DNA from: Micromonospora sp. Llam0
GTDB lineage: Bacteria; Actinomycetota; Actinomycetes; Mycobacteriales; Micromonosporaceae
Length of the DNA: 64,000 nucleotides
NCBI RefSeq assembly: GCF_003751085.1
Contig: NZ_RJJY01000001.1
Coordinates: forward strand, 2,170,001-2,234,000
Reading direction: 5' to 3'
The notes under the pieces are model-generated. The model was not told the origin of the DNA, searched no databases, and was given only the letters and a program-made list of their open reading frames with translations. Shown in pieces: positions 1 through 64,000 of the stretch (the first letter of the stretch is position 1; every line of letters starts with the position of its first letter). Position numbers and translations under genes: made by a program.

Positions 1-384
1 CTCGCCCAGGGCACCGACATCCTGCTGCTCGACGAACCGACCACCTATCTCGACCTGGCGCACCAGATCGACGTACTCGAACTGGTGGACCGGCTGCACC
101 GGGAGGGTGGCCGCACCGTGGTGATGGTGCTGCACGATCTCAACCTCGCCGCGCGCTACGCCCGCCATCTGGTCGCGATGAAGGACGGACAGGTGCTGGC
201 CAGCGGCGCACCGGGCGAGATCCTGACTCCCGAGCTGGTCCGGGAGGTGTTCGGACTGCGGGTGATGGTCATCGAGGACCCGGCCAGCGGCACCCCGCTC
301 GTCGTCCCACTCGCCGGGGGCGCCGCCCGCGCCTCCACCATGGATCAGAAATCTATTCCGGTGATTCGTGCCGTTACGCACTGA
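1..384 (+). CDS. Ferric-siderophore ABC transporter ATP-binding protein (3' part only)
   Basis: The window opens inside this gene; 127 codons remain before the TGA. The visible part starts at Walker B ([16 protein letters not shown]), then the D-loop, and the switch histidine in [13 protein letters not shown]. The order and the phrase TTYLDLAHQ are characteristic of the FecE/FepC/FhuC group, which powers import of ferric siderophores through a BtuC-like permease. Walker A and the LSGGQ signature lie upstream of the window. The C-terminus ([23 protein letters not shown]) matches the tail of that group. Family assignment is firm; the specific siderophore cannot be told. A candidate iron-regulated ABC exporter lies at 45.8-49.3 kb, too far away to infer a shared operon. 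Confidence 0.9.
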
Positions 385-445
385 CGGGTCGGGTCGAGGG
401 TACTGTTTGGCCGGGAACGCGCACCGACCGAAAGAGAGACCCTCC

Positions 446-952
446 ATGGCATACCCCGTGGTCACCACTGGTGACGTCTCCCGGCTGCTGGATGACCTGG
501 TGGACCGGGTTCCGCAGGCGCAACAGGCGGTGGCGCTCTCCCCTGACGGTATTCTCCTGGCCTGGTCCAAAGGGGTCGACCACGAGCTGGGCGAACAGCT
601 GTCCGGTCTGGTGGCGGGTCTGCGCGCCCTCGCCGTCGCGGTCGGTCAGCACGCCGACACCGGCCGGGTTCGACAGATCGTCGTCCAGATGGGTACGGCG
701 TTCCTGTTCATCGCCGCGACACCCGGTGGTGCGATCATCGCGGCCGTCTTCGACGCCGGCTCCGACATGGACTCGGTGGCCTACGAGGTGGCACTGTTCG
801 CCGGCCGGGCCGACCGGCACCTGCCGGCGTTCCCCGCGCCGGAGGAGGCTCCGGAGACTGCGGTCCGCACCGCTCAGGCGCTCCTGCACGGTGGCGCACC
901 GACGCTCGGCGCGCATGCCGCAGAGCGACACGACCTTCCGACGCGCCGCTGA
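446..952 (+). CDS. Roadblock/LC7 domain protein
   Basis: A 168-residue protein. Residues about 8-120 form one roadblock/LC7 domain (LLDDLVDRVPQAQQAVALSP, then QIVVQMGTAFLFIAATPGG and a final helix). In actinomycetes such proteins usually sit in conservons with a sensor kinase, a DUF742 protein and a small GTPase, where they act as GTPase-activating or scaffold partners. None of these partners is adjacent, so this is an orphan copy. I chose the ATG at 446 because it follows GAGAGACCCTCC and begins at the conserved domain; an upstream in-frame ATG at 368 would overlap the ABC gene and add non-conserved sequence. The last 40 residues are low-complexity and unrecognised. Confidence 0.85.
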   Translation: MAYPVVTTGDVSRLLDDLVDRVPQAQQAVALSPDGILLAWSKGVDHELGEQLSGLVAGLRALAVAVGQHADTGRVRQIVVQMGTAFLFIAATPGGAIIAAVFDAGSDMDSVAYEVALFAGRADRHLPAFPAPEEAPETAVRTAQALLHGGAPTLGAHAAERHDLPTRR

Positions 953-992
953 GCCGGCCGGCCCCGCTCGCCGAGGCGGCGCCCCGGCCGGC
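953..992. terminator. GC-rich hairpin between convergent genes
   Basis: Nine-base arms GCCGGCCGG (953-961) and CCGGCCGGC (984-992) are perfectly complementary around a 22-base loop. The hairpin directly follows the roadblock stop and lies before the stop of the convergent membrane-protein gene, so it could terminate both transcripts. There is no U-tract, as is usual in actinomycetes. Confidence 0.45.
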
Positions 993-1006
993 GTGGAGGA
1001 ATCGGG

Positions 1007-1795
1007 TTACCGTCGGGTCACCGTGAGGTCGGCGACCCCGGCGACGGCGTTGACGTCGTAACGGTCGGTGGCCTCGTCCCAGTCCGTCGAGATCACCGAC
1101 TCGCCGCCGGCGACCCCGTCGCGCCGCTCGCCGTCCAGGTCGACGCTGCCCGCGCCGGAGCCCAGCCGAATCCGCACCGGCGTCCGCTGCGGCAACTCGA
1201 TCTGCCAGGTGCTGACGCCGCCGGACATCCGGATGACGACCGTGCCGGACGGCTCCGGCAGCGCCAGGTCCAACGCGCTGGCGCCACCTGCGACGTCCAC
1301 CTGGGAGACCCGGGCACCGGTCAGATCGACCCGGGTGCTGGTCGCCCCGCCCAGCACCCGGACCGACCAGAGCAGGTCGCTGTGGACGGTGACGCGCAGC
1401 TCGCCGGCACCGTCGTGGCCGGTATCGGTCAGCCCTACCCGGACCACGCCGTCGGAAGTGGTCACCTCCGGCGCGGCCGCACCGCCGACCGGAGTCTCCG
1501 CCCGCAGCAGCTGATCACCGAGGTCGTCGGCCACCACCTGAATCTCTGGTGCACCGTCGGGGATCTCCAGCCGCGCCTCGGTCCACCCCTCGCGCGGTGT
1601 CTGCACCGTCCACGCCACGTCGCCGTCGGTAGCGGGGCGTGAGCCCACTGCGTTCACCACCACCGCCACGATCGTCGCCGCCACCAGCAGGGCTGCGACG
1701 ACGGAGACGGCGATCAACGCCCGGCGCGACGTCCCCGGTGGCGTGCCGCCCGGCAGGTCGGTGGACGGTTCGTTGCTGACTTCGGTCGGTCGCAC
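1007..1795 (-). CDS. Membrane-anchored protein with extracytoplasmic beta-rich domain
   Basis: A 262-residue protein with a short cytoplasmic N-terminus, one transmembrane helix at about residues 27-50 (LIAVSVVAALLVAATIVAVVV) and a roughly 200-residue outside part rich in alternating hydrophobic and charged residues and glycine turns (GGATSTRVDLTG, AGGASALDLALP, SGGVSTWQIELP). The repeated glycine-turn strands suggest a beta-solenoid or DUF4097-like fold, but I recognise no catalytic motif. The GTG start at 1795 is preceded by GGGAGTGGG. Function unknown. It is convergent with the roadblock gene and separated by about 180 bases from the FAD oxidase gene upstream, so it may have its own promoter. 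Confidence 0.75.
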   Translation of the reverse strand: MRPTEVSNEPSTDLPGGTPPGTSRRALIAVSVVAALLVAATIVAVVVNAVGSRPATDGDVAWTVQTPREGWTEARLEIPDGAPEIQVVADDLGDQLLRAETPVGGAAAPEVTTSDGVVRVGLTDTGHDGAGELRVTVHSDLLWSVRVLGGATSTRVDLTGARVSQVDVAGGASALDLALPEPSGTVVIRMSGGVSTWQIELPQRTPVRIRLGSGAGSVDLDGERRDGVAGGESVISTDWDEATDRYDVNAVAGVADLTVTRR

Positions 1796-1974
1796 GGCTA
1801 CCCACTCCCGTTCCTACCCGCCTGCGGCGCGGCGGGTCTCGCGCCCGTCGATACGGCGGACGGTGCCCCTGCTACCCGGTTGCGGGACGGGGCAATCTTA
1901 GGCCCGCCGGGTGGGCCGGACCCGCAAGCCCGGTCACCGGCCCGGTAAGCCCGGCCACCGGCCCAGCAGCTCCG

Positions 1975-3189
1975 TCACAGGCCCAGCAGCCGACGCAGGT
2001 AGTCGGTGAGGAACCGCCCGTCGGGATCGAGTCGCTCGCGGACGGCGAGAAACCGGTCCGCCTGCGGGTAGCGGGCAAGCAGGTCCCGACCCTCCAACCC
2101 GTGAATCTTCGCCCAGTGCGGCCGACCGTCATGGGCCAGGAAGATCGGTTCGACGTCGGCGAAGAACTCGCGGTACGGCAGCGTCGCGTTCTGGTGCACC
2201 GAGATGGTGATACTGTCCCGGCCGTGCGCCGGGCTGAGGAACGCCTGGTCGGCAGCCACGTACCGGTAGAGCACCCGCCAGGCGGCGTGCTGCCGGTGCC
2301 GGGTCCGGATCCGGTGCCGGACCTCCCGGAAGCAGGCCGGACCGGCCGCGGCCGGGACGAAGTACTCGATCTCGTGGAACCGCAGGGACCGCCGCTTGAT
2401 CAGCGCGGCGTCGCTGGAACCGGTCCGTTCCTCGGTGCAGCCGCTGCCGGGCAGCGTGTCCGGGCCGGGATCGTCGGTAACCGGGTTCACCGTCCGCAGG
2501 TGCGCGTCGTCGCGCCGCGGATACCAGTAGAAGTCGACGTTGCGGTTGACCTTCAGCAGCTCGTCGAACGTGGTCAGGCACGCCTCCACCGGCAGGCCCC
2601 ACTCCCGCCGTCGGGCCTGGAACGCGGGGACCAGCCGGGTCCGCAGCGCGGTGAACACACCCAGTACGCCGAGCGACACCTGGGCGGCCCGCAACAGGTC
2701 GGGGTCGCTGTCGGCGTCGATCTGCACCGGTTGTCCGGCGGCGGTGACGAGTCGGACCCCGGTCACCTGGGCGGACAGGTTCGGCAGGCCCAGACCGCTG
2801 CCGTGGGTGCCGGTCGAGACGGCACCGGCGAACGCCTGGGTGTCGACGTCGCCGAGGTTCGGCATCGCGAGTCCGTGGTGGCGCAGCTGACGACCCAGGT
2901 CGTGCAGCCGGCTGCCGGCACCGACCCAGATCTGCCGGTTGTGCGGCGGTTCGAGCACCCCGGCAGGCAGCCGGTCCAGGCTGAGCAGGACGTCCCCGGT
3001 CTGCACCAGCGGCGCGGACGAATGCCCGGCACCGACCGGCCGTACCGTCACCGCCTGTTCGGCGGCTGCGCGTAGGACGCGGCACAGCTCGGCGACCGAC
3101 TCCGGCCGGGCCACCGTGGCCGGCTCGAAGCTCAACCCACCGGACCAGTTGCGCCAGGTGGTGGCACCGGTGACGGGCGGCGACGTCAC
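1975..3189 (-). CDS. FAD-binding sugar-1,4-lactone oxidase (D-arabinono-1,4-lactone oxidase family)
   Basis: A 404-residue flavoprotein of the L-gulonolactone / D-arabinono-lactone oxidase type. Residues about 10-180 are an FAD_binding_4 (PCMH/VAO) domain: NWSGGLSFEP, VRPVGAGHSSAPL, and the FAD-contacting stretch GLAMPNLGDVDTQAFAGAVS followed by TGTHGSG. The rest is the ALO substrate domain, ending with the typical HWAKIHGL and FLAVRERLDPDGRFLTDYLRRLLG. In related enzymes a His in the first domain can bind FAD covalently; THGSG here could serve. Its GTG start at 3189 overlaps the TGA of the debranching enzyme by 4 bases, so the two are translated in tandem. The substrate is probably an aldono-lactone or alditol, not determinable here. 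Confidence 0.9.
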   Translation of the reverse strand: MTSPPVTGATTWRNWSGGLSFEPATVARPESVAELCRVLRAAAEQAVTVRPVGAGHSSAPLVQTGDVLLSLDRLPAGVLEPPHNRQIWVGAGSRLHDLGRQLRHHGLAMPNLGDVDTQAFAGAVSTGTHGSGLGLPNLSAQVTGVRLVTAAGQPVQIDADSDPDLLRAAQVSLGVLGVFTALRTRLVPAFQARRREWGLPVEACLTTFDELLKVNRNVDFYWYPRRDDAHLRTVNPVTDDPGPDTLPGSGCTEERTGSSDAALIKRRSLRFHEIEYFVPAAAGPACFREVRHRIRTRHRQHAAWRVLYRYVAADQAFLSPAHGRDSITISVHQNATLPYREFFADVEPIFLAHDGRPHWAKIHGLEGRDLLARYPQADRFLAVRERLDPDGRFLTDYLRRLLGL

Positions 3190-5669
3190 AGCGCCGCCCG
3201 CAGCGGATCACCGGGGCGGCGGGTGCGGCGGCGCGGCCGGGCCAGGTCGCTGCGGCCCCGGCCCAGCGCGTCCAGCAGGCCCCAGCGGCCCGGGATGTCA
3301 TGCAGCTCGATGTGCCCCATCCCTTCCGGAACGGCCGGGTCGATGATCAGGTCGCCGTCGTACGGGTCGAGACCGAGCAGCACCCGCAGGAACAGCAACG
3401 TCGCGCCGGCCGAGGTGGCGTGCGGGCTGCCCGCGGCGGAGTACGGGACCGGGTACTTGGTCAACGACCGGTCGTAGCCGGCGAAGCACTCGGGCAGCCG
3501 GGCCCCGAAGTACTGCGACGCCTCCAGCACCGCCCCGGCCACCCGGGCCGCTTCCTCCCGGTAGCCGTACCGCCACAGTCCCCACGCGATCAGCGAGTTG
3601 TCGAACGGCCAGACCGAGCCGGTGTGGTAGCCGACCGGGTTGAACCGCCGCGCCTCGGTGGCGAGGGTGCGGATCCCCCAGCCGCCGAACAGTTGCGGAC
3701 CCATCAGATGCCGCACGACCGACCGTGCCTTGGTGGGTTCGGCGATGCCGCTCCACAGCAGATGACCGATGTTGGAGGTGAGCGCGTCGACCCGGCTGCC
3801 GTCGGCCTGCAGCGCGTGGGCGTAGTAGCCGCCGTCGGCGATCCAGAAGTCCCGGTTGAACCGGTCCCGCAGCTCGGCCGCCTGCTGTTCGAGCCGGTCC
3901 GCGAACGCGTGGTCACCCCAGCAGACCCGGGCCAGCCGGGCACCACGCAGCCGCGCGTCGTAGACGTATCCCTGGATCTCGCAGGTCGCCTGCGGGAACG
4001 TCGCCTCCCGTCCGTCGTGGAAGCTGACCGCGCCCGGTGAGCACTTCCAGCTCTGGTTCAGTTCCCCGGTGCGGGCCGGCCGGGGCCCGTACCAGACGTA
4101 GCCGGTGCCGACCAGGTCGGCGTGCCGATCGATCCAGTCCAGTGCCGCGCGGGCCTCGAACTCCATGTCACGTACCAGCGCGGTGTCGCCGGTCCACCGT
4201 TCGTATTCGTCGAGCAGCACGATGAACAACGGTGTGGTGTCGGCGGCGGAGAAGTCCGAGGCGTGCGAGACCTCGTTGAACAGCGCGGCCTCGGCGTACC
4301 GGCTCTCCTGGGGGATCTTCCCCGGCTGTTCGGCCCGGAACGGGTCCTCGCGGGTACCCTGCGCCAAGGCCATGATCGCCAAGGCGGGCACCGTGGTGGC
4401 GGGCAGGAATGGTAGCCCCTGCAGGCAGCTGATCAGGCTGTCCCGACCGAAGAACGTCATGAACCAGGGCATGCCCGCAGCCGGCAGCATGTCGCGGAAG
4501 TTGACCCCCTTGTACCGCAGCGCCGCCAGGTCGACGACGCTCTGCCGGTACGCCTCCCGCAACGGTTCGTAGTCGCAGGTCAGTTTCGGTGACCGGGCCA
4601 TCCACTCGTCGAGTTCCCGGTGCACCTCGGGCTTGGGCCGCTCGGCGTAGCTGCGCAGGCTCTCGCGCAGGTCGCGGTTGCCGGCCCCCCGGACGAAGGT
4701 CTTCACCGTCAGATCGGTGCACCAGGTGTCGTGGGCGTCGAGGGTCAGTTCGAAGGTCATGCCGCCGGGATCGATGCGGGCCGGCACACTGCTGGACAGG
4801 ATCGTCTCCCGGAAGTAGGTGCCCCGCTCGTAGCGGAACCGCAGCGCGTCGGGTTCGGCCGTAACCTCGATCTCGCGGTCGGTGTGGTAGCCGTCCTTGA
4901 CCTCCAGGACCTCGGCGAAGTCGGCCGCCGCGTCGATGCGCAGGCTCAGCTGCACGGGCTCCTCCCGGTGGTTGAACACGGCGATCTGCTCGGTGAACGC
5001 GTCGCCGATCCAGCGGTGCCGGAACACCGAGATGGTGGCGTCCACGTAGTGCGTCGGCTCGCCCGGCACCTGGAAGAACCGCGACTCGAAGTACTGCAGA
5101 TCGTCGATGGACAGGGTGTTCATCCGTTGTCCGTCGACGGTCAGCCGCCAGTAGGACAGGAAGCGGGTGTCGTAGAAGAACAAGCCGAACGGTGCGGACG
5201 GCACCGGTTCGATGTCGCCCCGCCGGTCGCTGACCATGAACAGGTTTCCGTAGAGGATGCTGACCGGCTTCGCGGTGGCGGGGCGGGCGCCGACCGGCTC
5301 GGCGACCGGCCGGGCCCTCGACTCCGCCCCGGCGCTGTCCGCGTGCAGCGGCAGCAGTCGGCGGAAGGTCAGGAACAGCGGCAGGTCGCCCCGGACCGAC
5401 ACGCCGTTGCGCAGCAGCAACGAGATGGTGTTCTCCCGGCCGTCGATCAGTGCCTGGAAGGTCTCCTCCGAGGTGTCGATGGTGCAGTCGACCCGCTTCG
5501 GGTCGTGCTCGAGCACGGCATGGCCGTCCCGATACGTCACCGACCAGCTGCGGATACCGCCGTCCGGGGTGGTGAGGTTGAACCGGATCGTGCCACTGGC
5601 CGGCGGCGGCAGTCGACCGTCGCCGCGCGCCTGGAGACCGTCGAAGAACCGACCGATCACGTCGGTCAT
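3186..5669 (-). CDS. Glycogen-debranching-type amylo-alpha-1,6-glucosidase with N-terminal SCP2 domain
   Basis: An 827-residue cytoplasmic protein. Residues about 1-105 look like a sterol-carrier-protein-2 domain (GTIRFNLTTPDGG, VDCTIDTSEETFQALIDGR, SVRGDLPLFLTFRRL). From about 130 comes the N-terminal domain of bacterial debranching enzymes (ILYGNLFMVSDRRGDI, FFYDTRFLSYWRL), followed by an (alpha/alpha)6 barrel with GMPWFMTFFGRDSLISCLQG, GELNQSWK and YHTGSVWPFDNSLIAWGLWRYG. It would cleave alpha-1,6 branches or related alpha-glucosides. I placed the start at the ATG at 5669, where the SCP2 fold begins after GAGAGGAGCCACG; a longer frame to 6047 runs through the divergent gene's promoter. The fusion of a lipid-binding-type domain to a debranching enzyme is unusual. 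It is translationally coupled to the lactone oxidase. Confidence 0.88.
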   Translation of the reverse strand: MTDVIGRFFDGLQARGDGRLPPPASGTIRFNLTTPDGGIRSWSVTYRDGHAVLEHDPKRVDCTIDTSEETFQALIDGRENTISLLLRNGVSVRGDLPLFLTFRRLLPLHADSAGAESRARPVAEPVGARPATAKPVSILYGNLFMVSDRRGDIEPVPSAPFGLFFYDTRFLSYWRLTVDGQRMNTLSIDDLQYFESRFFQVPGEPTHYVDATISVFRHRWIGDAFTEQIAVFNHREEPVQLSLRIDAAADFAEVLEVKDGYHTDREIEVTAEPDALRFRYERGTYFRETILSSSVPARIDPGGMTFELTLDAHDTWCTDLTVKTFVRGAGNRDLRESLRSYAERPKPEVHRELDEWMARSPKLTCDYEPLREAYRQSVVDLAALRYKGVNFRDMLPAAGMPWFMTFFGRDSLISCLQGLPFLPATTVPALAIMALAQGTREDPFRAEQPGKIPQESRYAEAALFNEVSHASDFSAADTTPLFIVLLDEYERWTGDTALVRDMEFEARAALDWIDRHADLVGTGYVWYGPRPARTGELNQSWKCSPGAVSFHDGREATFPQATCEIQGYVYDARLRGARLARVCWGDHAFADRLEQQAAELRDRFNRDFWIADGGYYAHALQADGSRVDALTSNIGHLLWSGIAEPTKARSVVRHLMGPQLFGGWGIRTLATEARRFNPVGYHTGSVWPFDNSLIAWGLWRYGYREEAARVAGAVLEASQYFGARLPECFAGYDRSLTKYPVPYSAAGSPHATSAGATLLFLRVLLGLDPYDGDLIIDPAVPEGMGHIELHDIPGRWGLLDALGRGRSDLARPRRRTRRPGDPLRAAL

Positions 5670-5729
5670 CGTGGCTCCTCTCAGTCGTCCTCGGTCGGTC
5701 CACCTGGCGCCAGCATGACCCGTATCCCA

Positions 5730-5768
5730 CCGGTCACGGATCACCCGGTGCGGGTGATCCGTGACCGG
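5730..5768. repeat. Perfect 17-bp inverted repeat between divergent genes
   Basis: Arms 5730-5746 and 5752-5768 are exactly complementary around a 5-base loop (GGTGC). The element lies 61 bases upstream of the debranching-enzyme start and 108 bases upstream of the hydrolase start. In a divergent promoter region this is more likely an operator, or an RNA hairpin in one 5' leader, than a terminator. The A/T-rich stretch at 5807-5828, just after it, is a plausible promoter region for the hydrolase. Confidence 0.6.
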
Positions 5769-5876
5769 GAGGAGACGGACGGTGGACCACGGATGCTGAA
5801 AGTAACCAGATGAGGCACAATAATTACAGGCCGTATCGGGGGCACGGCATGTGCCGAAGCGAAGGAGGCCAACGAC

Positions 5877-6668
5877 GTGAGTCACGACCGCACGGCCGCC
5901 GGGATGCGCTACTGGCAGACCGGCCGCGGCCGACAGGATGTACTGCTCGTACATGGGTGGTGCTGCAACCACCGGTTCATGAAGCCTCTCGCCACCCATC
6001 TGGCCAGCTGGCGGCGACGGATCGTCTCGGTGGACATGCGGGGACACGGCGCAAGCCCGGCCGGGGACCGCGGCTTCAGCGTTCCCGAACTCGGTGCCGA
6101 CCTACGGGATCTGATGGTCGAGCTCGAGATGGACGACGTCGTGCTGATCGGGCACAGCATGGGCGGGGTCTGGTCGTTGGCCGCAGCCGCGCAGGCAACC
6201 GACCGGGTCGCGGCGCTGCTACTGCTGGACGCCTCGGTGGCCGTGCCGCCCGGCACCACGGAGCAGGTGGCCGCGCTGGCGGAGTCCATCCGCGGCGAGG
6301 ACCCGCGCCAGGCCCGGATCGACATCATCCGGTCATTCTTCATTCCCGAGTCGGACCCCCGGCTGATCGACTGGGCGATCGACCAGATGCTGCGGCCGAG
6401 TGACACCGTCGCCGCCGCCACCCTCGACGGTCTCGCCGATTTCGTCGAGGCCGGTGGCGACGCCGCGCTGACCGCGTGGGGACGCCGGCTGCTCTACATC
6501 GGCGGCCCGGCACCGTTCGCCGACTACGGACGGCTACGGGAGCTGGTACCCGAGGCGGTGATCGGGCAGGTGGTCGGCTCCGGCCACTTCTTCCAGTTCG
6601 AGGTGCCGCGGCAGACCAACGCGATGGTCAGCCGCTACCTGCGGCTGTGGGGGCCACCGTCGTGGTGA
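5877..6668 (+). CDS. Alpha/beta-fold hydrolase
   Basis: A 263-residue soluble alpha/beta hydrolase. It has the oxyanion-hole motif VHGWCCNHRFM near residue 24, the nucleophile elbow GHSMGG near residue 98, and the catalytic His in VGSGHFFQFEVP near residue 241. A catalytic acid probably sits in the strand before GGPAPFADYGRL. The GTG start at 5877 is set by GGAGG about 8 bases upstream. The substrate is unknown; the sequence resembles general esterases and C-C hydrolases. Its 3' end overlaps the end of the convergent epimerase gene by 34 bases. It is divergent from the debranching enzyme across the perfect inverted repeat. Confidence 0.9.
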   Translation: MSHDRTAAGMRYWQTGRGRQDVLLVHGWCCNHRFMKPLATHLASWRRRIVSVDMRGHGASPAGDRGFSVPELGADLRDLMVELEMDDVVLIGHSMGGVWSLAAAAQATDRVAALLLLDASVAVPPGTTEQVAALAESIRGEDPRQARIDIIRSFFIPESDPRLIDWAIDQMLRPSDTVAAATLDGLADFVEAGGDAALTAWGRRLLYIGGPAPFADYGRLRELVPEAVIGQVVGSGHFFQFEVPRQTNAMVSRYLRLWGPPSW

Positions 6669-7552
6669 TCCGCCAGCAGCGCCTTCACCGAGTCCGTCAG
6701 GTCGTAGCTGGGTGACCAGCCGAGCGCCTGCCGGGCTCGGCTGATGTCGGCGCACATCCAGGGGACGGCGGCGGACCGGTTCACCGTCGGGGAGAACTCC
6801 CCCGAACCGAGTTCACCGCTGTGACCAGCTGCCCGGGCCAGACAGGTGACCGCGTCCCGGACCCCGACCGGCCGCCCGCTGCCCACGTTGAACAGCCGGT
6901 ACGGCAGTTGGGCGGCAACCGCGGCGGCGCGGACCGCGGCGGCGATGTCGCGCAGGTCGACGAAGTCGCGCACGGTGTCCAGCAGCCGCACCGCCAGCGG
7001 TGACCGCCCACCGCCGCGTAGCAGATCGGCCGCCCGCCCCAGAGCACTGTCCGCCGGCAGACCCGGCCCGACCGGGTTGAACACCCGTAGCGTGACGACC
7101 TCGACCCGTCCGTCGGTGCTGACCAGTTCGCCGAACTGGGTGGCGGCCAGATGGCTGAACCCGTACGCGCTCACCGGCGTGGCCGGGTCGTCCTCGCGCA
7201 CCGGGCGGCCACTGGGCACGACGCCGTACTCGGCGGCGGAACCGAGCCGCACCAGCCGGGTGCCGGGCACGACGTCGGCCATCGCCTCGGCGAGCGCGGC
7301 CACGGCCAGCAGATGGATCCGGATCAGCTCGGCGTTGTCACCAACGGTGCGGCCAGCGCAGTTGACCACGACGTCCGGCCGCACGGCCGCGAGCAGCCGG
7401 GCGAGTTCGGTCACGCCCGCCGTGGCGAGGTCGCAGTCGGCCCGGGTTGGTGCGGTCACCACCGCGTCCGCCGTGAGCGCCGCGTGAATCTGCCGGCCCA
7501 GCAGTCCGGTGGAGCCGAAGAGCAGGATCCTGGTCCGGCTCAACTGCGGCAC
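6635..7552 (-). CDS. NAD-dependent epimerase/dehydratase (extended SDR)
   Basis: A 305-residue nucleotide-sugar type SDR. The Rossmann motif is ILLFGSTGLLGRQIHAAL near residues 8-25. NCAGRTVGDN follows, then RLGSAAEYG, and the catalytic region SAYGFSHLAATQFGEL. The usual YxxxK reads YGFSH here, so the catalytic lysine position holds histidine; activity may be altered. The C-terminal part (LRVFNPVGPG, FVDLRDIAAAVRAA, YRLFNVGSGRPVGVRD) is typical of sugar epimerases and reductases. The gene begins inside the 3' end of the sugar transferase gene (13-base overlap), so the two probably act together on a surface glycan precursor. Confidence 0.88.
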   Translation of the reverse strand: MPQLSRTRILLFGSTGLLGRQIHAALTADAVVTAPTRADCDLATAGVTELARLLAAVRPDVVVNCAGRTVGDNAELIRIHLLAVAALAEAMADVVPGTRLVRLGSAAEYGVVPSGRPVREDDPATPVSAYGFSHLAATQFGELVSTDGRVEVVTLRVFNPVGPGLPADSALGRAADLLRGGGRSPLAVRLLDTVRDFVDLRDIAAAVRAAAVAAQLPYRLFNVGSGRPVGVRDAVTCLARAAGHSGELGSGEFSPTVNRSAAVPWMCADISRARQALGWSPSYDLTDSVKALLADHHDGGPHSRR

Positions 7553-8322
7553 CGGCCGGCCAGGTCACCGCCGGGTCGACGGGAGGTGGTTGCCGAGCCG
7601 TCAGGCCCCGTGGCCAGGACCGAGTCGGCCAGGACGGGGCCGGTCGGGACGGGGTCCGGCGGCGTCGGGGTCCCGGTGAACTCGTGCCAGGTGGCCGCCC
7701 CCGGCGCGGCGATCCCTTCCCGGCGCAGCACCACCCGGACGGTCTCGACCATGATCCGCAGGTCGAGCCGGAGACCGCGGTTGTCCACGTACTCGATGTC
7801 GTAGGCGAACTTGTCCTCCCAGGCCAGTTCGTTGCGGCCGCGTACCTGGGCAAGGCCGGTGATACCGGGTCGCACCTCGTGCCGTCGGGCCTGCCACGGC
7901 GTGTAGATCTCCAGGTACTTCACCAGGTGGGGACGTGGGCCGACCAGGCTCATCTCACCGCGCAGCACGTTCCACAACTCGGGCAGTTCGTCGAGGCTGG
8001 TGGCGCGCAGCCAGCGGCCGACCGGCGTCAGCCGGTCGGCGTCGGTGACCAGGCCGCGGGCCGGATCCACCTCGAGCATGGTGCGGAACTTGACCATCTC
8101 GAAGAGTTCGCCGTCCCGGCCGGGTCGCACCTGCCGGAAGAACACCGGCCGGCCCAGCGTGGCGAGGATGAGTAGGGCGACCCCGGCCAGCAGCGGCGCG
8201 CCGACGACCAGGGCGGTCGCCGCGCCCACCACGTCGAACACCCGTTTCACCCGGTCGTAGCGGCGGGGACGATTGGTCGGCATCGTCGGTTCGGCTGCGA
8301 GGCAGGCCGCTGGCGAGGACAT
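7540..8322 (-). CDS. Undecaprenyl-phosphate sugar phosphotransferase (bacterial sugar transferase)
   Basis: A 260-residue monotopic membrane enzyme of the WcaJ/PglC-type catalytic core. RVKRVFDVVGAATALVVG starts the membrane helix at about residues 24-56. Then come PVFFRQVRPGRDGELFEMVK, FRTM, SLDELPELWNVLRGEMSLVG and PRPHLVKYLEIY, ending in VRPGITGLAQVRGRN. It transfers a sugar-1-phosphate from a nucleotide sugar to undecaprenyl phosphate, the first step of a polysaccharide repeat unit. It is the short form, without the four-helix N-terminal domain. The ATG at 8322 is preceded by CCGGAGG. Together with the overlapping epimerase it forms a two-gene glycan module; no glycosyltransferase, flippase or polymerase is adjacent. 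Confidence 0.93.
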   Translation of the reverse strand: MSSPAACLAAEPTMPTNRPRRYDRVKRVFDVVGAATALVVGAPLLAGVALLILATLGRPVFFRQVRPGRDGELFEMVKFRTMLEVDPARGLVTDADRLTPVGRWLRATSLDELPELWNVLRGEMSLVGPRPHLVKYLEIYTPWQARRHEVRPGITGLAQVRGRNELAWEDKFAYDIEYVDNRGLRLDLRIMVETVRVVLRREGIAAPGAATWHEFTGTPTPPDPVPTGPVLADSVLATGPDGSATTSRRPGGDLAGRCRS

Positions 8323-8515
8323 GGACGGGCCTCCGGAAGTAGCTGCTCAACTAACAAAAGCTTTGTAACAGAATGAATACGACTAAGCGTGTCGTTCGCC
8401 GTAAATCGGAACATTGGTCGAGCCGTTGCCGTCGGCTCGGGTGACGACGGGACCCGGACCAGTACGCTGACCAGCAGGTCAGCAGCACCGACCGGGCCGG
8501 CAGAGGGAGGAACGC

Positions 8516-9499
8516 GTGCCGCCGCGACGCCAGGGTTTCGACGGGCCGGCCGGGCTGCGCGAGTTCAACTCCGCGCTGCGACACACCCTGGTGCAGCAGA
8601 CCGTCACGATCCGCGACCCGAGCCGGTTCCGCGCCCGCATCACCGAGGTGCCACTGGGGCCCCTGCGGCTCATCTCCGCTACGGTCGGTGCGCTGCACTC
8701 CTCCCGCCGACCGCACGACACCACCGGACCCGACGCCGCGGACGGGGTGTTCCTACTCCTCGGCCAACGGGCCACCGGCAGCATCACGCACCGGGGTGGC
8801 ACCGACCCGATCGGCCCGGACCGGCTGGTCGTCGTCCCCGGCTCGGAGGCGTTCGACGTCGACTACCCGGCACCGGCCCACGTGCTGTTCGTAGCGCTGC
8901 CCCCCGCACTCGTCACGGCCCGCTTCCCCGGCCTCGACGGACCGGTGCGCTCCGCGACGTTGGACCCGGTGGGCCGGGCGTTGAGTCGGCAGTTGCCGCA
9001 CCTGATGAACGCGGCCGCAGCCGCCGGGGCCGGGCAGCGACCGGAGGTCGCCACCATGGTCGACACCGTCCTCGCCGCCACGCTGCACGGTGCCGGCGTC
9101 GCCGTCGACGCCGACCCGGTGGCCGCGCTGCGCACCGCGGCCGAACGGCTGATCGAGCACTCGCTGGCCGATCCGGCGTTGTCGGTGCCGTGGCTGGCCC
9201 GCCGGCTGGCGGTGTCCCCCCGGCAGCTGCACCGGGCGTTCGCCGCCAACGGCACCACCCCGTACCGCTGGATCCGACAGCGTCGGTTGCACGCCTGCGC
9301 TGTCGCGCTCGCCGGGTCCGACGTCCCGGTCGCGCGGCTCGCCCACCGGTACGGCTTCGCGTCGGCGTCGCATCTCGGAGCGCTCTTCCGCGCCCAGTAC
9401 GGCGCCCCGCCCGCGCGGTGGCGCAGCGAGCAACGCGCCGGCGGACCGGCCGGCCATCTCGGGCAGGATCCCGACAGCGATCCGGCGCGACGCCGATAA
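8516..9499 (+). CDS. AraC-family transcriptional regulator
   Basis: A 327-residue regulator. The N-terminal half (about 10-190) looks like an AraC-binding-like cupin sensor domain (GVFLLLGQRATGSITHRGGT, LVVVPGSEAF). The C-terminal about 100 residues hold two helix-turn-helix motifs: LSVPWLARRLAVSPRQLHRA and VARLAHRYGFASASHLGALF, ending with the family's RAQYGAPPARWR. The GTG start follows GGGAGGAACGC, a strong ribosome binding site. The gene is 59 bases upstream of, and co-directional with, a small hydrolase that may be its target. The inducer is unknown. Confidence 0.92.
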   Translation: MPPRRQGFDGPAGLREFNSALRHTLVQQTVTIRDPSRFRARITEVPLGPLRLISATVGALHSSRRPHDTTGPDAADGVFLLLGQRATGSITHRGGTDPIGPDRLVVVPGSEAFDVDYPAPAHVLFVALPPALVTARFPGLDGPVRSATLDPVGRALSRQLPHLMNAAAAAGAGQRPEVATMVDTVLAATLHGAGVAVDADPVAALRTAAERLIEHSLADPALSVPWLARRLAVSPRQLHRAFAANGTTPYRWIRQRRLHACAVALAGSDVPVARLAHRYGFASASHLGALFRAQYGAPPARWRSEQRAGGPAGHLGQDPDSDPARRR

Positions 9500-9558
9500 C
9501 CCTCCGTGCGCCGGCCGGCCTACCGTCGGGCCCACCGACCGCGACGGAGGCACCCGAC

Positions 9559-10272
9559 ATGCGTTTCGTTCTCGTTCACGGATCCTGGCACGACGGCAAC
9601 TGCTGGGACGGCGTCCGGCAGGCGCTCACCGCCGCCGGACACGAGGTCCACGCACCCACCCTGCCGGGCAACGGCGCCAACGCCGATCCGACGGTGAGCT
9701 TCACCCGGACCGCCGAAGCCGTCGCCGGGCTGATCCGGCGGGCCGACCTGCGCGACGTGGTGCTCGTCGGGCACAGCCTCGGCGGCGCGGTCGTGCAGGC
9801 CGTCGCGGTCGCCGTACCGGACCGGCTCCGCCGCCTGGTGTTCCACAACGCGTACGTCCTCGCCGACGGCGACACCGTCTTCCAGCATGTGCCACCGTCG
9901 GCCGCCGCCGCCTTCACCAGCCTGGCCAGCCCGGAGGGCACCCTGATGCTGCCGTACGAGGCGTTCCGCTCGTTCATCAGTGACGCCGACGAGCAGACCG
10001 CCCGCGCCGCCTACGCGCGGCTGACGCCGGAGCCACTGGCCCGGGCCGCGGAACCGGTCGCGCTGCCCGGATTCGCCGACCTGCCGGTCCCCCGTTCGTA
10101 CCTGTACGCGGTCGACGACGTCGCGTTCCCGCCGGACGAGTTCCGTTGGCATCCCGGCCAGTCTCAGCGGCTCGGCGAGTTCCGGCTGGTCGAGATGCCG
10201 GGTTCGCACGAGGTCCTGTTCACCGATCCGCAGTTGCTGGCGGCGAAGCTGGTCGAGGCGGCGGCGGACTGA
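9559..10272 (+). CDS. Small alpha/beta hydrolase (salicylate-esterase / EstC-like)
   Basis: A 237-residue cytosolic alpha/beta hydrolase starting directly with strand 1 and the oxyanion loop (MRFVLVHGSWHDGNCWDGV). The nucleophile elbow is VLVGHSLGGAVVQAVA, with Ser near residue 77; the catalytic His is in MPGSHEVLFTDPQ near residue 218. Length and layout fit the plant salicylate-binding-protein / hydroxynitrile-lyase-like branch common in actinomycetes. The ATG at 9559 is preceded by ACGGAGGCACCCGAC. Its position behind the AraC gene suggests co-regulation. No signal peptide is seen. Confidence 0.9.
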   Translation: MRFVLVHGSWHDGNCWDGVRQALTAAGHEVHAPTLPGNGANADPTVSFTRTAEAVAGLIRRADLRDVVLVGHSLGGAVVQAVAVAVPDRLRRLVFHNAYVLADGDTVFQHVPPSAAAAFTSLASPEGTLMLPYEAFRSFISDADEQTARAAYARLTPEPLARAAEPVALPGFADLPVPRSYLYAVDDVAFPPDEFRWHPGQSQRLGEFRLVEMPGSHEVLFTDPQLLAAKLVEAAAD

Positions 10273-10313
10273 CCACCCGTCGACCGGGTGGGGTTCGAAC
10301 GGGAGGCGGGGCA

Positions 10314-11507
10314 TTGGAACTGCTGGGCGGGTCGATCACCGAGCTGACCGCGGCCGTACGGTCCGGCCGGGTGCACGCCCGGGAGGTCGTCGACGCGGCG
10401 GTACGCCGCATCGAGGAGCGTGACGCCGGGCTCAACGCGGTGGTGGCGGTCGACCCCGGGCCGGCGCTGCGTCGCCTGGCCGCCGCCGGTGGCCGACCGG
10501 TCGGACCGCTGGCCGGGCTGCCGTACCTGGTCAAGGACCTGCATGCCGAGGTCGCCGGCTTTCCGTTGGCCCGGGGCAGCCGGCTGGCCGTCGGCCTGGC
10601 ACCGGCCGGTACGAGCACCTTGCTGCGCCGGCTGGAACAGGCCGGAGCGCTGATCATCGGACGGACCAACTCGCCGGAGTTCGGGCTGAACATCACCACC
10701 GAGCCGGTGCTGCACGGGCCGACCCGCAACCCGTGGCGGCCGGACCGGTCCGCCGGTGGCTCCAGCGGCGGCGCGGCGGTGGCGGTGGCCGCGGGGATGG
10801 TGCCGGCAGGGCCCGGCCGGGCCCTGCGGGTCGGGCTGCTCACCGAGGCGCCCGACGGCACCCCGGTGCATCCGGGGTACCGGGCTGCCGCCGAGTCCGT
10901 CGCCGCCGAGCTGGCCGCCGCCGGTCACCGGGTGGTCCCGGTCGGGCCGGTGGAGCCGGCCGGCCGGCTCGGGCCGGTGCTCGGTGCGGTCATCGCCGGT
11001 CATCTGACCGCCGCAGTCGACGACATCTGCGCCGCCACCGGACGGGCCGCCGGGCCGGAAACCCTGGAACCGGCGGTGCTCGACCTGGTGCGGCGGGGAC
11101 GGCGGGCCGATGCCCGCACCCAGGTCCGGGCGACCATGGCACTGCGTGGGCTCGCCGGCGAGCTGGCTGCCGTCCTCGACGGCGTGGACCTGCTGCTCAG
11201 CCCGACCACCGCGCGGCCGGCGCCACCGCTCGGGCAGCTGCACACCGACCGGCCGGCCGGCGAGCTGTTTCGGGAGATCTTCGCGATCTCCCCGTTCGTG
11301 GGGATGTTCAACGTGACCGGCGGACCGGCGATCAGTCTGCCCTGGGGGTGCGACGACGCCGGGATGCCGATCGGGGTGCAGCTCGGCGCGCGGCCGGGCG
11401 ACGATGTCACCGTCCTCGCCGTGGCGGCGGCGTTGGAGGCGGCCCGACCCGACCTGGTCAGGCCCGGCCCCACCGCGGCGGCGCCGGGTCACGGCGCCCC
11501 GGCCTGA
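10314..11507 (+). CDS. Amidase-signature protein with internal deletion, probably inactive
   Basis: A 397-codon frame of the amidase signature family. The catalytic lysine motif is present (LPYLVKDLHAEV), as is the cis-serine loop (RSAGGSSGGAAVAVAAGMVP). The sequence then jumps straight from MVPAG to GRALRVGLLTEAPDGTPVHP. The segment between these in intact amidases, with the nucleophile serine in the [TD]xGGSIR(I/F)PA motif, is absent, an estimated loss of 80-110 residues. The C-terminal part (DLLLSPTTARPAPPLG, FNVTGGPAISLPWG, GMPIGVQLGARPGDD) is intact. The junction falls on a 22-bp perfect palindrome. I placed the start at the TTG at 10314 behind GGGAGGCGGGGCA. Either a genuine in-frame deletion or an assembly collapse. 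Confidence 0.75.
   Translation: MELLGGSITELTAAVRSGRVHAREVVDAAVRRIEERDAGLNAVVAVDPGPALRRLAAAGGRPVGPLAGLPYLVKDLHAEVAGFPLARGSRLAVGLAPAGTSTLLRRLEQAGALIIGRTNSPEFGLNITTEPVLHGPTRNPWRPDRSAGGSSGGAAVAVAAGMVPAGPGRALRVGLLTEAPDGTPVHPGYRAAAESVAAELAAAGHRVVPVGPVEPAGRLGPVLGAVIAGHLTAAVDDICAATGRAAGPETLEPAVLDLVRRGRRADARTQVRATMALRGLAGELAAVLDGVDLLLSPTTARPAPPLGQLHTDRPAGELFREIFAISPFVGMFNVTGGPAISLPWGCDDAGMPIGVQLGARPGDDVTVLAVAAALEAARPDLVRPGPTAAAPGHGAPA
10806..10827. repeat. 22-bp perfect palindrome at the amidase deletion junction
   Basis: The 22 bases are self-complementary without any spacer (GCAGGGCCCGG and its reverse complement). They sit exactly where the amidase reading frame skips its nucleophile segment. Such a cruciform-prone element could have promoted deletion in the cell or loss during library construction or assembly. 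Confidence 0.8.
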
Positions 11508-11834
11508 CCCTGGCGCCGACCGGGTTGCCGGGCTGGCCCTGGCCCGCCGGTGTCCCGGCCTGGCGCTGGCCGATTGGCGTTGCCGGTCGGATCTAGCCTA
11601 TTCGCTGCGGCCGACGCAGCCGGGCAGACAGCCATGTTCGGGTGGGCGACCGGCGGACAGCCGGTGGATGAGCGGATTACCAGCCGCAGCCGACCTACCG
11701 GACCAGGGGCGGCACCGCCGGTTCCGCAGGTCAGCCGAGCGGTCAAGATCCAAATTCGTTCGACGCCCCTCTTGACATCCCACAAAGTCGGGCGTAAACA
11801 AACCTGAAGCAAAACGAAACGGCGGTGAAACCAC
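11508..11834 (+). promoter_or_regulatory. Intergenic leader of the PTS operon with a -35/-10 promoter
   Basis: This 327-base gap holds no convincing gene. The last 80 bases are distinctly A/T-richer than the surroundings. TTGACA at 11772-11777 is followed after 17 bases by TAAACA at 11795-11800, a plausible vegetative promoter for the regulator and the operon behind it. Between this and the ATG lie two A-rich stretches, AAACAAAC (11796-11803) and AAAACGAAAC (11811-11820). These could be part of a DeoR-type operator for autoregulation, but the evidence is weak. The GC-rich first half may contain the amidase terminator; no clean hairpin was identified. Confidence 0.5.
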
Positions 11835-12596
11835 ATGTACGCCGAGGAACGGCAGCAGGAGATCGTCCGGCTGGCCCGGGCCGACGGGCGGGTCGACGTG
11901 ACCGCGCTCGCCGAGTCACTCAACGTGACCGCCGAGACGATCCGGCGCGATCTCACCACCCTGGAGCGGGCCGGCGTGCTGCGTCGGGTGCACGGCGGTG
12001 CGATCCCGGTCGAACGGATCGGCTTCGAGCCCGCGCTCGCCGCCCGGGACGCGGTGCTGACCACCGAGAAGGAACGGATCGCCAAGGCCGCGCTGGCCGA
12101 ACTGCCCCACGAGGGCGCGATCATCCTGGACGCCGGCACCACCACCGCCCGGCTGGCCGCGATCCTGCCGGCCGACCGGGAACTCACCGTCGTGATCAAC
12201 TCGCCGGCGCTGGCCACTGTCCTCGGTGCCCGCAGCAACCTCAACGTCCTGCTGCTGGGCGGCCGGGTACGCGGTCGCACGATGGCCACCGTCGACGACT
12301 GGGCACTTCGTCCACTCGCCGACGTCTACGTCGACGTGGCCTTCATCGGCACCAACGGCTGTTCCGTCGAGCGTGGCCTGACCACACCGGACCCGGCCGA
12401 GGCGGCGGTCAAGCGGGCGATGATCGGCGCCGCCCGCCGGTCGGTCGTGCTGGCCGACCACACCAAGATCGGCAACGACTACCTGGCCCGGTTCGGCCGG
12501 CTCGCCGACATCGACACGCTGATCACCGACAACGGCCTCAACGCGGACCTCGTCGCCGAGGTGGAGGCGGCCGGGCCACGGGTGGTGCGGGCATGA
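11835..12596 (+). CDS. DeoR-family transcriptional regulator of the PTS operon
   Basis: A 253-residue DeoR-type regulator. The N-terminal helix-turn-helix is YAEERQQEIVRLARADGRVD followed by VTALAESLNVTAETIRRDL, ending LRRVHGGAIP. The C-terminal sugar-phosphate sensor domain has IILDAGTTTARLAAIL, LGGRVRGRT and AFIGTNGCSVERGLTTPDP, then VVLADHTKIG. Members of this family repress sugar catabolic operons and are released by a sugar phosphate such as fructose-1-phosphate. The stop overlaps the kinase ATG (ATGA), so it is the first gene of the long PTS operon and most likely its repressor. Confidence 0.93.
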   Translation: MYAEERQQEIVRLARADGRVDVTALAESLNVTAETIRRDLTTLERAGVLRRVHGGAIPVERIGFEPALAARDAVLTTEKERIAKAALAELPHEGAIILDAGTTTARLAAILPADRELTVVINSPALATVLGARSNLNVLLLGGRVRGRTMATVDDWALRPLADVYVDVAFIGTNGCSVERGLTTPDPAEAAVKRAMIGAARRSVVLADHTKIGNDYLARFGRLADIDTLITDNGLNADLVAEVEAAGPRVVRA

Positions 12597-13537
12597 TCCT
12601 CACGCTCACCCTCAACCCCAGCCTGGACCGCGCCGTCGAGATCGACGAACTGGTCCGCGGCGAGGTCATCCGGGCCACCGGCGCCCGTCTGGACCCCGGC
12701 GGCAAAGGCGTCAACGTGTCCCGGGCGCTGCTGGCCAACGGCGTACCGTCGGTCGCCGTGCTGCCCTGCGGCGGCGACGAGGGCGGTCAACTCGTCCGGC
12801 TGCTGGCCGCCGAAGGGGTCGAGGTGGTCGCCGTGCCGATCGCCGGACGGACCCGGTCCAACATCACCCTCGCCGAGCCGGACGGCACCGTCACCAAGGT
12901 CAACGAGCCCGGGCCGACGCTGAGCCGGGACGAGTTCGACGCGATCACCGTCCGGCTGTTGGACACCGCGCACCAGGCCGACTGGGTGGTGGTCTGCGGC
13001 AGCCTGCCACCGGGGCTGCCGGTGGACGGGTTCACCGCGCTGTGCCGGCAGTTGCTCGACGCCGGGCTCCGACTCGCCGTCGACACCAGCGGCCCGCCGC
13101 TGCGGGCCGCCGCCGAGGCCGGAGCCGACCTGGTCAAACCCAACCGGGAGGAGCTTGCGGAGGCCGTCGGGCGGCCGCTCGACGACCTTCGCGACGTGGT
13201 CGACGCCGCCCGACAGGTCCGCGCCTGGGGCGCCGGCACCGTGCTGGCCAGCCTCGGGGCGCAGGGCGCCGTGCTGGTCGACGCCGACGGGGTGCGCACC
13301 GGCGACTCCCCGGTCGACCAGCCGCGTAGCACGGTCGGCGCCGGTGACGCGCTGCTCGCCGGTTTTCTCGCCGCCGGTGCCAGCGGGCCGGACGCCCTCG
13401 CCGAAGGGCTGGCCTGGGGGGCGGCGGCGGTCAGCCTGCCGGGCAGCCGGATGCCGGGGCCGGCCGACCTGCGTCGGCACACCGTACGACTGCACCCCCG
13501 ACCGGACGACCTGCAGCAACTCGTCACCCAAGGATGA
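12593..13537 (+). CDS. fruK: PfkB-type hexose-phosphate kinase (1-phosphofructokinase / tagatose-6-phosphate kinase family)
   Basis: A 314-residue ribokinase-fold kinase. It begins MILTLTLNPSLDRAVEID, the hallmark of the FruK/LacC branch. It has the substrate-binding LDPGGKGVNVSRALL, NEPGP, VCGSLPPGLP and KPNREELAE, and the C-terminal anion hole and catalytic base in TVGAGDALLAGFLAAG. It would phosphorylate fructose-1-phosphate or a related hexulose phosphate to the 1,6-bisphosphate. The symbol fruK is the conventional choice, but the dehydrogenase and EII type in this operon leave room for a tagatose- or hexulose-6-phosphate substrate. The ATG overlaps the regulator's stop. Confidence 0.85.
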   Translation: MILTLTLNPSLDRAVEIDELVRGEVIRATGARLDPGGKGVNVSRALLANGVPSVAVLPCGGDEGGQLVRLLAAEGVEVVAVPIAGRTRSNITLAEPDGTVTKVNEPGPTLSRDEFDAITVRLLDTAHQADWVVVCGSLPPGLPVDGFTALCRQLLDAGLRLAVDTSGPPLRAAAEAGADLVKPNREELAEAVGRPLDDLRDVVDAARQVRAWGAGTVLASLGAQGAVLVDADGVRTGDSPVDQPRSTVGAGDALLAGFLAAGASGPDALAEGLAWGAAAVSLPGSRMPGPADLRRHTVRLHPRPDDLQQLVTQG

Positions 13538-13605
13538 CCCGTCACCTCGATACCCCAGACCGATCGCCTACTCCCTACCCCCGCACATAGAAGGAGCAGC
13601 AGACC

Positions 13606-14778
13606 ATGGCCACCGACTACACACCCCAGGTGCAGGGCACCGGGGTAAAGGCCACGATCCAGAGAATCGGCGGCTACCTCGCCGGCATGGTGATGCCCAA
13701 CATCGGCGCGTTCATCGCCTGGGGTCTGATCACCGCACTGTTCATCCCCACCGGATGGATCCCCAACGCGACCCTGGCCGAACTGGTCGACCCGATGATC
13801 CTGACGCTGCTGCCGGTCCTGATCGGCTACACCGGCGGCCGGCTCGTGCACGGCCAGCGCGGCGCGGTGGTCGGCGCGGTCGCCACGGTCGGCATCATCG
13901 TCGGCGCCGACATCCCGATGTTCCTCGGCGCGATGATCATCGGCCCGCTGACCGCGTACCTGTTGAAGCTCTTCGACGGCCTGGTCGAGGACAAGATCCC
14001 GGCCGGCTTCGAGATGCTGATCAACAACTTCTCCGCCGGCATCATCGGCGGCGGCATGGCGCTGGTCGGCACCTGGGTGATCGGCCCGGTGGTACAGACC
14101 GTCACCGACGCCGCCGGATCCGCGGTGGACTGGATGGTCGGCCACAGCCTGCTGCCGTTCGTGTCGATCCTGGTCGAGCCGGCCAAGGTGCTGTTCCTCA
14201 ACAACGCGATCAACCACGGCGTGTTCGGACCGCTGGGCGTAGCCGAGGCGGCCACCGACGGCGACTCGATCCTGTTCATGATCGAGTCGAACCCCGGCCC
14301 GGGCCTCGGCCTGCTGGTCGCCTTCCTGCTGTTCGGCCCCCGGCTGCTGCGGGCCAGCACCCCGGCCGCGATCATCATCCACTTCCTCGGCGGCATCCAC
14401 GAGATCTACTTCCCGTACGTGCTGATGAAGCCGCGGCTGATCCTCGCCATGATCGCTGGCGGCGCGGCCGGCGTCTGGACCTTCATGGTCACCGGTGCCG
14501 GTCTGGTCGCCACCCCGTCGCCGGGCAGCATCTTCGCCTACTTCGCGGTCACTCCCCGGGGCGGCTGGTTCGGCGTCCTGCTCGGCGTGATCATCTCTGC
14601 GGCGGTTTCCTTCGCGGTCGCCTCGGTGCTGCTCGGCTTCGGCCGTGGCGAGGGCAAGGAGCCGGTCGAGGAGCAGACCGGGCCGCAGGCCGCCACCGCG
14701 GACACGCCCGCCGGTGCGCACGCCTACCACGCCACCCCGACCGCCGGTACCCACCGGCCGACCGCCACGGAGGCATGA
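13606..14778 (+). CDS. PTS EIIC component, mannitol (MtlA) type
   Basis: A 390-residue membrane permease of the mannitol/fructitol EIIC family. It starts with QRIGGYLAGMVMPNIGAFIAWG, has about 8 transmembrane segments, and carries FLNNAINHGVFGPLG and the signature GGIHEIYFPYVLMKPRL, whose GIHE segment contributes to substrate binding in mannitol enzyme II. The EIIB and EIIA domains that are fused in E. coli MtlA are separate genes here. The tail from about residue 350 is a hydrophilic, A/T/P-rich linker with no domain. The ATG follows AGAAGGAGCAGCAGACC. It should import and phosphorylate a hexitol, most likely mannitol. Confidence 0.92.
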   Translation: MATDYTPQVQGTGVKATIQRIGGYLAGMVMPNIGAFIAWGLITALFIPTGWIPNATLAELVDPMILTLLPVLIGYTGGRLVHGQRGAVVGAVATVGIIVGADIPMFLGAMIIGPLTAYLLKLFDGLVEDKIPAGFEMLINNFSAGIIGGGMALVGTWVIGPVVQTVTDAAGSAVDWMVGHSLLPFVSILVEPAKVLFLNNAINHGVFGPLGVAEAATDGDSILFMIESNPGPGLGLLVAFLLFGPRLLRASTPAAIIIHFLGGIHEIYFPYVLMKPRLILAMIAGGAAGVWTFMVTGAGLVATPSPGSIFAYFAVTPRGGWFGVLLGVIISAAVSFAVASVLLGFGRGEGKEPVEEQTGPQAATADTPAGAHAYHATPTAGTHRPTATEA

Positions 14779-15089
14779 CGATGGCCACCATCGACGCCCA
14801 GAGCATCCGCAAGGTCGTCGTCGCCTGCGACGCCGGCATGGGCAGCAGTGTCATGCTCGCCAGCCAACTGCGCAAGCAGCTCAAGAAGCAGCAGGTGACC
14901 GTCGAGCACACCCCGGTCAACTCCATCCCGGCCGACGCCGACGTCATCGTCTGCCACCAGGGGCTCGCCGACCGGGCCCGCGTCAGCGCGCCCGGCAAGG
15001 TGGTCGTCCCGGTGCAGATCTTCCTCGGCGACCCGGCCGTCGCCCGGCTGGTGGCCGTGGTGCAGCAGGGCGGCCAACTCGATGGCTGA
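14775..15089 (+). CDS. PTS EIIB component, mannitol/lactose type
   Basis: A 104-residue stand-alone EIIB. The phosphocysteine loop is VVVACDAGMGSSVMLASQL, with Cys near residue 18, followed by KQLKKQQVTVEHTPVNSIP and the second-strand motif DVIVCHQGLADRA. It passes phosphate from EIIA to the sugar bound by EIIC. The first ATG (14775) overlaps the EIIC stop as ATGA; a second ATG at 14781 is possible. The 3' end overlaps the EIIA gene by 8 bases. Confidence 0.92.
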   Translation: MTMATIDAQSIRKVVVACDAGMGSSVMLASQLRKQLKKQQVTVEHTPVNSIPADADVIVCHQGLADRARVSAPGKVVVPVQIFLGDPAVARLVAVVQQGGQLDG

Positions 15090-15549
15090 ACCACAATCGG
15101 ACCCCGGCGCTCTGCTCGAGCGCCGGGCCGTCCGGCTGAACGAACAGGCCGGCGACCGGGTCGCCGCCGTGCGCCGCTGCGGCGAGGTGCTGGTCGAGCT
15201 CGGTGCGGTCACCGAGGAGTACGTCGCCGCGATGCTGCAGCGCGAGCAGTCCGTCTCCACCTACGTCGGGGAAGGTGTGGCGATCCCGCACGGCACCCTG
15301 GCCGGCAAGGAGGCGGTACGCCGCGACGCGCTCGCCGTGCTGCGCTTCCCCGACGGGGTGGACTGGGGCGGATCCCCGGTCACCGTCTGCGTGGCGATCG
15401 CGGCGCGCGGCGACGGCCACGTGGAGCTGCTCGCCGCCCTCGCCCAGATCCTGCTCGACCCGGAACAGGCCCGCGAGCTGCGTGAGGCCACCGAGATCGA
15501 CGACGTGCTCCGGCTGCTCGCGCCGGTAGGAGAGGAGAGCTCCACATGA
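15082..15549 (+). CDS. PTS EIIA component, mannitol/fructose type (PTS_EIIA_2)
   Basis: A 155-residue EIIA of the PTS_EIIA_2 family. The phosphorylated histidine is in VGEGVAIPHGT (His near residue 70). It also has YVAAMLQREQSVSTYV and the C-terminal HVELLAALAQILLDPE. It accepts phosphate from HPr and gives it to the EIIB encoded just upstream. The start overlaps EIIB and the stop overlaps the dehydrogenase ATG, so it lies inside the operon. Confidence 0.93.
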   Translation: MAEPQSDPGALLERRAVRLNEQAGDRVAAVRRCGEVLVELGAVTEEYVAAMLQREQSVSTYVGEGVAIPHGTLAGKEAVRRDALAVLRFPDGVDWGGSPVTVCVAIAARGDGHVELLAALAQILLDPEQARELREATEIDDVLRLLAPVGEESST

Positions 15550-16586
15550 AGGTCGTCCGGTTCCACTCCCCCGGCGACGTCCGGATCGAGGAGGCACCGC
15601 AGCCGCAGCCCGGCCCCGGCGACGTGTTGATCCGCGTCCGGGCCTGCTCGACCTGCGGCACCGACGTCAAGATCCGCAACTTCGGTCACCACCACATCGC
15701 CCCGCCCCGGGTGATGGGCCACGAGATCGCCGGCGAGGTCGTCGAGGTCGGCGCCGACGTCGCCGGGTGGCAGGCCGGCGACCGGGTCCAGGTGATCGCG
15801 GCCATCCCCTGCGGCACCTGCGGCGAATGCCGGCGCGGCCGGATGACGGTCTGCCCCAACCAGGAGTCGATGGGCTACCACTACGACGGTGGGTTCGCCG
15901 AGCACATGGTGGTCCCGGCCAAGGTGCTCGCCGTCGACGGGCTCAACCGCATCCCGGACGGGATCAGCTACGCCGAGGCGTCGGTGGCCGAGCCGCTCGC
16001 CTGCGTACTCAACGGGCAGAACCTGGCCCGGGTCGGCCCGGGCGACGACGTCGTCATCATGGGCTCCGGACCGATCGGCTGCCTGCACGTACGGCTGGCC
16101 CGCTCGCGCGGCGCCGCCCGGGTCTTCCTGGTCGACGTCAACCGTGAGCGGCTCGACCTGGCCGCCGCGCTGGTGCATCCCGACGCCACCGTCTGCGGTG
16201 CCGAAACCGACGTGATCGACGAGATCAAGAAGCTGACCGACGGACGCGGCGCCGACGTGGTGATCACCGCGACCGCCGCCGGTGTCGCCCAGGAACAGGC
16301 GTTGCAGATGACCGCCCGACAGGGCCGGATCAGCTTCTTCGGCGGTCTACCCAAGGACAAGCCGGTCATCGCCTGCGACTCCAACCTGGTGCACTACCGG
16401 GAGCTGACCATCGTCGGTGCCAACGGCTCCAGCCCGTCGCACAACGCCGAGGCGCTCGACCTGATCGCCAGCGGCGCGGTACCGGTCGCCGACCTGATCA
16501 CCCACCGGCTACCGATGGACCGGGCCCTCGACGCCTTCGACGTGGTCGCCCGGGGCGAAGCCATCAAAGTCACCATCGAGCCCTGA
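15546..16586 (+). CDS. Zinc-dependent medium-chain dehydrogenase, likely hexitol-phosphate dehydrogenase
   Basis: A 346-residue zinc alcohol dehydrogenase. The catalytic-zinc region is CSTCGTDVKI and MGHEIAGEVVEVG. The structural-zinc lobe is CGTCGECRRGRMTVC, with all four cysteines. The NAD(P) site is VVIMGSGPIGCLHVRLAR, followed by the acidic VDVNRERLD, which suggests NAD. Length and layout fit the sorbitol / galactitol-1-phosphate dehydrogenase branch (GatD is also about 346 residues) rather than MtlD, the classical mannitol-1-phosphate dehydrogenase. Within this operon it most likely oxidises the hexitol phosphate made by the PTS to a ketose phosphate for the PfkB kinase. The exact substrate is inferred. 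Confidence 0.85.
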   Translation: MKVVRFHSPGDVRIEEAPQPQPGPGDVLIRVRACSTCGTDVKIRNFGHHHIAPPRVMGHEIAGEVVEVGADVAGWQAGDRVQVIAAIPCGTCGECRRGRMTVCPNQESMGYHYDGGFAEHMVVPAKVLAVDGLNRIPDGISYAEASVAEPLACVLNGQNLARVGPGDDVVIMGSGPIGCLHVRLARSRGAARVFLVDVNRERLDLAAALVHPDATVCGAETDVIDEIKKLTDGRGADVVITATAAGVAQEQALQMTARQGRISFFGGLPKDKPVIACDSNLVHYRELTIVGANGSSPSHNAEALDLIASGAVPVADLITHRLPMDRALDAFDVVARGEAIKVTIEP

Positions 16587-16636
16587 CCCAGGAATCCAAC
16601 GAGCCCTGACCCAGGAATCCCATCGAGCCCTGACCC
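16574..16636 (+). repeat. Short tandem repeat across the dehydrogenase stop codon
   Basis: Two nearly identical units of 24 and 23 bases (16574-16597 and 16598-16620) and a partial third (16621-16636) share GAGCCCTGACCCAGGAATCC. Each unit contains the TGA, so the stop codon is present three times. This appears to be a recent slippage duplication of the gene's 3' end in the gap before HPr. Confidence 0.8.
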
Positions 16637-16660
16637 CCACCAGGGACAAAGGAGGCAGAC

Positions 16661-16972
16661 ATGCCTACCCGTACCGTCACCGTCGGCTCCGCCAGCGGGC
16701 TGCACGCCCGGCCCGCCGCGTTGTTCGTCGCCGCCGCCGCCACCGCGCCGGTGCCGGTGATGATCAGCACCGCCGGTCGGCCGGCGGTGCCGGCCCGCAG
16801 CATGCTCTCGGTGCTCTCCCTCGGCGCGAAGCAGGGTACCGAGGTGACCCTGGAAGCCGACGGTGACGGCGCCGACGCCGCGCTCGACGAGCTTGCCGCG
16901 TTGCTCGCCCGCGACCTCGACGCCGAGCCCGGCGGCGACGGCGCCGGTGCCACGGCGGCCGGTCGTGGCTGA
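16661..16972 (+). CDS. ptsH: PTS phosphocarrier protein HPr
   Basis: A 103-residue HPr. The phosphorylated His15 lies in GSASGLHARPAALFV, and the regulatory-serine region is ARSMLSVLSLGAKQGTEVTL. The core ends near residue 88; the last 15 residues are a Gly/Ala-rich extension not seen in classical HPr. An AAAGGAGG ribosome binding site precedes the ATG. Its location inside a sugar-specific operon, with enzyme I overlapping its end, suggests a dedicated carrier, unless this is the organism's only ptsHI. Confidence 0.95.
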   Translation: MPTRTVTVGSASGLHARPAALFVAAAATAPVPVMISTAGRPAVPARSMLSVLSLGAKQGTEVTLEADGDGADAALDELAALLARDLDAEPGGDGAGATAAGRG

Positions 16973-18614
16973 GCTGCACACCGGGCTCGGCGTCAGCACC
17001 GGGCTGGCCGCCGGCCCGGTGCACCGGGTGGCCGAGGCACCCCGGCTGCCCGCGCCGGTGCCGGTCGACGACCCGGCCGCCGAGGCGGACCGGGCGGTTG
17101 CCGCCCTGGTGGCGGTCGCCACCGAACTCGGTCGGCGGGCCGGCACCGCGACCGACCCGACAGCGGCGGAGATCCTGCGGGCGCAGGTGATGATGGCCGA
17201 GGACCCGGTACTGCACGAGGCGGCACGGGCCCGCGTGGGCCAGGGCGCCGACGCCGCGCACGCCATCGACGCCGCGCTCGCCGAGCACCGGGCGGCGTTC
17301 GCCGCCGCCGGCGGCTACCTCGCCGAACGGGTCGCCGACCTGGACGACCTGCGCGACCGTGCGGTCGCGGTCTGCCTGGGCGAACCGATGCCCGGCGTGC
17401 CCGATCCGGGCGTGCCGTTCATCCTCAGCGCCCGGGACCTGGCCCCGGCCGACACCGCCGGGCTCGACCCGACCCGGGTGCTCGCCCTGGTCACCGCAGC
17501 CGGCGGGCCGACCAGCCACACCACCATCGTGGCCCGGGCACTCGGGTTGCCCGCGGTCGTACGGTGCCCGGGCATTCTCGACGTGCCGGACGGCACCCTG
17601 GTCACCGTGGACGGCACCACCGGCGACGTCACCGCCGGGGTCGACGACGACACCGTCGCCGAGACCCGCCAGCGGGAACAGCACCGCCGGGCGGAACTGG
17701 CGGCGACCAGCGGCCCGGGACGCACCGCCGACGGACATCCGGTGACCCTGCTGGCCAACGTCGGCTCCGCCGCCGACCTCGTCGACGACGTGGAAGGCGT
17801 CGGTCTGTTCCGCACCGAACTGCTCTACCTGGACCGCGCGGAGCCGCCCGGTCACGACGAGCAGGTCACCGCGTACGCGAAGGTGTTCACCGCCGCCGGT
17901 GACCGCAAGGTGGTGCTGCGGACCCTGGACGCCGGCGCGGACAAACCGTTGCCGTTCCTGCACGCCGGCGAGGAGCCGAACCCGGCGCTCGGCGTACGCG
18001 GGCTGCGGACCGCCCGGCGCCGCCCCGAGGTGCTGCGCACCCAGCTCGACGCGATCGCCCAGGCCGCCGGGGCCACCGGCACCGAGGTGTGGGTGATGGC
18101 GCCGATGGTGACCACGCCGGCGGAGGCGGCCGAGTTCGCCGAGCTGGCCCGCGCGGTCGGGCTACCCACGGTGGGCGTGATGGTGGAGGTCCCGGCCGCC
18201 GCGCTGCGGGCCGAGGCGCTGCTGCAGCACGTCGACTTCCTCAGCATCGGCACCAACGACCTGAGCCAGTACACGTTCGCCGCTGACCGGCTCTGCGGCG
18301 ACCTGGCCGACCTGCTCGACCCGTGGCAACCGGCGCTGCTGGAGCTGATCGCCGGCTGCGCGCGGGCCGGCGCTGCCGCCGGCAAACCGGTCGGGGTCTG
18401 CGGTGAGGCGGCCGCCGACCCGGCCCTGGCCGTGGTGCTGACCGGGCTCGGGGTGTCCAGCCTGTCGATGTCGGCCCGGTCGGTGCCGGCGGTGCGGGCC
18501 GCGCTCGCCGCGCACACCCTGGAGGACTGTCAACGGCTGGCCCGGGCCGCGCTGGCCGCGCCGGACGCGGCGGCCGCCCGCGCGGCGGCCTCGGTCGGCC
18601 CGGCCGCCGGCTGA
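16965..18614 (+). CDS. ptsI: PTS enzyme I (phosphoenolpyruvate-protein phosphotransferase)
   Basis: A 549-residue enzyme I. The N-terminal HPr-binding domain is followed by the phosphohistidine loop GGPTSHTTIVARALGLPAVV (His near residue 185). The PEP-binding barrel has LLANVGSAADL, GVGLFRTELLYLDR, LRTLDAGADKPLPF, FLSIGTNDLSQYTFAADR and the catalytic cysteine in KPVGVCGEAAADP. It starts the phosphate relay from PEP to HPr. I chose the GTG at 16965 (MAELHTGLG), which overlaps HPr by 8 bases; a longer frame reads through HPr without homology. It is the last gene of the operon. Confidence 0.95.
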   Translation: MAELHTGLGVSTGLAAGPVHRVAEAPRLPAPVPVDDPAAEADRAVAALVAVATELGRRAGTATDPTAAEILRAQVMMAEDPVLHEAARARVGQGADAAHAIDAALAEHRAAFAAAGGYLAERVADLDDLRDRAVAVCLGEPMPGVPDPGVPFILSARDLAPADTAGLDPTRVLALVTAAGGPTSHTTIVARALGLPAVVRCPGILDVPDGTLVTVDGTTGDVTAGVDDDTVAETRQREQHRRAELAATSGPGRTADGHPVTLLANVGSAADLVDDVEGVGLFRTELLYLDRAEPPGHDEQVTAYAKVFTAAGDRKVVLRTLDAGADKPLPFLHAGEEPNPALGVRGLRTARRRPEVLRTQLDAIAQAAGATGTEVWVMAPMVTTPAEAAEFAELARAVGLPTVGVMVEVPAAALRAEALLQHVDFLSIGTNDLSQYTFAADRLCGDLADLLDPWQPALLELIAGCARAGAAAGKPVGVCGEAAADPALAVVLTGLGVSSLSMSARSVPAVRAALAAHTLEDCQRLARAALAAPDAAAARAAASVGPAAG

Positions 18615-18673
18615 CCCGGTGACCGGTTGACCGGCTGACCCGGTCGCCGCGCGGGCTCGGTCAGGCGGCCGGG

Positions 18674-18852
18674 TCAGCCGGCGAGCAGCAGCCAGGTGAA
18701 CGGCTGCACCGTGCCACCGGGCGTACGGTGCTCCTCCCGGCGCGCCTGGCACACCCGCAGCCAGGAAAACTGCGCGGCGAGTCCGGCGAGGGTACCTCGG
18801 TGGTCTCCTTCGTGCCGTACACGCCCTCCCAGTGGGCCTGCCTGTCCGCCAT
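18674..18852 (-). pseudogene. SAM-dependent methyltransferase remnant with the core deleted
   Basis: Reading from 18852, the frame begins MADRQAHWEGVYGTKETTEV, the recognisable N-terminus of a class I methyltransferase of about 200 residues, then turns to nonsense. In another frame the stretch ending at 18674 reads FSWLRVCQARREEHRTPGG followed by TVQPFTWLLLAG, which resembles the C-terminus of the same family. The roughly 150 central residues with the SAM-binding site are missing and the two ends are out of frame. The ATG overlaps the yidD stop (TGATG), so the intact gene was coupled to yidD. It is either a decayed gene or a collapsed assembly region. Confidence 0.7.
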
Positions 18853-19271
18853 CAGACCAGCCTGCCACACCCGTGCGGCACCGGATCGACGGTGCCGCGC
18901 GGCAGCTGCGGACGGCAGCGGCGCAGCCGGGCGGCGGCCAACCGGCCGCCGACACCGAGGCCGTGGGTGCGCACCGCAGCCAGGCCGTACGCGCTGCAGG
19001 TGGGCGTGAACCGGCAACGGCCCGGCCAGTACGGCGACAGCCAACGGCGGTAGCCACGGATCGCCGCCTCCCCCGCCCGGTCCAGCACGGGTGCCCGGGT
19101 GGCGGCCGCCGCCAGCGCGCCGACGGTCAACAGGGTCGAGAACAGTCCCAGGTCGCAACAGTCGCAGCCGTCCCAGCAGCCATCGACGCTGCGGGAGCGG
19201 GTCGACCTGCGCTGCCGGCGGCGGTTTCCCCGGGCATTCGCCCGGCCCTTCAGGAACATGCTGTTGATCAT
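18852..19271 (-). CDS. yidD: Membrane protein insertion efficiency factor YidD
   Basis: A protein of up to 139 residues. The C-terminal 70 residues are the YidD (DUF37) domain: AAIRGYRRWLSPYWPGRCRF, TPTCSAYGLAAVRTHG and ARLRRCRP. The N-terminal part is basic, then cysteine-rich (CWDGCDCCDLG), then a hydrophobic stretch. YidD assists insertion of membrane proteins with YidC. Bacteria usually have it beside rnpA and yidC; here it is elsewhere, so it may be a second copy. The start is uncertain (ATG at 19271 or 19259, neither with a good ribosome binding site). It is divergent from the SDR gene. Confidence 0.85.
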   Translation of the reverse strand: MINSMFLKGRANARGNRRRQRRSTRSRSVDGCWDGCDCCDLGLFSTLLTVGALAAAATRAPVLDRAGEAAIRGYRRWLSPYWPGRCRFTPTCSAYGLAAVRTHGLGVGGRLAAARLRRCRPQLPRGTVDPVPHGCGRLV

Positions 19272-19343
19272 CGACGACGCAGGCAACAGCGACGCGGGAC
19301 GGTCGTCGTTGACGCGGCCGCGGACCGGCCGCAGGATCAGTTC

Positions 19344-20090
19344 ATGAATCGGACGATCCTGGTCACCGGGGCCCGCCGCGGCATCGGCGCGGCCCTCGCG
19401 ACCGGTCTCGCCGTGCCCGGGACGACCCTGGTGCTGCACCACCTGGCCGCCACCGACGAGGCGGAGGCCGTCGCCGCACGGTGCCGGTCGGCCGGCGCGC
19501 ACGCCCGGATCGTCGAGGCGGACCTGTCGGTCGCCACCGAGGTGCTGGCCCTGGCCGAGGCGGCCGGGCCGGTCGACGTACTGGTCAACAACGCGGCGCG
19601 GGCGTCCAACGTCTGGATCGACGAGTTGCCGCTGGCCGAATGGGAGGCGACCTTCGCGGTCAACGTCACCGCCCCGATGCTGCTCAGCCAGGCCCTCGCC
19701 CCGGGGATGCGGACCCGCGGCGGCGGCCGGATCATCAACGTCACCTCGGCCACTGTCCGCTTGGGCGGACCGTCCGGGCCGTCGTACGTGTCGAGCAAGG
19801 CCGCGCTGGTCGGTCTCACCCGTTCGCTGGCCCGCGCGTTCGGGCCCGACGGCACCACGGTCAACGCGATCTCGCCGGGCGCGGTCCGTACCGAGGGCGA
19901 ACAGGAACTCGCCGGAAACGCCCCGGTCGACGAGGCCGCGGTCGACGCCGCGATCCTGCACCGGCAGGCGGTCCAGCGCCGACTCGACCCCGACGACATC
20001 GTCTCCACCGTCCGCTACCTGGCCAGCCCCGACTCCGGCGCGGTGACCGGTCAGGTGATCGAGGTCGGTGGCGGGCTGGTACACCGCTGA
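19344..20090 (+). CDS. SDR-family oxidoreductase
   Basis: A 248-residue classical short-chain dehydrogenase. The cofactor motif is ILVTGARRGIGAALATGLA (TGxxxGxG), with NNAA at VDVLVNNAARASN. The catalytic residues are in INVTSATVRLGG (Ser) and SYVSSKAALVGLTRSLA (Tyr-x-x-x-Lys, read as YVSSK). The C-terminal motif VNAISPGAVRTEGE and the VTGQVIEVGGG ending fit FabG-like 3-oxoacyl or sugar-type reductases. All catalytic residues are present. The ATG is at 19344; only 72 bases separate it from the divergent yidD. The substrate is unknown. Confidence 0.9.
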   Translation: MNRTILVTGARRGIGAALATGLAVPGTTLVLHHLAATDEAEAVAARCRSAGAHARIVEADLSVATEVLALAEAAGPVDVLVNNAARASNVWIDELPLAEWEATFAVNVTAPMLLSQALAPGMRTRGGGRIINVTSATVRLGGPSGPSYVSSKAALVGLTRSLARAFGPDGTTVNAISPGAVRTEGEQELAGNAPVDEAAVDAAILHRQAVQRRLDPDDIVSTVRYLASPDSGAVTGQVIEVGGGLVHR

Positions 20091-20196
20091 CCCGCCGGGT
20101 ACGGGCGTTCATCCGCTGGTCAGCGTCCCTCAACGGTGCTGTTCACCTGTGCCGGCGATGCTCCGGCTCGTCTGATCCCCGCAGCGTGGAGGCATC

Positions 20197-22020
20197 GTGT
20201 CCAGACCGATCTGGCAGTTCACCGCGATCGTCGCGGTCCTGACCCTGTTAATGGGCGCGGCGGCGCCGTCCGGGGCGAGCGCCGGCGCCGGCGCCGACCC
20301 GGTCCTGCTCACCGAACCGTTCCTGCAGTCCCCGGCGAAGAACTCCGTCCGGGTCGTCTGGTTGACCGAGTTCGCCGGTCGGCACCATGTCGTGGTGGTC
20401 GGTGACCGGGCCGGCGAGCTCAACCGGGCCGAGCTGCGGGCGGCGGCCACCGGCGGCAAGATCCGGGGGGTACGGGTGTTCCGGGCCCGGACCGGCGAGT
20501 TGTCCCGGGTGGCGGAGGACGCCGCCTCGCAGATCCCGGACCCGCCGGCGCAGATCACCCGCCGGCACATCTGGCGGCACGAGGCGACCGTACGCGGGCT
20601 CGGCGTGGGCAGCCGGACGCCGTACCGGGTGGTGTCGATCGAGCGTGGCGCGATGGTCGCCTCCGACACGTACACCCTGGCACCGGCCGCCGCCCCCGGC
20701 CAGGCGCAGAAGATCCTGCTGACCAGCGACCACCAGTTGATGCCGAACACCCCGGCGAACCTGCAGAAGGCGGTCGAGACCGTCGGCCGGATCGACGCGG
20801 TGTTCCTCGCCGGCGACCTGGTCAACATCCCGGACCGGGCCTCGGAGTGGTTCGACGACCAGCGCGGCGGCGCGTTCTTCCCGGCGCTGCAGGGGCGGGC
20901 GTCGCGTACCGTCAACGGGGTCACCTGGACCGGCGGTGAGATCCTGCAGAACGCGCCGATCTTCCCGGCGATCGGCAACCACGAGGTGCAGGGCCGCAGC
21001 GGGCTACCGACGCTGAACGAATCGTTCAACGCGCCGGTGCCGCGTGAGGTGGCCGAGGCGGCGTACCGCAAGGTCGCCCGGCAGGTGAACCCCCGGAACA
21101 ACCGCAAGATCAAGGAACGCTGGATCCTGGAGAACTCGTTCAACACCGAGACCTACGAGGAGATCTTCTCCCTGCCGACCAGCGGACCCGGCGGGGAGCG
21201 CTGGTACGCCACCACCGTCGGCGACGTCCGGTTGATCTCGCTGTACGCCACCCGGATCTGGCGGGGCACCGGCATCGCCACCGACCCGGCGAACTGGCAG
21301 CGGACCCGGTACACCGAGGCTCCGGCGACCACCGACGACCTGCTCGCCCAGGGCTGGGGTTCGCACATCTTCGAGGAGATCGGCGTCGGCAGCCGACAGT
21401 ACCGGTGGCTGCGGCGTGAGGTGGCCAGCCGGCAGTTCCGGGACGCGAAGTACACGGTGGTGATGCTGCACGAGGGCCCGCACGGACTCGGCGACAACGT
21501 CAACCCGCCGTTCACCGACCCGATGCGCACCGAGCAGACCGACGCGGCCGGCAACACCCTGGTCCGGTACGACTACCCGCGGGCGGACAACGTGCTGACC
21601 CGCGACGTCGCCCCGCTACTGGAGTCCGCCGGGGTGAACCTGGTGCTCAACGGCCACTCGCACCTGTGGAACCGGTTCACCGCCGGCTCCGGCACCCACT
21701 ACCTGGAGACTTCCAACGTGGGCAACTCGTACGGCGCGTTCCACCCGCTGTCGGGCCGGTCCCGGCCGGTCCCGCCGGCGCCGTGGGATCCGGACAACTA
21801 CCTGGCCCAGGGCAACCCGGGCGGGCTGGAGCCGCAGGTGCCGACGGTCGCGCCGCTGACCGACCCGGCCGGTACGCCGTTGCCGTTCGTGCAGAGCAAC
21901 GACTACTCGGTGTTCAGCGTCCTGGACACCGGCACCGGCGAGGTGACCAGCTACCGCTACGACATGCGTACCCCGGATGTCGCGCCGGTCGTGCTGGACC
22001 GTTTCCCGCTCAGCGCCTGA
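20197..22020 (+). CDS. Secreted metallophosphoesterase
   Basis: A 607-residue secreted protein. Residues 1-29 are a Sec signal peptide (WQFTAIVAVLTLLMGAAAPS, cleavage near ASAGA). An N-terminal fibronectin/purple-acid-phosphatase-like region (to about 165) precedes a calcineurin-like phosphoesterase domain: LLTSDHQLM, FLAGDLVN (GD motif), FPAIGNHEVQ (GNH motif), VVMLHEGPHG and LVLNGHSHLWNRF (GHxH motif). These bind two metals. The GTG start follows GGAGG. A TTA leucine codon occurs in the signal peptide (20248-20250), rare at this GC content. A strong hairpin follows the stop. It probably releases phosphate from organic esters outside the cell. Confidence 0.9.
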   Translation: MSRPIWQFTAIVAVLTLLMGAAAPSGASAGAGADPVLLTEPFLQSPAKNSVRVVWLTEFAGRHHVVVVGDRAGELNRAELRAAATGGKIRGVRVFRARTGELSRVAEDAASQIPDPPAQITRRHIWRHEATVRGLGVGSRTPYRVVSIERGAMVASDTYTLAPAAAPGQAQKILLTSDHQLMPNTPANLQKAVETVGRIDAVFLAGDLVNIPDRASEWFDDQRGGAFFPALQGRASRTVNGVTWTGGEILQNAPIFPAIGNHEVQGRSGLPTLNESFNAPVPREVAEAAYRKVARQVNPRNNRKIKERWILENSFNTETYEEIFSLPTSGPGGERWYATTVGDVRLISLYATRIWRGTGIATDPANWQRTRYTEAPATTDDLLAQGWGSHIFEEIGVGSRQYRWLRREVASRQFRDAKYTVVMLHEGPHGLGDNVNPPFTDPMRTEQTDAAGNTLVRYDYPRADNVLTRDVAPLLESAGVNLVLNGHSHLWNRFTAGSGTHYLETSNVGNSYGAFHPLSGRSRPVPPAPWDPDNYLAQGNPGGLEPQVPTVAPLTDPAGTPLPFVQSNDYSVFSVLDTGTGEVTSYRYDMRTPDVAPVVLDRFPLSA

Positions 22021-22027
22021 TCGGCGG

Positions 22028-22062
22028 CGGTCCCGCCACCGGCTGGGCCGGTGGCGGGACCG
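22028..22062 (+). terminator. Strong hairpin terminator of the phosphoesterase gene
   Basis: Perfect 15-base arms (22028-22042 and 22048-22062, CGGTCCCGCCACCGG and its complement) flank the 5-base loop CTGGG, 8 bases after the stop. No U-tract follows, as is common in high-GC actinomycetes. Confidence 0.8.
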
Positions 22063-22120
22063 CAGGTCGTCGGTTCAGTGAGGATTCGCACAGCACGGAC
22101 CCCCGGGTCCCGGATGCTGG

Positions 22121-22136
22121 TTGAAGAAGTCTTCAA
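22121..22136. promoter_or_regulatory. Candidate ArsR operator
   Basis: TTGAAGAAGTCTTCAA is a dyad with 7-base arms and a 2-base centre, ending 8 bases before the ArsR ATG at 22145. Its position over the start region and its symmetry fit autoregulation by the ArsR protein encoded immediately behind. Confidence 0.6.
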
Positions 22137-22144
22137 TTGTTCAT

Positions 22145-22498
22145 ATGCCAGTGCCGCTCTACCAGAAGAAGGCCGAGTTCTTCCGGATGCTCGGCCACCC
22201 GGTGCGGATCCGGGTGCTCGAGCTCCTCGGCGAACGCCCCCGCCAGGTCCGCGAACTACTCGCCGAGATCGACGTCGAGGCGTCGAACCTGTCCCAACAG
22301 CTCGCGGTGCTGCGCCGGGCCGGGATCGTGGTCTCCAGCCGGGACGGCTCCGCCGTCACCTACGCCCTGGCCGGGCCGGACGTCGCGGACCTGATGCGCG
22401 CCGCCCGACGAATCCTCACCGAGATGCTGGTCGACCAGACCGAACTGCTCGCCGCGCTGCGTCAGGCATCCCCCGACACCACCTCGGGTCGCCGGTGA
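22145..22498 (+). CDS. ArsR-family transcriptional regulator
   Basis: A winged-helix regulator of 117 residues from the ATG at 22145. It begins MPVPLYQKKAEFFRMLGHPV, followed by RIRVLELLGERPRQVRELL, recognition helix ASNLSQQLAVLRRAG and wing VVSSRDGSAVTYAL. No cysteine metal-binding motif is visible, so it may sense something other than a soft metal, or act by redox or partner binding. A start at TTG 22121 is possible, but that segment coincides with a palindrome that looks like an operator, so I prefer the ATG. Its stop overlaps the GTG of the SulP gene, which it probably controls. Confidence 0.9.
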   Translation: MPVPLYQKKAEFFRMLGHPVRIRVLELLGERPRQVRELLAEIDVEASNLSQQLAVLRRAGIVVSSRDGSAVTYALAGPDVADLMRAARRILTEMLVDQTELLAALRQASPDTTSGRR

Positions 22499-24177
22499 AC
22501 ACCACCGCCGTACGCCGCCTGCTGCCGCAGGCCGCCGACTGGCGGGCGGTCCGCCGACGGCCCGGCCGTGACCTGCTCGCCGGGCTCACCGTGGCGGTCG
22601 TGGCCCTGCCGCTCGCCCTCGGCTTCGGCGTCGCCTCCGGGCTGGGCGCCGCCGCCGGGCTGGTCACCGCCGTGGTCGCTGGCACCCTGGCGGCACTCTT
22701 CGGTGGATCGAACCTGCAGGTCAGCGGACCCACCGGGGCGATGACCGTGGTACTGGTGCCGATCGTGGCGCAGTTCGGGCCCAGCGGGGTACTCACCGTC
22801 GGCCTGCTGGCCGGGCTGATCCTGATCCTGCTGGCGCTGGTACGGGCCGGCCAGGTCGCCCGCTACATTCCGGCGCCGGTGATCGAGGGGTTCACCGCCG
22901 GCATCGCCGCGGTGATCCTGCTGCAGCAGATCCCGGCCGCCCTCGGCGTGCAGGTCCACGGCGAACGGGTGCTGGCGATGGCCGGACAGGCCGTCGCGGC
23001 CTTCGTCGCGGCACCCCGGTGGCCGTCGCTGCTGATCGCCCTTACCGTCGCCGCCGCGATGCTGGCCGGGGCGCGGTGGCGGCCGACCGTCCCGTTCTCC
23101 CTGCTGGCGGTCGCGGCGGTGACCGTGACGACGGTGGTGACCGGGCTGCCGACCGCGACCATCGGCGCCCTGCCCGCCAGCCTGCCCGCGCCGTCGCTGG
23201 CCTTCCTTGACCTGGCGGCGGTGCCCGCGCTGGCGACCGCCGCGATCGCGGTCGCCGCCCTAGCCGCACTGGAGAGCCTGCTGTCGGCGACCGTCGCCGA
23301 CGGCATGTCGGTCGGGCAGCGGCACGACCCGGACCGGGAACTGTTCGGCCAGGGCGTCGCCAACCTGGTGACCCCACTGTTCGGTGGGGTGCCAGCGACA
23401 GCCGCGATCGCCCGGACCGCCGTCAACGTTCGGGCCGGCGCCACCTCGCGGCTGGCCGCGCTGTCCCACGCGGTGATCCTGGCGGTCATCCTCATCGCGG
23501 CGGCCCCGCTGGTCGCCCGGATCCCGTTGGCCGCGCTGGCCGGGGTGCTGATCGCCACCGCCGTCCGGATGGTCGAGGTGAGCGCGCTCACCGCGCTGGC
23601 CCGCGCGTCGCGCTCCGACGGGGCCGTCATGGCGCTGACCGCCGCGACCACCGTCCTGCTGGACCTGGTCACCGCCGTGCTGGTCGGGCTGGTCGTCGCC
23701 GGCGGCCTGGCACTTCGCAAGATCGCCCAGGCGGTACGGCTGGACCGGGTGCCACTGGACACCGGCGACCACCGTGCCGAGGAGCAGGCGCTGCTGGCCG
23801 AGCACATCGTGGCGTACCGCCTGGACGGGCCGCTGTTCTTCGCCGCCGCCCACCGGTTCCTACTGGAGTTGTCCGAGGTCGCCGACGTACGGGTGGTGAT
23901 CCTGCGGATGTCGCGGGTGTCGACCATCGACGCCTCCGGAGCCCTGGTGCTGCGCGACGTCGTGCAGCGGCTGGAACGGCGCGGCATCGTCGTCCACCTC
24001 TCCGGGTTGCGGCCCGAACATCGCAAGGCGCTCACCGCGTACGGGCTGCTGCCCCGGCTGGACGGACTCGGCCGGGTCTTCTCCGACACGCCGGAGGCGA
24101 TCGCCGCCGCCCGGGCACAGCTCGGCCGTCCGGTCCGGGCCGAGGCCACCGGGGACGACCAGCCGCCGGGGTCGTGA
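22495..24177 (+). CDS. SulP-family anion transporter with STAS domain
   Basis: A 560-residue carrier. Residues about 25-410 contain 10-14 transmembrane segments with the SulP signatures (LTVAVVALPLALGFGVASGL, GGSNLQVSGPTGAMTVVLVP, IEGFTAGIAAVILLQQIPAA, LESLLSATVADGMSVGQRHD, GQGVANLVTPLFGGVPATAA). A C-terminal STAS domain follows (VVILRMSRVSTIDASGALVL). Relatives transport sulfate or other oxyanions or bicarbonate. The GTG at 22495 overlaps the ArsR stop; an ArsR-SulP pair of this kind recurs in actinobacteria. The substrate is not deducible. Confidence 0.92.
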   Translation: MNTTAVRRLLPQAADWRAVRRRPGRDLLAGLTVAVVALPLALGFGVASGLGAAAGLVTAVVAGTLAALFGGSNLQVSGPTGAMTVVLVPIVAQFGPSGVLTVGLLAGLILILLALVRAGQVARYIPAPVIEGFTAGIAAVILLQQIPAALGVQVHGERVLAMAGQAVAAFVAAPRWPSLLIALTVAAAMLAGARWRPTVPFSLLAVAAVTVTTVVTGLPTATIGALPASLPAPSLAFLDLAAVPALATAAIAVAALAALESLLSATVADGMSVGQRHDPDRELFGQGVANLVTPLFGGVPATAAIARTAVNVRAGATSRLAALSHAVILAVILIAAAPLVARIPLAALAGVLIATAVRMVEVSALTALARASRSDGAVMALTAATTVLLDLVTAVLVGLVVAGGLALRKIAQAVRLDRVPLDTGDHRAEEQALLAEHIVAYRLDGPLFFAAAHRFLLELSEVADVRVVILRMSRVSTIDASGALVLRDVVQRLERRGIVVHLSGLRPEHRKALTAYGLLPRLDGLGRVFSDTPEAIAAARAQLGRPVRAEATGDDQPPGS

Positions 24178-24213
24178 GCCGCAGCGGGACGTGAACGACA
24201 GGTGTGGGGCGGG

Positions 24214-25194
24214 TCAGCCGGGAGCGAGGACGAGCTCCAGACCGCCGCTGTCGCGGACCGGCACCGGTACGGTGTCGGTGGCGTCGGTGCCGCCGTACCA
24301 CCGGACGATCCCCCCGCCCTCCCAGCGCAGCGTCACCTGTTGCCGGCTGATCAGCGGAAACTGCTTGCCTTCGGCCCAGTTGTCATGGTCGACGACCGCC
24401 ACCGGATCCTGGGTGCCCACGTTGCGGACCACCAGCCGACCGGGACCGGGCTGGTCCGGTACGACCACGGCGACGTCCGCACCACGCCGCAGCGGATACC
24501 AGTAGGTCGACGACGGTGTCGTCGTCGCCGGGACCAGCTCGGCCAGCAGCCGGTTACCGACACCGCCGCTCCACTGGTACGGGTAACCGTCGGCCTGGAA
24601 CAGCAGCGGCCAGGCGTACGGGCCGAGCCAGTCGATGTGGAACGCGCCGTCGGTGGCGATCGGCGCGTACCGGGGATCCCGGCGGCCGTCCGGGTCCGGG
24701 CCGACGATGCCGACCGTGCCGTTGCCGATCGGTCCCAGCGTCACCATGCCGGTGATGGCGGCCCGCCGGTCCAGATAGATCGTCGGCCCCTGCTTCGCCT
24801 CGCCAGCGGTGACGGTGATCCGCCGGGCCTGCTTCTCCGTCCCGGTGCCGCCGTGCTGGCCAACCCACTGGGCGCCGTACCTGCTGCCGGAATCCGGCAA
24901 CGCGAACAGGTTGTACGTGCCGGGGCCGGGCACCGGCACGCTCACCGCCCCGCTGGGATCACTGCGCGCCGGGCAGAAGTCCGGGAACTCGAAGATCGGG
25001 TACGGGGTGGCGAAGACGCAGATCCCCGCCAGCCGCCTGCCCACCTGGTCGTGCACCTCGGTCTGGATCGTCTCGCCGCTGGGGGGCGCGGCGGCGTGTC
25101 CGGGCGATGCCACCGCGACAGTGCCGACCAGGGTCGTGGCGAGCAGGGTCGCGATGAGCGGTTGGCTCAGCATCTTCGACGGTGATTCACCCAT
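24214..25194 (-). CDS. Secreted protein of an unrecognised paralogous family (copy A)
   Basis: A 326-residue exported protein. The signal peptide is at residues 8-35 (MLSQPLIATLLATTLVGTVA, cleavage near GHAAA). Next comes a beta-sandwich resembling a carboxypeptidase-regulatory-like domain, with two conserved cysteines (GICVFATP ... DFCPARSD) and GPGTYNLFALP. Then follow the family motifs YGAQWVGQHGGTGTEKQARR, HIDWLGPYAWPLLFQ and QWSGGVGNRLLAELV, and near the end RWYGGTDATDTVPV. The same motifs in the same order occur in two proteins at 53659-54708 and 54721-55749. I recognise no catalytic site. The ATG at 25194 was chosen because it starts the signal peptide. It lies downstream of an importer operon but is probably independent. 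Confidence 0.8.
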   Translation of the reverse strand: MGESPSKMLSQPLIATLLATTLVGTVAVASPGHAAAPPSGETIQTEVHDQVGRRLAGICVFATPYPIFEFPDFCPARSDPSGAVSVPVPGPGTYNLFALPDSGSRYGAQWVGQHGGTGTEKQARRITVTAGEAKQGPTIYLDRRAAITGMVTLGPIGNGTVGIVGPDPDGRRDPRYAPIATDGAFHIDWLGPYAWPLLFQADGYPYQWSGGVGNRLLAELVPATTTPSSTYWYPLRRGADVAVVVPDQPGPGRLVVRNVGTQDPVAVVDHDNWAEGKQFPLISRQQVTLRWEGGGIVRWYGGTDATDTVPVPVRDSGGLELVLAPG

Positions 25195-25280
25195 GTCCCG
25201 GTCAACGTCCCGGCGCGCTCGTCGTTGCCGAACCGCCGGTTTCGGTCCGGTAACAGTGCCGGATCGGGGACCTGGCGTTG

Positions 25281-26123
25281 TCACCCCTTCAGACCGGTGT
25301 GCGCCAGCCCCTCGATGAACTGCCGCTGGGCGATGACGAAGACGATCAGTACCGGGATGGCGGTCAGCGACGCCGCCGACAGCTGCACGTTCCACATCGG
25401 TCCGCCGTACGCGTCGACGAACTGGGTCAACGCCTGCGGCAGGGTGAACTTCTCCGGGGTGGACAGGAACACGATCGGCTCCAGGTAGAGGTTCCAGCTG
25501 TGCAGGAAGGTGAAGATCGCCACCGCGCCCAACGCCGGGCGGGCCAACGGCAGCGCGATCCGCCAGAAGGTGGCGAACCGGCCGAGCCCGTCGACCCGGG
25601 CCGCCTCCTCCAGCTCCCCGGGCAGCGCGATGAAGAACTGCCGCATGATGAAGGTGGCGAGCACGCTCGGCGCGCCGAAGATCGGCACCAGGATCAACGG
25701 CCAGTGGGTGTCGATCAGGCCCAGTTGGTTGAACATCTGGAACAGCGGGACGATCGTCACCTCGCTGGGGATCAGCAGGCCGAGCAGGACCAGCAGGAAC
25801 AGCGCGTTCTGGCCCCGGAACCGGATCCGGGCGAACGCGTAGCCGGCCAGCGACGACACCGCCAGGGTGCCGACGGTGACCACGGCGGCGATGTACGCGC
25901 TGTTCCAGTACTGCTGGGCGAACGGCTGCAGGGTGAACACGTCACGGTAGGCGGCGAAGCTGATGTCGGTCGGCCACAGCGTCGGCGGGAAGGCGAAGAT
26001 CTGGCTTACCGGTTTCACCGACGAGGTGACCATCCACCAGGTGGGGAAGACGAACGGCACGGCGAGGACCAGCAGTACGCCGTACAGGGCGAGCTTCGCC
26101 CGCGGCGAGAGGCTACTGCTCAT
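25281..26123 (-). CDS. Carbohydrate ABC transporter permease (MalG type)
   Basis: A 280-residue inner-membrane permease with six predicted transmembrane segments and the EAA loop LEEAARVDGLGRFATFWRIA followed by LPLARPALG, which contacts the ATPase. The N-terminus (LYGVLLVLAVPFVFPTWWMV) and the C-terminal QRQFIEGLAHTGLKG are typical of MalG. It overlaps the MalF-type gene by 11 bases. The locus encodes no ATPase, so it must borrow a shared one such as MsiK, as is usual in actinomycetes. Confidence 0.95.
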   Translation of the reverse strand: MSSSLSPRAKLALYGVLLVLAVPFVFPTWWMVTSSVKPVSQIFAFPPTLWPTDISFAAYRDVFTLQPFAQQYWNSAYIAAVVTVGTLAVSSLAGYAFARIRFRGQNALFLLVLLGLLIPSEVTIVPLFQMFNQLGLIDTHWPLILVPIFGAPSVLATFIMRQFFIALPGELEEAARVDGLGRFATFWRIALPLARPALGAVAIFTFLHSWNLYLEPIVFLSTPEKFTLPQALTQFVDAYGGPMWNVQLSAASLTAIPVLIVFVIAQRQFIEGLAHTGLKG

Positions 26124-27030
26124 GGAAGACCCACCTCCTGCGCATCTGCCACTGCACCACGGTCAACGCCAGCACGATGCCGAACAGCAGCACCGACAGG
26201 GTGGCCCCGTAGCCGAAGTGATGGAACTGGAACGCCTGCTGGTAGAGGTAGTAGACGAGCACCGTGGTCGAGTTGCCCGGCCCGCCCTGGGTGAGCACGG
26301 CGATCTGCGCGAACACCTGCAACGAGCCGACCACCGTGATGATCGAGGTGAGCAGGATGGTCGGGCTGATCAGGGGCACGGTGACCCGCCGGAACTGGGT
26401 CCAGCGGCTGGCCCCGTCGACTCGGGCTGCCTCGTACAGCTCGCCCGGCACGCCCTGCAGCGCGGCCAGGAACAGCACCATGTTGAGACCGACGTTCTTG
26501 ACCACCTGCACGACGATCACCGAGATCATGGCGGTCAGATCGCCGCGCAGCCAGTTCGGACCGTCGGCGCCGACCACGCCGAGCACACCGTTGACGCCGC
26601 CGTTGTCCTGCAGCAGGAACCGCCAGACGATCGTCCAGGCGACCAGCGACACGACGACCGGCGAGAAGAACAGCGTCCGGAACACGACGGTGCCGCGCAG
26701 TTTCTGGTTGAGCAGCACCGCCAGCAGCAACGCCAGGCTCAGATTGAGCACCACCAGGCCGACCGAGAACAGCGCGGTGGCCCGTAGAACGCCGGGCAGG
26801 CCCGGGTCGGCGGCGAGTTGCCGGTAGTTGTCCGTGCCGGTGAACTCGAAGGTGCCGGCCAGCACGTTCCACTCGTGCAGGCTGTACCAGCCGACCAGGC
26901 CCAGCGGCAACAGCACGAACAGTGCGGTGCCGATCAGCTGGGGCGTGACGAACAGGTAGCCGGCCGCCTGGTCCCGGCGACGGATCGTCCACCAGGCGGG
27001 CCGGGCCACCGCCGTCGACCGGGCCGGCAT
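26113..27030 (-). CDS. Carbohydrate ABC transporter permease (MalF type)
   Basis: A 305-residue permease. AGYLFVTPQLIGTALFVLLP starts the first membrane segment; SLALLLAVLLNQKLRGTVVF is a conserved cytoplasmic loop; the EAA motif is LYEAARVDGASRWTQFRRVT followed by VPLISPTILL. I chose the ATG at 27030 because its last base is shared with the binding-protein stop (TGATG); an in-frame upstream start would add a basic tail inside the previous gene. It pairs with the MalG-type permease. Confidence 0.93.
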   Translation of the reverse strand: MPARSTAVARPAWWTIRRRDQAAGYLFVTPQLIGTALFVLLPLGLVGWYSLHEWNVLAGTFEFTGTDNYRQLAADPGLPGVLRATALFSVGLVVLNLSLALLLAVLLNQKLRGTVVFRTLFFSPVVVSLVAWTIVWRFLLQDNGGVNGVLGVVGADGPNWLRGDLTAMISVIVVQVVKNVGLNMVLFLAALQGVPGELYEAARVDGASRWTQFRRVTVPLISPTILLTSIITVVGSLQVFAQIAVLTQGGPGNSTTVLVYYLYQQAFQFHHFGYGATLSVLLFGIVLALTVVQWQMRRRWVFHEQ

Positions 27031-28289
27031 CACCCGGCCAGCAACGGCTCGATCGCCGTGCAGACCCCGGCGAGTACGCCGGCCACGTCCGCGTCGGCCT
27101 GCCACATCGGGTCGAGCGCTGCCCGCACCGCCTGGTTGATCTCGGCGCTGTCGGTGTGGCTGGGCTTGACCACGCCGTCCGCGATGCCGTCGATGACGAC
27201 CTGCTGCAGTTGCTGCGGGGTGAGCAGCGGGTTGGTCTGCGCCAGGGTGTCGGCGGTCAGCAGCGACTGACGGGGCGGCGGGAAGAACTGAGCCAGCTTG
27301 GCCGAGTTCTCCGGATTGGTCAGGAAGCCCAGGAAGTCGGCGGCGACTTCAGGGTGGGGACCGCGCTGCAGCGCTGCGACCCCGGCCTGGCCGATCACCG
27401 CGTACTCGCCGGCCGGGCCGGCCGGCAACGGCAGCAGATCCCAGTCGAATCCGTCGTCTTCCAGCAGCGAGGCGCGGGAGATCTGGGTGACGGTCAGCGC
27501 GGCCTCGCCAGCGAAGAAGTCCGCGCTGGTACCCGGTCCGGGCAGCGCGCCGGCGGTGAAGATCGCCTCGTGCAGGAAGGTCATCGCGTCGACCATCGCC
27601 GGATCGGTGAAGCCACACTCACGCCCATCGTCACTCCAGGCCTCGGCACCCCAGCCGGTCCACAGCGTCGACAGGTTGTCCCAGCCCTGATAGTCGAAGT
27701 CCCGGATGACCAGGCCGGCGCGGTCGGTGGCCGAGTTGACCGCGGCGGCGGTGTCGATCGCGTTGGCCCAGGTCCACTCCCCCGCCGCGAGCTGCGCGGC
27801 CGGGTCGGGCCGGCCGGCCTCGGCGATCAGGTCGCGGTTGACGAACACACCGAACGGCGACGTCGAGAACGGGTACGCGTACAGGGTGTCCCCGTCACGC
27901 CACAGCGCGGTGGCCGAGTCGACCAGGTCGGCGGCGTCGGTGACCACGTCGTCGAGCGGCGCGAGCGCGCCGGAGGTGACGAAGTCCGGTGCCGAGCTTT
28001 CGAAGATCCAGGCCAGGTCCGGCGGGTTGCCGCCGGCGATCTGCGTGGTCAGCGTGGTGGTGTAGTTCTCGAACGGCAGCGGGTCGAAGCTGATCTCGGC
28101 GACGTCGGGATGGTCGGCCAGGTAGGCGTCGGCGATCTCGTCGAACAAAGCGAGGTGCGCCTCGTTGGCCGACCAGATCGTCATCCGCAGCGACACCGGC
28201 CCGTCGGAGCTGTCGGTGTCACCGCCGCCGCAGGCGGCGACGCCGAGCAGGCTGGCCGCCAGGGCCGCGGTCGCTATCCGGTTCCTCAT
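27030..28289 (-). CDS. Extracellular sugar-binding lipoprotein of the ABC importer
   Basis: A 419-residue family 1 solute-binding protein. The lipobox is LLGVAAC with the lipidated Cys near residue 20, followed by a GGGDTDSSDG linker. The mature part has the typical SLRMTIWSANEAHLALFDEI start, DLAWIFESSAPDFVTSGALA, YAYPFSTSPFGVFVNRDLI and a C-terminal FFPPPRQSLLTADTLAQTNP. It captures a carbohydrate at the outer face of the membrane for the two permeases. It follows the FAD-oxidoreductase gene by 33 bases. The ligand is unknown; the neighbourhood suggests an oligosaccharide or glycoside. Confidence 0.94.
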   Translation of the reverse strand: MRNRIATAALAASLLGVAACGGGDTDSSDGPVSLRMTIWSANEAHLALFDEIADAYLADHPDVAEISFDPLPFENYTTTLTTQIAGGNPPDLAWIFESSAPDFVTSGALAPLDDVVTDAADLVDSATALWRDGDTLYAYPFSTSPFGVFVNRDLIAEAGRPDPAAQLAAGEWTWANAIDTAAAVNSATDRAGLVIRDFDYQGWDNLSTLWTGWGAEAWSDDGRECGFTDPAMVDAMTFLHEAIFTAGALPGPGTSADFFAGEAALTVTQISRASLLEDDGFDWDLLPLPAGPAGEYAVIGQAGVAALQRGPHPEVAADFLGFLTNPENSAKLAQFFPPPRQSLLTADTLAQTNPLLTPQQLQQVVIDGIADGVVKPSHTDSAEINQAVRAALDPMWQADADVAGVLAGVCTAIEPLLAG

Positions 28290-28322
28290 GTCGTGGGGTC
28301 CTTCCTCAGGTGACGGGTGAGG

Positions 28323-29927
28323 TCAGTAGCCGGTCACGTCCGGCCAGCGCCGTTCGACACCGGCGGCGTCCAACCGGGCGGAGAAGTCGGTGAGCAGGTC
28401 GGTGTCGGCGCGCACCGCGCGGGGTTCGACCCGCCGGTCCAGGCAGTACGCGGCGAGGGCGCCGGCGACCTCGCCGACGTTCCACTCGACCGGATGCAGC
28501 CGGTACGCGCCGTTGGTGATGTGCGTGGTGCCGATGTTCTTGCCGGCCGGCAGCAGGTTGCGCATCCGCTGCGGCAGCAGCGCGCCGAGCGGAATCTCGA
28601 AGGGACAGGCGGCGACGTCGACGTAGTTGTCACCGCCGGTGGACGGGTGCAGGTCGATGCGGTACATGCCGACGCCGACCGGGTCGGGGTAGCGCACCGC
28701 GCCCTTGTCGCCGCGTACCGCCAGCGACAGGTCCTGTTCGACGACGGTGTACTCGGCCCGGATCCGGCGGGACTCGCGGATGTACGGGGCCTGGGCGAGG
28801 CCGTCGGTGCCGCCGGTGACGTCGCCGCGCAGTCGCAGCCCGGGGAAGCCGGCGCCGCCGTCGGGGCGGGGCGCCTCGGTCTGCAGCCAGTAGAGCACGC
28901 TGCGGGACAACTCCCGGGCGGCGGCGAGGTGGTGGGCCGGGTCGGGCACGTCGATCACCGGCGACTCGAAGTAGTCGATCATCGGCCAGTTGACCAGGCA
29001 GATGTCGCTGGCGTACGCCCCGGGGCGGAACATCCGACGTGCCGCTATCCGCCGGAACGTCCACAGGTTGCCGTCACCGGGGCTGAGCCGCTGGTCGGCG
29101 ACGACGGCGAGCGGGTCGTCGTCGGGGTTCGGGGTGAAGCTGCGCTGCCCGATCTGCAGGGTACGGGGGTTGGGTGAGCGCCACGACAGCATCCGGTCGC
29201 CCCAGAACGGCGGCTGGTAGTCGCGCCAGAACCCGTACCGGGCCGGCCGGTCGATGGTGTGGTCGCCGTCGACGTGGTCGATGGCGAAGCACACCGACAC
29301 GGCCTGCATGTTGGTCGGGTCGGCAACGTCCGGGGCGCTGGGTTCGCCGGTGTCGGCCCGCGACTCGAAGCCGGTGACGTACTCGGTGCCGGTCAGTGGC
29401 AGCAGTTCACCGGTCTCGGTGGCGTCCAGCACGTACGGCGCGGTCAGGGTGATCTCGCCGCCGCCGTCGCGGTGCGCGACGGTGACCGCGGTGACCCGGT
29501 CGCCGTCGGTGTCGGCGGCCACCGGCCGGTACGGCTGCAGCACCCGCAGTTGCCCGGATCCCCGGTACGGCGCCAGCATCGCCTCGATGACCGCGACGGC
29601 CACCCGGGGCTCGTGGCAGAGCCGGCTGACGTGGCCCCCGCCAGGGTTCAGTTCGGGGTGGGCACGGGCCGCCTCGGTCAGCGGGTAGTGCCGCCGGTAG
29701 TAGGCCCGGATGCCGTCGCGCAGCGCGCGGTAGCTGGCGGTGACCCCGAACCGTTCCACCCAGGAGTGCTCGTCCGGCGGGACGGCCTGGCTGGTCAGCT
29801 GCCCGCCGAGCCAGTCGTGTTCCTCGGTGAGCAGCACCGTCCGGCCGGCGCGCAGCGCACCGAGCGCGGCGGCGACCCCGCCGAGTCCGCCGCCGACGAC
29901 CAGGATGTCGCAGCCGTGTTCCGTCAC
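28323..29927 (-). CDS. FAD-dependent oxidoreductase (FAD_oxidored family)
   Basis: A 534-residue flavoprotein. The N-terminal dinucleotide motif is CDILVVGGGLGGVAAALGAL (GxGxxG), followed by EEHDWLGGQLTSQAVPPDEH, the fingerprint of the PF12831-type family that often occurs with sugar importers and glycoside hydrolases. A second FAD region is PYVLDATETGELLPLTG; the C-terminal one is LLPAGKNIGTTHITNGAYRL followed by HPVEWNVGEVAGAL. The GTG start overlaps the LacI stop by 4 bases. It probably oxidises a sugar or sugar derivative brought in by the neighbouring importer; the reaction is not established. Confidence 0.88.
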   Translation of the reverse strand: MTEHGCDILVVGGGLGGVAAALGALRAGRTVLLTEEHDWLGGQLTSQAVPPDEHSWVERFGVTASYRALRDGIRAYYRRHYPLTEAARAHPELNPGGGHVSRLCHEPRVAVAVIEAMLAPYRGSGQLRVLQPYRPVAADTDGDRVTAVTVAHRDGGGEITLTAPYVLDATETGELLPLTGTEYVTGFESRADTGEPSAPDVADPTNMQAVSVCFAIDHVDGDHTIDRPARYGFWRDYQPPFWGDRMLSWRSPNPRTLQIGQRSFTPNPDDDPLAVVADQRLSPGDGNLWTFRRIAARRMFRPGAYASDICLVNWPMIDYFESPVIDVPDPAHHLAAARELSRSVLYWLQTEAPRPDGGAGFPGLRLRGDVTGGTDGLAQAPYIRESRRIRAEYTVVEQDLSLAVRGDKGAVRYPDPVGVGMYRIDLHPSTGGDNYVDVAACPFEIPLGALLPQRMRNLLPAGKNIGTTHITNGAYRLHPVEWNVGEVAGALAAYCLDRRVEPRAVRADTDLLTDFSARLDAAGVERRWPDVTGY

Positions 29928-30976
29928 TGTGCCGGGTTCCTTCCGGTTGGCGGCGCCAGGGTGGCGCCGGGGACCTCTTCGCAGGGCAGCAGCCGCTGCA
30001 CCGGCCCGGATCCGCCCGAGCCGCCGATCAGTCCGGTGAGGACCTCGACGGCCTGCCAGCCCATCTGCCGGCGCGGAATCCGGAAACCGGTGAGGTCCAG
30101 GTCGGTGCTGGCCGGGCGGGTCGGGTCGCCGAGAGCGACGATGGACAGATCACCCGGAACGTCGAGGCCGCGGTGCCGGGCCTGGGCGGCGATCGCGACG
30201 CCGTCGGCGTACTCCTCGACGAAGACCGCGGTGGTCGCGCCCGCCATGACCGTGTCGAGCACGGCACCCGGGTCGCGGCCGGCGGTCTGCTCGTGCCGCC
30301 ACTCGGCGCCGGCGGCGACGGCGGCGGCACGGAAACCGCGCATCCGGTCGGCGTGTGATTCCGGCCCGCCCCCCTGCCCCAGGTAGGTCAGCCGGCGGTG
30401 GCCCATGTCGACGGCACGTCGGACGAGCCCGGCGGTGGCGGCGGGGTAGTCGGCGCCGACGCACGGCACCGGGCCGCCGGCGTCGTCGCGACGGCCGACG
30501 GAGACGAACGGCGGCCCGTCGGCCAGCAATCTGGTCAGTTCGGTCCGGTCGAGCTGGCGGCCGAGCAGGATGGCGCCGTCGGCCAGCCGCAGCCGGTTGT
30601 CCTGGTGCAGCAGCCGGCGGCGCCCGTCGACGACCGGCGCGCTGGTGAGCAGCAGGAGATCGCAGCCGAGGTGCTCGGCGCTCTGTTCGATGCCGAGCAG
30701 GAACGGGTGGTAGAAGTCGCCCGTCCCGCTGGGGAAGACCGGCTCGGAGGTGAACACGCCGAGGATGCGGTTGTGCCGGTCGGCGAGCCGGCGGGCGACC
30801 GGATCGGCGACGTACCCGGTGGCGCGGATGGCGGCGAGTACCCGCTCGCGGGTCTCCGGGGCGATGCGCACGTCGGCGTCGGCCCGGCCGTTGAGGACCA
30901 GGGACACCGTCGCCTGGCTGACGCCGGTCATCCGGGCGATGTCCTGCTGGGTCACCCGCCTACGGGATCCGGTCAC
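29924..30976 (-). CDS. LacI-family transcriptional regulator
   Basis: A 350-residue repressor. The N-terminal helix-turn-helix and hinge are VTQQDIARMTGVSQATVSLV and LNGRADADVRIAPETRERVL. A periplasmic-binding-fold sensor domain follows (ILGVFTSEPVFPSG, LLLLTSAPVVDGRR, VDMGHRRLTYLGQGG, DLSIVALGDPTRPASTDLDL). It heads the minus-strand operon of oxidoreductase, binding protein and two permeases. A LacI-type palindrome (30999-31014) lies just before its GTG start and a second at 31099-31114 on the side of the divergent propeller gene, so it probably represses both directions. Confidence 0.94.
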   Translation of the reverse strand: MTGSRRRVTQQDIARMTGVSQATVSLVLNGRADADVRIAPETRERVLAAIRATGYVADPVARRLADRHNRILGVFTSEPVFPSGTGDFYHPFLLGIEQSAEHLGCDLLLLTSAPVVDGRRRLLHQDNRLRLADGAILLGRQLDRTELTRLLADGPPFVSVGRRDDAGGPVPCVGADYPAATAGLVRRAVDMGHRRLTYLGQGGGPESHADRMRGFRAAAVAAGAEWRHEQTAGRDPGAVLDTVMAGATTAVFVEEYADGVAIAAQARHRGLDVPGDLSIVALGDPTRPASTDLDLTGFRIPRRQMGWQAVEVLTGLIGGSGGSGPVQRLLPCEEVPGATLAPPTGRNPAQ

Positions 30977-30998
30977 GTTGAGTATTCGTCCGTTCTCT

Positions 30999-31014
30999 GC
31001 TAATACGCATTAGC
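30999..31014. promoter_or_regulatory. LacI-type operator O1
   Basis: GCTAATACGCATTAGC is a near-perfect palindrome centred on CG (7 of 8 half-site bases pair), the usual form of LacI-family operators. It lies 22 bases upstream of the lacI-type gene's start. Confidence 0.7.
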
Positions 31015-31098
31015 GGCTGTCGTGGGTGACAGCCTGAACCCTGCCGGGCGCCCACGTCAACCCCTGACGAACAGATCGTCGAGTATCGAAGTTGCGGT

Positions 31099-31114
31099 GA
31101 TAATTCGCATTTGC
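31099..31114. promoter_or_regulatory. LacI-type operator O2
   Basis: GATAATTCGCATTTGC matches O1 at 13 of 16 bases and is exactly 100 bp from it, upstream of the divergent secreted propeller gene. The shared core TAAT-CGCATT suggests the same repressor binds both. Confidence 0.6.
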
Positions 31115-31251
31115 TCCTTGACGCCACGTCGCCGGCCACAGCAGACTCAAGCCACACGAGGGCCCGGCCGGCCGTCCCGCCTCACCTGACTGCCAGTGAC
31201 GAAGCCGTGGACTGCCCCGGTCCACGGCCCACGTGTCGGAAAGGCCACCCC

Positions 31252-32307
31252 ATGTGTCCGTACCCTCACCCGCAAGCCTCGCCCGGGTCGGCACCACCAG
31301 ACCAGGGCGGTATCGACCGACGCCGGCTGCTATGCGGCGCGGGCCTGCTCGGCGCCGCGACCCTGTCCGGCGGCGTCGGCGCGCTCGCCGCCAGCGCCGG
31401 ACCCGCCGCCGCGGCCCCCGCCGGATTCCCCAGCTACGCCTATCTCGGACAGCCGCTGGACCACGCCAACCTGCGCTACAACCCGACCGGCGAGCTGATC
31501 TTCCCCTGCGTACGCGGGGTGTACGACCGGATCAGCGGCGGACTGGCCCGGTACTACCTCTACTACGCCCCGCACGACCGGCCCGGCGGGATCTGCCTGG
31601 CCTACGGCGACTCACTCGCCGGCCCGTTCACCGAGTACGCCGGCAACCCGATCGTCCGGCACGACTGGTCACCGCACTACTCGGTCGAGCACGTCTCGTC
31701 ACCGCACGTGCTGTGGAACACCGCGACCCGGCAGTTCTACCTCTACTTCCACGGCGACAACGACACCACCCGGCTGGCGATCTCCAACGACGGCGTGCAC
31801 TTCACCTACTACGGGGTGGTGCTGTCCACGGCGATGGTGCCGAACATCACCGAGTCGTCGTACGCCCGGGTCTTCGAGCACAGCATTCCCGCCCTGGGCA
31901 GCCGGTACGTCATGGTCTACATGGGATACCATCAGGTCCGGCCGGGCTACCGCAAGATCTTCTGGGGCTGGTCGACGGACGGCCGCAGATGGCAGTTCGA
32001 CCCGCAGCCGCTGGTCAGCCCGGCCGGCGACGGCGAGAACGACCTGAGCGGCGCGCACCTGCTGCACCGCAACGGCACCACGTACGTGGTGTACCACGGC
32101 GGGTCCGGCCGGATGTACCTGACCGAAGTGGGCAACAACTTCGACCGGGAGATCCACCTCGGGGTCTTCCACGCGCCGCTGACCGGCGCACCGGACAACC
32201 GCCGCTCGGCGGCACCGGCGTTCGGCACCGACCGCGGCCGGTGGTACATGTTCTACGAGGCCGGCCAGCGGGGCAGCACCAGGATCGCGGTGGCCCGGGC
32301 GATCTGA
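31252..32307 (+). CDS. Tat-exported five-bladed beta-propeller protein, glycoside-hydrolase-like
   Basis: A 351-residue secreted protein. It has a twin-arginine signal at about residues 24-55 (DRRRLLCGAGLLGAATLSGG, cleavage near AAAAPA). The mature part repeats propeller blades of the GH43/GH62/GH117-like type: YYLYYAPHDRPGGICLAYGD, AGPFTEYAGNPIVRHDWS, HVSSPHVLWNTATRQFYLYF, HGDNDTTRLAISNDGVHFTY, WGWSTDGRRWQF and RWYMFYEAGQRGSTRIAVAR. Acidic catalytic residues cannot be assigned with confidence. The ATG at 31252 follows the operator region. Divergent from a LacI-controlled sugar importer, it probably trims a polysaccharide outside the cell to supply that importer. Confidence 0.82.
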   Translation: MCPYPHPQASPGSAPPDQGGIDRRRLLCGAGLLGAATLSGGVGALAASAGPAAAAPAGFPSYAYLGQPLDHANLRYNPTGELIFPCVRGVYDRISGGLARYYLYYAPHDRPGGICLAYGDSLAGPFTEYAGNPIVRHDWSPHYSVEHVSSPHVLWNTATRQFYLYFHGDNDTTRLAISNDGVHFTYYGVVLSTAMVPNITESSYARVFEHSIPALGSRYVMVYMGYHQVRPGYRKIFWGWSTDGRRWQFDPQPLVSPAGDGENDLSGAHLLHRNGTTYVVYHGGSGRMYLTEVGNNFDREIHLGVFHAPLTGAPDNRRSAAPAFGTDRGRWYMFYEAGQRGSTRIAVARAI

Positions 32308-32338
32308 CGAGGCGTCCAGGGCGACCGCTGGCTGGTGG

Positions 32339-32371
32339 GGTGAGGGGCGCCCCCGTTCCGCGCCCCTCACC
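32339..32371 (+). terminator. Hairpin terminator of the propeller gene
   Basis: Twelve-base perfect arms GGTGAGGGGCGC and GCGCCCCTCACC (32339-32350, 32360-32371) enclose a 9-base loop about 30 bases after the stop. Partial outer complementarity (CCGCTGG and ACCAGCGG) lengthens the stem. Confidence 0.75.
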
Positions 32372-32490
32372 GCACCAGCGGCATCGAGGTTGGCCACTGC
32401 AACGGGTTGGTCAACCTCACGTCGTGATCGTATACTGACTCGGCGTACGGTCGTCAACCGATATTAACCGACAGCGCCAACATGGCTAAC

Positions 32491-32550
32491 CTTAGCTGTA
32501 GTTCCGAACCAGATCTTAGCTGTGGTTCCCCAGATCTCAGCTGCACATCC
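32491..32550. promoter_or_regulatory. Three operator-like direct repeats upstream of the EspR-like gene
   Basis: CTTAGCTGTAGTTCC (32491), CTTAGCTGTGGTTCC (32515) and CTCAGCTGCACATCC (32536) recur at 24- and 21-base spacing, about two helical turns. They end 13 bases before the GTG at 32564. A TATACT at 32431-32436 could be a -10 box upstream. The arrangement suggests cooperative binding by the adjacent regulator. Confidence 0.6.
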
Positions 32551-32563
32551 GACGGAGGTAGCC

Positions 32564-33031
32564 GTGACGGGCGGCACCACCCCCCCTGGCGGATCGGGAT
32601 CCAGCCTGGCCGACAAGCTCAACCTGCTCTTCGAGACGGTCCGGCCGGCCCGCCGCGACCCGTACACCTCACGGGAGGTGGCCGACGCCATCCGGGACCG
32701 GGGCGGCTCCATCTCCGACGTGTACATCTGGCAGCTGCGCACCGGTCGGCGGACCAACCCGACCAAGGAGCATCTGGAGGCGCTCGCCGACTTCTTCGAC
32801 GTGGACCCGGCGTACTTCTTCGACCGGCGCCGCTCCGGCGAGATCGAGCGGGACCTGCATGCGCTGCAGGCGATGCGCAACCTCAAGGTACGCGCGGTCG
32901 CGACCCGGCTGAGTACGCTGCCCGAGGCGCAACTCGACGCGGTCGGCGACATCCTCGACCGGGTGGTCCAGGCGTTGGAGACCCGCCACGCCGAGGGCGG
33001 CCCCGGCGCCGACGGACGGCAGCACCCGTGA
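32564..33031 (+). CDS. EspR-like XRE-type transcriptional regulator
   Basis: A 155-residue DNA-binding protein. LADKLNLLFETVRPARRDPY is followed by TSREVADAIRDRGGSISDVY, then IWQLRTGRRTNPTKEHLEAL and ADFFDVDPAYFFD. This layout strongly resembles mycobacterial EspR, whose helix-turn-helix and C-terminal dimerisation helix give paired binding sites; here the C-terminal part is MRNLKVRAVATRLSTLPEAQ. I chose the GTG at 32564 behind GGAGG (32554-32558) rather than the GTG at 32522, which would lie in the repeats. The stop is immediately followed by the protease gene. It probably binds the three upstream repeats. Confidence 0.88.
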   Translation: MTGGTTPPGGSGSSLADKLNLLFETVRPARRDPYTSREVADAIRDRGGSISDVYIWQLRTGRRTNPTKEHLEALADFFDVDPAYFFDRRRSGEIERDLHALQAMRNLKVRAVATRLSTLPEAQLDAVGDILDRVVQALETRHAEGGPGADGRQHP

Positions 33032-33078
33032 TCGTCATGCAGTGGCGACGGACGGACCAAGCTGAGGGAAGCACGGAC

Positions 33079-33633
33079 ATGAAGTCATCCCCGCTGCGCC
33101 GGACCTGCCGCGACCGGCTGCGTCAGCTCGAGGAACAGGGCCTGCGGATGCCCCGGCCGTTCGACGCGCCACAACTGTGCCAGCGGGTCGGTACGGTGCT
33201 CGGCCAGCGGATCACCCTGGTCGGCGTGCCGATGCCCGCCGGTGCGCCGTTCGGCCTGACCTTCTTCACCGACGCCGGTCACGTCGTCGCCTACGAGGAA
33301 CGCACCAGCCGGGTGCACCGGGACCACATCATCGCCCACGAGATCGGCCACATCCTGCTCGGCCACCGCGCCCTCGCCCTCGACGACCAGCAGGCCAGCC
33401 AGTTGCTGATGCCGGCGCTGCGCCCCAGCCTGGTGCACCGGGTACTCGCCCGGAACGGGGTGTACAGCCGGGGCGAGGAGCAGGAGGCCGAGATGATGGC
33501 GACCATCCTGCTGGAGGCCGCCGCCCGCGAGACCGACCTCGGATCAGCACCCGCCCGGGACGATGCCGGGCCGGTCACCGACGCCGCGTTGGAGGCCCGG
33601 CTGCGGCACGGGCTCGAACCACCGCCCCGGTGA
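33079..33633 (+). CDS. ImmA/IrrE-type zinc metallopeptidase domain protein
   Basis: A 184-residue protein with the gluzincin motif in HIIAHEIGHILLGHRAL (HExxH), preceded by VAYEERTSRVHRD, and EEQEAEMMATILLEAA, which supplies the third zinc ligand Glu. ImmA/IrrE proteases cleave or unfold partner regulators in response to damage or other signals. It directly follows an XRE gene, the standard arrangement, so that regulator is the likely partner. Start choice: ATG 33079 after GAGGGAAGCACGGAC. A GTG at 33028 overlapping the XRE stop would add 17 non-conserved residues. It is followed 6 bases later by a membrane-protein gene. Confidence 0.88.
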   Translation: MKSSPLRRTCRDRLRQLEEQGLRMPRPFDAPQLCQRVGTVLGQRITLVGVPMPAGAPFGLTFFTDAGHVVAYEERTSRVHRDHIIAHEIGHILLGHRALALDDQQASQLLMPALRPSLVHRVLARNGVYSRGEEQEAEMMATILLEAAARETDLGSAPARDDAGPVTDAALEARLRHGLEPPPR

Positions 33634-33639
33634 ACACCG

Positions 33640-34872
33640 ATGGACATCCCGCTGTACGCGGTCTGCGCGGCCGCCGGCTGGCTCGCCTTCGGCTACAAAC
33701 TGGGTGACCTGCGGCGGGACCGCGACAACCGGGTGCTGCGGGCGATGGTGTACGCCTTCTGTTCGTTCGCCGCCGGAGTGACCGTCGCCGTCCGGCCGGT
33801 CGCCGAGGCGGTGGACCGGATCACCGGGCTGCCGAACCTGGCCAAGCTGCTGGCGCACGCCGGAGTGATGGGGGTCGCGGCCAACTCCGAGATCCTGCTG
33901 CTGTTCCTGGCCCTGCCGCCGGCGGTCGCGGCCCGCCGGGTCCGGCGTCGGGTGATCGCCTCGGTGACCGCGTTCGGGCTGCTCACCGTGCTCTGGGCGA
34001 CCACGTTGGCCGGTGCCGCGCCGGTCCGGTTGGTGGTCGAGGACGCCGCCCATCCGGCGGTCGCCGGCTACCTGGTCGTCTACCTGGTCGTCTTCGTCTG
34101 CTACGCCACCGACCTGGCCCGGCTCTGCTGGCGCTTCTCCCTGGTCACGCCGCGTCGGTGGCTCCGTCGTGGACTGCGGATCACCGCCTTCGGCGCGGCC
34201 GCCGCGCTACTGTACTGCGCCACCAAGGCCGGCTACCTGATCGCCTACCGGATCGGCCGGGAACCGGCCGGCGGGCCGCAGATCGCGGCGGTCCTGGTGA
34301 CCGTCGGAGCGCTCGCCATGCTGATCGGGCTCACCCTGCCGACCTGGGGTCCCACGGTGGACACCGGGCGGGCCTGGTTGCGGCGGCACCGGTCGTGGCA
34401 CCGGTTGGCGCCACTGTGGCGGGCGGTCAGCGCGGCGCAACCGCACCTGGTCCTCGACGACCGGGCCCACCACCGGCGGGTGGCCCTGCGCGACATCGAC
34501 TACGCGCTGCACCGCCGGATCACCGAGATCCGGGACGGCCGGTTGGCGCTGCGCCCGTACATCGATCGCCGGATCGCGCCGACGGCCGACCGGCTGGCCG
34601 CAGCCGCCGGCCTGGCCGGCACCGACCGCACGGCGCTGGTCGAGGCGGCGATGATCGCCGCCGGAGCGCGGCAGGCCGCCACCGGTGGGCCGGTGCGGGA
34701 GCCGGACTTCTCCGAGCCGCACGATCCGCCGAACGGCTATCCTGGCGAGGTCGCCTGGTTGAGTCGGGTGGCTGAGTGGTTCAGCCGCTCCCCGCTGGTC
34801 GACCAGGTGCTGGCCGCCGCCGCGTCGTCGCCCGAGCCACGGCCTGCGGCACCGCCGCCACACCGATCCTGA
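33640..34872 (+). CDS. MAB_1171c-type integral membrane protein
   Basis: A 410-residue protein with seven predicted transmembrane helices in residues 1-235 (for example YAVCAAAGWLAFGYKLG, ANSEILLLFLALPPAVA, YLVVYLVVFVCYATDLARLC, IAAVLVTVGALAMLIGLTLP). A cytoplasmic C-terminal part follows with LAPLWRAVSAAQPHLVL and RVALRDIDYALHRRITEIRD, motifs shared by the MAB_1171c putative-transporter group. In actinomycetes these are typically found behind an XRE regulator and an ImmA-type protein, as here. Transport has not been shown, and the C-terminal helical part suggests a signalling or regulatory role. The ATG is 6 bases after the protease stop. Confidence 0.82.
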   Translation: MDIPLYAVCAAAGWLAFGYKLGDLRRDRDNRVLRAMVYAFCSFAAGVTVAVRPVAEAVDRITGLPNLAKLLAHAGVMGVAANSEILLLFLALPPAVAARRVRRRVIASVTAFGLLTVLWATTLAGAAPVRLVVEDAAHPAVAGYLVVYLVVFVCYATDLARLCWRFSLVTPRRWLRRGLRITAFGAAAALLYCATKAGYLIAYRIGREPAGGPQIAAVLVTVGALAMLIGLTLPTWGPTVDTGRAWLRRHRSWHRLAPLWRAVSAAQPHLVLDDRAHHRRVALRDIDYALHRRITEIRDGRLALRPYIDRRIAPTADRLAAAAGLAGTDRTALVEAAMIAAGARQAATGGPVREPDFSEPHDPPNGYPGEVAWLSRVAEWFSRSPLVDQVLAAAASSPEPRPAAPPPHRS

Positions 34873-34883
34873 ACGGGGCCTTC

Positions 34884-35789
34884 GTGCAGCCGCACCGCTA
34901 CGCCAACCTCCGGCGGAACCGCTACGCCAACCTGCGGCGGATCCGCACCCTCGACCCGCAGCGCGACTACCTCGAGATCTATCAGACGATGGTGCGCTAC
35001 GAGTTTCCGTGGGACAGCAAACTCGGACTGAACCTGGCGTTCAACCGGTCCTTTTCGCTGCCCCGCGTCGCCGCTCTGCACGTACGCACCGGGGAGCTGC
35101 TGCGGCACACTCGCAAGCGGATCGACGACACCGGACTGCTGATGTACGAGATGATGCTGCACGGTCTCGACGCCCCGCGCGGTCGCGACGCCATCCGGCG
35201 GACCAATCAGATCCACCGCCACTACGACATCGCCGACGACGACTACCGCTACGTCCTCGGCTGTCTGGTGGTCGTCCCGATCCGCTGGCTGGAGCGGTAC
35301 GGCTGGCGGCGGCCCTGCTGCCATGAACGGACCGCCGCCTACCACCACTACCGGGAGCTGGGTCGACGGATGGGCATCCGGGACATTCCGGGCTCCTTCC
35401 GCGAGTTCGCCGCCTGGTTCGACGACCACGACCGGACGCATCTGCGCTACAACGACGACGCCGCATCGATCGAGCGGGCCACCCGGGCGCTGCTGCGCGG
35501 CAAGATCCCACGACCGCTCGCGCCGTTGGGTGACGCGCTGGTCGCCGCCATGTACGACGAACGGCTGCGGGCCGCGACCGGGTTGACCGCGCCGAACCCG
35601 GCGGTGCGCGCGGGCCTGCACGGCGGGCTGCTGCTGCGCGCCGCGCTGCTGCGCTGGGCCGGCCGACCGCGTCGGACCCCGCTGTTCGCCGACGGTATCC
35701 ACACACCCACGTATCCGGACGGGTACGACATATCCCGGCTCGGCCCGGTCGCGCCGGAACCCGGCCACCCCACCCAGGAATCGTGGTAG
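34884..35789 (+). CDS. MpaB-type oxygenase (DUF2236 family)
   Basis: A 301-residue protein of the MpaB/latex-clearing-protein-like group. LEIYQTMVRYEFPWDSKLGL and NLAFNRSFSLPRVAALHVRT open the conserved region. Then come KRIDDTGLLMYEMMLHGLDA, RRTNQIHRHYDIADDDYRYV and YHHYRELGRRMGIRDIPGSF, followed by REFAAWFDDHD. Characterised relatives are haem-containing oxygenases; the histidines in the IHRHYDI segment are candidates for haem or metal binding. I start at the GTG at 34884, 11 bases after the membrane-protein stop; the ribosome binding site is weak. A 24-base tandem duplication near the N-terminus encodes RYANLRRN/RYANLRRI. It is the last gene of the regulator-protease-membrane protein unit. 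Confidence 0.8.
   Translation: MQPHRYANLRRNRYANLRRIRTLDPQRDYLEIYQTMVRYEFPWDSKLGLNLAFNRSFSLPRVAALHVRTGELLRHTRKRIDDTGLLMYEMMLHGLDAPRGRDAIRRTNQIHRHYDIADDDYRYVLGCLVVVPIRWLERYGWRRPCCHERTAAYHHYRELGRRMGIRDIPGSFREFAAWFDDHDRTHLRYNDDAASIERATRALLRGKIPRPLAPLGDALVAAMYDERLRAATGLTAPNPAVRAGLHGGLLLRAALLRWAGRPRRTPLFADGIHTPTYPDGYDISRLGPVAPEPGHPTQESW
34896..34943 (+). repeat. 24-bp in-frame tandem duplication in the MpaB-type gene
   Basis: 34896-34919 and 34920-34943 differ at only 2 of 24 positions and encode RYANLRRN followed by RYANLRRI. It is a local slippage duplication near the N-terminus. Confidence 0.85.
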
Positions 35790-35886
35790 TCGAACAGACA
35801 CGCTCAGTCGATCACGTTCGGTGGATGTGGTCACAGTCCGGGTACGGGTCCGACCATCAGTGCGACGCACCCTTAACATCCCGTGC

Positions 35887-37776
35887 ATGACGGTGCCATC
35901 CGAGAGCCTCGACCCGGCCGCTGGATTCCCACCGGCCACGCCGGACGACTGGCGACGGCTCGCGCTCGGCGTCCTGCGCAAGTCGGGCGCCGCCGGCCCG
36001 GACACCCCGGCCGAGTACGTGGACGAACTGCTGGCCACCACCACCTACGACGGCATCCGCCTCGCCCCGCTGCACACCCGGCCGGCGGCCCCACCGGACG
36101 TCGGGGTGCCCGGGACGGCACCGTACGTGCGCGGAGCCCAGGCCCGACGCGACGGCGGCGGCGCGGGCGGCACCGACCCGACCGAGACGGTGGCCGGCTG
36201 GGACGTCCGGCAGCGGTACGCCGACCCCGACCCGAAGGCGGTCCGCGAGGCGGTGCTGACCGATCTCGCCAACGGTGCCACCTCGGTCTGGATCGACCTG
36301 ACCGCCGGTGGCCTGCGCGCGACCGACCTGCCGGAGGCACTCGACGGGGTCCACCTCGACCTGGCCCCGGTGGTGCTCGACGCCGGAGTGGACAGCGTCG
36401 CCGCGGCCGAGGCGCTGCTCGCGCTCGCCGACGACCGGGGCGTCGAACGCGCCCTGGCCGGCTGTCTGGGCGCCGACCCGCTCGGCTGGCAGGCCCGCAC
36501 CGGCCAGGCCGGCGACCTCGCGCAACTCGCCGTCCTCGCCGGGTACGCCGCCCGGTCACCAGGGCTGCGCGCGGTCACTGTGGACGCCACCGCGTATCAC
36601 GACGCGGGCGGCAGCGACGCCCAGGAGATCGGCTGCGCCCTGGCCACCGGGCTGGCCTATCTCCGGGCGCTCACCGACGCCGGGCTCGACCTGCCGGCCG
36701 CCTTCGGGCAGCTGGAGTTCCGCTTCGCCGCCACCACCGACCAGTTCGCCACCATCGCCAAGCTGCGCGCCGCCCGGCAGGCCTGGGCCCGGGTAGGGCA
36801 GCTCTGCGGGGTGCCCGAGGCGGGTCGGCAGCGTCAGCACGCGGTCACCTCCGCCGCGATGATGACCGCCCGGGACCCGTGGGTGAACATGCTGCGCACC
36901 ACGGTCGCCTGCTTCGCGGCCGGGGTCGGCGGCGCGGACGCGGTCACCGTCGCGCCGTTCGACGCCCGGCTGGGGCTGCCGGACGGCTTCGCCCGGCGGA
37001 TCGCCCGCAACACCCAGTCGGTGCTGCTGGCCGAGGCGAACCTCGGCCGGGTGCTGGACCCGGCCGGCGGGTCCTGGTACGTCGAACGGCTCACCGTGGA
37101 TCTGGCGGCGACCGCCTGGGACTGGTTCACCGAGATCGAGCGGGCCGGCGGCGCCGCCGCCGCGCTGTCCGGCGGGCTGATCGCCGACCGCATCGACGCG
37201 ACCTGGCGGCGCCGGGCCGACAACCTGGCGCACCGGCGGGACCCGGTCACCGGGGTCAGCGAGTTCCCCGACCTGGACGAGCGGCTGCCCGCCCGTACCC
37301 TGGCACCCGTACCGCCCGGCGGCGGCCTGCCCCGCCGGTTCCACGCCGGGGCGTTCGAGGCCCGGCGGGACCAGGCGGACGCGTACCTGGCGGCCGCCGG
37401 CACCCGGCCGAGCGTCTTCCTGGCCACCCTGGGACCGCTCGCGGCGCACAGCGCCCGCGCCGGTTTCGCCGGCAACCTCTTCGCCGCCGGCGGGATCGCC
37501 ACCACCCGTGGTGGTGACCCGGCCGACGACCCGGCGGCGATCGCCGCCGCCTTCGCCGCCGACCCGTCCGCCGTGGCCTGTATCTGCGGCACCGACGCCA
37601 GCTACGCAGCGGCCGCGGCACCGCTGGCCGCCGCGCTGGCCGCCGCCGGGGCCCGGCGGGTCTGGCTGGCCGGCCGACCCGCTGATCACGCCCACGTCGA
37701 CGGCTACCTGTACGCCGGCTGCGACGCGGTGGCCGTGCTCGACGCCACGTTCGACGACCTGGAGGTCCCCCGATGA
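35887..37776 (+). CDS. mutA: Methylmalonyl-CoA mutase small (beta) subunit
   Basis: A 629-residue MutA. It has the TIM-barrel mutase domain ([100 protein letters not shown] followed by [13 protein letters not shown]) and a C-terminal B12-like fold (about 510-629). That fold lacks the DxHxxG cobalamin motif, as expected for the non-catalytic subunit. The ATG at 35887 starts at the recognisable sequence. Its stop overlaps the mutB ATG (ATGA). It forms the heterodimer that interconverts succinyl-CoA and methylmalonyl-CoA, feeding propionate catabolism or polyketide extender units. Confidence 0.95.
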
Positions 37777-39977
37777 TTCCGGACTTCTCGCAGGCCACGC
37801 TGCTGCCGCAGAACGGTCCGGGCGGCGTCGGCGGACCGGCCGCGGCACCGGGCCCGCAGCCACCCGGCCCGGTCTGGCACACGCCGGAGGGGATCGACGT
37901 CGCGCCGCTGTACACCGCGGCGGACACCGCCGACCTGACCTTCCTGGACACCGTGCCGGGCGTCCCGCCGTACCTGCGCGGGCCGTACCCGACGATGTAC
38001 ACCACCCAGCCGTGGACGATCCGCCAGTACGCCGGGTTCTCCACCGCCGAGGAGTCCAACGCCTTCTACCGGCGCAACCTGGCCGCCGGGCAGAAGGGCC
38101 TGTCCATCGCCTTCGACCTGGCCACCCACCGGGGGTACGACTCCGACCACCCCCGGGTCGCCGGAGACGTCGGGATGGCCGGGGTCGCGGTGGACTCCAT
38201 CCACGACATGCGGCAGTTGTTCGACGGCATCCCGTTGGACCGGATGAGCGTGTCGATGACCATGAACGGCGCGGTGCTGCCGGTCCTGGCGCTGTACATC
38301 GTCGCCGCCGAGGAACAGGGCGTACCGCCGGAGAAGCTCACCGGAACCATCCAGAACGACATCCTCAAGGAGTTCATGGTCCGCAATACCTACATCTACC
38401 CGCCGGGACCGTCGATGCGGATCATCTCCGACATCTTCGCCTACACCTCGGCGCGGATGCCCCGGTTCAACTCGATCTCCATCTCCGGCTACCACATCCA
38501 GGAGGCCGGGGCGACCGCCGATCTGGAGCTGGCGTACACCCTCGCCGACGGGATCGAGTACCTGCGAGCCGGACAGGCCGCCGGGCTGGCGGTGGACACC
38601 TTCGCGCCCCGGTTGTCGTTCTTCTGGGCGATCGGGATGAACTTCTTCATGGAGGTCGCCAAGTTGCGGGCCGCCCGGCTGCTGTGGGCCCGGCTGGTCC
38701 GCGACGCCGGCGCCACCAACCCGAAGTCGTTGAGTCTGCGCACCCACTGCCAGACCTCCGGTTGGTCGCTGACCGCGCAGGACGTGTTCACCAACGTGGT
38801 CCGCACCTGTGTCGAGGCGATGGCGGCCACCCAGGGCCACACCCAGTCGCTGCACACCAACGCGCTGGACGAGGCCCTCGCGCTGCCGACCGACTTCTCC
38901 GCCCGGATCGCCCGCAACACCCAGTTGCTGCTGGCCCAGGAGTCCGGCACCAACCGGGTGATCGATCCGTGGGGTGGCAGCTACTACCTGGAGCGGCTCA
39001 CCCACGACCTGGCCCGGCGGGCCTGGCAGCACATCCGGGAGGTGGAGGCGGCCGGCGGGATGGCCCGGGCGATCGACGAAGGGCTGCCCAAGCTGCGGAT
39101 CGAGGAGGCCGCCGCCCGTACCCAGGCCCGGATCGACTCCGGCCGGCAACCGGTGATCGGGGTGAACCGGTTCCGGCCGGACGCCGACGAGCCGATCGAG
39201 GTGCTCAAGGTCGACAACACGGCGGTACGGGCCGCGCAGCTGGAGAAGCTGCGGCGACTGCGCGCCGAACGGGACGGGCCGGCGTGCGACGCGGCGCTGG
39301 CGGCGCTGACCCGCGCCGCCGACGCCGGGCCCGACTCCGGCGGTGCCGGTCTGTCCGGCAACCTGCTCGCGTTGGCGGTCGACGCCGCGCGGGCCGGGGC
39401 CACCGTCGGGGAGATCTCCACCGCGCTGGAACGGGTGTACGGCCGGCACGCGGCGCAGATCCGTACCATCAGCGGGGTGTACCGACAGGAGGCGGGCGCG
39501 GTGGCGGGGATCGACCGGGCCCGGGCCGCGACCGACGCGTTCGCCGTCGCCGAGGGGCGCCGGCCCCGGATCCTGGTGGCGAAGATGGGCCAGGACGGGC
39601 ACGACCGGGGGCAGAAGGTGGTCGCCACCGCCTTCGCCGATCTCGGCTTCGACGTCGACGTGGGTCCGCTGTTCCAGACCCCGGCCGAGGTCGCCCGGCA
39701 GGCCGTCGAGGCCGACGTGCACCTGGTCGGCGTCAACTCCCTCGCCGCCGGGCATCTGACCCTGGTGCCGGCGCTGCGTGACGAACTGGCCGCCCTCGGC
39801 GGCGACGACATCATGGTGATCGTCGGCGGGGTGGTGCCGCCGCAGGACTTCGAGGCGCTGCGCGCCGCCGGTGCGGCGGCGATCTTCCCGCCCGGCACGG
39901 TGCTGGCCGACGCCGCCGTGGACCTGCTCGCCGAGCTGTCCCGTCGGCTGGGGCACGACACCGTCGAGGCCGGATGA
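37773..39977 (+). CDS. mutB: Methylmalonyl-CoA mutase large (alpha) subunit
   Basis: A 734-residue catalytic subunit. The substrate barrel has [80 protein letters not shown] and [20 protein letters not shown]. The C-terminal B12-binding domain has [20 protein letters not shown], the DxHxxG base-off motif whose histidine coordinates cobalt, followed by [10 protein letters not shown]. The ATG overlaps mutA and the stop overlaps meaB, so all three are translated in tandem. Confidence 0.97.
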
Positions 39978-41008
39978 CCGGCGTACGACGCACGCTGGCG
40001 CCGGTCGCCGACTACGTCGCCGGGGTGCGGGCGGCGGCACCGGCGTGGCTGGCCCGGGCGATCACCCTGGTCGAGTCGACCCGGCCGGACCACCGGGCGC
40101 ACGCCCAGCAGGTGCTGGTGGCGCTGGCCCCGTACGCCGGGCAGGCCCGGCGGGTCGGGGTGACCGGCGTGCCCGGGGTCGGCAAGTCCACCTTCATCGA
40201 CGCGCTCGGGTCCCGGCTGACCGGCGACGGACACCGGGTCGCGGTGCTGGCGGTCGACCCGTCGTCGGCCCGCAGCGGCGGCAGCATCCTCGGCGACAAG
40301 ACCCGGATGGCCCGGCTGGCCGCCGACCCGGCCGCGTTCGTCCGCCCGTCGCCGACCGCCGGCACGCTCGGCGGGGTGGCCCGGGCCACCCGGGAGGCGA
40401 TGGTGGTGGTGGAGGCCGCCGGCTACGACGTGGTGCTGGTGGAGACCGTCGGGGTCGGACAGTCCGAGACCACCGTCGCCGAAATGGTCGACACGTTCCT
40501 GCTGCTCACCCTGGCCCGCACCGGCGACCAGTTGCAGGGCATCAAGAAAGGTGTGCTGGAACTCGCCGACGTCGTGGTGGTCAACAAGGCCGACGGCGCG
40601 CACGCGGCCGAGGCCCGGTCCGCCGCCCGCGAGCTGGCCGGGGCGTTACGGATGCTGCGCGGCGGCCATGACGACTGGGCCGTCCCGGTGCTCACCGCCA
40701 GCGGCCGGGACGGGACCGGGCTGGCCGAGGTGTGGCAGCAGGTGACCGCCCATCAGGACCACCGGCGGGTCAGCGGCGAGCTGGACCGGCACCGCCGGCA
40801 GCAGCAGCTGCGCTGGGTCTGGGCGATGGTGCGCGACGGGTTGCTGGACCAGCTACGCGGTCATCCGGCGGTGATCGCGCTGACCCCACGGACCGAGGAG
40901 CGGGTGCTCGCCGGGGAGATCACCCCCGCGCAGGCCGCGGCGCAGCTGCTGGCGGCGTTCACCGGCCCGGCCGACGGCGGCACCGACCAGCTGACCAGCC
41001 CGGGGTGA
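39974..41008 (+). CDS. meaB: Methylmalonyl-CoA mutase-associated GTPase MeaB
   Basis: A 344-residue G3E-type GTPase. The P-loop is [19 protein letters not shown] at about residues 61-79. Then come [59 protein letters not shown] and VVVNKADG (NKxD). The C-terminal dimerisation arm is present. MeaB protects and reloads methylmalonyl-CoA mutase with adenosylcobalamin. The 4-base overlap with mutB supports this role. Confidence 0.96.
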
Positions 41009-41044
41009 CCGACGGTCGATCAGGCCGGGCTGACCGGCGGCTGA

Positions 41045-41983
41045 TCAGCCGGGCTGCGGGCCGGGCAGGATCCGGCGCAGCTGGCCGGGCACGGCCAGGC
41101 GGCGACGCCACTCCCGGGGGTAGCCGACCGATACCTCCTCGAAGCGCACCCCGTCGTAGACGGTGGTGCGCGGGATGTGCAGGTGACCGTAGACCATCAC
41201 CGCCGCCCGGTAGCGCAGGTGCCAGTCGGCGGTCCGGTCGGTACCGCACCACATGGCGAACTCCGGGTAGCGCAGCACGTCCATCGGCGTCCGGACCAGC
41301 GGGTAGTGGTTGATCAGGACGGTGGGCAGTTGCGGTCCCACCTCGGCGAGACGCCGTTCGGTCTCCGCCAGCCGCTGCCAGCACCACTGCTCCCGGGTCG
41401 GGAACGGGTCCGGATGCAGCATCGCCTCGTCGGTGCAGACGATGCCGGTGCTGTGCGCGTACGCGAGCCCTTCCGCCTTGGTGCCGGTGCCCGGCGGCAG
41501 GAAGCTGTAGTCGTACAGGGTGAACAACGGTGCCACCGCCGCCGGTCCGCCGGCACCGGACCAGATCAGGTACGGGTCCTCCGGGGTCCGTACGTCGAGC
41601 GACCGGCAGAGGTCGACCAGGTGCGCGTAGCGCTCCACGCCGCGCAGCCGCACCGGGTCGTGCGTGGTGGTCCACAGTTCGTGGTTGCCCGGCGACCAGA
41701 TCACCTCGGCGAACCGCTCGCGCAGCGTGGCCAGCGCCCACCGCACGTCGGCGATCGTCTCGGCGACGTCGCCGGCGACGATCAGCCAGTCCTGCGGTGC
41801 CGGTGCCGCCAGGTCGGCGACGATCTGACGGTTCTCCGGGTACGCGATGTGCAGGTCGCTGATCGCCCACAGCGTCGGTGCCGTCCCCGTGGCCTCCCCG
41901 TCGCCGCCGGTCTGCCGTACCGTCACCGTGGCCGCCCTCCCGTCCGCGTTCCGTGTCCGGTTGTTCCGTGTCCGGTCCACCAC
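41045..41983 (-). CDS. Cytoplasmic metallophosphoesterase
   Basis: A 312-residue calcineurin-like phosphoesterase without signal peptide. Motifs in order: LWAISDLHIAY (DxH), WLIVAGDVAE (GD), VIWSPGNHELW (GNHE), VLINHYPLV and VMVYGHLHIPRTT (GHxH), all metal ligands present. The first 35 residues are hydrophilic and poorly conserved; the GTG at 41983 is used, but a GTG further in is possible. It lies 65 bases downstream of the adenylation-like gene in the same direction, so it may be co-transcribed. The substrate is unknown. Confidence 0.88.
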   Translation of the reverse strand: MVDRTRNNRTRNADGRAATVTVRQTGGDGEATGTAPTLWAISDLHIAYPENRQIVADLAAPAPQDWLIVAGDVAETIADVRWALATLRERFAEVIWSPGNHELWTTTHDPVRLRGVERYAHLVDLCRSLDVRTPEDPYLIWSGAGGPAAVAPLFTLYDYSFLPPGTGTKAEGLAYAHSTGIVCTDEAMLHPDPFPTREQWCWQRLAETERRLAEVGPQLPTVLINHYPLVRTPMDVLRYPEFAMWCGTDRTADWHLRYRAAVMVYGHLHIPRTTVYDGVRFEEVSVGYPREWRRRLAVPGQLRRILPGPQPG

Positions 41984-42048
41984 CGGTGTCGATCATCCGG
42001 TACGCGGCCGCCGAGCGGTAGCCCGCCCGCCGATCGACGTCGGCGGGG

Positions 42049-44010
42049 TCAGCCCGGCCCGGGGCCGCCACCACGACCGGCGACGCCCGCGCTGGCCGCG
42101 ACCACCACCCGGTTCTCGCCGCGCCGCCGGCCCTCGGGCGCCGGCTCGGCGGCCCGGGTCGCCCCGGACCGTTCGGGGGCCTCGTCGCCGTCGGTCCGGC
42201 GGTCACCGCGGCCGACCAGATGCAGCCGCCCGTCCTCGTCGAAACGGCCCAGGTCCCCGCTGCGGTAGAGCAGCTCACCCGGGATCTCCGGAAACGGGTT
42301 GGCGACGTACCCGGCGGCGGCGCGCCACGGCGTGCCGTGCCGGCCAGCGCCGACACCGGCCCCACCGATCAGAATCGCGCCGGTGGCACCGGGCGGCAGC
42401 AGCCGCAGCCGGTCGTCGGCGACGAGCAGGTGGCAGTTGTCGACCGGATGACCGACCGGGATGGCGTCGCCGTCGGTCTCGCCCACCCGGTGGTAGGCGA
42501 CGGCGGCCGTCCCGACCGGACCGTACCCGGTGCTGACCTCGACCTGCGGCAGCAGACGTCGCAGTCGGCGGGCACTGGCCGGCCGCAGGCCCGGACCCGG
42601 CACCACGACATGCCGCAGACTGGCCAGACGCCCGGCGACCGCGGCGTCCCGCTCGATCGCCGCCACCATCGCGTCGAGCGTGTCCGGCTCCGTGTCGATC
42701 ATCGTCACCTGCTCGGCCGCGATGACGGCGACCATGGTGGACAGGTCCGGCCGGCCAGTGGCGGGGGACGGCAGCACCAGCCGCCCGCCGGTGGTCAACG
42801 GCCAGATGAGGTTGCCGACCGACGGGCCCGGCCCCGGGCTGCCCGGCAGCACGACCTCCCCGCCGGTGGCGGCGAAGAAGCGGGTCATGAAGTGCACCCG
42901 GTCCGTCAGGGCGACATGCCGGCTGACGGTGCAGCGCGGTGACCCGTCCGCGTCGGCGGTGACCAGGGCGTACGCCAGGTCGTCGGGCGTTCCGGTCGGG
43001 TCCGGGCGCCGGGGCGACGACGGGACCCGACCCGGCCGTACGTCGATCACGCGTGCACCGGACAGCGCCGGGTCCCCGGGCGACGCGGCGGCGAGCACGG
43101 GCACGCCGGGCACCGAGGCCAGCACGGACCGTAACCTGGCTGGCGACCAGCGTGGGTCGACGGTGACGTGGACGGCCCTGATCTTGAGTAGCGCCAGACT
43201 GGCCACCGACAGCGCCGGGCCGGCGACGAGCAGTACCGGCACCGGATCGCCGGGCCGTACGCCGTCCTCGGCCAGGGTCGCGGCCAGTCCGTTGGCGGCG
43301 TCATCGAGTTCACGGTAGGTGAGGCGGCCTCCCATACCGCTGACCGCGACCCGCTGGGGATGCCGGTCCACCGCCTGCTCGACCAGCAGGGGCAGCGGAC
43401 GGAACGGCCCGCGGTCCACCCGACGACCGGCGTACCGGTCGAGGAGCAGGTCACGCGAGGCACCGCTGATGCCGGCGGTGCGCGAGCTGGCCTGGCCGGG
43501 TTCGTCGACCAGTTCGCGCAGCACCTCCGCGTACAGTTCGGCGACCGCCGGCAGGCAGAGCCGCCACGGGTCCCCACCGGGGCAGCTGGCGTGGATGGTC
43601 AGGTGGTTCGCGGTGACCCGCCAGTCGATGCGGGCCGTGGGTGGGCCGGGCGGGGCCGTCACCCCGGTGGTCGCCCGCACCAACAGGGTGTCCCGCCGCT
43701 CCGGCAGCAGGTCAACCGGGCGCAGCCGTCGGGACAGCCAGGACCGGACCGCCGGGCCGGCCAGATGGCGCAGCTGCTCAGGGGGGTCGATCAGGTCGAG
43801 GCCGAGCGTCGCCGTGGTCGACCTGATCGGCACCGGTCGATCCAACCGGGCGGCGGTCTCCAGCGCGGCGAGCGCCCCGAAGACGACCGCCTGGGCTTCG
43901 TCGATCGACGTCCGGCCGCCGGCACAGGACGTGCGGTAGGTCGCCACGGTCGGAGCCACCCGGGTGGACGCCGCCGTCCCGTCGCTGGCCTGGACACGTT
44001 CGGATGCCAT
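42049..44010 (-). CDS. Degenerate NRPS-like adenylation protein
   Basis: A 653-residue protein. Residues about 1-180 are unassigned, perhaps a condensation-like remnant. From about 185 there is an NRPS adenylation fold: RLTYRELDDAANGLAATLAE (A2 region), YGPVGTAAVAYHRVG (A5) and GELLYRSGDLGRFDEDGRLH (A7). The A3 phosphate loop, normally TSGSTGxPKG, reads TADADGSPRC, without the lysine. After LHLVGRGDRR the A8 hinge and the whole C-terminal subdomain with the A10 lysine are replaced by a short charged, Gly/Arg-rich tail. It lacks a carrier domain. ATP-dependent activation therefore looks impaired. The ATG at 44010 follows AGGGGAGGA. It is either a decayed synthetase fragment or a non-catalytic acyl-binding protein. 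Confidence 0.72.
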   Translation of the reverse strand: MASERVQASDGTAASTRVAPTVATYRTSCAGGRTSIDEAQAVVFGALAALETAARLDRPVPIRSTTATLGLDLIDPPEQLRHLAGPAVRSWLSRRLRPVDLLPERRDTLLVRATTGVTAPPGPPTARIDWRVTANHLTIHASCPGGDPWRLCLPAVAELYAEVLRELVDEPGQASSRTAGISGASRDLLLDRYAGRRVDRGPFRPLPLLVEQAVDRHPQRVAVSGMGGRLTYRELDDAANGLAATLAEDGVRPGDPVPVLLVAGPALSVASLALLKIRAVHVTVDPRWSPARLRSVLASVPGVPVLAAASPGDPALSGARVIDVRPGRVPSSPRRPDPTGTPDDLAYALVTADADGSPRCTVSRHVALTDRVHFMTRFFAATGGEVVLPGSPGPGPSVGNLIWPLTTGGRLVLPSPATGRPDLSTMVAVIAAEQVTMIDTEPDTLDAMVAAIERDAAVAGRLASLRHVVVPGPGLRPASARRLRRLLPQVEVSTGYGPVGTAAVAYHRVGETDGDAIPVGHPVDNCHLLVADDRLRLLPPGATGAILIGGAGVGAGRHGTPWRAAAGYVANPFPEIPGELLYRSGDLGRFDEDGRLHLVGRGDRRTDGDEAPERSGATRAAEPAPEGRRRGENRVVVAASAGVAGRGGGPGPG

Positions 44011-44173
44011 TCCGCTGTCCTCCCCTGGCAACGGCGCGCTGCCGATCGACCACGAACGCAAACTCACTGCGATCGGACCATCACCCAGAGAGGCTATGCC
44101 AAATAGGCAGAAGTGAAAACATCTAACTTTGCGTGACGACGATTTCCGACAACAGGTACTCCCACTCCCCTAC

Positions 44174-44257
44174 GCCGCATATTTCCTATGCGGCACATGC
44201 CGGAAAGGCGGTGGGGCGCCGTGACGACCTTCCGGTTCGGCCGTCACGGCACCCCAC
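44174..44257 (-). terminator. Two hairpins downstream of the cellulase gene
   Basis: Downstream of the minus-strand cellulase stop (44300) lie a 16-base stem (44211-44226 with 44242-44257, one mismatch, 15-base loop) and then a second perfect stem GCCGCATA/TATGCGGC (44174-44181, 44187-44194, loop TTTCC). The first is a strong terminator candidate. The surrounding 289-base gap (44011-44299) holds no gene and includes the promoter region of the adenylation-like gene. Confidence 0.65.
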
Positions 44258-44299
44258 CGATCGACGCGAATACTCCCGCTCGGTGGCTAATGCCGGCTT

Positions 44300-45736
44300 T
44301 CAGCGGGTCGGAAAGTCGTCCGCACTGCGAATCCGTTCCCGAATCCAGACACCCGCCTCCTTGAGCGGGGCGGTGCCGGCGTAGGAGCCACTGCCACACA
44401 CACCGCCACGGAAGACCGCCCCGGACCGGAAGTCGTCGGAATAGTTCCAGTTCACCCAGCTGATTTTGCGTGATTCCAGCAGATCGATCCACAACTGGGC
44501 GTTGACCAGATCGTTGGCTCCGTCACCGGTGTAGGTCTGGATGCCGAACTCGGTGACGAACATCGGCAACTGGTCCGCCGCCCGCGACAGCGCCGACCGG
44601 TACGCGTCGTGGTGCGAGCCGGCGTAGAAGTGGAAGGTGTACATGATGTTGGTCGCGTTCACCGGATTGGCGATGACCTCGGCCTCGCTGCCGCCTTCCG
44701 ACACACCCAGCGACGACCAGGCCCGAGTGCCGACCAGCACGATGCCGTCCGGGTCGGCCGCCCTGATCACCGGGATGACCTGCTCGGCGTAGCTCTTGAT
44801 ACCGGCCCAGTCGACCCCGTTCGGCTCATTGGCGATCTCGTAGAGCACGTTCGGCTTGCCGGCGTGCCGCTGGGCGATCTCGGCGAAGAAGGTCTTGGCC
44901 CGGTCCAGGTTGTAGTTGGGGTCACCCGGGGTCAGCATGTGCCAGTCGACGATGGCGTACATGCCGCGGGCGGTCGCCTCGTCGATCAGTCCGTGCACCC
45001 GGTCGGTGAAGCCGCGCGGATCGGTCTCGTAGCCGTCCTCCTGGATGTACATCGAGATCCGCAGGACGTCGGCCCGCCAGTCGGTGGCGAGCGTGTCCAG
45101 CGAGGCGTCGTCGAGGCAGTGGGCGTACCACTGCAGTCCGTGCGTGCTCATGCCGCGCAACTGGATCGGGTGGCCGTGCTGGTTGCACAGGTTGACCCCG
45201 CAGACCCGCAACTGACCGTTGATCGCGACCGGCGTGGTGCCGGTCGGCGGCGGGGTCGTGGGTGGCGGGGTCGTGGGTGGAGCCGTCGTCGGCGGCGGGG
45301 TGGTCGGAGCCACGGTGGTCGGTGGCGGGGTGGTCGGCGCCGGCCCGCCGGCGCAGTCGCCCCCGTTGACCGTACAGTTGCCGGGGGTTCCGCTGCCGAC
45401 GACGATGAACCCGAACGTCGTGCTGCCGCCGGCCGCGATGGTGCCGTTCCAACTGGCGTTGTCGAACGTGTACCGGCTACCGACGGTGGCCGACCGCGCG
45501 TTCCACGACGAACTGATCCGGCTGCCGGCCGGCAGGTCGAAGCTCACCTGCCAGGAGGTGATGGTGCCGGCCGTGTCGTTGGTGACGGTGAACCTACCCT
45601 CGTAGCCACTGCCCCAGTCGTTGACCTTCACGAAGGCCGCGGTGGCGGCGCTGGCCGACGGCGCGAGCAGGGCCACCGCCCCGACGACGGCCGCCGCTAG
45701 TCCTCCGACTGCGACGACGAATCTCCAACGACGCAC
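44300..45736 (-). CDS. Secreted cellulase: CBM2 plus GH5 catalytic domain
   Basis: A 478-residue secreted enzyme. The signal peptide is at residues 1-32 (FVVAVGGLAAAVVGAVALLA, cleavage near ASA). A family 2 carbohydrate-binding module covers about 33-132 (VKVNDWGSGYEGRFTVTNDT, ITSWQVSFDLPAGSRISSSW, paired cysteines). A Pro/Thr linker (about 135-172) precedes a GH5 subfamily-2-like domain: QLRGMSTHGLQWYAHCLDD, AIVDWHMLTPGDPNYN, VLYEIANEPNGVDW with the acid/base Glu, TFHFYAGSHHD and FVTEFGIQTYTG with the nucleophile Glu, then WVNWNYSDD. It hydrolyses beta-1,4-glucan. The GTG at 45736 follows GGGAGGG. It has the same direction as the upstream ABC exporter genes but is functionally unrelated. Confidence 0.95.
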   Translation of the reverse strand: MRRWRFVVAVGGLAAAVVGAVALLAPSASAATAAFVKVNDWGSGYEGRFTVTNDTAGTITSWQVSFDLPAGSRISSSWNARSATVGSRYTFDNASWNGTIAAGGSTTFGFIVVGSGTPGNCTVNGGDCAGGPAPTTPPPTTVAPTTPPPTTAPPTTPPPTTPPPTGTTPVAINGQLRVCGVNLCNQHGHPIQLRGMSTHGLQWYAHCLDDASLDTLATDWRADVLRISMYIQEDGYETDPRGFTDRVHGLIDEATARGMYAIVDWHMLTPGDPNYNLDRAKTFFAEIAQRHAGKPNVLYEIANEPNGVDWAGIKSYAEQVIPVIRAADPDGIVLVGTRAWSSLGVSEGGSEAEVIANPVNATNIMYTFHFYAGSHHDAYRSALSRAADQLPMFVTEFGIQTYTGDGANDLVNAQLWIDLLESRKISWVNWNYSDDFRSGAVFRGGVCGSGSYAGTAPLKEAGVWIRERIRSADDFPTR

Positions 45737-45782
45737 GACGCCCTCCCTCAGGTCAGCGGGCACAACATATCGACGTGCGACG

Positions 45783-47582
45783 TTAAACAAGATTTTCAGT
45801 AAGGTCAACCGTCGAGGTGGGACCACCGGTCCAGCTGTCCCACAGCCGCCGGTAGTCACCGCCGGCGGCGATCAGCTCGTCGTGCGCACCCGAGGCCACC
45901 ACCCGGCCCGCGTCGAGCACCACGATCCGGTCGGCCTGCCGGGCCTGGGTGAGCCGGTGCGCGACGATCAGGGTGGTCCGACCGGCGGTCGCGGCGAACG
46001 CGGCCCGTTCCAGGTCCCGCGCCCCGGCGCTGCCCGCCTCCGCTGTCGCCTCGTCGAGGATCGCCACGTCCGGATCGCCCAGCACCAGCCGGGCCAGGGC
46101 GAGCTGCTGCGCCTGGGCGGCGGTCGGCTGGTGACCGCCCTCCCCGACGACGCTGTCGACGCCGTCGGGCAACGCCCGGACCCAACCGAGCGCGCCCACC
46201 GTGGCCAACGCGCCGGTGATCTCGTCGGTGGTGGCGTCGGCGCGGGCCAGCCGCAGGTCCTCGGTCAGCGGACCGGCGAACACGTGCACGTCCTGACTGA
46301 TCAGCGCGATCCGACCGGCAAGGCCCGGGTGACCGGCACGGTCCGGCCCGGCGACCGGCACCCCGCCGAGTCGGACCGTGCCCGCGGTCGGCCGGAGCAG
46401 GCCGGCGACCACGCCGGCCAGGGTGCTCTTGCCGGCGCCGCTGGCCCCGACCAGCGCCACCCGTTGCCCCGGCTCGACCCGCAGCGTCACGTCGCGCAGC
46501 ACCAGCGGGCCGTCGTCGTACCGGTGGCTGACGCCGTCGATCTCGATCCCGGTGTCGGCCGGCACGACCGGTCCGGTCGCGGCCGGCGCCGGGGGCAGAT
46601 CGGCCACCCCCACCAGTCGCGCCAGGCTGGCTCCGGCCTGCTGGACCTGGTCGAACTCGGCGACCAGCGCGCCGAGCGGATTGAACAGCCGGTGGAAGTA
46701 CAGCGCCGCCGCCGTGGTCGCGCCGACCGTCACCAGGTCGGCCCGCACCAGCAGGAAGCCGACCACCAGCACCGAGGTCAGCCCGACACACTCGGCCCGG
46801 TTGAGCCGGGAGCCGAACCGGGTGAACATCCGCAGCACGGACACCGACAGGTCGCGCGACGCCGCCGAGCGCTGCTCGATCGCCGTGAGGTGCGCCGCCT
46901 CCAGCCGGTACGCGCGGACCGTCGCCGCGCCGCGCAGCGCACCGATCATCGCCTGGGACCGCTCCCCGGTGACCACCCGTTCCCGGGCGTAGTACGGCCC
47001 CGAGCGGGGCAGGTACCAGCGCAGCGCCAGCAGGTACATCGGCACCGCAGTCAGCCCGGCCAGGCCGAGCCGCCAGTCCAGCGCGAACAGTCCGGCGACG
47101 GTGAGCCCGACGGTCAGCAGCGCGGACACCAGGACCGGCGCGGTGTCGGTGATGACCCGGGTCACCACCGACACGTCGTCACCGACCCGGGCCAGCAGGT
47201 CGCCGGTGCCGGTGCGGTCCAGCGTCGGACCGGGCAGGTGCAGGGCGCGGTCGAGCACCCGTTCACGCAGCCGGGCCAGCACGGTCTCGCCGGTCCGGGC
47301 GACCAGCGCGGCACCGAGACCGGTCAGTACGGCGCCGACGGTGGCCGCGAGCACGATCAGCACCACCGAACGGACCACCTGCCCGGTGCCGGCACCGGCC
47401 CGGATGTCGTCGACCATGACGCCGAGCACCCAGGGTGCGACCAGCCCACTGGCGCTGGCCGCCAGGACGGTCACCAGCGCGGATCCGCTCAGCGCACCGG
47501 CGCGGCGCAGCTGCCCGCTGAGCACCGCCCAGGTGCGCCCGCCGGTGGCGGTCGGCAGCCGGTCGCGGACGGGGTCGGTCAT
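45783..47582 (-). CDS. ABC exporter half-transporter B (intact Walker A/B, degenerate signature)
   Basis: A 599-residue fused membrane/ATPase half-transporter. Six transmembrane segments lie in residues about 20-320. The nucleotide domain has Walker A LVGASGAGKSTLAGVVAG and Walker B VAILDEATAEAG with the catalytic Glu, and the switch His in LIVAHRLTQARQADRIVVL. The LSGGQ signature is replaced by PTAAQAQQ and the D-loop by AEAGS. It complements its partner, which has a good signature but no Walker A, so together they form one normal and one dead ATP site. The ATG overlaps the partner's stop (ATGA). It probably exports a small molecule; a candidate iron box before the operon suggests a siderophore. 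Confidence 0.9.
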   Translation of the reverse strand: MTDPVRDRLPTATGGRTWAVLSGQLRRAGALSGSALVTVLAASASGLVAPWVLGVMVDDIRAGAGTGQVVRSVVLIVLAATVGAVLTGLGAALVARTGETVLARLRERVLDRALHLPGPTLDRTGTGDLLARVGDDVSVVTRVITDTAPVLVSALLTVGLTVAGLFALDWRLGLAGLTAVPMYLLALRWYLPRSGPYYARERVVTGERSQAMIGALRGAATVRAYRLEAAHLTAIEQRSAASRDLSVSVLRMFTRFGSRLNRAECVGLTSVLVVGFLLVRADLVTVGATTAAALYFHRLFNPLGALVAEFDQVQQAGASLARLVGVADLPPAPAATGPVVPADTGIEIDGVSHRYDDGPLVLRDVTLRVEPGQRVALVGASGAGKSTLAGVVAGLLRPTAGTVRLGGVPVAGPDRAGHPGLAGRIALISQDVHVFAGPLTEDLRLARADATTDEITGALATVGALGWVRALPDGVDSVVGEGGHQPTAAQAQQLALARLVLGDPDVAILDEATAEAGSAGARDLERAAFAATAGRTTLIVAHRLTQARQADRIVVLDAGRVVASGAHDELIAAGGDYRRLWDSWTGGPTSTVDLTENLV

Positions 47583-49321
47583 CGCAGCACCGCCGCGCGG
47601 TAGGTCGGATCGGTCCGGACGAGATCGTGGTGCGGCGCGGCGCCCACCACCCGACCAGCGGCCAGGACGCAGACCCGGTCGGCCCGGCTGAGCAGCGCCG
47701 GGCTGCTGGTCACCACCAGCGTGGCCCAGGCCTCGGCCGCGACGGCCGGGTCCACCGTACGGCCGTGGCGGGCCGCCCGCAGGCCGGCTGCCAGCCGTTC
47801 CTCGGTGGTCGCGTCGACCGCCGTCGTCGGATCGTGCAGCACCAGGATCGGCGGGTCGGCGGCCAGCGCCCGGGCCAGCCCGATCCGCTGCCGCTGGCCG
47901 CCGGAGAGACTGGCGCCCCGGTCGGTGACCGGATGGTCGAGCCCGGCGGGATGCGCCGCGACGATGTCGTCCGCGCTGGCGGCGCCGATCGCCGCCGGCA
48001 ACGTTTCCGCTGCCTGGCCGGGCCGGACCAGCAGGTTGCTGCGCAGCGTGCCGGCGAACAGCGCCGTGTCGTGCGGTTCGACCAGGACACGTTCCCGCAG
48101 GCCGTCGAGGGTCAGCTCGGCGACCGGTACGCCGTCCACCGCCACCGTTCCCCGGTGGTCCTCGGCGGGGACGGCACCGCGCAGCAGGTCGAGCAGCGCT
48201 TCGGCGTCGCGCGGCTCGTACGCCACCACTGCGAGCAGCTCCCCCGCTGCCAGCCGCAGGTCGACGTCGCGCAGCGAGCGGTAGCTGACCCCGGTCAGCG
48301 CCAGGCGCGCGGGCTGCGGCCGGGGCGCCGGACGCTGACCGGGCAGCACGGCCGGCGGTGCGGCGAGCACCCGGGCGACCCGCGCGGCCGAGGCCCGCAC
48401 AGCGGCGGCGAGCTGGCCACAGAAGCCGAGGGCCCGGACCGGCTCGGCGATGAACTGGGCCAGACCGACCACGGTGATGAACTCACCGACGCCGATCCGG
48501 CCCCGGACGGCCATCGCGCCGGCCGCGCCCGCGACGCCGGCCAGGAACAGCCCGCTCGCGCCGGCCGTGATCCCCTGGTAGACGCCGGCCATGGTGGTCG
48601 CCCGCAAGGTCACCTGGAGGGTGTGCCGGCTCGACTCGCGGTAGCGCCGGGCGGCGTTGTGCTGCGCGCCGAACCCGCGCAGCGCGCGTAGCCCGTCGAT
48701 CAGGTCGGTGGCGAGCGCGGTGGTCGCCCCGGCGGCGGCCTGCTGCGCGCCGGTACGTCGGGTGACCACCGGGGCGAGCGCCTGCAGGGCCAGCACCAGC
48801 GCCGGCACGCCGAGCAGGACACCGAGGCCGAGCGGCACGTCGATGGTGAGCAGCACCACGGACGAGACCGTCAGCGCCGCCACAGCGGCGACGGCGACCG
48901 TAGCCGCCCGGATGATCAACGCGGTCCGTTCGGCGTCGGCGGCGGCGATGGCGAGCAGCTCGCCGGAGCGCAGCCCGGTGCGGTGCCCGCGCGGGTCGAG
49001 TGCCCGCCCGGCGACCTCCACCCGGAGCTGGTGGGTCTCCCGGTGGACCGCGGTCTCGGTCAGCCGGGCGCCGAACCGCCAGGCGAAGGTGAGGACGGTG
49101 AACAGAGCGGCCAGTGCGGCGACCGAGACGGCGAGCGCGGTCCAGTCGCCGGTCGCGACGGCCTGCTCGACGATCAGTCCGATGGCCAGCGGTACCGCCG
49201 CCTCGGCCGCCTGGTGCAGGCTGAGCAGTACGACGCCGGCGGTGAGTCGGCCGCGGTGCCGGCGCAGGGTGCGCCACAGCAGCCGGGCCGCGGTCAGCGG
49301 GGCAGGTCGGGGTACGGGCAC
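47579..49321 (-). CDS. ABC exporter half-transporter A (intact signature, no Walker A)
   Basis: A 580-residue half-transporter with six transmembrane helices (about 25-320) and an ATPase domain that has lost Walker A: where GxxGxGKST is expected the sequence reads VVAYEPRDAEALLDLLRG. Walker B reads ILVLHDPTTAVDATTEE, with His at the usual Asp. The LSGGQ signature is complete (DRGASLSGGQRQRIGLARAL), and the Q-loop region LVEPHDTALFAGTLRSN is present. It therefore cannot hydrolyse ATP alone and must act with the adjacent half-transporter. The GTG start at 49321 follows GGAGAGAG. A candidate iron box lies 57 bases upstream. Confidence 0.9.
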   Translation of the reverse strand: MPVPRPAPLTAARLLWRTLRRHRGRLTAGVVLLSLHQAAEAAVPLAIGLIVEQAVATGDWTALAVSVAALAALFTVLTFAWRFGARLTETAVHRETHQLRVEVAGRALDPRGHRTGLRSGELLAIAAADAERTALIIRAATVAVAAVAALTVSSVVLLTIDVPLGLGVLLGVPALVLALQALAPVVTRRTGAQQAAAGATTALATDLIDGLRALRGFGAQHNAARRYRESSRHTLQVTLRATTMAGVYQGITAGASGLFLAGVAGAAGAMAVRGRIGVGEFITVVGLAQFIAEPVRALGFCGQLAAAVRASAARVARVLAAPPAVLPGQRPAPRPQPARLALTGVSYRSLRDVDLRLAAGELLAVVAYEPRDAEALLDLLRGAVPAEDHRGTVAVDGVPVAELTLDGLRERVLVEPHDTALFAGTLRSNLLVRPGQAAETLPAAIGAASADDIVAAHPAGLDHPVTDRGASLSGGQRQRIGLARALAADPPILVLHDPTTAVDATTEERLAAGLRAARHGRTVDPAVAAEAWATLVVTSSPALLSRADRVCVLAAGRVVGAAPHHDLVRTDPTYRAAVLR

Positions 49322-49378
49322 AGCAGGTCTCTCTCCGGCGGTGTCGGTGACGGGTCCGGCTCACCGACCGGCTACCAG

Positions 49379-49397
49379 TGAGCAGAGGCTAACCTAA
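49379..49397. promoter_or_regulatory. Candidate IdeR/DmdR iron box
   Basis: The 19 bases TGAGCAGAGGCTAACCTAA match the actinobacterial iron-box consensus TTAGGTTAGGCTAACCTAA at 15 positions, including 12 consecutive bases at the right end. It lies between the ABC exporter start (49321) and the divergent Nudix-regulator gene, nearer the exporter. Confidence 0.6.
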
Positions 49398-49509
49398 GCC
49401 ACGACCGGGGCCCATCGCCGATCACCGGCGCCGGACATGACGGTCGCCACGTCGGGGGTGACATCCGGTCCACCATGAGGTAGGTTCTTCTCAGGTTGAG
49501 TTGTTCTTA

Positions 49510-49526
49510 GTTAGAGATTTTCTAAC
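49510..49526. promoter_or_regulatory. Inverted repeat upstream of the Nudix/NrtR-like gene
   Basis: GTTAGA and TCTAAC arms flank the 5-base spacer GATTT; outer TTGTT (49501) and AACAA (49524-49528) extend the symmetry. It lies 16 bases before the ATG at 49543, in an A/T-rich patch. It is a good candidate operator for the regulator encoded immediately downstream. Confidence 0.55.
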
Positions 49527-49542
49527 AACGAGAGGGATCGCG

Positions 49543-50361
49543 ATGTCGGAGGCCGAGTTCCTCGCCAGCTACGACCCCCGGGCGTTCCCACCGGTCGCCG
49601 TCACCGTCGACGTGGTGGCGCTGACCATCCGCGACGCACAGCTGCATGCGCTGCTCGTGCGGCGGGGCGCCCCGCCGCACGAAGGGGCCTGGGCGCTGCC
49701 CGGCGGCTTCGTCCAGCCCGACGAGGACCTGCTCACCGCCGCCGCCCGGGAGCTGGCCGAGGAGACCGGGCTGGACACCCGACCCGGCCGGGCCACCGCG
49801 ATGGACCGGGTGCACCTGGAGCAGCTGGCCAGCTACGGCGCACCCGAGCGGGACCCCCGGATGCGGGTCGTCTCCGTGGCGTACCTCGCCTTCGCTCCCG
49901 AGCTGCCCGACCCGGCGGCCGGCAGCGACGCCGCCGCAGCGGCCTGGGTGCCGGTGGACGCGCTCGGTCTGCCCGAACGGGCCGACCCGGGCCGACCGGT
50001 GCGGCAGCGACCCGGCACCAGCCGTCGCCTCGCCTTCGACCACGCCCGGATCGTCGTCGACGGCCTGGACCGGGCCCGCGCCAAGCTCGAGTACACCCCG
50101 CTGGCCACCCGGTTCGTCGGCGACGAGTTCACCATCAGCGAGCTGCGCAGCGTCTACCAGACCGTCTGGGGCGTCGAACTGCACGCCGGCAACTTCCACC
50201 GCAAGGTGCTGTCCGTGCCCGGCTTCCTGGAAAGCGTCGGCGCCACCACCGAACGCGGCGGCCCACGCGGCGGGCCCCGGTCGCGCATCTACCGGGCCGG
50301 CGACGCCCGACTGCTGCACCCGGCGCTGCTGCGCCCCGCCCGGGAGGAGGAGGTCAGATGA
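49543..50361 (+). CDS. Nudix domain / winged-helix regulator (NrtR-like)
   Basis: A 272-residue protein. Residues about 12-150 are a Nudix domain with a full box (GGFVQPDEDLLTAAARELAE followed by ETGL) preceded by GAPPHEGAWALP. The C-terminal part is a winged helix (YTPLATRFVGDEFTISELRS, VYQTVWGVELHAGNFHRKVL). This layout defines the NrtR group, in which the Nudix part senses ADP-ribose or related nucleotides and the wing binds DNA. All Nudix-box residues are kept, so hydrolysis of a nucleoside diphosphate derivative is possible. The ATG follows GAGAGGGATCGCG. The stop overlaps the next gene (ATGA). An inverted repeat upstream suggests autoregulation of the four-gene unit. Confidence 0.9.
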   Translation: MSEAEFLASYDPRAFPPVAVTVDVVALTIRDAQLHALLVRRGAPPHEGAWALPGGFVQPDEDLLTAAARELAEETGLDTRPGRATAMDRVHLEQLASYGAPERDPRMRVVSVAYLAFAPELPDPAAGSDAAAAAWVPVDALGLPERADPGRPVRQRPGTSRRLAFDHARIVVDGLDRARAKLEYTPLATRFVGDEFTISELRSVYQTVWGVELHAGNFHRKVLSVPGFLESVGATTERGGPRGGPRSRIYRAGDARLLHPALLRPAREEEVR

Positions 50362-51368
50362 CCGTGACCGACGCGATCACACTCGTCATGACCGCCCGCC
50401 ACCCGACCGAGGTGTTCGGCACCGACCAGGCGACCCGGCGCTACCACCAGCTGGCCCGGCTGCTGCACCCGGACACCGCCGGGGCGGCCGCACCCGACCG
50501 ACGCGCCACCGCCGCGTTCCTGCAGCTGACCGAGCTGTGGCGGCGGCACCTCGCCGACGGCCGGGACACCGTCACCATCGACACCGGACGGTACCGGTAC
50601 GTCGTGGACCGAACCGCCCGCTACACCGGCGACCTCGCCGACCTGTACCGGCACGGCGACGACCGGCTGGTCAAGGTGCCCCGGGACCCGGCCAACAACG
50701 ACCTGATCGCCCGGGAGGCGACCGCGCTGGCCCGGCTCGCCGAGCGGGGCGACGCCCGCTACCTGCCGTACGTGCCCCGGGTGGTGGACGAGTTCCGCCA
50801 CCGCGACACCGGCACCGGCGCCGTCCGGCAGGTCACCGTGCTGGGGACCGCCGCCGGGCTGCGCAGCCTCGCCGAGGTCCGCCGGGCGTACCCGGACGGG
50901 GTCGACGCCCGCGACGCGGCCTGGATGTGGCGGCGGCTGCTGGTCGCGCTCGGCTTCGCCCACCGCGCCGGGCTGGTCCACGGCGCGGTGCTACCCGACC
51001 ACGTCCTCATCGAGCCCGACCAGCACGGCGTGGTGCTGGTCGACTGGTGCTACGCCAGCATCGACGCAACGCCGGTGCCGGCGCTGGTCCCGGCGTACGC
51101 CGACTGGTATCCCGACGAGATCCGCCGACGTCGCAGCCCCGGCCCCGGCACCGACCTCGCGATGGCCGCCCGCTGCCTGGACTGGCTGACCGGTGGCCGG
51201 GCACCGGAGCCGATGCGCCGGTTCACCGCCGGCTGCCAGCTGGCCGCGCTGCGGCAGCGGCCCGACGACGCGTGGCGGCTGCTCGCCGAGTTCGACGACC
51301 TGCTCGAACGGCTATACGGCCGCCGCCGGTTCCGGCCGTTCACCATCCCCGACCCCAATCACCGTTAA
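50358..51368 (+). CDS. J-domain protein with C-terminal pseudokinase
   Basis: A 336-residue protein. Residues about 20-65 form a compact J-like domain: RRYHQLARLLHPDTAG with the HPD tripeptide, then a helix (AFLQLTELWRRHL). Residues about 90-330 have a protein-kinase-like layout: RLVKVPRD (strand-3 Lys), REATALARLAE (helix-C Glu), GLVHGAVLPDHVLIE at the catalytic loop and VVLVDWCYA at the DFG position. The catalytic Asp of HRD is replaced (HGA), while Lys, Glu and the DFG-type Asp remain. It is therefore probably a pseudokinase that may bind nucleotide. J-domains recruit Hsp70. It overlaps the Nudix regulator and is followed by the vWA gene. Confidence 0.8.
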   Translation: MTVTDAITLVMTARHPTEVFGTDQATRRYHQLARLLHPDTAGAAAPDRRATAAFLQLTELWRRHLADGRDTVTIDTGRYRYVVDRTARYTGDLADLYRHGDDRLVKVPRDPANNDLIAREATALARLAERGDARYLPYVPRVVDEFRHRDTGTGAVRQVTVLGTAAGLRSLAEVRRAYPDGVDARDAAWMWRRLLVALGFAHRAGLVHGAVLPDHVLIEPDQHGVVLVDWCYASIDATPVPALVPAYADWYPDEIRRRRSPGPGTDLAMAARCLDWLTGGRAPEPMRRFTAGCQLAALRQRPDDAWRLLAEFDDLLERLYGRRRFRPFTIPDPNHR

Positions 51369-51396
51369 GAATCACCCGCTTCGAAGGAGCCCCGAC

Positions 51397-52365
51397 ATGG
51401 GCAGTGGAGCCTGGTCAACTGACGTCTACCGCGCCGCGAGCGCCTACCGCAAGGCCACCGGCGCCAGCGCGTTCGCCTACAGCGACGGCGGCGCCCGCAC
51501 CGTCCACCCGACCCTCGACCCGGGCGGCGTCGCCGCCCGGGAGAGCCGCGACTCGACCGAACACCCGCAGTCGCTGGCTGTCGCCGTCCTGTTCGACGTC
51601 ACCGGATCGATGGGCGGCGTGCCCCGGACGCTGCAGCAGAAACTGCCGCAGCTGCTCGGCCTGCTGCTGCGCAAGGGCTACGTCACCGACCCGCAGATCC
51701 TGTTCGGTGCGATCGGCGACGCGACCTGCGACCGGGTGCCGCTGCAGATCGGCCAGTTCGAGTCGGACAACCGGATGGACGACCACCTGGGCAACATCGT
51801 GCTCGAAGGCGGTGGCGGCGGGCAGATGATGGAGTCGTACGAACTGGCCATGTACTTCATGGCCCGGCACACGTCGATCGACTGCCACCAGCGGCGCGGC
51901 AAGCGCGGCTACCTGTTCGTCATCGGCGACGAGATGGCGTACCCCAAGGTCAAGGCCCGCGAGGTCCGGAAGATCATCGGGGACGACCTCGACGAGGACG
52001 TCCCGCTGCGCGCCATCGTCGACGAGGTCCGTCGCCGGTGGGACACCTACTACCTGATGCCGGCCGGCAGCCACTACGCCGGCAACCGCCGCATCCTCGA
52101 CTTCTGGCGGGACCTGCTGGGGCAGAACGCGGTCGAACTCGACGACCTGGACGCGGTCTGCGAGACCATCGCCACCACCGTGGCGCTCGGCGAAGAGGCC
52201 TGCGACCTCGACACCGCCCTGGCCGACCTGCGCGACGTCGGCGCCGGCGACGCCGCCACCACCGTGTCGCGGGCGCTGGCCCGGATCGGCGCCGACCGCA
52301 GCCCGGCGGTACGCGGCACCCTGCCGGCCGCCTCGGGCCACGCCGACCAGGTGACCCGGCTGTGA
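51397..52365 (+). CDS. vWA-domain protein of the Nudix/J-pseudokinase operon
   Basis: A 322-residue soluble protein. After about 60 hydrophilic residues comes a von Willebrand A-like fold: LAVAVLFDVTGSMGGVPRTL with a DxTxS metal-ion-dependent adhesion site, LFGAIGDATCDRVPLQIGQF, LEGGGGGQMMESYELAMYFM, and KRGYLFVIGDEMAYPKVKAR. vWA proteins of this intracellular type often act as scaffolds or metal sensors with AAA ATPases or chaperones; here the partner could be the J-domain protein. The ATG follows GAAGGAGCCCCGAC. The stop overlaps the GTG of the PurA-like gene. Confidence 0.85.
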   Translation: MGSGAWSTDVYRAASAYRKATGASAFAYSDGGARTVHPTLDPGGVAARESRDSTEHPQSLAVAVLFDVTGSMGGVPRTLQQKLPQLLGLLLRKGYVTDPQILFGAIGDATCDRVPLQIGQFESDNRMDDHLGNIVLEGGGGGQMMESYELAMYFMARHTSIDCHQRRGKRGYLFVIGDEMAYPKVKAREVRKIIGDDLDEDVPLRAIVDEVRRRWDTYYLMPAGSHYAGNRRILDFWRDLLGQNAVELDDLDAVCETIATTVALGEEACDLDTALADLRDVGAGDAATTVSRALARIGADRSPAVRGTLPAASGHADQVTRL

Positions 52366-53681
52366 ACCCGGTGGCCAGCAGCGTGGCCGGGGACGGGACC
52401 GGCCGGCACGTCGCCGTGGTCGACCTCGGCTACGGCGACGCCGGCAAGGGCACCGTCGTCGACTGGTTGTGCGCGAGCGGGCCGGTCGACGCGGTCATCC
52501 GGTTCAACGGGGGCGGGCAGGCGGCGCACAACGTCGTCCTGCCCGACGGCCGGACCCACACCTTCGCCCAGTTCGGCGCCGGCACCTTCCACGGCGTACC
52601 GACGCACCTGTCCCGGTTCGTGGTCGTCGACCCGCTGGCGTTGGCCGGCGAGGCGACGCACCTGGCCGGGATCGGGGTGCCCGACGCACTGGACCGGGTG
52701 ACCGTCGACCGTGAGGCGCTGCTGGCCACCCCGTACCACCGGGCCGCGAACCAGGCCCGGGAGATCGCCCGCGGAGCCGACCGGCACGGCTCCTGCGGGA
52801 TGGGGGTGGGTGAGAGCATGTCGTACGCTCTCGCCCACCCCGACACCGCGCCCCGGGTCGGCGACTGCCTCGACGAAGGCCTGCTGCGGCACCGGCTGAG
52901 ATTGCTGCGAGACCGGCTCACCGCCGAGTTGGGGCCGTTGGACGCCCCGCCGGTGGCCGACACCGTCACCGCGTTCACCGCCTTCGCGCGGCGGGTCGCG
53001 ATCGTCGACGGCTCGTGGACGACCCGGCTGCTGCGCGCCGGACCGGTCGTCTTCGAAGGCGCCCAGGGGGTGCTGCTCGACGAGTGGCACGGCTTCCACC
53101 CGTACACCACGTGGAGCACCACGACGTTCGGCAACGTCGACACGCTGCTGGCCGAGGCGGGTCTGCCGGGTGCGGTGACCCGGCTCGGGGTGCTGCGGGT
53201 GGTGACTCCCCGGCACGGGCCCGGCCCGCTGGTCACCGAGGACCCGGCGCTGCGGCCGGAGGAGCGGCACAACGGCACCAACGCCTGGCAGGGACGGTTC
53301 CGGTTCGGCCACTTCGACGCCGTCGCCCACCGGTACGCGCTGGACGTCACCGGCGGGGTCGACGCCCTCGCGTTGACCCATCTGGACCTGGTCGGACAGT
53401 ACCGGCTGCGGCTGTGCGACGGCTACGACTGGACCGACCGGCTGCCGGTCGGCCCGCCCGGTGACCTGGACCGCCAAGCGGCGCTGACCGCAAAGCTGCT
53501 CGCCAGCCGACCCCGGTACACCGCCGACCCGGAGCCGGACCCGGACGGCTGGGTGGCGGCGGTCGAGGCGGCACTCGGCGTACCGGTGCGGTTGACCTCG
53601 CACGGCCCGACGGCCGCCGACAAGGTCGCCCGTCGCGCTGCCGACAAGGTCGCCCGGCTCACTGCGGCGGCAGGAAGGTGA
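52362..53681 (+). CDS. PurA-like (adenylosuccinate-synthetase-fold) ligase with altered substrate loops
   Basis: A 439-residue enzyme. The GTP loop is VVDLGYGDAGKGTVVDW, compared with QWGDEGKGK in PurA: the catalytic Asp is kept, but Glu and the second Lys are changed. FNGGGQAAHNVVLPDGRTHT keeps the histidine; FEGAQGVLLDEWHGFHPYTT and STTTFGN are close to PurA. The IMP-contact stretch GTTGRGIGP is replaced by HGSCGMGVGES, and the aspartate loop TTGRxRR by TNAWQGRFRFGHFD. The GTP/phosphate machinery is thus largely kept while the acceptor and amino-acid sites differ, so I doubt this is the housekeeping enzyme. The GTG overlaps the vWA stop, and the 3' end overlaps a convergent gene by 23 bases. 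Confidence 0.82.
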   Translation: MNPVASSVAGDGTGRHVAVVDLGYGDAGKGTVVDWLCASGPVDAVIRFNGGGQAAHNVVLPDGRTHTFAQFGAGTFHGVPTHLSRFVVVDPLALAGEATHLAGIGVPDALDRVTVDREALLATPYHRAANQAREIARGADRHGSCGMGVGESMSYALAHPDTAPRVGDCLDEGLLRHRLRLLRDRLTAELGPLDAPPVADTVTAFTAFARRVAIVDGSWTTRLLRAGPVVFEGAQGVLLDEWHGFHPYTTWSTTTFGNVDTLLAEAGLPGAVTRLGVLRVVTPRHGPGPLVTEDPALRPEERHNGTNAWQGRFRFGHFDAVAHRYALDVTGGVDALALTHLDLVGQYRLRLCDGYDWTDRLPVGPPGDLDRQAALTAKLLASRPRYTADPEPDPDGWVAAVEAALGVPVRLTSHGPTAADKVARRAADKVARLTAAAGR

Positions 53682-54708
53682 CCTCGGTAGGCCCGCCGCC
53701 GGTGATCACCACTGGCGTCGCGCTGTCGAAGTCGGTGCCGCCATGCCAGCTGGTGGTGCCGCCACACAGACACTGGATCTTGACCTGCTGCCCGAGGACG
53801 ACCCGGATCCGCACCTTGGAGCCGGAGCCCAACGAGCCGACGCCCATGGATTCGCCGGTGGCCACGTTGCGCAGCACCACCCGGTTGTCCGAGCCCGCCG
53901 GCGGGTCAGGAAAATTGACGATGGCGGACACACCGCGCTTGACAGTGAAGTCGATAGGCGAACCGCTTGGTACGGTGGCCTGGATCAGATCAGCCCGCAG
54001 CCGGTTGCCGCCACCCCCGCTCCACTGGTCTGCATGTCCCGGGATCCGGAACAGCAGCGGCCACTCGTACGGGCCGAGCCAGTTGATATTGAAGCTGCCG
54101 TCGTAGTAGATCGGGCTGGACATGGACGGCAGCCGATACTCGGGCTCCAGGGCGGCGATCCCGACAGTGCCACGCTGTCCCGGAGGCAGGGCCGGATCCG
54201 GAGCCGGGAGCTTCCCCCGAATCGATCCGCTTCGGTCGATGAAGATCGTCGGCGCCGTCTTGGTCTCACCCGGCACCGACACGGTGATCTGCCGAGCCGA
54301 CTGTTGCGTCCCGGTGCCGCCGGACGGCCCCACCCACTGCGACCCGTACCCGGTGTAGCCAGGCGCACGCGCGAAGAGGTTGTACGAGCCCGGTACCGGC
54401 ACCGTCACAGTGACCCGTCCCAGCCCGGTCGACGACCTGCAGAGCTCCTGCAAGTTGAAGGTGCCGCGCGCGGGGACGGCGAAGAGGCAGACGCCCTTCA
54501 TCGGCAGTCCGGTGTCGCGGGCGTACACCCAGGTCTTGATGTACGCCTCGGTCGACTGTGCATTGGCGGCGCGCGCCGGCGGCCCGCCGACCATGGTGAC
54601 GACGAGGGCGGCGATCGCTACCGCCACACCCGCCATCCGGAACCAGGCTGTCACCTGATCGTGCCGGCCGTGCACCTGAACAGACGATCCCCTGCCGCTG
54701 CCTGCCAT
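53659..54708 (-). CDS. Secreted protein of an unrecognised paralogous family (copy C)
   Basis: A 349-residue exported protein. The signal segment is at about residues 22-48 (WFRMAGVAVAIAALVVTMVG, cleavage near ARA). It shares with its two paralogues GVCLFAVPARG, LCRSSTG, VPGSYNLFARA, YGSQWVGPSGGTGTQQSARQ, INWLGPYEWPLLFRI, DQWSGGGGNRLRADLI, and near the end CLCGGTTSWHGGTDFDSATP. The first domain resembles a carboxypeptidase-regulatory-like beta-sandwich, and a central insert (LPAPDPALPPGQRGTVGIAA) varies between copies. No active site is recognisable. It starts 12 bases after the stop of copy B with GGGGAGAG before the ATG, so the two form an operon. Confidence 0.8.
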   Translation of the reverse strand: MAGSGRGSSVQVHGRHDQVTAWFRMAGVAVAIAALVVTMVGGPPARAANAQSTEAYIKTWVYARDTGLPMKGVCLFAVPARGTFNLQELCRSSTGLGRVTVTVPVPGSYNLFARAPGYTGYGSQWVGPSGGTGTQQSARQITVSVPGETKTAPTIFIDRSGSIRGKLPAPDPALPPGQRGTVGIAALEPEYRLPSMSSPIYYDGSFNINWLGPYEWPLLFRIPGHADQWSGGGGNRLRADLIQATVPSGSPIDFTVKRGVSAIVNFPDPPAGSDNRVVLRNVATGESMGVGSLGSGSKVRIRVVLGQQVKIQCLCGGTTSWHGGTDFDSATPVVITGGGPTEVTFLPPQ

Positions 54709-54720
54709 GTCGACTCTCCC

Positions 54721-55749
54721 CTACCGCATGTCGATGTTGATGCCGGCGTAGTAGGCGGCAACGACCGGCGTGGCGTCGGCGAAGCTGGTACCACCGTACC
54801 AACGTGTCCCGTCAGGGCATTGGCACTCGATCCTGACCTGCTGTCCACCGATGATGGTCGCTCCGGCCGAGTTGTCCGACTCATCGAACTCACCGACCCC
54901 CATGACGTCCCCGGTAGCGCTGTTGTAGAGGACCACCCGCCCCGGCGAGCCGATCGAGAAGCTGGCTACCTGGACTCGAATTCCGGCTCCCCTGAACCGC
55001 AGAGTACGGAACGTGTACGGTTCGGCCGAGCCGCCGACGACCGCCGGAACCACCTCGGCGATCAACCGGTTGCCGACCCGCCCGCTCCACTGTGCCGGGC
55101 CGCCCTGCGGCCGGTACAGCACCGGCCACTCGTACGGGCCGACCCAGTCGAGCTCGAAGGTACCGTCGACGTCGACCGGTACCGATCGCTGCTCCCGGTG
55201 CACGTCCAGCTGGATCGGCGCGACGGAGACCAGCCCCGTGGGGTCCCCGGCCCAGTGGTCGACCACGCCGCTGATCGTGGCGCGCGGATCCAGCAGGATC
55301 TGCGCGACCCGTTTCGTCTCGCCGGCGGCGAGGGTGACCCGCCGGGCGTCCTGCTGCCGGCCGGTGCCGCCGTCCGGGCCCACCCACTGGGCACCGTACG
55401 GGCTGTCCAGCTTCGGCAGGGCGAACAGGTTGTACTGCCCCGGCCCCGGCACGTCGACGGTCACCCGACCACCACCGCCGCTGCGGGCCGGGCACGCGTT
55501 CGGCAGGCTGAACGTCGGCACCGGCATGGCCAGCACACAGACACCCTTGACCGGCTCCCCGGTGGCCCGGTCGAACACCCGGGTGGTGATGGCGGCACCG
55601 ACGTCGCTCCCGGAGGCTGGTGCCGCCGCCGCGCCGCTGGTCATCACCACGGCCAGCGCTACCCCGGCCGCAGCCGACAACAGTCGCCGAGTGTGGCCGG
55701 AGCGGACGCCCGACCGGGGGTCCGGACACCACCGCCTGCTGCCTGTCAT
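54721..55749 (-). CDS. Secreted protein of an unrecognised paralogous family (copy B)
   Basis: A 342-residue exported protein. The signal peptide is at about residues 20-43 (TRRLLSAAAGVALAVVMTSG, cleavage near AAAAP). Family motifs in order: GVCVLAMPVP, NACPARSG, GPGQYNLFALPK, YGAQWVGPDGGTGRQQDARR, FELDWVGPYEWPVLYRP, QWSGRVGNRLIAEVV, and ECQCPDGTRWYGGTSFADAT. The first two cysteines are common to all three copies; the second pair (CxC) only to copies B and C. It is the first gene of the tandem pair. Function unknown; the beta-rich architecture suggests binding to a surface polymer. Confidence 0.8.
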   Translation of the reverse strand: MTGSRRWCPDPRSGVRSGHTRRLLSAAAGVALAVVMTSGAAAAPASGSDVGAAITTRVFDRATGEPVKGVCVLAMPVPTFSLPNACPARSGGGGRVTVDVPGPGQYNLFALPKLDSPYGAQWVGPDGGTGRQQDARRVTLAAGETKRVAQILLDPRATISGVVDHWAGDPTGLVSVAPIQLDVHREQRSVPVDVDGTFELDWVGPYEWPVLYRPQGGPAQWSGRVGNRLIAEVVPAVVGGSAEPYTFRTLRFRGAGIRVQVASFSIGSPGRVVLYNSATGDVMGVGEFDESDNSAGATIIGGQQVRIECQCPDGTRWYGGTSFADATPVVAAYYAGINIDMR

Positions 55750-55942
55750 TGCCCACCTACCAATCCGTCAAGACGCAAAGCCACCATCTGACTACCATGG
55801 GCACACATGATCGTCGGGGAGGCTGGGCCTGGGCAGCCGGCGTGTCGACGAACGTCCGTCACCTAGGTATCGCCGACGGGTAACTGGGTAGATCCGCAGA
55901 GGTCCGGCTGCTCCGCTCGAAGACGACCTTAGGAAGCTCACC

Positions 55943-57403
55943 GTGCCGACCGCCTTTCGCCTGCGTCAACAGCCCACCCCCATCCCGTCCGGCCGTGGCC
56001 AGCTCCGGTGGTACGGGCCCGGCCTGCTGTGGATGGTGTCGTCGGTTGGCTCCGGCTCGGTGCTGTTCACTCCCCGGATCGGCGCGCGGTACGGCTACGA
56101 ACTGCTGTGGCTGGCGCTGGTCGTGACCGTCCTCATGTGGATCATGATTCGGGAGGCTGGCCGCTACAGCGTGGCCACCGGCCGTACCCTGCTCGACGGC
56201 TTCCGCGACGTTCCGGGGCCGGCCAACTGGGCGATCTGGGTGATCTTCGTACCGCAGGTCGTCGCCGGGGTGGTCACCATCGCCGGCATCGCCGCCCTGG
56301 TCGGCAGCGCGCTCATGGTGGCGCTGCCCGGCGGACAGGCGGTCTACGCCAGCGTGGTCATCCTCGGCTCCGGGACGCTGGTGCTGGCCGGCCGGTACCG
56401 GGGCGTGGAACGGATCACCGTGGTGATGGCCCTGGTGCTGGTCGGCGCAGCCGTCACCGCAGCGGCCAGCACGGTCAGCGGCGACATCGCGACGGGCCTG
56501 GTGCCGGGCGTGCCGGACGACCTCGACCTGTACTCCGTCCTGCCCTGGGTCGGGTTCATCCTGGCCGGGGCCGTCGGCATCATGTGGTTCTCCTACTGGG
56601 TCGCGGCGCGCGGCTTCGGTGGGCCCGCCGACCCGTCCTCGTCCGCAGGCGAGACCGAGAACGACGGGGCCGAGCACGACGGGGGCAAGGACAGCGAGCG
56701 TCCGGGTGAGCGGATCGACCGCGACGAACGGATCGACCGGGTACGCGCCTGGACCCGGACGATGAGTCGGACCGCTGCGCTCGGCGTCGTCGGCGGTGGG
56801 CTGGTCATCGTCTCCTTCCTGGTACTTGGCGCCGAGCTGCTCGCCCCGCAGGGGCGGGTACCCGACGGGGTCGACGTCGCCCGCGACCTGACCGCCCTGC
56901 TCGGCGACCTGTGGGGCACCTTCGGTGAGGTGCTGCTGCTGACCTGTGTGGTGGTCGCACTCTGGGGCACCGTCTTCGCCAACCAGGACGGCTGGGCGCG
57001 CACCTACGCCGACGCCACCCGGCTGGTCGCCGACGGCCGGCGCGACAGCGGGCCGGCTGACGACGAACCCGCGGGTGGCCGGGAATCAGCCGGCCGGGTG
57101 GCTCGGCTGATCAGCCGCCCACGGGCGGTCTACCTGACGTACGTCGCGGTCGCCATGACTCTCGCCCCGCTGGTGCTGTTCCTGCTGGTCCGCAACCCGG
57201 TCGACATCCTGTCGGTCGGCGGGATCATCGCCGCCGCGCACACCCCGGTCGTGGTCGGCCTCACCCTGTACGTCAACCGGCGGCTCCCCGCCCAGGTACG
57301 GCCGTCGCGGATCAGCCAGGTGGCGCTCGGCGCCGCCGGGTTGTTCTTCGGCGCCTTCGCCGTCGTCTACCTGCTGAGCCTGGTCGGATTCCGGATCGGA
57401 TAA
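55943..57403 (+). CDS. NRAMP-like divalent cation transporter without the DPGN motif
   Basis: A 486-residue membrane protein with about 11 transmembrane segments. It starts like NRAMP proteins (YGPGLLWMVSSVGSGSVLFT), but the metal-binding DPGN of helix 1 is replaced by GSGS, and the helix-6 methionine motif is not recognisable (IMWFSYWVAARGFG). This resembles NRAMP-related carriers for magnesium or other substrates rather than MntH. An acidic hydrophilic loop of about 55 residues (SSSAGETENDGAEHDGGKDS onward) interrupts the middle. The GTG at 55943 follows AGGAAGCTCACC. The substrate is unknown. The 193-base gap before it shows no recognisable riboswitch. Confidence 0.85.
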   Translation: MPTAFRLRQQPTPIPSGRGQLRWYGPGLLWMVSSVGSGSVLFTPRIGARYGYELLWLALVVTVLMWIMIREAGRYSVATGRTLLDGFRDVPGPANWAIWVIFVPQVVAGVVTIAGIAALVGSALMVALPGGQAVYASVVILGSGTLVLAGRYRGVERITVVMALVLVGAAVTAAASTVSGDIATGLVPGVPDDLDLYSVLPWVGFILAGAVGIMWFSYWVAARGFGGPADPSSSAGETENDGAEHDGGKDSERPGERIDRDERIDRVRAWTRTMSRTAALGVVGGGLVIVSFLVLGAELLAPQGRVPDGVDVARDLTALLGDLWGTFGEVLLLTCVVVALWGTVFANQDGWARTYADATRLVADGRRDSGPADDEPAGGRESAGRVARLISRPRAVYLTYVAVAMTLAPLVLFLLVRNPVDILSVGGIIAAAHTPVVVGLTLYVNRRLPAQVRPSRISQVALGAAGLFFGAFAVVYLLSLVGFRIG

Positions 57404-57694
57404 CGAGGCCCGGCCAAGGGGGCGGCATGGTCGCCGGAAGGGCTCGGCCTCTTCAGGGCCGTTCATTGACCGTCTTGAGGGCAGCGGCATCCGCCACGAT
57501 GAACTCCTTGCGACCTAGATGGGCAGGAACGCCTGAACCGCCGGCCAGCAGAGGTAGCCGGCCAGCAGCAGTAGGCCGACCAATGCGGCGCTTACCGTAC
57601 CGAGAGCGACGGAACGCGCATGGACCGCGCGGACCGTTTCCGCCCACTGGACCGCCCCACAATCACCATCAGTGATTGATCTACAACGTGCAGC
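57404..57694 (-). other. Intergenic stretch with a possible degenerate small membrane-protein frame
   Basis: No intact gene is convincing here. On the minus strand, an open frame between stops at 57695 and 57515 reads AVQWAETVRAVHARSVALGT followed by VSAALVGLLLLAGYLCWPAVQAFLPI, a believable single membrane segment, but it has no in-frame ATG or GTG. An ATG in another frame (57672) would need a frameshift. It lies just downstream of the 68-residue membrane-protein gene and may be a decayed second small membrane protein. Confidence 0.3.
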
Positions 57695-57901
57695 TCATCC
57701 TTGACGGAGGTACGCGGCGGCGAGGCCGGCCAGCGCGGCGACGATCCCGCCGATCGCGCTCACCGCAGCCGAGCGCCCGGAGCCACCTGCCACGAGCATG
57801 ATGACGACGATCGCCACGACGCCGAACAGGCCTACGCCAAGTGTCCGATTGACGACAGCGGCCCGGCGAACGCCAGGTCGACCTTGATCCGGTTGGTCCA
57901 T
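57695..57901 (-). CDS. Small two-helix membrane protein
   Basis: A 68-residue protein with a short basic N-terminus and two hydrophobic segments (TLGVGLFGVVAIVVIMLVAG and AAVSAIGGIVAALAGLAAAY). The ATG at 57901 is preceded by GAGGAGCGCAGACA, a good ribosome binding site, which supports a real gene. It is divergent from the XRE/TPR-type regulator at 58074. I do not recognise the family; small proteins of this type are common in actinomycetes. Confidence 0.6.
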   Translation of the reverse strand: MDQPDQGRPGVRRAAVVNRTLGVGLFGVVAIVVIMLVAGGSGRSAAVSAIGGIVAALAGLAAAYLRQG

Positions 57902-58073
57902 TGTCTGCGCTCCTCACCCGCCGTCCGGCGCCATCACCGCCGCCCTTCCAGGACAGCAGGGACCAGGTAGCGCCGACACGCCCCGTTACCGGATACGCAA
58001 GCGCTTTGCAGGCGCTGGCGCGCCCGTTGCACAGTGGAGGCAATACCGAGCGTGACCATGGTGGGAGACTGCG

Positions 58074-59453
58074 ATGAGCGGCGACCGCCGGTGGGCCGGC
58101 CTTCCCGAGACGCGTCGGGCGGCGGCAGCCGGCGACTACGGCAACCTGATCCGGCTGGCCCGCACGGCCGCCCGGCTGACCCTCGCGGAGGCCGGACGAC
58201 GCTGCGGTTACTCCGCGGCGAGCCTGTCGCGGATAGAACGCGGCCGGCAGCGCCTGACCGACGTGTCCACCCTACGCCGGCTCGCCGACGTGTTCGACAT
58301 TCCACCGGAGCTGTTCGGCTTGACCAACTCTGGCACATCGGCCAGCCACCACGGGTCCACTTCGATCGTTAGGCTTCGCGGTAGCCGATCCTGGCCTGAG
58401 ACGGGAGAGGACGTGATCCGACGGCGCGCGGTACTGGGCGGACTGGCGGGGCTCGCCGGTGCGGCCATCCCCACGGGCCCGGGCTCTGCCGGCCACGCCA
58501 CCAGCCGCCCACCGCAGCTGGCGGCCGGGCTGTCGGGCCTGCTCCTCGGCGCGGATCCGAGCACCACCCCACCTGTCGGCCCGGTCGAGCTGCGCGCCAC
58601 GCTGGCCGCCGCGTCGGCGGACCTTCAGGCGTGTCGGTACGCGCGACTCGCCACCCGCCTACCGCAGCTGGTCACCGGCGCGGCGACCGTTACCGCGAAC
58701 GCCGCCGACGACCGACGATGTGCCGCCACCGCCCTGGCGACCCGGGCGTACCACCTCACCGCACAGGTGTTGATCAAACTGCACGAGGACGGCATGTCCT
58801 GGTCGATCATGGACCGGGCCGGTCAGACGGCGCGGGCCTGCGGGGACCCGCTGCTGCAGGCCGAACATGCCCGGATCACCGCGATCGTGCTCCGCCGGAC
58901 CCGGCACCGCGACACCGCGCAGGAGGTCGTGCTCACCGGCGCGGCGACGCTCGACACCACGACCGGGCTGCGGCAACGCGATGACGTCACCGCGTACGGA
59001 CGACTGCTCGCCACCGCCGCCTACACGGCCGCACTCGCCGACCGGCGCGACACCGCACTGGATCTGCTCGCCGAGGCGGACGAGGCCACCCGGCGAGCGG
59101 ACCTGAAGCCCTCCTTCGGCAGCGTCGATGTCGCGTTGTACCGGATCGGGGTCTGCCGAGTGCTGGGTGACTTCGGCGCGGCGGTCGAATGCGCCCGCGC
59201 CATCACCCCGCAGCAGTTGGGCACCGTGGAGCGTCGGGCCCGCTACTGGCAGGACACCGCGCTGGCGTTGCACGGCCGGGGCGCGAACGCCGAGGCGTAC
59301 CGGGCGTTGCTCGCCGCTGAGCAGACCGCGCCGCAGGAGGTCCGCTACCGACCCTGGGCCCAGCGGTTGACCGTCGACCTGCTGTCGAGCAACCGCCAGC
59401 GATCTCTTCCGGACCTGCGTGCCTTCGCCGCCCGCGTCGGGGTCGACGCCTGA
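58074..59453 (+). CDS. XRE-family regulator with TPR-like C-terminal domain
   Basis: A 459-residue protein. The helix-turn-helix is at about residues 22-80 (LIRLARTAARLTLAEAGRRC, GYSAASLSRIERGRQRLTDV, STLRRLADVFDIPPELFGL). The rest is helical with tetratricopeptide-like spacing (RQRDDVTAYGRLLATAAYTA, DTALDLLAEADEATRRADLK, RARYWQDTALALHGRGANAE). This architecture is widespread in actinomycetes, where such proteins may sense peptides or small signals. The ATG follows GGGAGACTGCG. An Ala/Gly-rich segment after RRRAVLGGLAGLAG resembles a Tat signal by chance; the N-terminal DNA-binding domain argues for a cytoplasmic protein. Confidence 0.85.
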   Translation: MSGDRRWAGLPETRRAAAAGDYGNLIRLARTAARLTLAEAGRRCGYSAASLSRIERGRQRLTDVSTLRRLADVFDIPPELFGLTNSGTSASHHGSTSIVRLRGSRSWPETGEDVIRRRAVLGGLAGLAGAAIPTGPGSAGHATSRPPQLAAGLSGLLLGADPSTTPPVGPVELRATLAAASADLQACRYARLATRLPQLVTGAATVTANAADDRRCAATALATRAYHLTAQVLIKLHEDGMSWSIMDRAGQTARACGDPLLQAEHARITAIVLRRTRHRDTAQEVVLTGAATLDTTTGLRQRDDVTAYGRLLATAAYTAALADRRDTALDLLAEADEATRRADLKPSFGSVDVALYRIGVCRVLGDFGAAVECARAITPQQLGTVERRARYWQDTALALHGRGANAEAYRALLAAEQTAPQEVRYRPWAQRLTVDLLSSNRQRSLPDLRAFAARVGVDA

Positions 59454-59700
59454 CCGCCCGGCCCGACGCGACAGGTCAACCGATCCGCCGACGCCGAAGG
59501 CCGTGGGCGGATCTCCGCACTGGTCGTGCAGCAGGGCTTCGACGGCCGGCCGTCGGTGCCGTCCGGCGGTGGCTGAGGCCTCCGGTCCGGCGCAGGATCC
59601 GATACGCCCCAGCAAACCCGTCACAGGCGTGTCGCGTTGATGACGCGCAGTGGATCAACGACAGATCTCCTGCCACACCCGACCCGGCGGAACGCCGCAG

Positions 59701-60066
59701 CTACGGTTCGATGGTGAGCCGGGTGATAGCGGCGCCTTCCAGGTCGAACCTGTAGTGCAGGTCCACTGAGCCGCCCGGGAAGTTTCCCTCCAGATGCTGC
59801 ACCACGTCGACGTGGGTATCACCGATACGGTGAGCACTGACGAAATCCGTGGTGTACGTGTATCCGCTACCGCCTTTGGTCAGCCATGTCCGGATCTCGT
59901 CCAGACCTCGGTAGGTCCGGCCTTCGTCAGTCACCTCGGCGTTCGCGGCGAACGCGCGGACGGCGGTCTCGGCGTCCCGGGCTTGATGGGCCGGGAGGTA
60001 CGCCGCGACGGCGGTCGGCAACTCTTCCCAGGTCACAACGGTTCCTTCGTGGGGTTCCATCTCCAT
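59701..60066 (-). CDS. SnoaL/NTF2-like protein
   Basis: A 121-residue protein with the cone-shaped NTF2 fold: LPTAVAAYLPAHQARDAETA, VRAFAANAEVTDEGRTYRGL, DEIRTWLTK, and C-terminal strands GSVDLHYRFDLEGAAITRL. This is the usual length for polyketide-cyclase-like or nuclear-transport-factor-2-like proteins, many of uncharacterised function. A MerR-type promoter (TTGACC with a dyad spacer) lies directly upstream, and the MerR gene is 54 bases away in the same direction, so that regulator probably controls it. Confidence 0.85.
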   Translation of the reverse strand: MEMEPHEGTVVTWEELPTAVAAYLPAHQARDAETAVRAFAANAEVTDEGRTYRGLDEIRTWLTKGGSGYTYTTDFVSAHRIGDTHVDVVQHLEGNFPGGSVDLHYRFDLEGAAITRLTIEP

Positions 60067-60074
60067 GCACCAAA

Positions 60075-60104
60075 CGATCGGGCCTCCCCCGGGGAGAGGG
60101 TCAA
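60075..60104 (-). promoter_or_regulatory. MerR-type promoter of the SnoaL-like gene
   Basis: On the minus strand, TTGACC (60104-60099) is followed by a long spacer with the dyad CTCCCC-C-GGGGAG (60084-60096) and a weak -10 around 60079. A dyad inside an overlong spacer is the hallmark of promoters activated by MerR proteins, one of which is encoded immediately upstream. Confidence 0.55.
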
Positions 60105-60120
60105 GACCGGCAGGTCCAGT

Positions 60121-60963
60121 TCATGACTCCGGCTTTCTGCCCGGGGTCAGCCGGAAGACCGGCCAGCCGATCTCGGTCCGCCACCGCCGAGCGTCCCCAG
60201 TATCGCGGGGACCGGCCAGGTACGTCTCGTGAACGGGCCCAGCCACCCCCAACGCGTGCGAAGCCACCCAGCGGCCCAGACGACCGTAGGTGACATCGAT
60301 GTCATCGTGTGGACCCGGATGGACGGCCACGGCCAGGTCGGCCGCAGGCAGGTCGATGACCTCGATCCGACCACCGCCACGCGGGCTGCGCACCGGCCGG
60401 AAGACGGTCATGACGCCGACGCCGCTGGTGAACAGTTCGTTGGCGTACCGGCCACCGGGTGGCCCGGCGCGGTCCGCCGGCGGGAAGGCTGCGTCCAGCT
60501 CGTCCATGGCCCGGCTGAACCAGACGAGGGAGTCCTCGACCCGGACCGTCGCACTGATGGCGGCCACGGTCCGGGCGGGGACGGAACGCAGTTCGACGTC
60601 GAGTGCCGCGGCGTCGGGCAGGAGCAGTTGGCGCAGCGACACCACCGCTGCCCGGGTGCGGTCGAGCGCGGCCTCGAGCCGGTGCAGGTGCCCCGCGATG
60701 AGCTCGGCACGCTGGTGCGGATCGTCGGTCGCGATGATCGACTTGACCTCGGCCAACGGCACGTCGAGCTCTCGGAGTCGATGGATGACCTGTGCCGTCG
60801 CGATCTGGTCGGGCAGGTAGTACCGATAGTTCGTGTCGGGGTCCACCGTTGCCGGCACCAGCAGACCGGACTCGTGATAGCGCCGCAGGGTCCGCACGCT
60901 GAGGTGTGTCACGGTGGCGAACTCGCCGATGGTCAGACCCGTACGCATCGTCCCAGTGTCCAT
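60121..60963 (-). CDS. MerR-family regulator with GyrI-like effector domain
   Basis: A 280-residue MerR/BmrR-type regulator. The helix-turn-helix is LTIGEFATVTHLSVRTLRRY followed by HESGLLVPATVDPDTNYRYY; the dimerisation helix begins LRELDVPLAEVKSIIATDD. The C-terminal about 155 residues are a GyrI-like small-molecule-binding domain (VPARTVAAISATVRVEDSLV, IEVIDLPAADLAVAVHPGPH). It starts at 60963 or at the second ATG (60948, MRTGLTIGE). It probably activates the SnoaL-like gene downstream in response to a hydrophobic or cationic compound. Confidence 0.92.
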   Translation of the reverse strand: MDTGTMRTGLTIGEFATVTHLSVRTLRRYHESGLLVPATVDPDTNYRYYLPDQIATAQVIHRLRELDVPLAEVKSIIATDDPHQRAELIAGHLHRLEAALDRTRAAVVSLRQLLLPDAAALDVELRSVPARTVAAISATVRVEDSLVWFSRAMDELDAAFPPADRAGPPGGRYANELFTSGVGVMTVFRPVRSPRGGGRIEVIDLPAADLAVAVHPGPHDDIDVTYGRLGRWVASHALGVAGPVHETYLAGPRDTGDARRWRTEIGWPVFRLTPGRKPES

Positions 60964-61066
60964 CCCGCGCCGCCGAGCCAGGGCAGAGGTTGCTACGCGG
61001 GCGGATCGGCTGCCGTTCCCAGCCCGGAAGCCTCATCCGGGCTCATCCAGCCCTCCCGGGCGGCCG

Positions 61067-62221
61067 CTACGGGCGCCCCGGAAGCGGATCACCGTCGACG
61101 ACCAGGGTCACACAGTTCTCCCGGCAGATGTCGCGCCACACCGCGTCGACCGGTGCCGAGGTCAGCAGGATCGGGGTGACCGCCCGACCGGCAAGGGACA
61201 GGAGATGCCGGTACTCGAGCACCTGGCCGAGACCAAGTCGCAGCTGTTCTGCCGGACTGGCACCGACGAGGCTCTTGACCTCCGCGATGTACTGCCGGCC
61301 GTCAGCGTCCTGCCAAGCCAGGTCCACCGGCACCCCCGCCAGCCCGGTGCCCACCGACGTGCCGGTGGCCGCCAGGGTGTCGATCAGCCAGCGGCTGAGC
61401 CGGTCGTGCTCGTCGCACCCGGCCGCGTACGCCTGCTTGTCGAAGGCCCGGATGTCGGTCAGCGCCGCCGGGTCCACGGTCGCAGACCGGTACGGACGAT
61501 CGAAGGCCGGCGCCGGCTCTGGCCGCAGTGGTGGGGAGTCGACGTACACCGCTGCGGCGGACCATGCCCGGGCCAGCCGCTCCGGCTGGTGCAGCCGCTG
61601 GAACGAGAAGCCGCCAGCGGCCAGACACTTGACGTTGATCAGCCGCGCAGCGGCGAGGACCGGTGGCTGTCGCAGCGCCCACAGCGCGTCATCGACGGTG
61701 TCGCACACGCAGCCGATCTTCTCGCCCCGCAGGGTGTCGTACGGGTCGTTCTCATATTCGGCGACCCGAGCGGCCCAGGCTTCCTCGTCGATGGCACCGG
61801 CGTCGAAGGCTGTTTCGACGGCGAACTTGTCCAGGTGGAAGTTAATCCCGTCGCCGTCCTCGTACAGCCACAGTGTCTCCAGCCGGCCGAGGGTCACCCG
61901 CAGCAGCGACCGCCCCCGTATCCGTCGCTGGTTCAGGAACCACAGCTTGCCGTCGGTTTCGACCGGCTTCGGCACGGTCATCTGGATGTACCAGCCGGCG
62001 AGGGCCCACGCGGCGCGCGCGGGCTCGTCGAGACTCCCACCGGACGGTTCCACGCGCGGCGCGGCCAACTCCCCGGCGGCGGGCAGCGCCGGATCGGCGA
62101 AAACCCAGTGGGCCATCTCCGCCGGGCTGGTGTGGCTCCACAGCCCGGCTTTGGGGTGCCGGGCCAGGTCCTTCTCCACGTTGGCGACGTCGTCCGCCGT
62201 CCACCACGGTTCGATCTGCAC
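61067..62221 (-). CDS. Hypothetical protein with C-terminal PD-(D/E)XK nuclease-like domain
   Basis: A 384-residue soluble protein. The N-terminal half (WWTADDVANVEKDLARHPKA onward) is not a family I can name. The C-terminal third has VPVDLAWQDADGRQYIAEVK followed by SLVGASPAEQLRLGLGQVLE and YRHLLSLAG. This matches the D-(x)n-ExK-plus-Q/helix layout of restriction-endonuclease-fold nucleases, with catalytic Asp, Glu and Lys. The GTG start follows GGAGGG. No methyltransferase or helicase is adjacent, so a classical restriction system is not supported; DNA repair or a solitary defence nuclease are possible. Confidence 0.7.
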   Translation of the reverse strand: MQIEPWWTADDVANVEKDLARHPKAGLWSHTSPAEMAHWVFADPALPAAGELAAPRVEPSGGSLDEPARAAWALAGWYIQMTVPKPVETDGKLWFLNQRRIRGRSLLRVTLGRLETLWLYEDGDGINFHLDKFAVETAFDAGAIDEEAWAARVAEYENDPYDTLRGEKIGCVCDTVDDALWALRQPPVLAAARLINVKCLAAGGFSFQRLHQPERLARAWSAAAVYVDSPPLRPEPAPAFDRPYRSATVDPAALTDIRAFDKQAYAAGCDEHDRLSRWLIDTLAATGTSVGTGLAGVPVDLAWQDADGRQYIAEVKSLVGASPAEQLRLGLGQVLEYRHLLSLAGRAVTPILLTSAPVDAVWRDICRENCVTLVVDGDPLPGRP

Positions 62222-62347
62222 GAGCAGCCCTCCAATCCGAGAACAGCGAGCAACAGTTACGACACCGTAAGTGACATACGCTGGTCGACCGGGTAGACAC
62301 GGCCAGCGCGACGGTGCCAGCGCCGCGCCGGCCGGAGCCGACTTCTA

Positions 62348-62617
62348 TCACTGGTACGGGTCGGTGCCGTTGACGGCACGTGGGGTTTGCCGCACTCCGG
62401 GCCGGGTCAGCGCCTGTTTGTAGATCGCGATCGCCACCATCCGGCCGTCGCGTCCACCGCCGACGATCGTGGCGATGACGCCGATCACCGGCGACTCGTC
62501 ACTGTCGTCGCCGTAGCGGATGTCGGAGACCCGTACCCGCATCGGACAGTCGCCGTACACCCAGTCGGCCTTGCCCAGATGCAACGTCTCACCGACCCGC
62601 AGCGGCTCGTCAGACAT
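62348..62617 (-). CDS. Conserved actinobacterial hypothetical protein
   Basis: An 89-residue protein beginning MSDEPLRVGETLHLGKADWV, then YGDCPMRVRVSDIRY and VIGVIATIVGGGRDGRMVAI. It seems to be a small beta-barrel-like fold without catalytic residues. It overlaps the gene upstream in the same operon by 8 bases. Similar small proteins often sit near XRE/DUF5753-type regulators, one of which lies divergently at 63416. Function unknown. Confidence 0.7.
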   Translation of the reverse strand: MSDEPLRVGETLHLGKADWVYGDCPMRVRVSDIRYGDDSDESPVIGVIATIVGGGRDGRMVAIAIYKQALTRPGVRQTPRAVNGTDPYQ

Positions 62618-63074
62618 CGTCGTCGTCCTCCCCGTGCGGGTAGCCGTCCGGCATCAGCCCGGACAGTTGCAGCACCGCTCGCACCCGGCGGGCCTTGCCC
62701 GGGTCCCAGCGGTCGAGGATGACCAGCGACCGCAGCAACGGCCGGCACGGCGCGGCGACGTCACAGGTACGGCATTCGCCGAGCCGCGCCGACGGCAGGT
62801 GTTCGGCGATGTCGAGCCGCGCCTGGCGCACCGCCTGCGCCACCACGGTGTCGCCGGGGTCGAGCTCGGCGTCGAGCGCGCTGGCCGGGGCGGGGGCGAC
62901 CGCACGGGCGGCGGTCAGCCGGAAACGCGGGTCGTGTCCGATGTCCGTCTCTCCCGGCGTGCGTTGCGGCAACGGCGGCCGGTTCGGGGTCGCATCGGTA
63001 CGCCGGGGCGTCCCGATCGACGTGTAGCGGGCCAGCCGGGGTGTCCCGCCGATCCCGTCATTCCTGTGCACCAC
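62610..63074 (-). CDS. Conserved hypothetical protein with cysteine pairs
   Basis: A 154-residue protein. Its C-terminal half has a possible metal site (LGECRTCDVAAPCRPL, three cysteines), followed by WDPGKARRVRAVLQLSGLMP and an acidic tail GEDDDDV. The N-terminal 50 residues are Arg/Pro-rich. I set the start at the GTG at 63074 because a strong AAGGAGG (about 63081-63087) lies just upstream; a longer frame to 63245 exists. It overlaps the 89-residue protein gene. Function unknown. Confidence 0.62.
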   Translation of the reverse strand: MVHRNDGIGGTPRLARYTSIGTPRRTDATPNRPPLPQRTPGETDIGHDPRFRLTAARAVAPAPASALDAELDPGDTVVAQAVRQARLDIAEHLPSARLGECRTCDVAAPCRPLLRSLVILDRWDPGKARRVRAVLQLSGLMPDGYPHGEDDDDV

Positions 63075-63415
63075 CAAGATCCTCCTTGGATTGCCGATGA
63101 GTCGTGACATCCACCCTGGACTCGGGGTCACGGTTGGCGGAACCCGACCGGTGACCCCGTGCACGCCGGGAGTCCCATGACGCGAGCCAGGCCCAGCACG
63201 AGGGAAACTGAGGGATGCGAAAGCCTTGCAACGGCGCGAGTCCATCTGATAGGAGCCTGAAGATCAATTACTCAACCTGATCTTGCGGTTATCCACAGGA
63301 CCGGAATCCATGCTGGACGCGTCAGCACTCGTGAAGGAAGATGAATCGCGACCTCACGCAACGGGGACGCCTTTCGGCGATGCCTCCACCGCGTGTGCAT
63401 GAGGGAATCCGAGGG
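63075..63415. other. Intergenic region between divergent operon and XRE gene
   Basis: This 341-base stretch holds promoters for both directions but no gene that I can support. It is less GC-rich than the rest (for example GATCAATTACTCAACCTGATC at 63262-63282). It contains the first copy (63200-63258) of an imperfect duplication of the XRE gene's 5' end. Confidence 0.5.
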
Positions 63416-63463
63416 ATGCGAGGGACTGTGAGCGGCAGCGAGTATCTGATATCGGAGCTACGG
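63200..63463. repeat. Imperfect direct repeat of the XRE gene start region
   Basis: 63200-63258 and 63401-63463 share GAGGGAA, GAGGGATGCGA, GCGAGT, ATCTGAT and GGAGC in the same order, 201 bases apart. The second copy contains the start of the XRE/DUF5753-type gene; the first reads into stops after about 21 codons. Confidence 0.55.
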
Positions 63464-64000
63464 CGAGTGCGCGAGTCGATGGGTCTCACCCAGGAGTCCT
63501 GGGGCGAGCGTGTCCACTTCTCGGCGAAGCACGTCGGCTCCATCGAGCGCGGCGAACGTCCCGCCCTGCCCAACTACCTGGGCATGGTCGACAAGGTGTT
63601 CGGCACCGCCTTCATGAAGTTCTACCGCGAGTTCGTCATCGGCGAACACGCCCCCGTGTGGTTCAAGCCGTTCATCGAGTACGAGCAGCGGGCGAGCTTA
63701 CTCCGAGCCTTCCAGCCCTTGGTCGTACCCGGGCTGTTGCAGACTGAGCCATATGCACGAGCGGTACTCACCACGTACGGCATCCACGGCGAGAAACTGG
63801 AGACGGCGATCTCCACTCGGATCGAACGACAGGAAATCTTGAGACGCGAGTCGAACCCGTGCCATCTGGCTGCGGTGATCGATGAGGCGTTGCTGCATCG
63901 TGGCGTCGGCGGGCCGGAGGCCATGCACCAACAACTCACCGCGCTCGCCGAGGCAGCGGAACGCCCCAACATCCAGATTCACCTGGTTCCGCTCTCAACC
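63416..64000 (+). CDS. XRE-family regulator with DUF5753-type C-terminus (3' end beyond window)
   Basis: An open frame of 195 codons running off the end. The helix-turn-helix is ISELRRVRESMGLTQESWGE followed by RVHFSAKHVGSIERGERPAL. The DUF5753-type part has WFKPFIEYEQRASLLRAFQP, LVVPGLLQTEPYARAVL, RIERQEILRRESNPCHLAAV and IDEALLHRGVGGPEAM, stopping at IQIHLVPLST. Such regulators are abundant in actinomycetes, often beside a small DUF397 protein. The start is the ATG at 63416 or the in-frame GTG at 63428. A TTA codon occurs at 63698-63700. It is divergent from the two small hypothetical genes. Confidence 0.88.
   Translation, partial: MRGTVSGSEYLISELRRVRESMGLTQESWGERVHFSAKHVGSIERGERPALPNYLGMVDKVFGTAFMKFYREFVIGEHAPVWFKPFIEYEQRASLLRAFQPLVVPGLLQTEPYARAVLTTYGIHGEKLETAISTRIERQEILRRESNPCHLAAVIDEALLHRGVGGPEAMHQQLTALAEAAERPNIQIHLVPLST

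What the first reader, a model, noticed from the sequence alone, without database searches (positions are those of the whole stretch)
49543..53681. Four-gene unit: Nudix/NrtR regulator, J-domain pseudokinase, vWA protein and PurA-like ligase
Three of the junctions are tight (two 4-base overlaps and one 28-base gap), and the gene products are an odd combination: a nucleotide-sensing regulator, a chaperone-recruiting pseudokinase, a metal-dependent scaffold and a ligase of the adenylosuccinate synthetase fold. I do not know a described pathway that needs these four. A nucleotide or NAD/ADP-ribose linked stress or conflict system, or synthesis of a modified nucleotide, would explain a Nudix sensor next to a purine ligase. 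A candidate operator stands before the first gene.
Basis: partly seen in the sequence, partly recalled or inferred. Interest (0 to 1): 0.8.

Follow-up and report, generated by a model that had tools for sequence, protein, structure and literature searches.

The report
Phage-shared vWA and PurA-like ligase operon
A four-gene bacterial operon whose core, a metal-binding vWA protein and an unusual relative of a purine-making enzyme, is also kept together in many large bacterial viruses, pointing to an undescribed reaction that both bacteria and phages use.

Summary
Window 49543-53681 is a tight four-gene unit (NrtR-type Nudix regulator, J-domain pseudokinase, vWA protein, PurA-like ligase) behind a conserved tandem operator. 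The Nudix gene is a bacterial add-on (2 of 80 viral loci) and the pseudokinase dispensable (20 of 80 viral loci and three Hamadaea lack it), so the core is vWA plus ligase. The ligase is neither PurA nor PurZ: Asp13, His41 and Gln224 are kept, aspartate-site Thr301 and Arg303 are not. The vWA begins Met-Gly in 182 of 188 rows although that tail is modelled as coil. Best reading: a vWA-coupled ligase making an N6-substituted purine nucleotide or conjugate with an amine other than free aspartate, aided by DnaK and controlled by the Nudix sensor. The chemistry is inferred.

The parts
49484..49526 (+). operator: two GTTnTTCTyA half-sites 16 bp apart (49484, 49500) followed by the inverted repeat GTTAGAGATTTTCTAAC (49510-49526)
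   Evidence: 59 of 79 loci have GTTnTTCTCA; shuffled mean 8.4, max 14; exact double motif once in own genome
49543..50361 (+). NrtR/AraR-type regulator: Nudix domain with intact Nudix box (GFVQPDEDLLTAAARELAEETG) plus winged helix
   Evidence: solved relatives 3gz5/3gz6, AraR 5bs6, NadQ 7q91 on the C-terminal part; that 3gz5 is NrtR is recalled
50358..51368 (+). J domain (HPD at residues 37-39) fused to a pseudokinase (HRD replaced by HGA; invariant Trp189)
   Evidence: (phrog_3043)
51397..52365 (+). vWA protein with MIDAS start DVTGSM, conserved GDE loop and near-invariant N-terminal Met-Gly
   Evidence: (phrog_2971)
52362..53681 (+). PurA-superfamily ligase, neither PurA nor PurZ: Asp13, Lys16, His41, Gln224 kept; Thr301 to Gln; Arg303 not conserved
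   Evidence: (phrog_1211)

Best explanation
The unit encodes an undescribed ligase system whose minimal core is the vWA protein plus a PurA-superfamily ligase. Shown by sequence and genome comparison: the two nearly always travel together, in bacteria and in large phages; the ligase keeps residues that activate the 6-oxo group of a purine nucleotide in PurA but lacks canonical aspartate-binding residues; the vWA metal-site start is intact; the third protein is a J domain on a kinase fold without the catalytic Asp; in bacteria a Nudix-winged-helix regulator with a conserved upstream motif usually adjoins the genes. Inferred: the ligase phosphorylates O6 of a (deoxy)IMP- or GMP-like nucleotide with an NTP and lets an amine other than free aspartate displace it, giving an N6-substituted purine nucleotide or purine conjugate. 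The vWA protein is its obligate partner, presenting the amine or the target through its metal site or its conserved Gly N-terminus. The J-pseudokinase brings DnaK to load or reset the complex. The Nudix protein represses the operon until it binds ADP-ribose or the pathway's own nucleotide. The confidence is for this chemistry and these roles as a whole; that the conserved unit is real I hold at 0.97.
For: Linkage: vWA and PurA-like in the same 20 of 246 genomes, none of 226 with one alone. Around vWA genes fetched, PurA-like is present in 78 of 80 named-genome loci, 76 of 80 viral, 19 of 19 class genomes, 5 of 6 plasmid, 3 of 3 phage; of the eight misses, at least five (L068, L075, L152, L153, L177) lie on contigs that end soon after the vWA. 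Distances of vWA, kinase and PurA agree over 79 loci (Spearman 0.90, 0.92, 0.93; for the two vWA pairs 0 of 200 permutations as high). Pseudokinase dispensable: absent from 20 of 80 viral loci, some cut short; in 9 such viral records and 2 phages searched whole only three short J-domain matches in two records; three Hamadaea genomes show no kinase match above 46.4 bits. Ligase: Gln at Thr301 in 176 of 177 rows, no conserved Arg at 303, a later Arg in 175 of 177, His41 in 177 of 177 (numbers printed there are one low). Chain 1cg4 has Leu where the first Arg after TTG stands in the other E. coli chains, which places Arg303 (that 1cg4 is the R303L mutant is recalled). Asp13 is kept in all 26 family rows aligned with phiVC8 PurZ, which has Ser. 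vWA: DVTGSM positions 98-99%, D178 and E179 in all 188 rows; MG start in 182 of 188, that codon being the first possible start of its frame in 135 of 183; Gly2 is one of 13 invariant columns among 69 sequences, yet residues 1-7 are coil and the first ten average pLDDT 77. In phage Quasimodo an intein-like insert lies directly before FIGDE (weak Hint and intein matches, below cut-off). Regulator.
Against: No biochemistry: substrate, amine and product are unknown. Loss of Arg303 can also mean a deoxynucleotide or another way of holding aspartate; the loop alignment has a one-residue gap of uncertain place. Lys331 is mostly His or Cys here (Ser or Asn in others), so the NTP is open. The strict Nudix box is found in 56 of 98 regulators; some of the 42 misses are cut ORFs or loops with insertions, but others are degenerate, so a common ligand is not shown. 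HPD residues are kept in at least 92% of bacterial but only 76-79% of viral rows. Exceptions to linkage: plasmid locus L011 has no PurA-like gene within 8 kb, G132 has only a partial vWA match, Yucca a short vWA gene.
Confidence: 0.4

Rival explanations
1. The PurA-like protein makes a modified purine deoxynucleotide for phage DNA, as PurZ does; bacteria have borrowed the pathway.
For: Same superfamily as PurZ; phrog_1211 bears the label 2-aminooxy adenylosuccinate synthetase; found in large phages; Arg303 is not conserved.
Against: Asp13 is kept, whereas all 147 phage PurZ proteins have Ser there (PMC12884076 section 24), as does phiVC8 PurZ in my alignment. None of the eight viral neighbour clusters scanned is a nucleotide-pool enzyme of the DatZ or MazZ kind (no dedicated search was made). 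vWA and J-pseudokinase have no evident role in such a pathway, nor has a chromosomal copy an evident use for it (inference).
Confidence: 0.2
2. A conflict or defence system: infection or NAD loss is sensed by the Nudix repressor, the operon is induced, and the ligase makes a toxic or signalling nucleotide; phages carry it against competitors or host defences.
For: NrtR-type sensors are proposed to regulate conflict operons with vWA co-chaperones (PMC9503650, passages). Spread is patchy (20 of 246 in the class), and the vWA tree needs five virus-bacterium label changes, at least three forced by well-supported branches.
Against: No neighbour cluster beyond the unit exceeds 29 of about 105 bacterial loci (clusters not identified); 109 of 200 genomes of the family have it; PADLOC gives only weak kinase and Nudix matches. 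No challenge data.
Confidence: 0.2
3. A chaperone or assembly unit: J-pseudokinase plus vWA recruit DnaK to remodel a protein complex (virion parts in phages), and the PurA-like protein is a secondary nucleotide-dependent switch.
For: J domains and vWA proteins are typical co-chaperones (general knowledge; PMC7824862 passages); in phage I3 the genes lie a few genes after lysins and terminase.
Against: The J-pseudokinase is the part most often missing while the ligase almost never is; in the window's genome the unit stands alone on a 6.2 Mb contig; ligase catalytic residues are kept.
Confidence: 0.12
4. An ordinary purA paralogue that only duplicates AMP synthesis, in a chance gene neighbourhood.
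For: Pfam Adenylsucc_synt match at 1.1e-56.
Against: Each of the 20 genomes has at least one further PurA match, the 13 that are listed scoring 158.9-172.4 bits, over 230 bits below the PurA-like ones; aspartate-site residues are not conserved; the neighbourhood is kept across phyla and phages.
Confidence: 0.03

Closest known systems
PurZ / PurZ0 systems of Z-genome phages (phiVC8, S-2L, SH-Ab 15497)
   Same: Phage-borne PurA-superfamily ligase acting on purine nucleotides
   Different: Asp13 is kept (PurZ: Ser), the TTGRxRR loop reads N-x5-Q-G-x2-R, and the partners are vWA and J-pseudokinase, not DatZ, MazZ or DpoZ
Canonical adenylosuccinate synthetase PurA (1ade, 3hid)
   Same: Fold, G-loop, Asp13, Lys16, His41, Gln224
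   Different: Thr301 to Gln, Arg303 not conserved, Val273 to His (RHG), Lys331 mostly His or Cys; 406-507 bits to the family profile against 182.8 at most for other PurA matches
Nudix- or WYL-regulated ADP-ribose systems with a vWA co-chaperone (PMC9503650)
   Same: Nudix-HTH sensor beside a vWA protein (passages)
   Different: Those centre on an ARG domain and phosphatases; the words adenylosuccinate and PurA do not occur in the paper's main text
Ter stress systems with TerF/TerY vWA proteins
   Same: vWA protein and a predicted nucleoside-like product (as summarised in PMC7824862, passages; the TerY vWA-kinase-phosphatase triad is recalled)
   Different: The ligase here is of the PurA fold and the partner a J-pseudokinase; Ter neighbours were not searched for by name
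NrtR / AraR Nudix regulators (3gz5, 5bs6)
   Same: Nudix plus winged helix, conserved upstream motif
   Different: NCBIfam NtrR scores 110.6 against a cut-off of 400; stands beside this operon, not NAD or arabinose genes

Membership tests
PurA (adenylosuccinate synthase) | Pfam fold match | tested here: met
   1.1e-56, 192.8 of 27 bits
PurA (adenylosuccinate synthase) | NCBIfam equivalog cut-off | tested here: not met
   148.7 of 402 and 111.7 of 395.55 bits
PurA (adenylosuccinate synthase) | aspartate-binding Thr301 and Arg303 | tested here: not met
   Gln in 176 of 177 rows; no conserved Arg at 303; one-residue gap in the loop
PurA (adenylosuccinate synthase) | makes adenylosuccinate from IMP, Asp, GTP | not testable with these tools
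   needs enzyme assay
PurZ (succino-amino-deoxyadenylate synthase) | Ser in place of Asp13 | tested here: not met
   Asp in all 26 family rows, the window among them; PurZ of phiVC8 has Ser
PurZ (succino-amino-deoxyadenylate synthase) | NCBIfam PurZ cut-off | tested here: not met
   31.3 of 300 bits
NrtR family | Nudix plus NrtR winged helix | tested here: met
   PF00293 and PF21906 above cut-off
NrtR family | NCBIfam NtrR equivalog cut-off | tested here: not met
   110.6 of 400 bits
NrtR family | releases DNA on ADP-ribose | not testable with these tools
   needs binding assay
vWA domain | fold and MIDAS start DxTxS | tested here: met
active protein kinase | HRD Asp and catalytic-loop Lys | tested here: not met
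   HGAVLP in the window; Ala or Gly at the Asp site in all bacterial and most viral rows of the 131 aligned
J domain | HPD motif and helical J fold | tested here: met
   HPD in the window, each residue in at least 92% of bacterial and 76% of viral rows; helices at 3-67 in the model; DnaJ-PKA chimera among structural matches
Ter system | TerD/TerC/TerB and PRTase neighbours | tested here: inconclusive
   none among the eight viral neighbour clusters scanned; bacterial neighbour clusters were not identified by family

The most novel reading that the evidence does not exclude
The PurA-like ligase uses the vWA protein itself as its amine donor: after Met removal the conserved Gly2 amine attacks C6 of an O6-phosphorylated purine nucleotide, giving a purin-6-yl-glycyl protein, a new kind of protein-nucleotide conjugate, charged with DnaK help and used by phages and bacteria as a carrier or signal. 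It would explain why the ligase lost the free-aspartate site, why vWA and ligase hardly ever part, and why a flexible N-terminus is almost invariant.
Probability: 0.1. Interest if true: 0.95.

Novelty: categorically new. Interest (0 to 1): 0.78.

Why it matters
It is a conserved, testable gene system of large phages (189 Mycobacterium-type phage records; 300 viral-contig stretches) and of 109 of 200 sampled genomes of the window's family, with no function that I could find described. The ligase is a branch beside PurA and PurZ with an altered amine site, so it may make a purine compound nobody has looked for. The Mycobacterium phages carry it under the names kinase, hypothetical protein and PurA-like, so it can be tested at once in Mycobacterium smegmatis mc2 155. 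The folds are known; it is the system that has no counterpart in the searches made.

Tried and rejected
Ordinary purA duplicate: rejected. PurZ pathway: not a member by Asp13 and cut-off. Extra partner genes: looked for by all-against-all clustering of ORFs of 80 aa or more in the flanks held. The largest bacterial cluster reaches 29 loci; bacterial clusters were not scanned for families, and I take them for genus synteny and antisense ORFs without proof. Of the viral clusters eight were scanned, the largest in 12 of 80 loci: an R2K ATP-grasp in 12, DNA ligase with HNH, exoribonuclease, two HAD repair phosphatases, a GIY-YIG endonuclease, two without match. PADLOC: only weak kinase and Nudix matches. 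Papers: searches in the open PMC library showed no paper on the combination; subscription papers are not covered. Seen of papers: passages only of PMC9503650, PMC7159879, PMC9476963, PMC7824862 and PMC4431377; passages plus section 24 of PMC12884076; of the rest only listings. Roles of the E. coli residues, the name NrtR for 3gz5, the R303L nature of 1cg4, the cluster C label for I3-like phages (Pinkcreek is called C1 in PMC9476963) and the TerY triad are recalled. A single-protein scan of viral contigs found nothing; the alignment scan did. A kinase-alignment scan failed for want of a conserved stretch.

Results against the reading: the Nudix box is not universal; L031 (G132) has only a partial vWA match beside a full ligase; phage Yucca has a short vWA gene beside an annotated PurA-like gene; plasmid locus L011 has no PurA-like gene within 8 kb; the phylum sample has the vWA in only 2 of 396 genomes.

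Rows dropped before counts: one search used 177 of 182 PurA hits, 188 of 189 vWA hits, 131 of 162 kinase hits (short matches left out); loci L001, L002 and L012 (own genome) were left out. Residue numbers printed are one lower than E. coli numbering; one search has the right ones. The iterated profiles took in out-of-frame extensions; counts come from the seed profiles.
Full report

Conservation. I built seed profiles of each gene and counted them around every vWA homologue fetched. PurA-like genes are present in 78 of 80 named-genome loci, 76 of 80 viral-contig loci, 19 of 19 other genomes of the class, 5 of 6 plasmid loci and 3 of 3 named-phage loci; kinase genes in 76, 60, 18, 6 and 1 of these; Nudix genes in 78, 2, 12, 5 and 0. 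Several misses lie on contigs or loci that end near the unit. In an even sample of 246 genomes of the class, 20 have the vWA and the same 20 have a PurA-like protein at 406-507 bits, the next best match being at 182.8. Each of the 20 has at least one further PurA match; the 13 of these that are listed score 158.9-172.4 bits, as canonical PurA does in other genomes. In the window's family 109 of 200 genomes have the vWA, among them the seven same-genus genomes listed (71 genomes without a match are not listed). In the phylum sample it is 2 of 396. The protein search found 5349 relatives of the vWA among the 7999 candidates scored.

Phages. Against 50,697 phage records the vWA protein finds 207, of which 188 are Mycobacterium, 1 Mycolicibacterium, 10 Rhizobium and 6 Vibrio phages; the kinase finds 191 records. 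In mycobacteriophage I3 (Bixzunavirus) the order is kinase, vWA, a 112-residue protein, PurA-like, some genes after the terminase gene. One Rhizobium and one Vibrio phage looked at have vWA and PurA-like but, in place of the kinase, an unrelated Met-rich protein, and no kinase match anywhere in the record. Viral contigs gave 300 relatives; 80 were kept, 30 of them from records of 100-437 kb. PHROGs holds the four as phrog_1198, 3043, 2971 and 1211.

What the core is. Three Hamadaea genomes have Nudix, vWA and PurA-like genes without the pseudokinase, and a whole-genome search with the kinase profile finds no match above 46.4 bits, the level of generic kinases. Twenty of 80 viral loci also lack it; nine of these records searched whole gave only three short J-domain matches, in two records. 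The Nudix gene is upstream in most actinobacterial loci, downstream in the Rhodococcus and Tsukamurella plasmids seen and divergent in Agrobacterium. vWA and PurA-like are therefore the core. The distances of vWA, kinase and PurA-like agree at Spearman 0.90-0.93 over 79 loci. On the vWA tree the viral and bacterial labels need five changes, at least three of them forced by well-supported branches, so the unit has moved between viruses and bacteria more than once; the quick method and the identity-ranked sample do not settle the direction.

The ligase. In an alignment of 26 family rows with E. coli PurA, the genome's own PurA and phiVC8 PurZ, the family keeps Asp13, Lys16, His41 and Gln224. PurZ has Ser at Asp13, in line with the published 147 of 147 phage sequences (PMC12884076, section 24). 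In 177 family rows Thr301 is Gln in 176, the Arg303 site is not conserved and a later Arg is kept in 175; Val273 is His in all 26 rows. Chain 1cg4, with Leu at that site, places Arg303. So nucleotide activation looks kept and the aspartate site remodelled. That paper counts 481 phage PurA homologues; the parts I saw do not discuss those outside the PurZ group.

The vWA protein. Its N-terminus is Met-Gly in 182 of 188 rows; three further proteins (L135, L136, L176) also begin MG but align from a later residue. In 135 of 183 that codon is the first possible start of the frame, and it is ATG in 181. Gly2 is one of 13 invariant columns among 69 divergent sequences, although residues 1-7 have no secondary structure in the model and the first ten average pLDDT 77. 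In mycobacteriophage Quasimodo an insert with weak, sub-threshold Hint and intein matches lies directly before the FIGDE stretch; inteins often sit at functionally critical sites (general knowledge), which points to that loop.

The regulator. The 120 bases upstream of 79 Nudix genes hold GTTnTTCTCA in 59 cases against 8.4 in shuffled sequence, in several twice with 16-bp spacing; the window has GTTCTTCTCA at 49484, GTTGTTCTTA at 49500 and an inverted repeat at 49510-49526. The exact double motif occurs once in the whole genome, which suggests a single-operon regulator, though weaker sites were not sought. Solved relatives include 3gz5 (NrtR), AraR and NadQ; the Nudix box is intact in the window.

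Mechanism. I propose a vWA-coupled ligase making an N6-substituted purine nucleotide or purine conjugate with an amine other than free aspartate, helped by DnaK through the J-pseudokinase and repressed by the Nudix sensor. Shown: domain identities, residue patterns, linkage, upstream motif. Inferred: substrate, amine, roles of vWA and DnaK, repression and inducer. The boldest reading, that the vWA Gly2 amine is itself the acceptor, is not excluded.

Novelty. Ten paper searches in the open library showed no account of this combination. Component folds are all known; the system is not, as far as these searches reach.

Noticed in passing
L204 1465-3282 (Mycobacterium phage Quasimodo): The vWA gene carries an in-frame insert of about 255 residues with weak Hint/intein matches, directly before the FIGDE stretch; other Mycobacterium phages show the same two-piece match.
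   Followed up: partly
L004 6774-7568 and L005 7216-7935: A Rhizobium and a Vibrio phage have an unrelated Met-rich protein of about 240-265 residues in the place of the pseudokinase; the L004 one has no Pfam match.
   Followed up: partly
L031 (G132 C1 3603748-3607182): Only positions 155-296 of the vWA profile match beside a ligase gene: possibly a decayed or frameshifted vWA copy.
   Followed up: no
L205 2965-3504 (Mycobacterium phage Yucca): A short vWA gene (540 bases with its stop codon) stands between annotated kinase and PurA-like genes.
   Followed up: no
L172, L143, L138 and nine further viral loci: An R2K-clade ATP-grasp ligase, a clade predicted to modify proteins (PMC4431377, passages), lies near the unit in 12 of 80 viral loci.
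   Followed up: partly
window 53659-55749, minus strand: Two tandem, similar-looking ORFs of 349 and 342 residues converge on the operon's last gene; their function was not looked up.
   Followed up: no
L129 (416 kb viral contig): Two Nudix matches flank the vWA gene and the kinase match lies after the PurA-like gene: a rare viral locus with a Nudix gene.
   Followed up: no
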